A DNA stretch of 7,547 bases from the NCBI GenBank assembly GCA_018894595.1, contig JAHIPN010000028.1, positions 1 to 7,547 on the forward strand, read 5' to 3'. The translations under genes and the position numbers were made by a program. Below are positions 1 through 7,547 of the stretch, one piece after another; the stretch's first letter is position 1, and each line of letters starts with the position of its first letter. Origin of the DNA: a bacterium (GTDB lineage: Bacteria; Atribacterota; JS1; SB-45; 34-128). The notes below the pieces were generated by a model. That model was not told the origin of the DNA and did not search any database. It saw only the letters and a list, made by a program, of their open reading frames with translations.

Positions 1-25
1 AACGAATTTGGGGGGTGATTAAATC

Positions 26-283
26 ATGGTAAAAAAAACGAAAATTGAAGAAATTTATAGCGGCTTACCTAAAGTTGAAACTAAGCACAAAGAAAAAGAA
101 GATAAATTTGTAAGAGTCAATTTTTATATCCGGGCAGATGAGAAGGAAAGATTGAAACAATACACTGAACAAATAGCGCCACGACATTTAAAAGTAACCC
201 AGTCAGAAGTGATCCGTTACATGGTTGAAGTATTTGACCTGGAGCAAGCTAAAAAAGACTTCTTTAAAGTTAAGGATAATTAA
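26..283 (+). CDS. small ribbon-helix-helix (CopG/ParG-like) DNA-binding protein
   Basis: This 85-aa basic protein has a disordered charged N-terminus (about residues 1-27). It is followed by a beta strand (VRVNFYI, about 29-35), a first helix (about 38-50) and a second helix opening with TQSEV (about 58-70). That order is the ribbon-helix-helix fold, which dimerises and reads DNA with the paired strands. The start is fixed by a strong SD (GGGGGTGATT) five bases before the ATG. Its stop overlaps the ATG of the methyltransferase remnant (TAATG), and the initiator gene follows 127 bp later. Family knowledge: such proteins next to plasmid rep genes act as copy-number repressors or partition/centromere-binding proteins. 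Which applies here is not visible. The fold is fairly sure and the role is inferred. Confidence 0.7.
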   Translation: MVKKTKIEEIYSGLPKVETKHKEKEDKFVRVNFYIRADEKERLKQYTEQIAPRHLKVTQSEVIRYMVEVFDLEQAKKDFFKVKDN

Positions 284-393
284 TGAAATTAGAAAATGTA
301 ATTTATAGCGGTGATAATTTAACCTGGCTAAAGAAATTTCCTGATAAATGTATTGATTTAATTTATCTTATAGATTTTGTTACTAATAAATAA
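283..393 (+). pseudogene. N-terminal remnant of a beta-class DNA methyltransferase
   Basis: A 36-codon frame starts at an ATG sharing its A with the preceding TAA stop. Its product begins with a pattern like NVIYSGDNLTWLKKFPDK followed by DLIYL. Amino-methyltransferases of the N4/N6 class characteristically have (I/L)YxGDNLxxL, then DLIYLDPPF, where DPPF is the catalytic motif. Here the match stops exactly at DLIYL; the next residues are IDFVTNK and a stop, so the catalytic motif and everything after it are missing. I read it as a truncated, non-functional end of a restriction-modification or orphan methylase gene, cut by deletion or recombination. It could still be translated by coupling. 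The resemblance is from memory of the family and could be tested by alignment. Confidence 0.6.
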
Positions 394-409
394 TACAAGA
401 GGTTAAATT

Positions 410-1915
410 GTGAATGAAAAAGACGAAAAAGAGATACGCCAAAAAGAATTAGCCTCCGTCTTAACATTGTATTATCAATCAGGATCAGCTAACCAACCCC
501 GGCTATTTAAGGTAAATGAAAAAGAAGACCAGGTATTAAAGAGCTTTTATAGACTAATAAAAAATGAAGCAAAAAAAAGAAAGATCAGGCCCTTAGAACT
601 AATAAGATATTTTGCAGAAAATAAAGATGAACTAATTGAATTCTTAGAGAAGAAAAAAATTGAACACCCTAAGTTTAAAAAAATCTATACTCATTCAGAA
701 ATAGAAAACATATTGCACAAGGTATTTAAAACTCAAAAATTAAACGACAAAGGTATGAGCATTATAAACGAGGATTTTATGGCCGGGGAAGTTAAGATTT
801 GGGAAAGCAAAGGAGTAGAGTATATTGTTAAAGCTGATGATCTTCTAAAATTTGAAGGCAGACCTCCAAAAGTGTATGTAAGCCAAATTAAAAACTTATC
901 CTTATTAATGGGCATGATACAGGAACAGCAATTTAACAATCCCGCAAAAGAAGCAAAATGTGAATTTCCATTTCCTTATTATGCGGAAAGAAGAGGTTAT
1001 TCCAAAGAAGAGATTCAACAGCAAAGGAATTTTTATAATGAATTAAGAAGAGATTTGCTTACTGGAGCTTATACGACATACAGAATTGATAAAATAATAA
1101 TTGACGGCAAGAAATATACCAGACACGGCATACCAAATTTTTACATTTTAGATGAGCCTGAAGATCCGAAAGATGCTTGGATAGTTACCTTTAATAATCC
1201 TTATTCTGACTGGGTTACAAAAATTTTAAATGGAGAGGCCGGCCAGTATTTTACTAAAAATACAAGGGCCATTGAAGACAGAAAAACTACCGAAAAACCT
1301 TATTTATTTTTATTCTATATGCAGCTTATAAAAAGAAAGAGGGCTAATTTACTTACAACCCCTGTAAAAATAGGAAACCTTTTAGAAGATATGAAAATTG
1401 ATGAGCAAATTTTAGCCAGGCCTAAGGAATGCTACAAACTTCTAAAGGAATGTTTAATTTATTTTAGTGAGCATTATCAACCGGTCCCCGAGATAGACCA
1501 ATTCTTTTTATATAATGATTTTCATAAAACAAAAACGGTAAAATTACCGTTGTATATATCGGAAGCATTTGAAAAATATAGCTATACAGACTTTAAAGAC
1601 CTTATAAAAGCAATAGGTATAAAAGACATAAGGGAAGCATTTATTAGTTTTAAAAGACCACATATTAAGCCAAAAAAATTAAAATTAAACGAAGAAGAAA
1701 AGGAGATTTTAGAGAGAACTTTAAAATGGTTTAATGGCCAGGTAACAAAGATTCCTCTTAAGGATCAGGAAAGCATGCTAGGAATGTATATTAAAAAAAT
1801 AGGTTACGAGAATTATAAAAAATTTTTTGAACTAGAGGCTAACAAACTTGAAGCCAACGCAGTGGAGTTTTTAACCAAAGTTTTACCAGACAAAGTAAAA
1901 TTTACCACACATTAG
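410..1915 (+). CDS. probable plasmid replication initiator protein
   Basis: This 501-aa, lysine-rich soluble protein has no signal or membrane segment. The GTG start at 410 has AAGAGG seven bases upstream. The N-terminal 80 residues are helical and charged. Residues about 295-355 (YLFLFYMQLIKRKR, then TTPVKIGNLLEDM and an amphipathic helix) look like the winged-helix DNA-binding domain of plasmid Rep proteins, preceded by a TRHGIPNFYIL strand region (237-247). The strongest evidence is positional: the stop codon lies inside the first of a set of 32-bp direct repeats with DnaA-box-like sequence, the usual place for iterons. I could not assign it to a named Rep family. No metal-nicking HUH or Tyr motif typical of rolling-circle Reps was seen, so theta replication is the better guess. 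Confidence 0.6.
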   Translation: MNEKDEKEIRQKELASVLTLYYQSGSANQPRLFKVNEKEDQVLKSFYRLIKNEAKKRKIRPLELIRYFAENKDELIEFLEKKKIEHPKFKKIYTHSEIENILHKVFKTQKLNDKGMSIINEDFMAGEVKIWESKGVEYIVKADDLLKFEGRPPKVYVSQIKNLSLLMGMIQEQQFNNPAKEAKCEFPFPYYAERRGYSKEEIQQQRNFYNELRRDLLTGAYTTYRIDKIIIDGKKYTRHGIPNFYILDEPEDPKDAWIVTFNNPYSDWVTKILNGEAGQYFTKNTRAIEDRKTTEKPYLFLFYMQLIKRKRANLLTTPVKIGNLLEDMKIDEQILARPKECYKLLKECLIYFSEHYQPVPEIDQFFLYNDFHKTKTVKLPLYISEAFEKYSYTDFKDLIKAIGIKDIREAFISFKRPHIKPKKLKLNEEEKEILERTLKWFNGQVTKIPLKDQESMLGMYIKKIGYENYKKFFELEANKLEANAVEFLTKVLPDKVKFTTH

Positions 1916-1990
1916 CAACAAAATAAGTAGATTTATCCCCACATTAGCAACAAAATAAGTAGATTTATCCCCACATTAGCAACAAAATAA
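1908..1990 (+). repeat. 32-bp direct repeats (putative iterons), 2.6 copies
   Basis: Two identical 32-bp units start at 1908 and 1940, and a third, partial unit starts at 1972 and matches for 19 bp before diverging. Each begins CACATTAGCAACAAAATAA. The junctions contain TTATCCCCA at 1933-1941 and 1965-1973, one mismatch from the DnaA box TTATCCACA. The first unit overlaps the last codons and stop of the initiator gene. A 32-bp pitch is about three helical turns, so bound initiators would sit on one face of the DNA. The repeats are directly seen; the iteron role is inferred. Confidence 0.85.
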
Positions 1991-2060
1991 AATATCCCAA
2001 AAACCCTTAAATTACGCTTAAACTCGAGCTTATTTAGGCTTTTTAAGGGAGTTGTCAACA

Positions 2061-2095
2061 GTAATACTAAATATTAGGTATTACTAAATATTAGG
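2061..2095. repeat. 14-bp direct repeat inside an inverted repeat, 17-bp pitch
   Basis: TACTAAATATTAGG occurs at 2065-2078 and again at 2082-2095. The arms GTAATAC (2061-2067) and GTATTAC (2078-2084) are perfect inverted repeats, so the block can be read as a dimeric operator or a second iteron type. It lies 71 bp after the 32-bp repeats. A small dyad GTTG-T-CAAC sits just before it at 2051-2059. A role in initiator or RHH-protein binding is inferred. Confidence 0.65.
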
Positions 2096-2182
2096 AGACT
2101 AAAAGAGATTTTAGGTTTTTTATATTTTAAGAAGAAGAAAGCAGCTAAAAGAAATTAAAAAAGATTTTTAAAGGTAGGACTA

Positions 2183-2191
2183 ATATCCACA
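2183..2191 (+). promoter_or_regulatory. DnaA-box-like sequence
   Basis: ATATCCACA matches the DnaA consensus TTATCCACA at eight of nine positions. It lies downstream of the AT-rich part of the origin region and three bases after a GTAGGAC motif. A single 9-mer is weak evidence; its location is what makes it credible. Confidence 0.45.
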
Positions 2192-2312
2192 GTGAACTTT
2201 TTTGAAAGCTCCTACTGCAGCGGGTTTTATTGCCTGTTGAAAAGCGCTAATATTCTATTAAGATTATATAAAGATATTACTAGGCAGATTCTTTTGTGGT
2301 GAGCCAGCTTCT

Positions 2313-2318
2313 TATAAT
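2313..2318 (+). promoter_or_regulatory. possible -10 element upstream of the nuclease-like gene
   Basis: A perfect TATAAT lies 42 bp before the TTG start of the next gene. No good -35 is present: the best at acceptable spacing is TTCTTT at 2289-2294 with an 18-bp spacer. Treat as a weak promoter candidate. Confidence 0.3.
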
Positions 2319-2360
2319 CTTTTATATATAGATATACTAATATGCCCCCAGGAGTTTGAA

Positions 2361-3359
2361 TTGAATAATAACTGGTTAGACATAGCAAAAAACCGGGTAA
2401 AAAAAATATTAAGAGAAAGAAGGGTTTGTTGCGGAAAACAATTGGAAGCAAAAATAAGCGAAGCAGGGCCCAACAACCTTAGAGCAGAACCTGACTTTGT
2501 AAGCGAAGCTTTAAAAATATTAGTAAAAAGCAAAGAAATTAAAATAAATTATTATGAATTAGAAAGAAATAAAATAAAATTTTACTTGCCAAAAGATTTT
2601 GATTTGAATTTTGAGGAAGACAAGAAAAGATACATTTTTATAACAAGCCTTTATAAAAAATATAGAGAAATAGCAACTATTCAAAAATATTGTGGAGCCG
2701 TGCTAGAAAAAATAGTCCAAAAAGCTGTACTAAAAACTAAATACCGCTGTTTGGGGGGCCCAGGAAAGAGTACTAATAGGTTAGTTATTAATGGAAGAGA
2801 AATAAAAGGTGATATTGACTTAATACTTTTTGGCAAAGAAAAAGAGATCCTGGGAGTAGAATGCAAAAATAAAAGAGAGTGGTTTAATCCACACTCAAAG
2901 GATATTTGGGAAATTATAGAAAAATGTGTTAACAACAAAGCACTACCGGTCATAATAGCTAGGAAATTTACATATGGTACTAGAATTATTTTTAAAAATT
3001 TAGGGGTATTAGGATTTGAAACCCATAACCAGTATTTTTTACCGAGTTTAGAAAATGAGATGAAGGATATAAGACATAAAGATGGTCTAGGGTTTGCAGA
3101 TATTAGATTTAAAGATAAACCAGAGAAAAGATATATAACATTTTTTGATAGTATTGTGAAATCACAGGAGGAGCCCTATAGAAATAAATTTTTTTCATGC
3201 TTGGATTTACTAAAGGAATATTCTAAACAATTAAGTCAGGAAATTAGTTATAAAGAAAGAGATAGATTGTTTTTTGACTTGTTAAGGGAGATTGGATTAA
3301 TAGAAAAAGAAAAGTATGATTTTGATGAAGATTTTGATGATCGAAATAGCTATTTTTAA
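2361..3359 (+). CDS. orphan PD-(D/E)XK nuclease-like protein with N-terminal winged-helix-like region
   Basis: This 332-aa soluble protein starts at TTG, chosen because AGGAG lies six bases upstream. Residues about 10-78 (helices, then FVSEALKILVKSKEIK and a beta hairpin ending KIKFYLP) resemble a winged-helix domain. The nuclease core is the GDIDLIL stretch (150-156) followed about 12 residues later by GVECKNK (165-171), preceded by a helix containing E116. This is the PD-(D/E)XK pattern with D153, E167 and K169 as predicted metal-binding/catalytic residues, seen in restriction enzymes, Holliday-junction resolvases and defence nucleases. The C-terminal 70 residues are helical and end in a very acidic tail (DFDEDFDD). 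No partner methylase is adjacent; only the dead remnant at 283-393 exists. The substrate is unknown; defence cargo is a guess. Confidence 0.65.
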   Translation: MNNNWLDIAKNRVKKILRERRVCCGKQLEAKISEAGPNNLRAEPDFVSEALKILVKSKEIKINYYELERNKIKFYLPKDFDLNFEEDKKRYIFITSLYKKYREIATIQKYCGAVLEKIVQKAVLKTKYRCLGGPGKSTNRLVINGREIKGDIDLILFGKEKEILGVECKNKREWFNPHSKDIWEIIEKCVNNKALPVIIARKFTYGTRIIFKNLGVLGFETHNQYFLPSLENEMKDIRHKDGLGFADIRFKDKPEKRYITFFDSIVKSQEEPYRNKFFSCLDLLKEYSKQLSQEISYKERDRLFFDLLREIGLIEKEKYDFDEDFDDRNSYF

Positions 3360-3434
3360 ATAATAATTAATATACAAACGTTAAAATTTTTTAGTTATTT
3401 TTAGTGTATAAATACTGATTTTATTTCATATATC

Positions 3435-3451
3435 AAAAGCCCTGTTATACA
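3435..3451 (+). promoter_or_regulatory. extended -10 promoter candidate for the recombinase gene
   Basis: TGTTATACA at 3443-3451 fits an extended -10 (TGnTATAnn) and lies about 40 bp before the recombinase ATG. The preceding bases AAAAGCCC, and the motif itself through TATAC, recur at 5515-5531 with one extra C, which supports a functional element. The -35 is poor (TTTCAT at 3424-3429). Confidence 0.45.
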
Positions 3452-3492
3452 ATACCTATTATTCGCATATTAGGAACTAAAGGGGATCTTTT

Positions 3493-4071
3493 ATGAAATT
3501 TACCAGGAGAAAAAAACTTCCGGTAGTCTTAGAGCCAGCTGAAGCCCAAAAACTTATAAAACAACCCAACAGAAGATATATCACCGGCATACGCAATAAA
3601 GCCATTATTCTTGTGATGTTGAATATGGGCCTTAGGGTATCAGAGACAACAGATCTAAAGCCTGGCAGTATTAACCTTACCAGCAGGAAACTGAGGGTTG
3701 TTAATGGTAAAGGAGGGGTAGACAGGGATCTAGTTATCCCGGTCGGGATTGAAGAAACTTTAATGCAGTGGAAAGGCAGGAAACCCAGGGGAACAAAATA
3801 CTTTTTTACTACCCTTAAAGGCAAGCAATTAAGTACCAGGTATTTATGTGAGATGGTTAAAAGATATGGCCGAAAAGCTAAAATAGATAAGATCATAAGC
3901 CCACATACCCTAAGGCATACTTTCGCTACCGAATACTACAGGCAGACCAAAGATATCGAGACCCTGAGAAGAATCCTGGGACACTCTGATATAAGCACAA
4001 CTACTATCTATATTACCCTGGCCAACATAGATGTAGAAAAGGGGATGAATGAGTTTAGAATCATAGCGTAA
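3493..4071 (+). CDS. tyrosine recombinase (XerC/D-type integrase), catalytic domain only
   Basis: This 192-aa protein shows the full active-site set of phage-integrase/Xer recombinases: Arg48 in GLRVSE, Lys73 in NGKGG, His138 and Arg141 in HTLRH, His164 in GHSD, and nucleophile Tyr173 in TTIYIT. These enzymes cut and rejoin DNA through a 3'-phosphotyrosine link. Typical Xer proteins are about 300 aa with an N-terminal SAM-like core-binding domain; that domain is absent here, leaving only a short basic leader (MKFTRRKK). The ATG is well placed, with AGGGG seven bases upstream, so truncation by misannotation is unlikely. Plausible jobs are plasmid dimer resolution or cassette integration/excision. 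A dif-like sequence lies about 30 bp after the stop. Family is certain; role is inferred. Confidence 0.92.
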   Translation: MKFTRRKKLPVVLEPAEAQKLIKQPNRRYITGIRNKAIILVMLNMGLRVSETTDLKPGSINLTSRKLRVVNGKGGVDRDLVIPVGIEETLMQWKGRKPRGTKYFFTTLKGKQLSTRYLCEMVKRYGRKAKIDKIISPHTLRHTFATEYYRQTKDIETLRRILGHSDISTTTIYITLANIDVEKGMNEFRIIA

Positions 4072-4102
4072 TTTGTTACCAGACGCTTTTAAAGGCACTT
4101 TT

Positions 4103-4127
4103 ACGCCACATAATTGTTATGTTGATG
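4103..4127. other. weak dif/Xer-like inverted repeat after the recombinase gene
   Basis: ACATAA and TTATGT form a perfect 6-bp inverted repeat with three bases between (4108-4122). The right side, TTATGTTGATG, agrees with the E. coli dif arm TTATGTTAAAT at eight of eleven positions. The central spacer is only 3 bp, whereas Xer sites have 6-8, so it is not canonical. The adjacent palindrome GTAAATTTAC (4127-4136) may be part of the same site. Position next to the recombinase is the main reason to list it. Confidence 0.3.
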
Positions 4128-4214
4128 TAAATTTACCTTAAAAAGCTAAAATCGAAATTTAGGGGTCAAAAATTAATAAGAAAGTAATAAAAATAAAATA
4201 CTTTATAATGTATT

Positions 4215-4255
4215 AGTTTTATTGGATATAATAAAAACCAATACTAAACTTTTTT
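4215..4255 (+). terminator. terminator-like hairpin after the recombinase gene
   Basis: AGTTT (4215-4219) plus TATTGG (4220-4225) pairs with CCAATA (4238-4243) plus AAACT (4246-4250). This gives an 11-bp stem with a two-base bulge and a 12-nt loop, followed at once by a T-run (4250-4255). It is AT-rich but has the intrinsic-terminator layout. The loop also contains TATAAT (4227-4232), so the same dyad could instead be an operator over the promoter of the next gene. Confidence 0.5.
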
Positions 4256-4284
4256 ATTATGAAGTATAGGTACCTTACAATCTT

Positions 4285-5154
4285 ATGAAAAATTTAAACA
4301 AATTAAAAATTTTAATAATTTGGTTAATACTTCTTACAATCACCTGCTTTTTTCTGGTTGGTTTTGATAAATCAGAATCAAATAGTGAAGCTGAAAATGA
4401 AGAAACCTACAACATTGACGATTCTGAGAAAACCGTTGAAGAATTAAATACACAATTTGAAGAATTGAATACACAAATGGAAGAATATTTAAAAGATTTA
4501 GAATTAGATCACCTTAAAAGCCAGGAAGATTTAAAATCCCTGCAAAAGGAAGGGCAATATTTAGATATTTTTATTTATATAGCAATTATACTTGCAGGAG
4601 CAACATTAGCATACGCTATTTTAAGTCTCAAATATCCTCGAAGTGAAACAAAAGAGAAAAAATTCTTTTTTAATACTTTGCTTAGCGGATTAAAATCAGG
4701 ATCAATCAAAACTACTGATGACCTAATAAACATCTATAAGGGTATAGCAACATTTGGTCCTGAAGATAAAAAATACAGACTTGGACTAAATAAGTGGTTA
4801 AGAGAATTTTTAGCAGGTCTAATATCTAAAAGTTTAGATGATTCACTAGAGTACAAGGAAATAATTGATTTTAAAAATAAAATATCTAAATTTATAAAAG
4901 AGAATGAAAAAATTTCTCCATATTCGGATTTACAAGAAATTGAAAGAAACATTTTTCAAGATATATTATCCTACATTAAAAACAGTGACGTAGGATCAAT
5001 AAATCAAAAACTCAAAGAATTAAGTAGTATTATTCAAACTAGAAAATACGAAACGGATAGAAGTAAAAAAATAAATAAATATTCTGTACCAATTGCAATT
5101 ACGGGATTAGTACTTACCATAATATTTGGCCTAGTTGCAATTTTTAAGTATTAA
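4285..5154 (+). CDS. three-helix membrane protein with coiled coil, unknown function
   Basis: This 289-aa protein is of a type I cannot name. Residues 8-26 form a hydrophobic segment (signal anchor or uncleaved signal). Residues 30-48 are acidic. Residues 48-90 are a probable coiled coil with a repeated EELNTQ heptad-like unit. Residues 92-114 form a second membrane helix, 115-265 a charged mostly helical domain (SGLKSGSIKTTDDLINIYKG at 134-153), and 267-287 a third membrane helix near the C-terminus. With two helices before it, the large domain probably faces the cytoplasm, but topology is not proven. The ATG has no clear SD (only TAGG 14 bases upstream), unlike neighbouring genes. It stands alone, following a terminator-like hairpin and preceding the palindrome array. 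A cargo or defence-type membrane effector is possible but unsupported. Confidence 0.7.
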   Translation: MKNLNKLKILIIWLILLTITCFFLVGFDKSESNSEAENEETYNIDDSEKTVEELNTQFEELNTQMEEYLKDLELDHLKSQEDLKSLQKEGQYLDIFIYIAIILAGATLAYAILSLKYPRSETKEKKFFFNTLLSGLKSGSIKTTDDLINIYKGIATFGPEDKKYRLGLNKWLREFLAGLISKSLDDSLEYKEIIDFKNKISKFIKENEKISPYSDLQEIERNIFQDILSYIKNSDVGSINQKLKELSSIIQTRKYETDRSKKINKYSVPIAITGLVLTIIFGLVAIFKY

Positions 5155-5178
5155 TTAAATGAAACGTCCTATAAATTT

Positions 5179-5241
5179 TAATAGTGAACTATTACTGTAT
5201 GTGGTATTAGTTGTGGGCCCGCTGAGTACAATATGTGGTAT
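5179..5241. repeat. TATGTGGTAT direct repeat (34-bp pitch) and preceding dyad
   Basis: TATGTGGTAT occurs at 5198-5207 and 5232-5241, 34 bp apart, with the palindrome GGGCCC (5215-5220) between them. Just before lies TAATAGT-GA-ACTATTA (5179-5194), a perfect 7-bp inverted repeat with a 2-bp centre. The short-repeat, GC-palindrome, short-repeat pattern foreshadows the GTAGGAC array downstream at the same pitch. Confidence 0.7.
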
Positions 5242-5274
5242 CCGGTCCAGCTGCAGCATGTACCATATGTTGTA
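5227..5274. repeat. 14-bp-stem hairpin with 20-nt loop
   Basis: TACAATATGTGGTA (5227-5240) pairs along its full length with TACCATATGTTGTA (5261-5274) if two G-U wobbles are allowed. The 20-nt loop contains CCGGTCC and the 8-bp palindrome GCTGCAGC. Wobble-type mismatches with no broken pair suggest the structure may matter as RNA or single-stranded DNA. Confidence 0.7.
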
Positions 5275-5284
5275 AATATAAAAT

Positions 5285-5424
5285 GTCCTACTCCTGCAGC
5301 TGGATATCTTAATAATTGTAGGACAGTTTCAGGACCGGCCGAAACAATTTGTAGGACAAATTAATCTCCGGAGATTAATTTTTGTAGGACAAGATCTCCG
5401 GCGCCGGTCCGGGAGAAGTAGGAC
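5285..5424 (+). repeat. phased GTAGGAC motif array with palindromic spacers
   Basis: GTAGGAC occurs at 5318-5324, 5351-5357, 5384-5390 and 5418-5424, and its reverse complement GTCCTAC at 5285-5291, so steps are 33, 33, 33 and 34 bp. The wider context is roughly TTTGTAGGACA. Each 26-27-bp spacer from 5325 on is itself symmetric. The first has stem GTTTC/GAAAC around a CGGCCG core. The second is a perfect 24-bp palindrome (5358-5381). The third has TCTCC/GGAGA around the perfect palindrome CCGGCGCCGG (5398-5407). The motif is a dyad around AGG (GT-AGG-AC). No CRISPR-length repeat is present. Iteron, centromere-like site or recombination site are all possible. Confidence 0.8.
5358..5381. repeat. 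perfect 24-bp palindrome
   Basis: The two 12-bp halves are exact reverse complements, meeting at the centre CTCCGGAG with AT-rich arms. It fills almost the whole spacer between two GTAGGAC motifs. It could extrude as a cruciform or bind a dimeric protein. Confidence 0.9.
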
Positions 5425-5483
5425 TTAAATTAAATAGTAGAAAAGGATCTAAATAAATTAACAAACCCCACGCCCCTAACCCC

Positions 5484-5519
5484 CTTTTTTAAATTCGCAA
5501 ACGACTCATTTTAAAAAAG
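5484..5519. repeat. 10-bp AT-rich inverted repeat, possible terminator
   Basis: CTTTTTTAAA (5484-5493) and TTTAAAAAAG (5510-5519) are perfect reverse complements separated by 16 nt, and are flanked by C-rich runs on both sides. An A/T-only stem is weak as an intrinsic terminator. It directly abuts the promoter-like element at 5525. Confidence 0.45.
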
Positions 5520-5532
5520 CCCCTGTTATACT
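5515..5532 (+). promoter_or_regulatory. extended -10 promoter candidate within the intergenic region
   Basis: TGTTATACT (5524-5532) fits TGnTATAnT. The preceding 17 bases match the promoter-like sequence before the recombinase gene (3435-3450) except for one extra C. No recognisable -35 is present. It would drive transcription through the large hairpin, the oriT-like block and the terminator-like element, none of which holds a convincing gene. Confidence 0.45.
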
Positions 5533-5560
5533 TTATTTTACTATTCTGCTAAAATTTACT

Positions 5561-5619
5561 CCTGTGCATTTGTTGAAAACCCGGCTACTGGCTGCCAAGT
5601 TTCCAACAGCCCACACAGG
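5561..5619. repeat. large two-part imperfect hairpin
   Basis: The outer stem is CCTGTG/CACAGG (5561-5566, 5614-5619). After a 4/5-nt internal loop comes a 10-bp stem with one mismatch, TGTTGAAAAC/GTTTCCAACA (5571-5580, 5599-5608). GGC/GCC can pair inside the loop. Such structures occur in plasmid single-strand origins, oriT regions and structured RNAs; the sequence does not decide which. Confidence 0.6.
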
Positions 5620-5655
5620 CTACAGTACAAAAAAATCCACTCCCCCTATTAGTAT

Positions 5656-5755
5656 TAAACGGTAGGTAAACGGTAGGCAAGATACGTATATGTATGACAA
5701 ACTGCGTTTGTCCCACATATACAGCTTATTTGAGGGTGTCCCCCAAACCCCCATT
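5656..5755. other. candidate oriT (transfer origin)
   Basis: Two tandem perfect copies of TAAACGGTAGG (5656-5666, 5667-5677) precede a strong hairpin at 5686-5722. The hairpin has outer arms GTATATG/CATATAC, a 3x3 internal loop, inner arms GACAAAC/GTTTGTC and a 3-nt loop. Immediately after come AGCTTATTTGAGGG and a C-rich tract with CCAAA/TTTGG. Tandem accessory-protein sites, an imperfect inverted repeat and a conserved nick region just beyond it is the usual oriT architecture, and a MobC-like gene lies about 1 kb downstream. ACAGCTTA resembles the ColE1-type nick CTGG/CTTA only loosely, so the nick site is not claimed. Confidence 0.45.
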
Positions 5756-5776
5756 TTGGAAAATCTGCGATTTGAG

Positions 5777-5848
5777 AGCCTTTAATCTATTCGTCAGTGG
5801 TAATAAACTATTAACCGGTATTCTTTGTGTCTTAGATCAGGCTTTTTT
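5777..5848 (+). terminator. structured element ending in a T-run, terminator-like
   Basis: AGCCT (5777-5781) and ATCTA (5785-5789) pair with TAGAT (5833-5837) and AGGCT (5839-5843), followed by six Ts (5843-5848). Inside, GGTAATA (5799-5805) pairs with TATTAACC (5809-5816) with one bulge. The long apical region is unusual for a simple terminator, so it may be the 3' domain of a structured RNA starting near 5535. Confidence 0.4.
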
Positions 5849-5868
5849 CGTTTTAAAAGGAATATAAA

Positions 5869-5940
5869 ATGGTAATGCTGCATTGCTTAATACTCCCGGA
5901 AATCCGACTAATCCGACTTATAAAAAAAGGCGTTGAATAA
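5869..5940 (+). CDS. possible 23-aa peptide or leader ORF
   Basis: ATG at 5869 has AAAAGG eight bases upstream, and the frame runs 23 codons to TAA at 5938. The product is hydrophobic/basic with a repeated IRL(I) unit arising from a tandem 9-bp repeat AATCCGACT (5901-5909, 5910-5918). The first codons lie in a GTAATGCTGCATT element repeated at 5959. It may be a short peptide, a leader, or chance; only the SD favours translation. Confidence 0.25.
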   Translation: MVMLHCLILPEIRLIRLIKKGVE

Positions 5941-5974
5941 GTAGCCAACAGAATTGAAGTAATGCTGCATTACT
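5872..5974 (+). repeat. repeated near-palindrome GTAATGCTGCATT(A/G)CT
   Basis: The 16-bp element occurs at 5872-5887 and 5959-5974 with one difference (G to A at the fourteenth base). The second copy is a perfect 7-bp dyad (GTAATGC-T-GCATTAC). In the first, the change leaves a wobble pair. The copies are 87 bp apart, upstream of the winged-helix gene, and could be operators. Confidence 0.65.
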
Positions 5975-5995
5975 CCTATTTTATTTATTCTGTTG
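5946..5995. repeat. nested inverted repeat upstream of winged-helix gene
   Basis: CAACAGAAT (5946-5954) and ATTCTGTTG (5987-5995) are perfect 9-bp reverse complements. Between them lies the perfect dyad GTAATGC-T-GCATTAC (5959-5973). The arrangement, a stem enclosing a second stem, ends 70 bp before the ATG at 6066, a suitable place for autoregulation or a structured leader. Confidence 0.7.
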
Positions 5996-6065
5996 AGAAA
6001 AATTTTATTTTGTTCTATGCTATTAAAAGCATCATTATTATGTTATATGCTTATAAAGGATTTTT

Positions 6066-6665
6066 ATGGTTTCAGGGTATAGCGCTACAAAGAGACTGCT
6101 GGGAGAAAAACCAAAGTGGTTTCCAATAGTATTAGAAACTCTAGGTGCAGCTAAAAAATACGAAGAGTTTGCAGGTAGCTGGGTTTTAAGAGAAGTAAGA
6201 GAAAAAAAAGAATTTTATCCACTCGGGCCTGGCTTAAGAGCACTTGCGGCATTTGGCATTTTAAAACGTACGGAAACTTCAAGAAGTGGCCGGCGAGCAT
6301 ATTATGTTATGCCAGATCCTAAAGGTGTGGAAAGAGCACTAAAAGAAGTTCGCGAAGACGATGTGTTAAAAGTTTCTAAACTTGTAAAAGAAGAAAAACT
6401 GTCCGGAGATGAGACAATAAAACCGGTAAAAGAAGTTAAAAAAAGCAGGTATGGGAAGATTGATTTTGACCTTACCGAATTTAATAAAAGGAAGATTCTT
6501 ACAGATAAGGTTATAGATAATGGAAGCCTGTTTTTAGACGACCTAGAAAAGATTGAAAGGTTAGATGGCAGCGAGCTCTTAAAAGAAGAAAGAGACCAGC
6601 TGGCAAGAACGCTTAATGGTATTGTATTAAAAATTAAAAATATAATTGAAGGATTAAATTTATAG
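6066..6665 (+). CDS. winged-helix DNA-binding protein of unknown role
   Basis: This 199-aa soluble protein has ATG at 6066 with AAGGA five bases upstream. Residues about 17-85 look like a winged helix: WFPIVLETLG helix, a second helix at about 36-46, a probable recognition helix (LGPGLRALAAFGIL, 53-66), then a basic hairpin wing (KRTETSRSGRRAYYVM, 67-82). Residues 85-130 are a charged linker; 130-199 is a mostly helical domain ending in a probable oligomerisation helix. No enzymatic motif is visible. It lies upstream of the MobC-like gene in the same direction, 116 bp away, with repeated dyads before it. It may regulate the mobilization genes or act as a relaxosome accessory, both inferred. 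I do not recognise the family. Confidence 0.6.
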   Translation: MVSGYSATKRLLGEKPKWFPIVLETLGAAKKYEEFAGSWVLREVREKKEFYPLGPGLRALAAFGILKRTETSRSGRRAYYVMPDPKGVERALKEVREDDVLKVSKLVKEEKLSGDETIKPVKEVKKSRYGKIDFDLTEFNKRKILTDKVIDNGSLFLDDLEKIERLDGSELLKEERDQLARTLNGIVLKIKNIIEGLNL

Positions 6666-6693
6666 AAAAAAATATAGACATTAATTATAACTA

Positions 6694-6735
6694 AAATTAT
6701 AACGTACATTTTAACGTTTATTATTATGTCACTAA
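6694..6735 (+). repeat. 42-bp direct repeat, copy 1
   Basis: This copy matches 7244-7285 at 40 of 42 positions (differences at 6714/7264 and 6729/7279), exactly 550 bp apart. It contains the dyad ATAACGT/ACGTTTAT (6699-6705, 6714-6721; one bulge). It begins 28 bp after the winged-helix gene and ends 46 bp before the MobC-like start. The extra dyad CACTAAGTG (6730-6738) and hairpin CTTGG-CCA-CCAAG (from about 6753) follow in this copy only. Confidence 0.9.
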
Positions 6736-6781
6736 GTGGATTGGTTTCCTTCTTGGCCACCAAGACAAATAAAATATTATT

Positions 6782-7111
6782 ATGAGTAGCAAAAGAAATT
6801 ATCGGGTTATATTCCGGGTTAGTGAAGAAGAACTTATAAAGATCAAGGATAAGATGTCTTTGGCCTCCTGCAATCCTGGTATTAATCTTAGCGATTATCT
6901 TAGACGATGTGCATTAGGTAAAAATATTATAGTGGTCCCGGGCATAAGAGATTTAATTATTAATGTTAAAAGTATAATAAGTAACTTAAATCAGATCACC
7001 AATAAAGTAAATAATGGAACTATAACTATTTTGGGGGATAATCTAAAAGAAATAAAAGAAGAGCTAAAAGAGGTTACGATAAAAATTAATAAAGTAGTTA
7101 AAAAAATATAA
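6782..7111 (+). CDS. mobC: MobC-like relaxosome accessory protein
   Basis: This 109-aa basic protein has an N-terminal ribbon-helix-helix: strand YRVIFRVS (7-14), helix EEELIKIKDK (15-24), second helix LSDYLRRCALG (36-46). After it come the helical LIINVKSIISNLNQITNKVN (58-77) and a C-terminal helix (88-106). The F/RVSEEE start and LNQI-xxx-N pattern are typical of the plasmid mobilization MobC family, which binds oriT beside the nick and helps the relaxase melt and position the DNA. Such genes normally sit just upstream of the relaxase gene, which is not in this window. There is no convincing SD before the ATG (AAATAAAATATTATT precedes it), so translation may be weak. It is bracketed by the two 42-bp repeats. 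Confidence 0.65.
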   Translation: MSSKRNYRVIFRVSEEELIKIKDKMSLASCNPGINLSDYLRRCALGKNIIVVPGIRDLIINVKSIISNLNQITNKVNNGTITILGDNLKEIKEELKEVTIKINKVVKKI

Positions 7112-7144
7112 AGTTTATTTTTTTATTTAGTAGAGGTGATGAAT

Positions 7145-7231
7145 ATGGCCAGGGAAGAAGTAGAAAAAAGGGGAAGATATAAAGATAAAGGCAGAGGGAG
7201 AGAAAGAAATAGAGGATATCGAGGAAGATAA
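7145..7231 (+). CDS. 28-aa Arg/Gly-rich basic peptide
   Basis: ATG at 7145 is preceded by a strong SD (AGAGGTG) six bases upstream and encodes 28 residues. After a short acidic start (MAREEVEK) the sequence becomes RGR-, KGRGR- and RGYRGR-like, with about a dozen Arg/Lys and six Gly. Such RG-rich tails bind nucleic acids nonspecifically. The in-frame ATG at 7139 is too close to the SD to be used. The gene lies 33 bp after the MobC-like stop, probably the same transcript, and ends 12 bp before repeat copy 2. Purine-rich repetitive DNA can mimic such a frame, but the SD is one of the best in the window. Confidence 0.5.
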   Translation: MAREEVEKRGRYKDKGRGRERNRGYRGR

Positions 7232-7243
7232 CGGTTAAAAGTG

Positions 7244-7285
7244 AAATTATAACGTACATTTTACCGTTTATTATTATGCCACTAA
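7244..7285 (+). repeat. 42-bp direct repeat, copy 2
   Basis: Second copy of the element at 6694-6735, differing at two bases (C at 7264, C at 7279). The 7264 change removes the closing pair of the inner dyad. It starts 12 bp after the Arg/Gly-rich peptide. Together the copies bracket the MobC-like gene and the peptide. Confidence 0.9.
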
Positions 7286-7547
7286 TTCTGCTAATATTTA
7301 TATAAAATATTAAAAATGGTCAGGTTTTAAAGGTGTAAAACCATTAAGGCTATAATTTAAAGGTCTCAGATCGCAACCCGGGAAGCCGTTTTTAGCTGTT
7401 TTTTAAATAACAAATATTTAGCTATTGTTTATATTTTATGTTATAATAACTTCACAAGAGATTAATTTATACCATAACTATGTTTAATAAATGCAAGAAA
7501 TTATATTATTATATACATAATAGGTAATAATAGATAAGTAAGGAATA
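7286..7547. other. non-coding tail before a gene outside the window
   Basis: No supported gene. An AT-only inverted repeat AATATTT/AAATATT (7292-7310) and the hairpin listed separately lie near the start. The 16 bases ATTCTGCTAATATTTA at 7285-7300 match 5543-5558 except at one position. The last bases contain AAGGA (7540-7544), a good SD placed so that a start codon could follow just beyond 7547. By context this could be the relaxase gene. Confidence 0.5.
7323..7342. repeat. perfect 7-bp hairpin GGTTTTA/TAAAACC
   Basis: GGTTTTA (7323-7329) and TAAAACC (7336-7342) enclose the loop AAGGTG. No T-run follows, so it is unlikely to be an intrinsic terminator. It could be an operator, an RNA leader hairpin, or an alternative oriT inverted repeat ahead of the missing relaxase gene. 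Confidence 0.5.

What the first reader, a model, noticed from the sequence alone, without database searches (positions are those of the whole stretch)
5285..5424. Phased array of a 7-bp dyad with palindromes as spacers
GTAGGAC or its complement occurs five times at steps of 33, 33, 33 and 34 bp. The intervening segments differ in sequence, but those after 5325 are each symmetric. A conserved short motif at three helical turns with variable yet palindromic spacers is neither a CRISPR nor a normal iteron set. It could be a centromere/partition site, a multi-site recombination platform for the nearby recombinase, or stacked insertions of small palindromic elements. Spacing and symmetry are seen; function is inference.
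Basis: partly seen in the sequence, partly recalled or inferred. Interest (0 to 1): 0.75.

Follow-up and report, generated by a model that had tools for sequence, protein, structure and literature searches.

The report
Palindrome-rich modular array on small plasmid
A 240-base non-coding stretch of what looks like a small environmental plasmid is built from short symmetric DNA motifs spaced three helix turns apart; part of it is conserved in a sister plasmid, so it probably has a job, but what that job is remains unknown.

Summary
The motif observation is exact: GTCCTAC at 5285, GTAGGAC at 5318, 5351, 5384, 5418; no chain longer than three in 2000 shuffles. The symmetry claim is only partly right: one spacer is a perfect 24-bp palindrome, one partial, one weak. 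The window resembles a metagenomic plasmid family; close recombinases occur in 9 of 40 genomes of one bacterial class. Contig L296 carries the left half at 62/70 identity against 33/55 at fourfold sites of the recombinase gene (p 0.0003), so that half looks constrained. L296 has no GTAGGAC array, lacks a 49-bp block between two CAGCTG copies, and differs inside. The array is modular; the two spacers that can be compared are conserved, not hypervariable. Best reading (inferred): a cis-acting multi-site DNA element bound by a dimeric plasmid protein for maintenance or multimer resolution. It fails tests for CRISPR, iterons and integron attC; a recombination platform found little support. A functionless pile of junction scars is a serious rival. 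Interest moderate.

The parts
5193..5206 (+). left-half motif copy 1, TACTGTATGTGGTA
   Evidence: direct repeat family D1, spacing 34/34; inside a 21-bp block identical in L296
5227..5240 (+). left-half motif copy 2, TACAATATGTGGTA
   Evidence: L296 has TACAGTATGTAGTA at the same 34-bp pitch
5261..5274 (+). left-half motif copy 3, TACCATATGTTGTA
   Evidence: lies in the 49-bp block absent from L296
5215..5220 (.). GC-rich palindromic spacer core GGGCCC
   Evidence: 13-bp identical block TGTGGGCCCGCTG in L296
5248..5296 (.). 49-bp block between two CAGCTG copies (5248, 5297), absent in sister contig L296
   Evidence: exact-match blocks 5244-5253 = L296 4499-4508 and 5297-5310 = L296 4503-4516
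5285..5291 (-). GTAGGAC motif, reverse orientation (GTCCTAC)
5318..5324 (+). GTAGGAC motif
5351..5357 (+). GTAGGAC motif, within TTTGTAGGACAAA
5358..5381 (.). perfect 24-bp palindromic spacer AAATTAATCTCCGGAGATTAATTT
5384..5390 (+). GTAGGAC motif
5398..5407 (.). 10-bp palindrome CCGGCGCCGG in spacer 5391-5417
5418..5424 (+). GTAGGAC motif, last copy
5278..5318 (+). single unit also found alone in L354 (G262:C159:1353-1393, 93% over 41 bp) between two toxin-antitoxin-like operons (my reading)
5464..5640 (.). conserved non-coding flank (elements A and B) that recurs in family contigs
   Evidence: query 5464-5700: 13 matches in 6 of 40 genomes
3493..4071 (+). 192-aa XerA-like tyrosine recombinase, catalytic domain only; of the seven window proteins tested, the only one found in L296 (an incomplete contig)
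   Evidence: PF00589 E 2.5e-32

Best explanation
A cis-acting DNA element of a small mobilisable plasmid family, about 5184-5424. It is made of 33-34 bp modules in which an AT-rich dyad (TACNNTATGTNGTA on the left, TTTGTAGGACAAA-like on the right) alternates with a GC-rich palindrome. SHOWN: phase, palindrome excess, constraint on the left half, and loss or gain of a whole block between two sister sequences. INFERRED: a dimeric plasmid-encoded DNA-binding protein binds one module per three helix turns on one face of the DNA and builds a higher-order complex for plasmid maintenance, most likely an accessory or multimer-resolution site used by the Xer-like recombinase, otherwise a segregation site for a ribbon-helix-helix protein. 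Modules are lost by slippage between short repeats such as CAGCTG that bracket hairpin-prone DNA.
For: Phase and 6-bp palindrome density exceed dinucleotide shuffles. Left half 62/70 identical between window and L296, against 33/55 fourfold-degenerate sites of the recombinase gene, Fisher p 0.0003. Two different motif families share one pitch and one architecture. No strand preference of folding in the right half (RNA z -4.07 plus, -4.25 minus), as expected for double-stranded dyads. Of the seven window proteins tested the recombinase is the only one found in L296. No open reading frame of 50 aa or more covers the array. The 49-bp indel lies between 6-bp direct repeats inside an 11-bp inverted repeat.
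Against: The GTAGGAC array is absent from L296, and no GTAGGAC pair at 22-30 bp gaps occurs in the 40 class genomes, so the right half is seen only in this window. Array DNA matches only 2 of 40 genomes at E <= 0.001. High identity of 70 bp could also come from recent exchange. Recombinase genes in the other 8 of the 9 genomes lie on (incomplete) contigs where no such array was recognised. No binding protein is identified. The left half folds at best weakly beyond composition (plus z -1.93, minus +1.5; L296 0.07 and 0.46).
Confidence: 0.4

Rival explanations
1. Accretion of small palindromic modules or junction scars without function: pieces left at cassette junctions (toxin-antitoxin modules come and go here) pile up and are trimmed by slippage.
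For: L354 carries one unit alone between two toxin-antitoxin-like operons (gene reading mine); the L296 array lies between two truncated copies of an antitoxin-like gene start (by eye); the window array's right flank resembles a toxin/antitoxin junction (by eye); whole-block indel at CAGCTG.
Against: Left half more conserved than fourfold sites; constant pitch across two motif families.
Confidence: 0.3
2. Recombination platform of the plasmid's tyrosine recombinase, analogous to an att array: cargo is exchanged between the recombinase gene's 3' end and the array.
For: In window and L296 different cargo lies between the recombinase 3' end (homology stops at 4049) and the array's left end (homology resumes at 5184). 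Recombinase C-terminal tails switch type: 6 changes among the 22 labelled closest rows of a quick tree. GTCCTAC...GTAGGAC are inverted copies.
Against: The 3'-end DNA does not resemble the array: 72 of 101 control stretches score as well or better. A conserved 7-mer with differing arms is the reverse of a usual core site (recalled). The common stop at 4049 may be one event, since the window has another tail than the compared L295, L296 and L298. The tree is poorly supported (12 of 113 inner branches starred; starred branches force at least 6 changes for the GF label and 4 for II over all 117 rows).
Confidence: 0.15
3. Structured non-coding RNA with hairpins joined by unpaired GUAGGACA linkers.
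For: Plus-strand RNA of 5184-5430 folds at -79.5 kcal/mol, z -3.58.
Against: The minus strand is nearly as extreme (z -3.09), single-stranded DNA too (z -3.71), and the right half is equal on both RNA strands; the perfect palindrome has no separate loop; L296 homolog z about 0; no Rfam match up to E 1.
Confidence: 0.08
4. Operator array or remnant of toxin-antitoxin autoregulation.
For: Toxin-antitoxin-like genes or fragments flank the elements in L296 and L354; 12-bp match TTTAATAGTGAA between window 5177 and a promoter-like stretch of L354.
Against: No antitoxin family was recognised among the seven window proteins tested; the match is short.
Confidence: 0.07

Closest known systems
Plasmid centromeres of ribbon-helix-helix partition proteins (delta/omega type, parS of short heptads; recalled; start of the abstract of PMC4498918 seen in a search listing)
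   Same: Short 7-bp motifs in both orientations; a small RHH-like protein (my reading) at window 26-283, whose 49% identical homolog in L295 follows a ParA-like gene
   Different: Heptads there are contiguous (recalled); here 33-34 bp apart with GC-rich palindromes between; no comparable array seen in L295, which carries the ParA-like/RHH-like pair
Accessory sequences and core sites of Xer recombination on plasmids (recalled)
   Same: Xer-like recombinase gene on both array-bearing sequences; 33-34 bp is close to a core-site length
   Different: No conserved inverted 11-13 bp arms around a 6-8 bp centre found; the conserved part is the centre, the arms differ
Integron attC sites (start of abstract of PMC2727003 seen in a search listing)
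   Same: Short conserved 7-bp box, imperfect palindromes of differing sequence, tyrosine recombinase nearby
   Different: GTAGGAC does not fit the recalled GTTRRRY box at its third base; the recombinase scores 88.7 bits against a cut-off of 265 for integron integrase
Tandem GTAGGAC-containing repeats of bacterial genomes
   Same: GTAGGAC at 32-35 bp pitch, some with an internal hairpin
   Different: Neighbouring spacers are alike (identity 0.6 or more) in 74 of 77 loci; in the window 0.46 and 0.26

Membership tests
CRISPR array | near-identical repeats of about 21 bp or more (recalled) | tested here: not met
   constant part is 7 bp
CRISPR array | cas genes nearby | tested here: not met
   none among the seven window proteins tested in Pfam, PHROGs, NCBIfam and PADLOC; DNA beyond the window not seen
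Replication iterons | near-identical direct repeats beside the rep gene | tested here: not met
   array is over 3.2 kb from the Rep-like gene within the window and its units differ; three 32-bp iteron-like repeats lie at 1908-1990 directly after that gene
Integron attC | integron-type integrase | tested here: not met
   TIGR02249 88.7 bits, cut-off 265
Integron attC | R box GTTRRRY paired with RYYYAAC (recalled) | tested here: not met
   GTAGGAC/GTCCTAC fit 6 of 7 positions (direct reading)
Xer multimer-resolution site | Xer-type recombinase on the plasmid | tested here: met
   PF00589; XerA/C/D models match below their equivalog cut-offs; also on L296
Xer multimer-resolution site | core of two inverted 11-13 bp arms around 6-8 bp, shared between relatives | tested here: inconclusive
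   no such core recognised in the array; only two arrays to compare
RHH partition centromere | array located at the parA-RHH operon | tested here: inconclusive
   L295 (ParA-like gene then RHH-like gene) shows no such array upstream of ParA; the window does not include the ParA side
RHH partition centromere | RHH protein binds the motif | not testable with these tools
   needs a binding assay
Structured RNA | folding beyond composition on one strand | tested here: not met
   no strand preference in the right half, L296 z about 0
Structured RNA | covariation | not tested
   too few sequences
Tandem or interspersed repeat | many near-identical copies | tested here: not met
   0 of 40 class genomes hold a GTAGGAC pair at this pitch; window spacers unlike

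The most novel reading that the evidence does not exclude
The array is one end of a cargo-exchange system of a minimal (192-aa) Xer-like recombinase: cargo genes are swapped between the recombinase gene's own 3' end and a docking array whose modules share a constant centre while their palindromic arms differ, an integron-like platform of an undescribed type on plasmids of uncultured subsurface bacteria.
Probability: 0.1. Interest if true: 0.8.

Novelty: new variant of a known kind. Interest (0 to 1): 0.42.

Why it matters
If the array is a maintenance or resolution site, it would be a first handle on how a little-known family of small subsurface plasmids keeps itself and swaps toxin-antitoxin-like and defence-like cargo. 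Its layout (constant dyads, mutually different but individually conserved palindromes, three-turn pitch, whole-block turnover) matches no described site that I know of. It can be tested directly by binding assays and by reading sister plasmids.

Tried and rejected
PLSDB plasmids: megablast of the whole window, no match; tblastn of the Rep-like protein, none; of the 332-aa ORF, 3 records at about 28% identity; of the recombinase, the 5000-record limit reached, best listed 44%. No genome is held for the window.

Of these 120, 11 had both pitches 33 or 34 in their least-alike match; 34 had unlike spacers (<0.6). Spacers of 20 of the 34 were printed; most look like coding repeats (my reading), L050 does not. 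None of the 34 had a perfect palindrome arm over 5 bp. Recombinase and Rep as single proteins: no relative; Rep alignment: none; recombinase alignment: 226 relatives, best listed 46%. CCTGTGCATTTNTTGAAAAC: 0.

Genome contigs: 77 stretches with three GTAGGAC at 32-35 bp pitch. Spacers under 0.6 alike in 3 of 77: L130 (edge of a tandem repeat), L128 (looks coding, my reading; its palindromes not measured), L170 (Arthrobacter; palindrome arms 3 and 2). About 0.9 chance triples are expected at uniform composition. This used the one scan, so the recombinase could not be sought there.

Ideas dropped: that 2174 or the recombinase 3' end is an array-like site (in one search the matches to 2150-2290, in 3 of 40 genomes, start after the GTAGGAC or end at it). 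RNA selection seen from plus-strand G-U pairs, dropped once shuffles were applied. GCTGGATATCTTNANNATT as a dispersed repeat: 19 matches in 15 of 40 genomes against 2 for the reversed control, but several are one recurring sequence in orthologous-looking places. TATGTNGTA pairs: 3 of 40 genomes, L296 plus two that look unrelated. Recombinase in the phylum of G001: 0 of 149. Promoter/terminator scan: none in the array. Paper searches: nothing on this plasmid family in the listings with those terms; only listings and abstract starts were seen, no paper was opened.

Full report
WHAT WAS CHECKED. The five GTAGGAC/GTCCTAC positions and their steps are exactly as reported. In 2000 dinucleotide-preserving shuffles of 5184-5430 the longest chain of any 7-mer at 31-36 bp steps was three, once; the observed chain is five. 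The same stretch holds 13 perfect 6-bp palindromes against a shuffle mean of 4.2 (1 of 2000 shuffles reached it); its three 8-bp palindromes are not unusual (200 of 2000). The symmetry statement holds fully for one spacer only (5358-5381, perfect 24-bp palindrome), partly for 5391-5417 and weakly for 5325-5350.

The array is longer. A different motif, TACNNTATGTNGTA, occurs at 5193, 5227 and 5261 with pitch 34 (family D1) and also alternates with GC-rich palindromes (GGGCCC, CAGCTG). So two motif families share one architecture: an AT-rich dyad, then a GC-rich palindrome, repeated every 33-34 bp. Larger overlapping dyads connect modules (5246 with 5294, 11 bp; 5332 with 5403, 8 bp). No ORF of 50 aa or more covers the stretch.

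WHERE IT COMES FROM. No genome is held for the window. The protein searches scored only the best 8000 or so candidates: 99 relatives of the Rep-like protein and 750 of the recombinase at E 1e-40 or better, 120 listed. Most carry no name; names seen include subsurface metagenome, Atribacterota and Candidatus Humimicrobiaceae. A spread search of the phylum of an acidimicrobial genome found close recombinases (E <= 1e-45) in 8 of 296 genomes, and in 9 of 40 genomes of one class; the Rep-like protein matches 2 of those 40. By my reading this is a small-plasmid family: the 5193-bp contig L295 carries ParA-like, RHH-like, Rep-like, recombinase and toxin-antitoxin-like genes and repeats behind its Rep-like gene.

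THE KEY COMPARISON. Contig L296 (4999 bp, G456:C26; recombinase 91% identical over the part present; the contig is incomplete) holds the same locus. Window 5184-5253 equals L296 4439-4508 at 62/70 bases; window 5464-5619 equals L296 4681-4836 at 85%. In the recombinase gene the fourfold-degenerate sites of the same two sequences are identical at 33/55. The left half is thus more conserved than nearly neutral sites (Fisher p 0.0003; the A-B flank likewise). Recent exchange of the segment could give the same picture. Left motif 1 (21-bp block), the GGGCCC spacer (13 bp) and the GGTCCAGCTG spacer (10 bp) are identical in both: spacers differ from each other within an array, but those that can be compared are not hypervariable between relatives.

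The interior differs in blocks. L296 lacks 49 bp that in the window lie between two CAGCTG copies (5248, 5297), between direct repeats and inside an 11-bp inverted repeat: a classical setting for slippage deletion (recalled). Beyond GATATCTT the window has the GTAGGAC modules, while L296 has another left-type motif (TACTATATGTGG) and then GGTCCGGAGA, which resembles the window's GGTCCGGGAGA. The GTAGGAC array is absent from L296, and no GTAGGAC pair at 22-30 bp gaps exists in any of the 40 class genomes. Array DNA finds 2 of 40 genomes at E <= 0.001: L296 and one more place, L354 (G262:C159:1353-1393), which carries one unit (93% over 41 bp, E 1.4e-10) alone between two toxin-antitoxin-like operons.

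HOW IT MAY WORK. The right half folds far better than shuffles on both strands (RNA z -4.07 and -4.25); the left half at best weakly on one (-1.93 and +1.5); the L296 homolog does not (0.07 and 0.46). That speaks for symmetric double-stranded DNA rather than RNA. With constraint, phase and symmetry, a multi-site protein-binding element is the best-supported reading. Of the seven window proteins tested the recombinase is the only one found on L296, which makes it the first candidate partner, with the caution that L296 is incomplete and that recombinase genes of the other 8 genomes lie on contigs without a recognised array. Against a direct role as crossover sites: DNA around the recombinase gene's 3' end, where homology between contigs stops (window 4049), is no more similar to the array than control stretches (72 of 101 as good).

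WHAT IS STILL OPEN. Only two arrays and one isolated unit are known. The GTAGGAC half, the very part reported, is seen in this window alone. A functionless pile of junction scars remains a serious rival. The metagenome collection that probably holds more copies could not be scanned.

VERDICT. A real, non-random, modular palindromic array on a little-known plasmid family, partly conserved; function inferred, not shown.

Noticed in passing
window 4049-4071; recombinases P0100-P0219: The last 8-9 residues of the recombinase come in block types (KSFKGFL, NEFRIIA, RGFKIIV, KSFTIIA) that differ between relatives about 90% identical elsewhere; 6 changes between the GF and II types among the 22 labelled closest rows of a quick, weakly supported tree. 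May mark a crossover point at the gene's 3' end, upstream of exchanged cargo.
   Followed up: partly
window 5561-5619; L296 4778-4836, L298, L328 (two), L329, L331: Element B, a conserved imperfect inverted repeat CCTGTGCATTTRTTGAAAAC...GTTTCCAACAGCC..CACAGG, recurs in family contigs, often at operon boundaries (my reading); its minus strand folds better than shuffles (z -4.62; L296 copy -3.09; alignment). Candidate oriT, single-strand promoter or RNA.
   Followed up: partly
window 5464-5525; L328, L330, L332, L333: Element A, CCCCACGCCCCTAACCCCCTTTTTTAAAT...AAAAAAGCCCC, a hairpin-like segment repeated at operon boundaries, in L328 and L330 before genes that look like RadC and ArdC (my reading).
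   Followed up: no
L354 528-632 and 2596-2694; L329 4622-4724 minus: About 95-nt conserved leader ending in a CCCCGAG...CTCGGGG hairpin and T run, three copies, two of them before toxin-antitoxin-like genes; no Rfam match at gathering thresholds. Possible new structured RNA.
   Followed up: partly
window 1908-1990: Three 32-bp direct repeats at the end of and behind the Rep-like gene, iteron-like.
   Followed up: no
Genome-contig loci among L122-L192, many Lachnospiraceae and Ruminococcus: A recurring tandem repeat GTAGGACTCACYGCTTTTAT..TTCCACT.. at 34-bp pitch in many gut Clostridia.
   Followed up: no
window 5872 and 5959: Two near-identical 16-bp direct copies GTAATGCTGCATTRCT, each nearly palindromic, 87 bp apart.
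   Followed up: no
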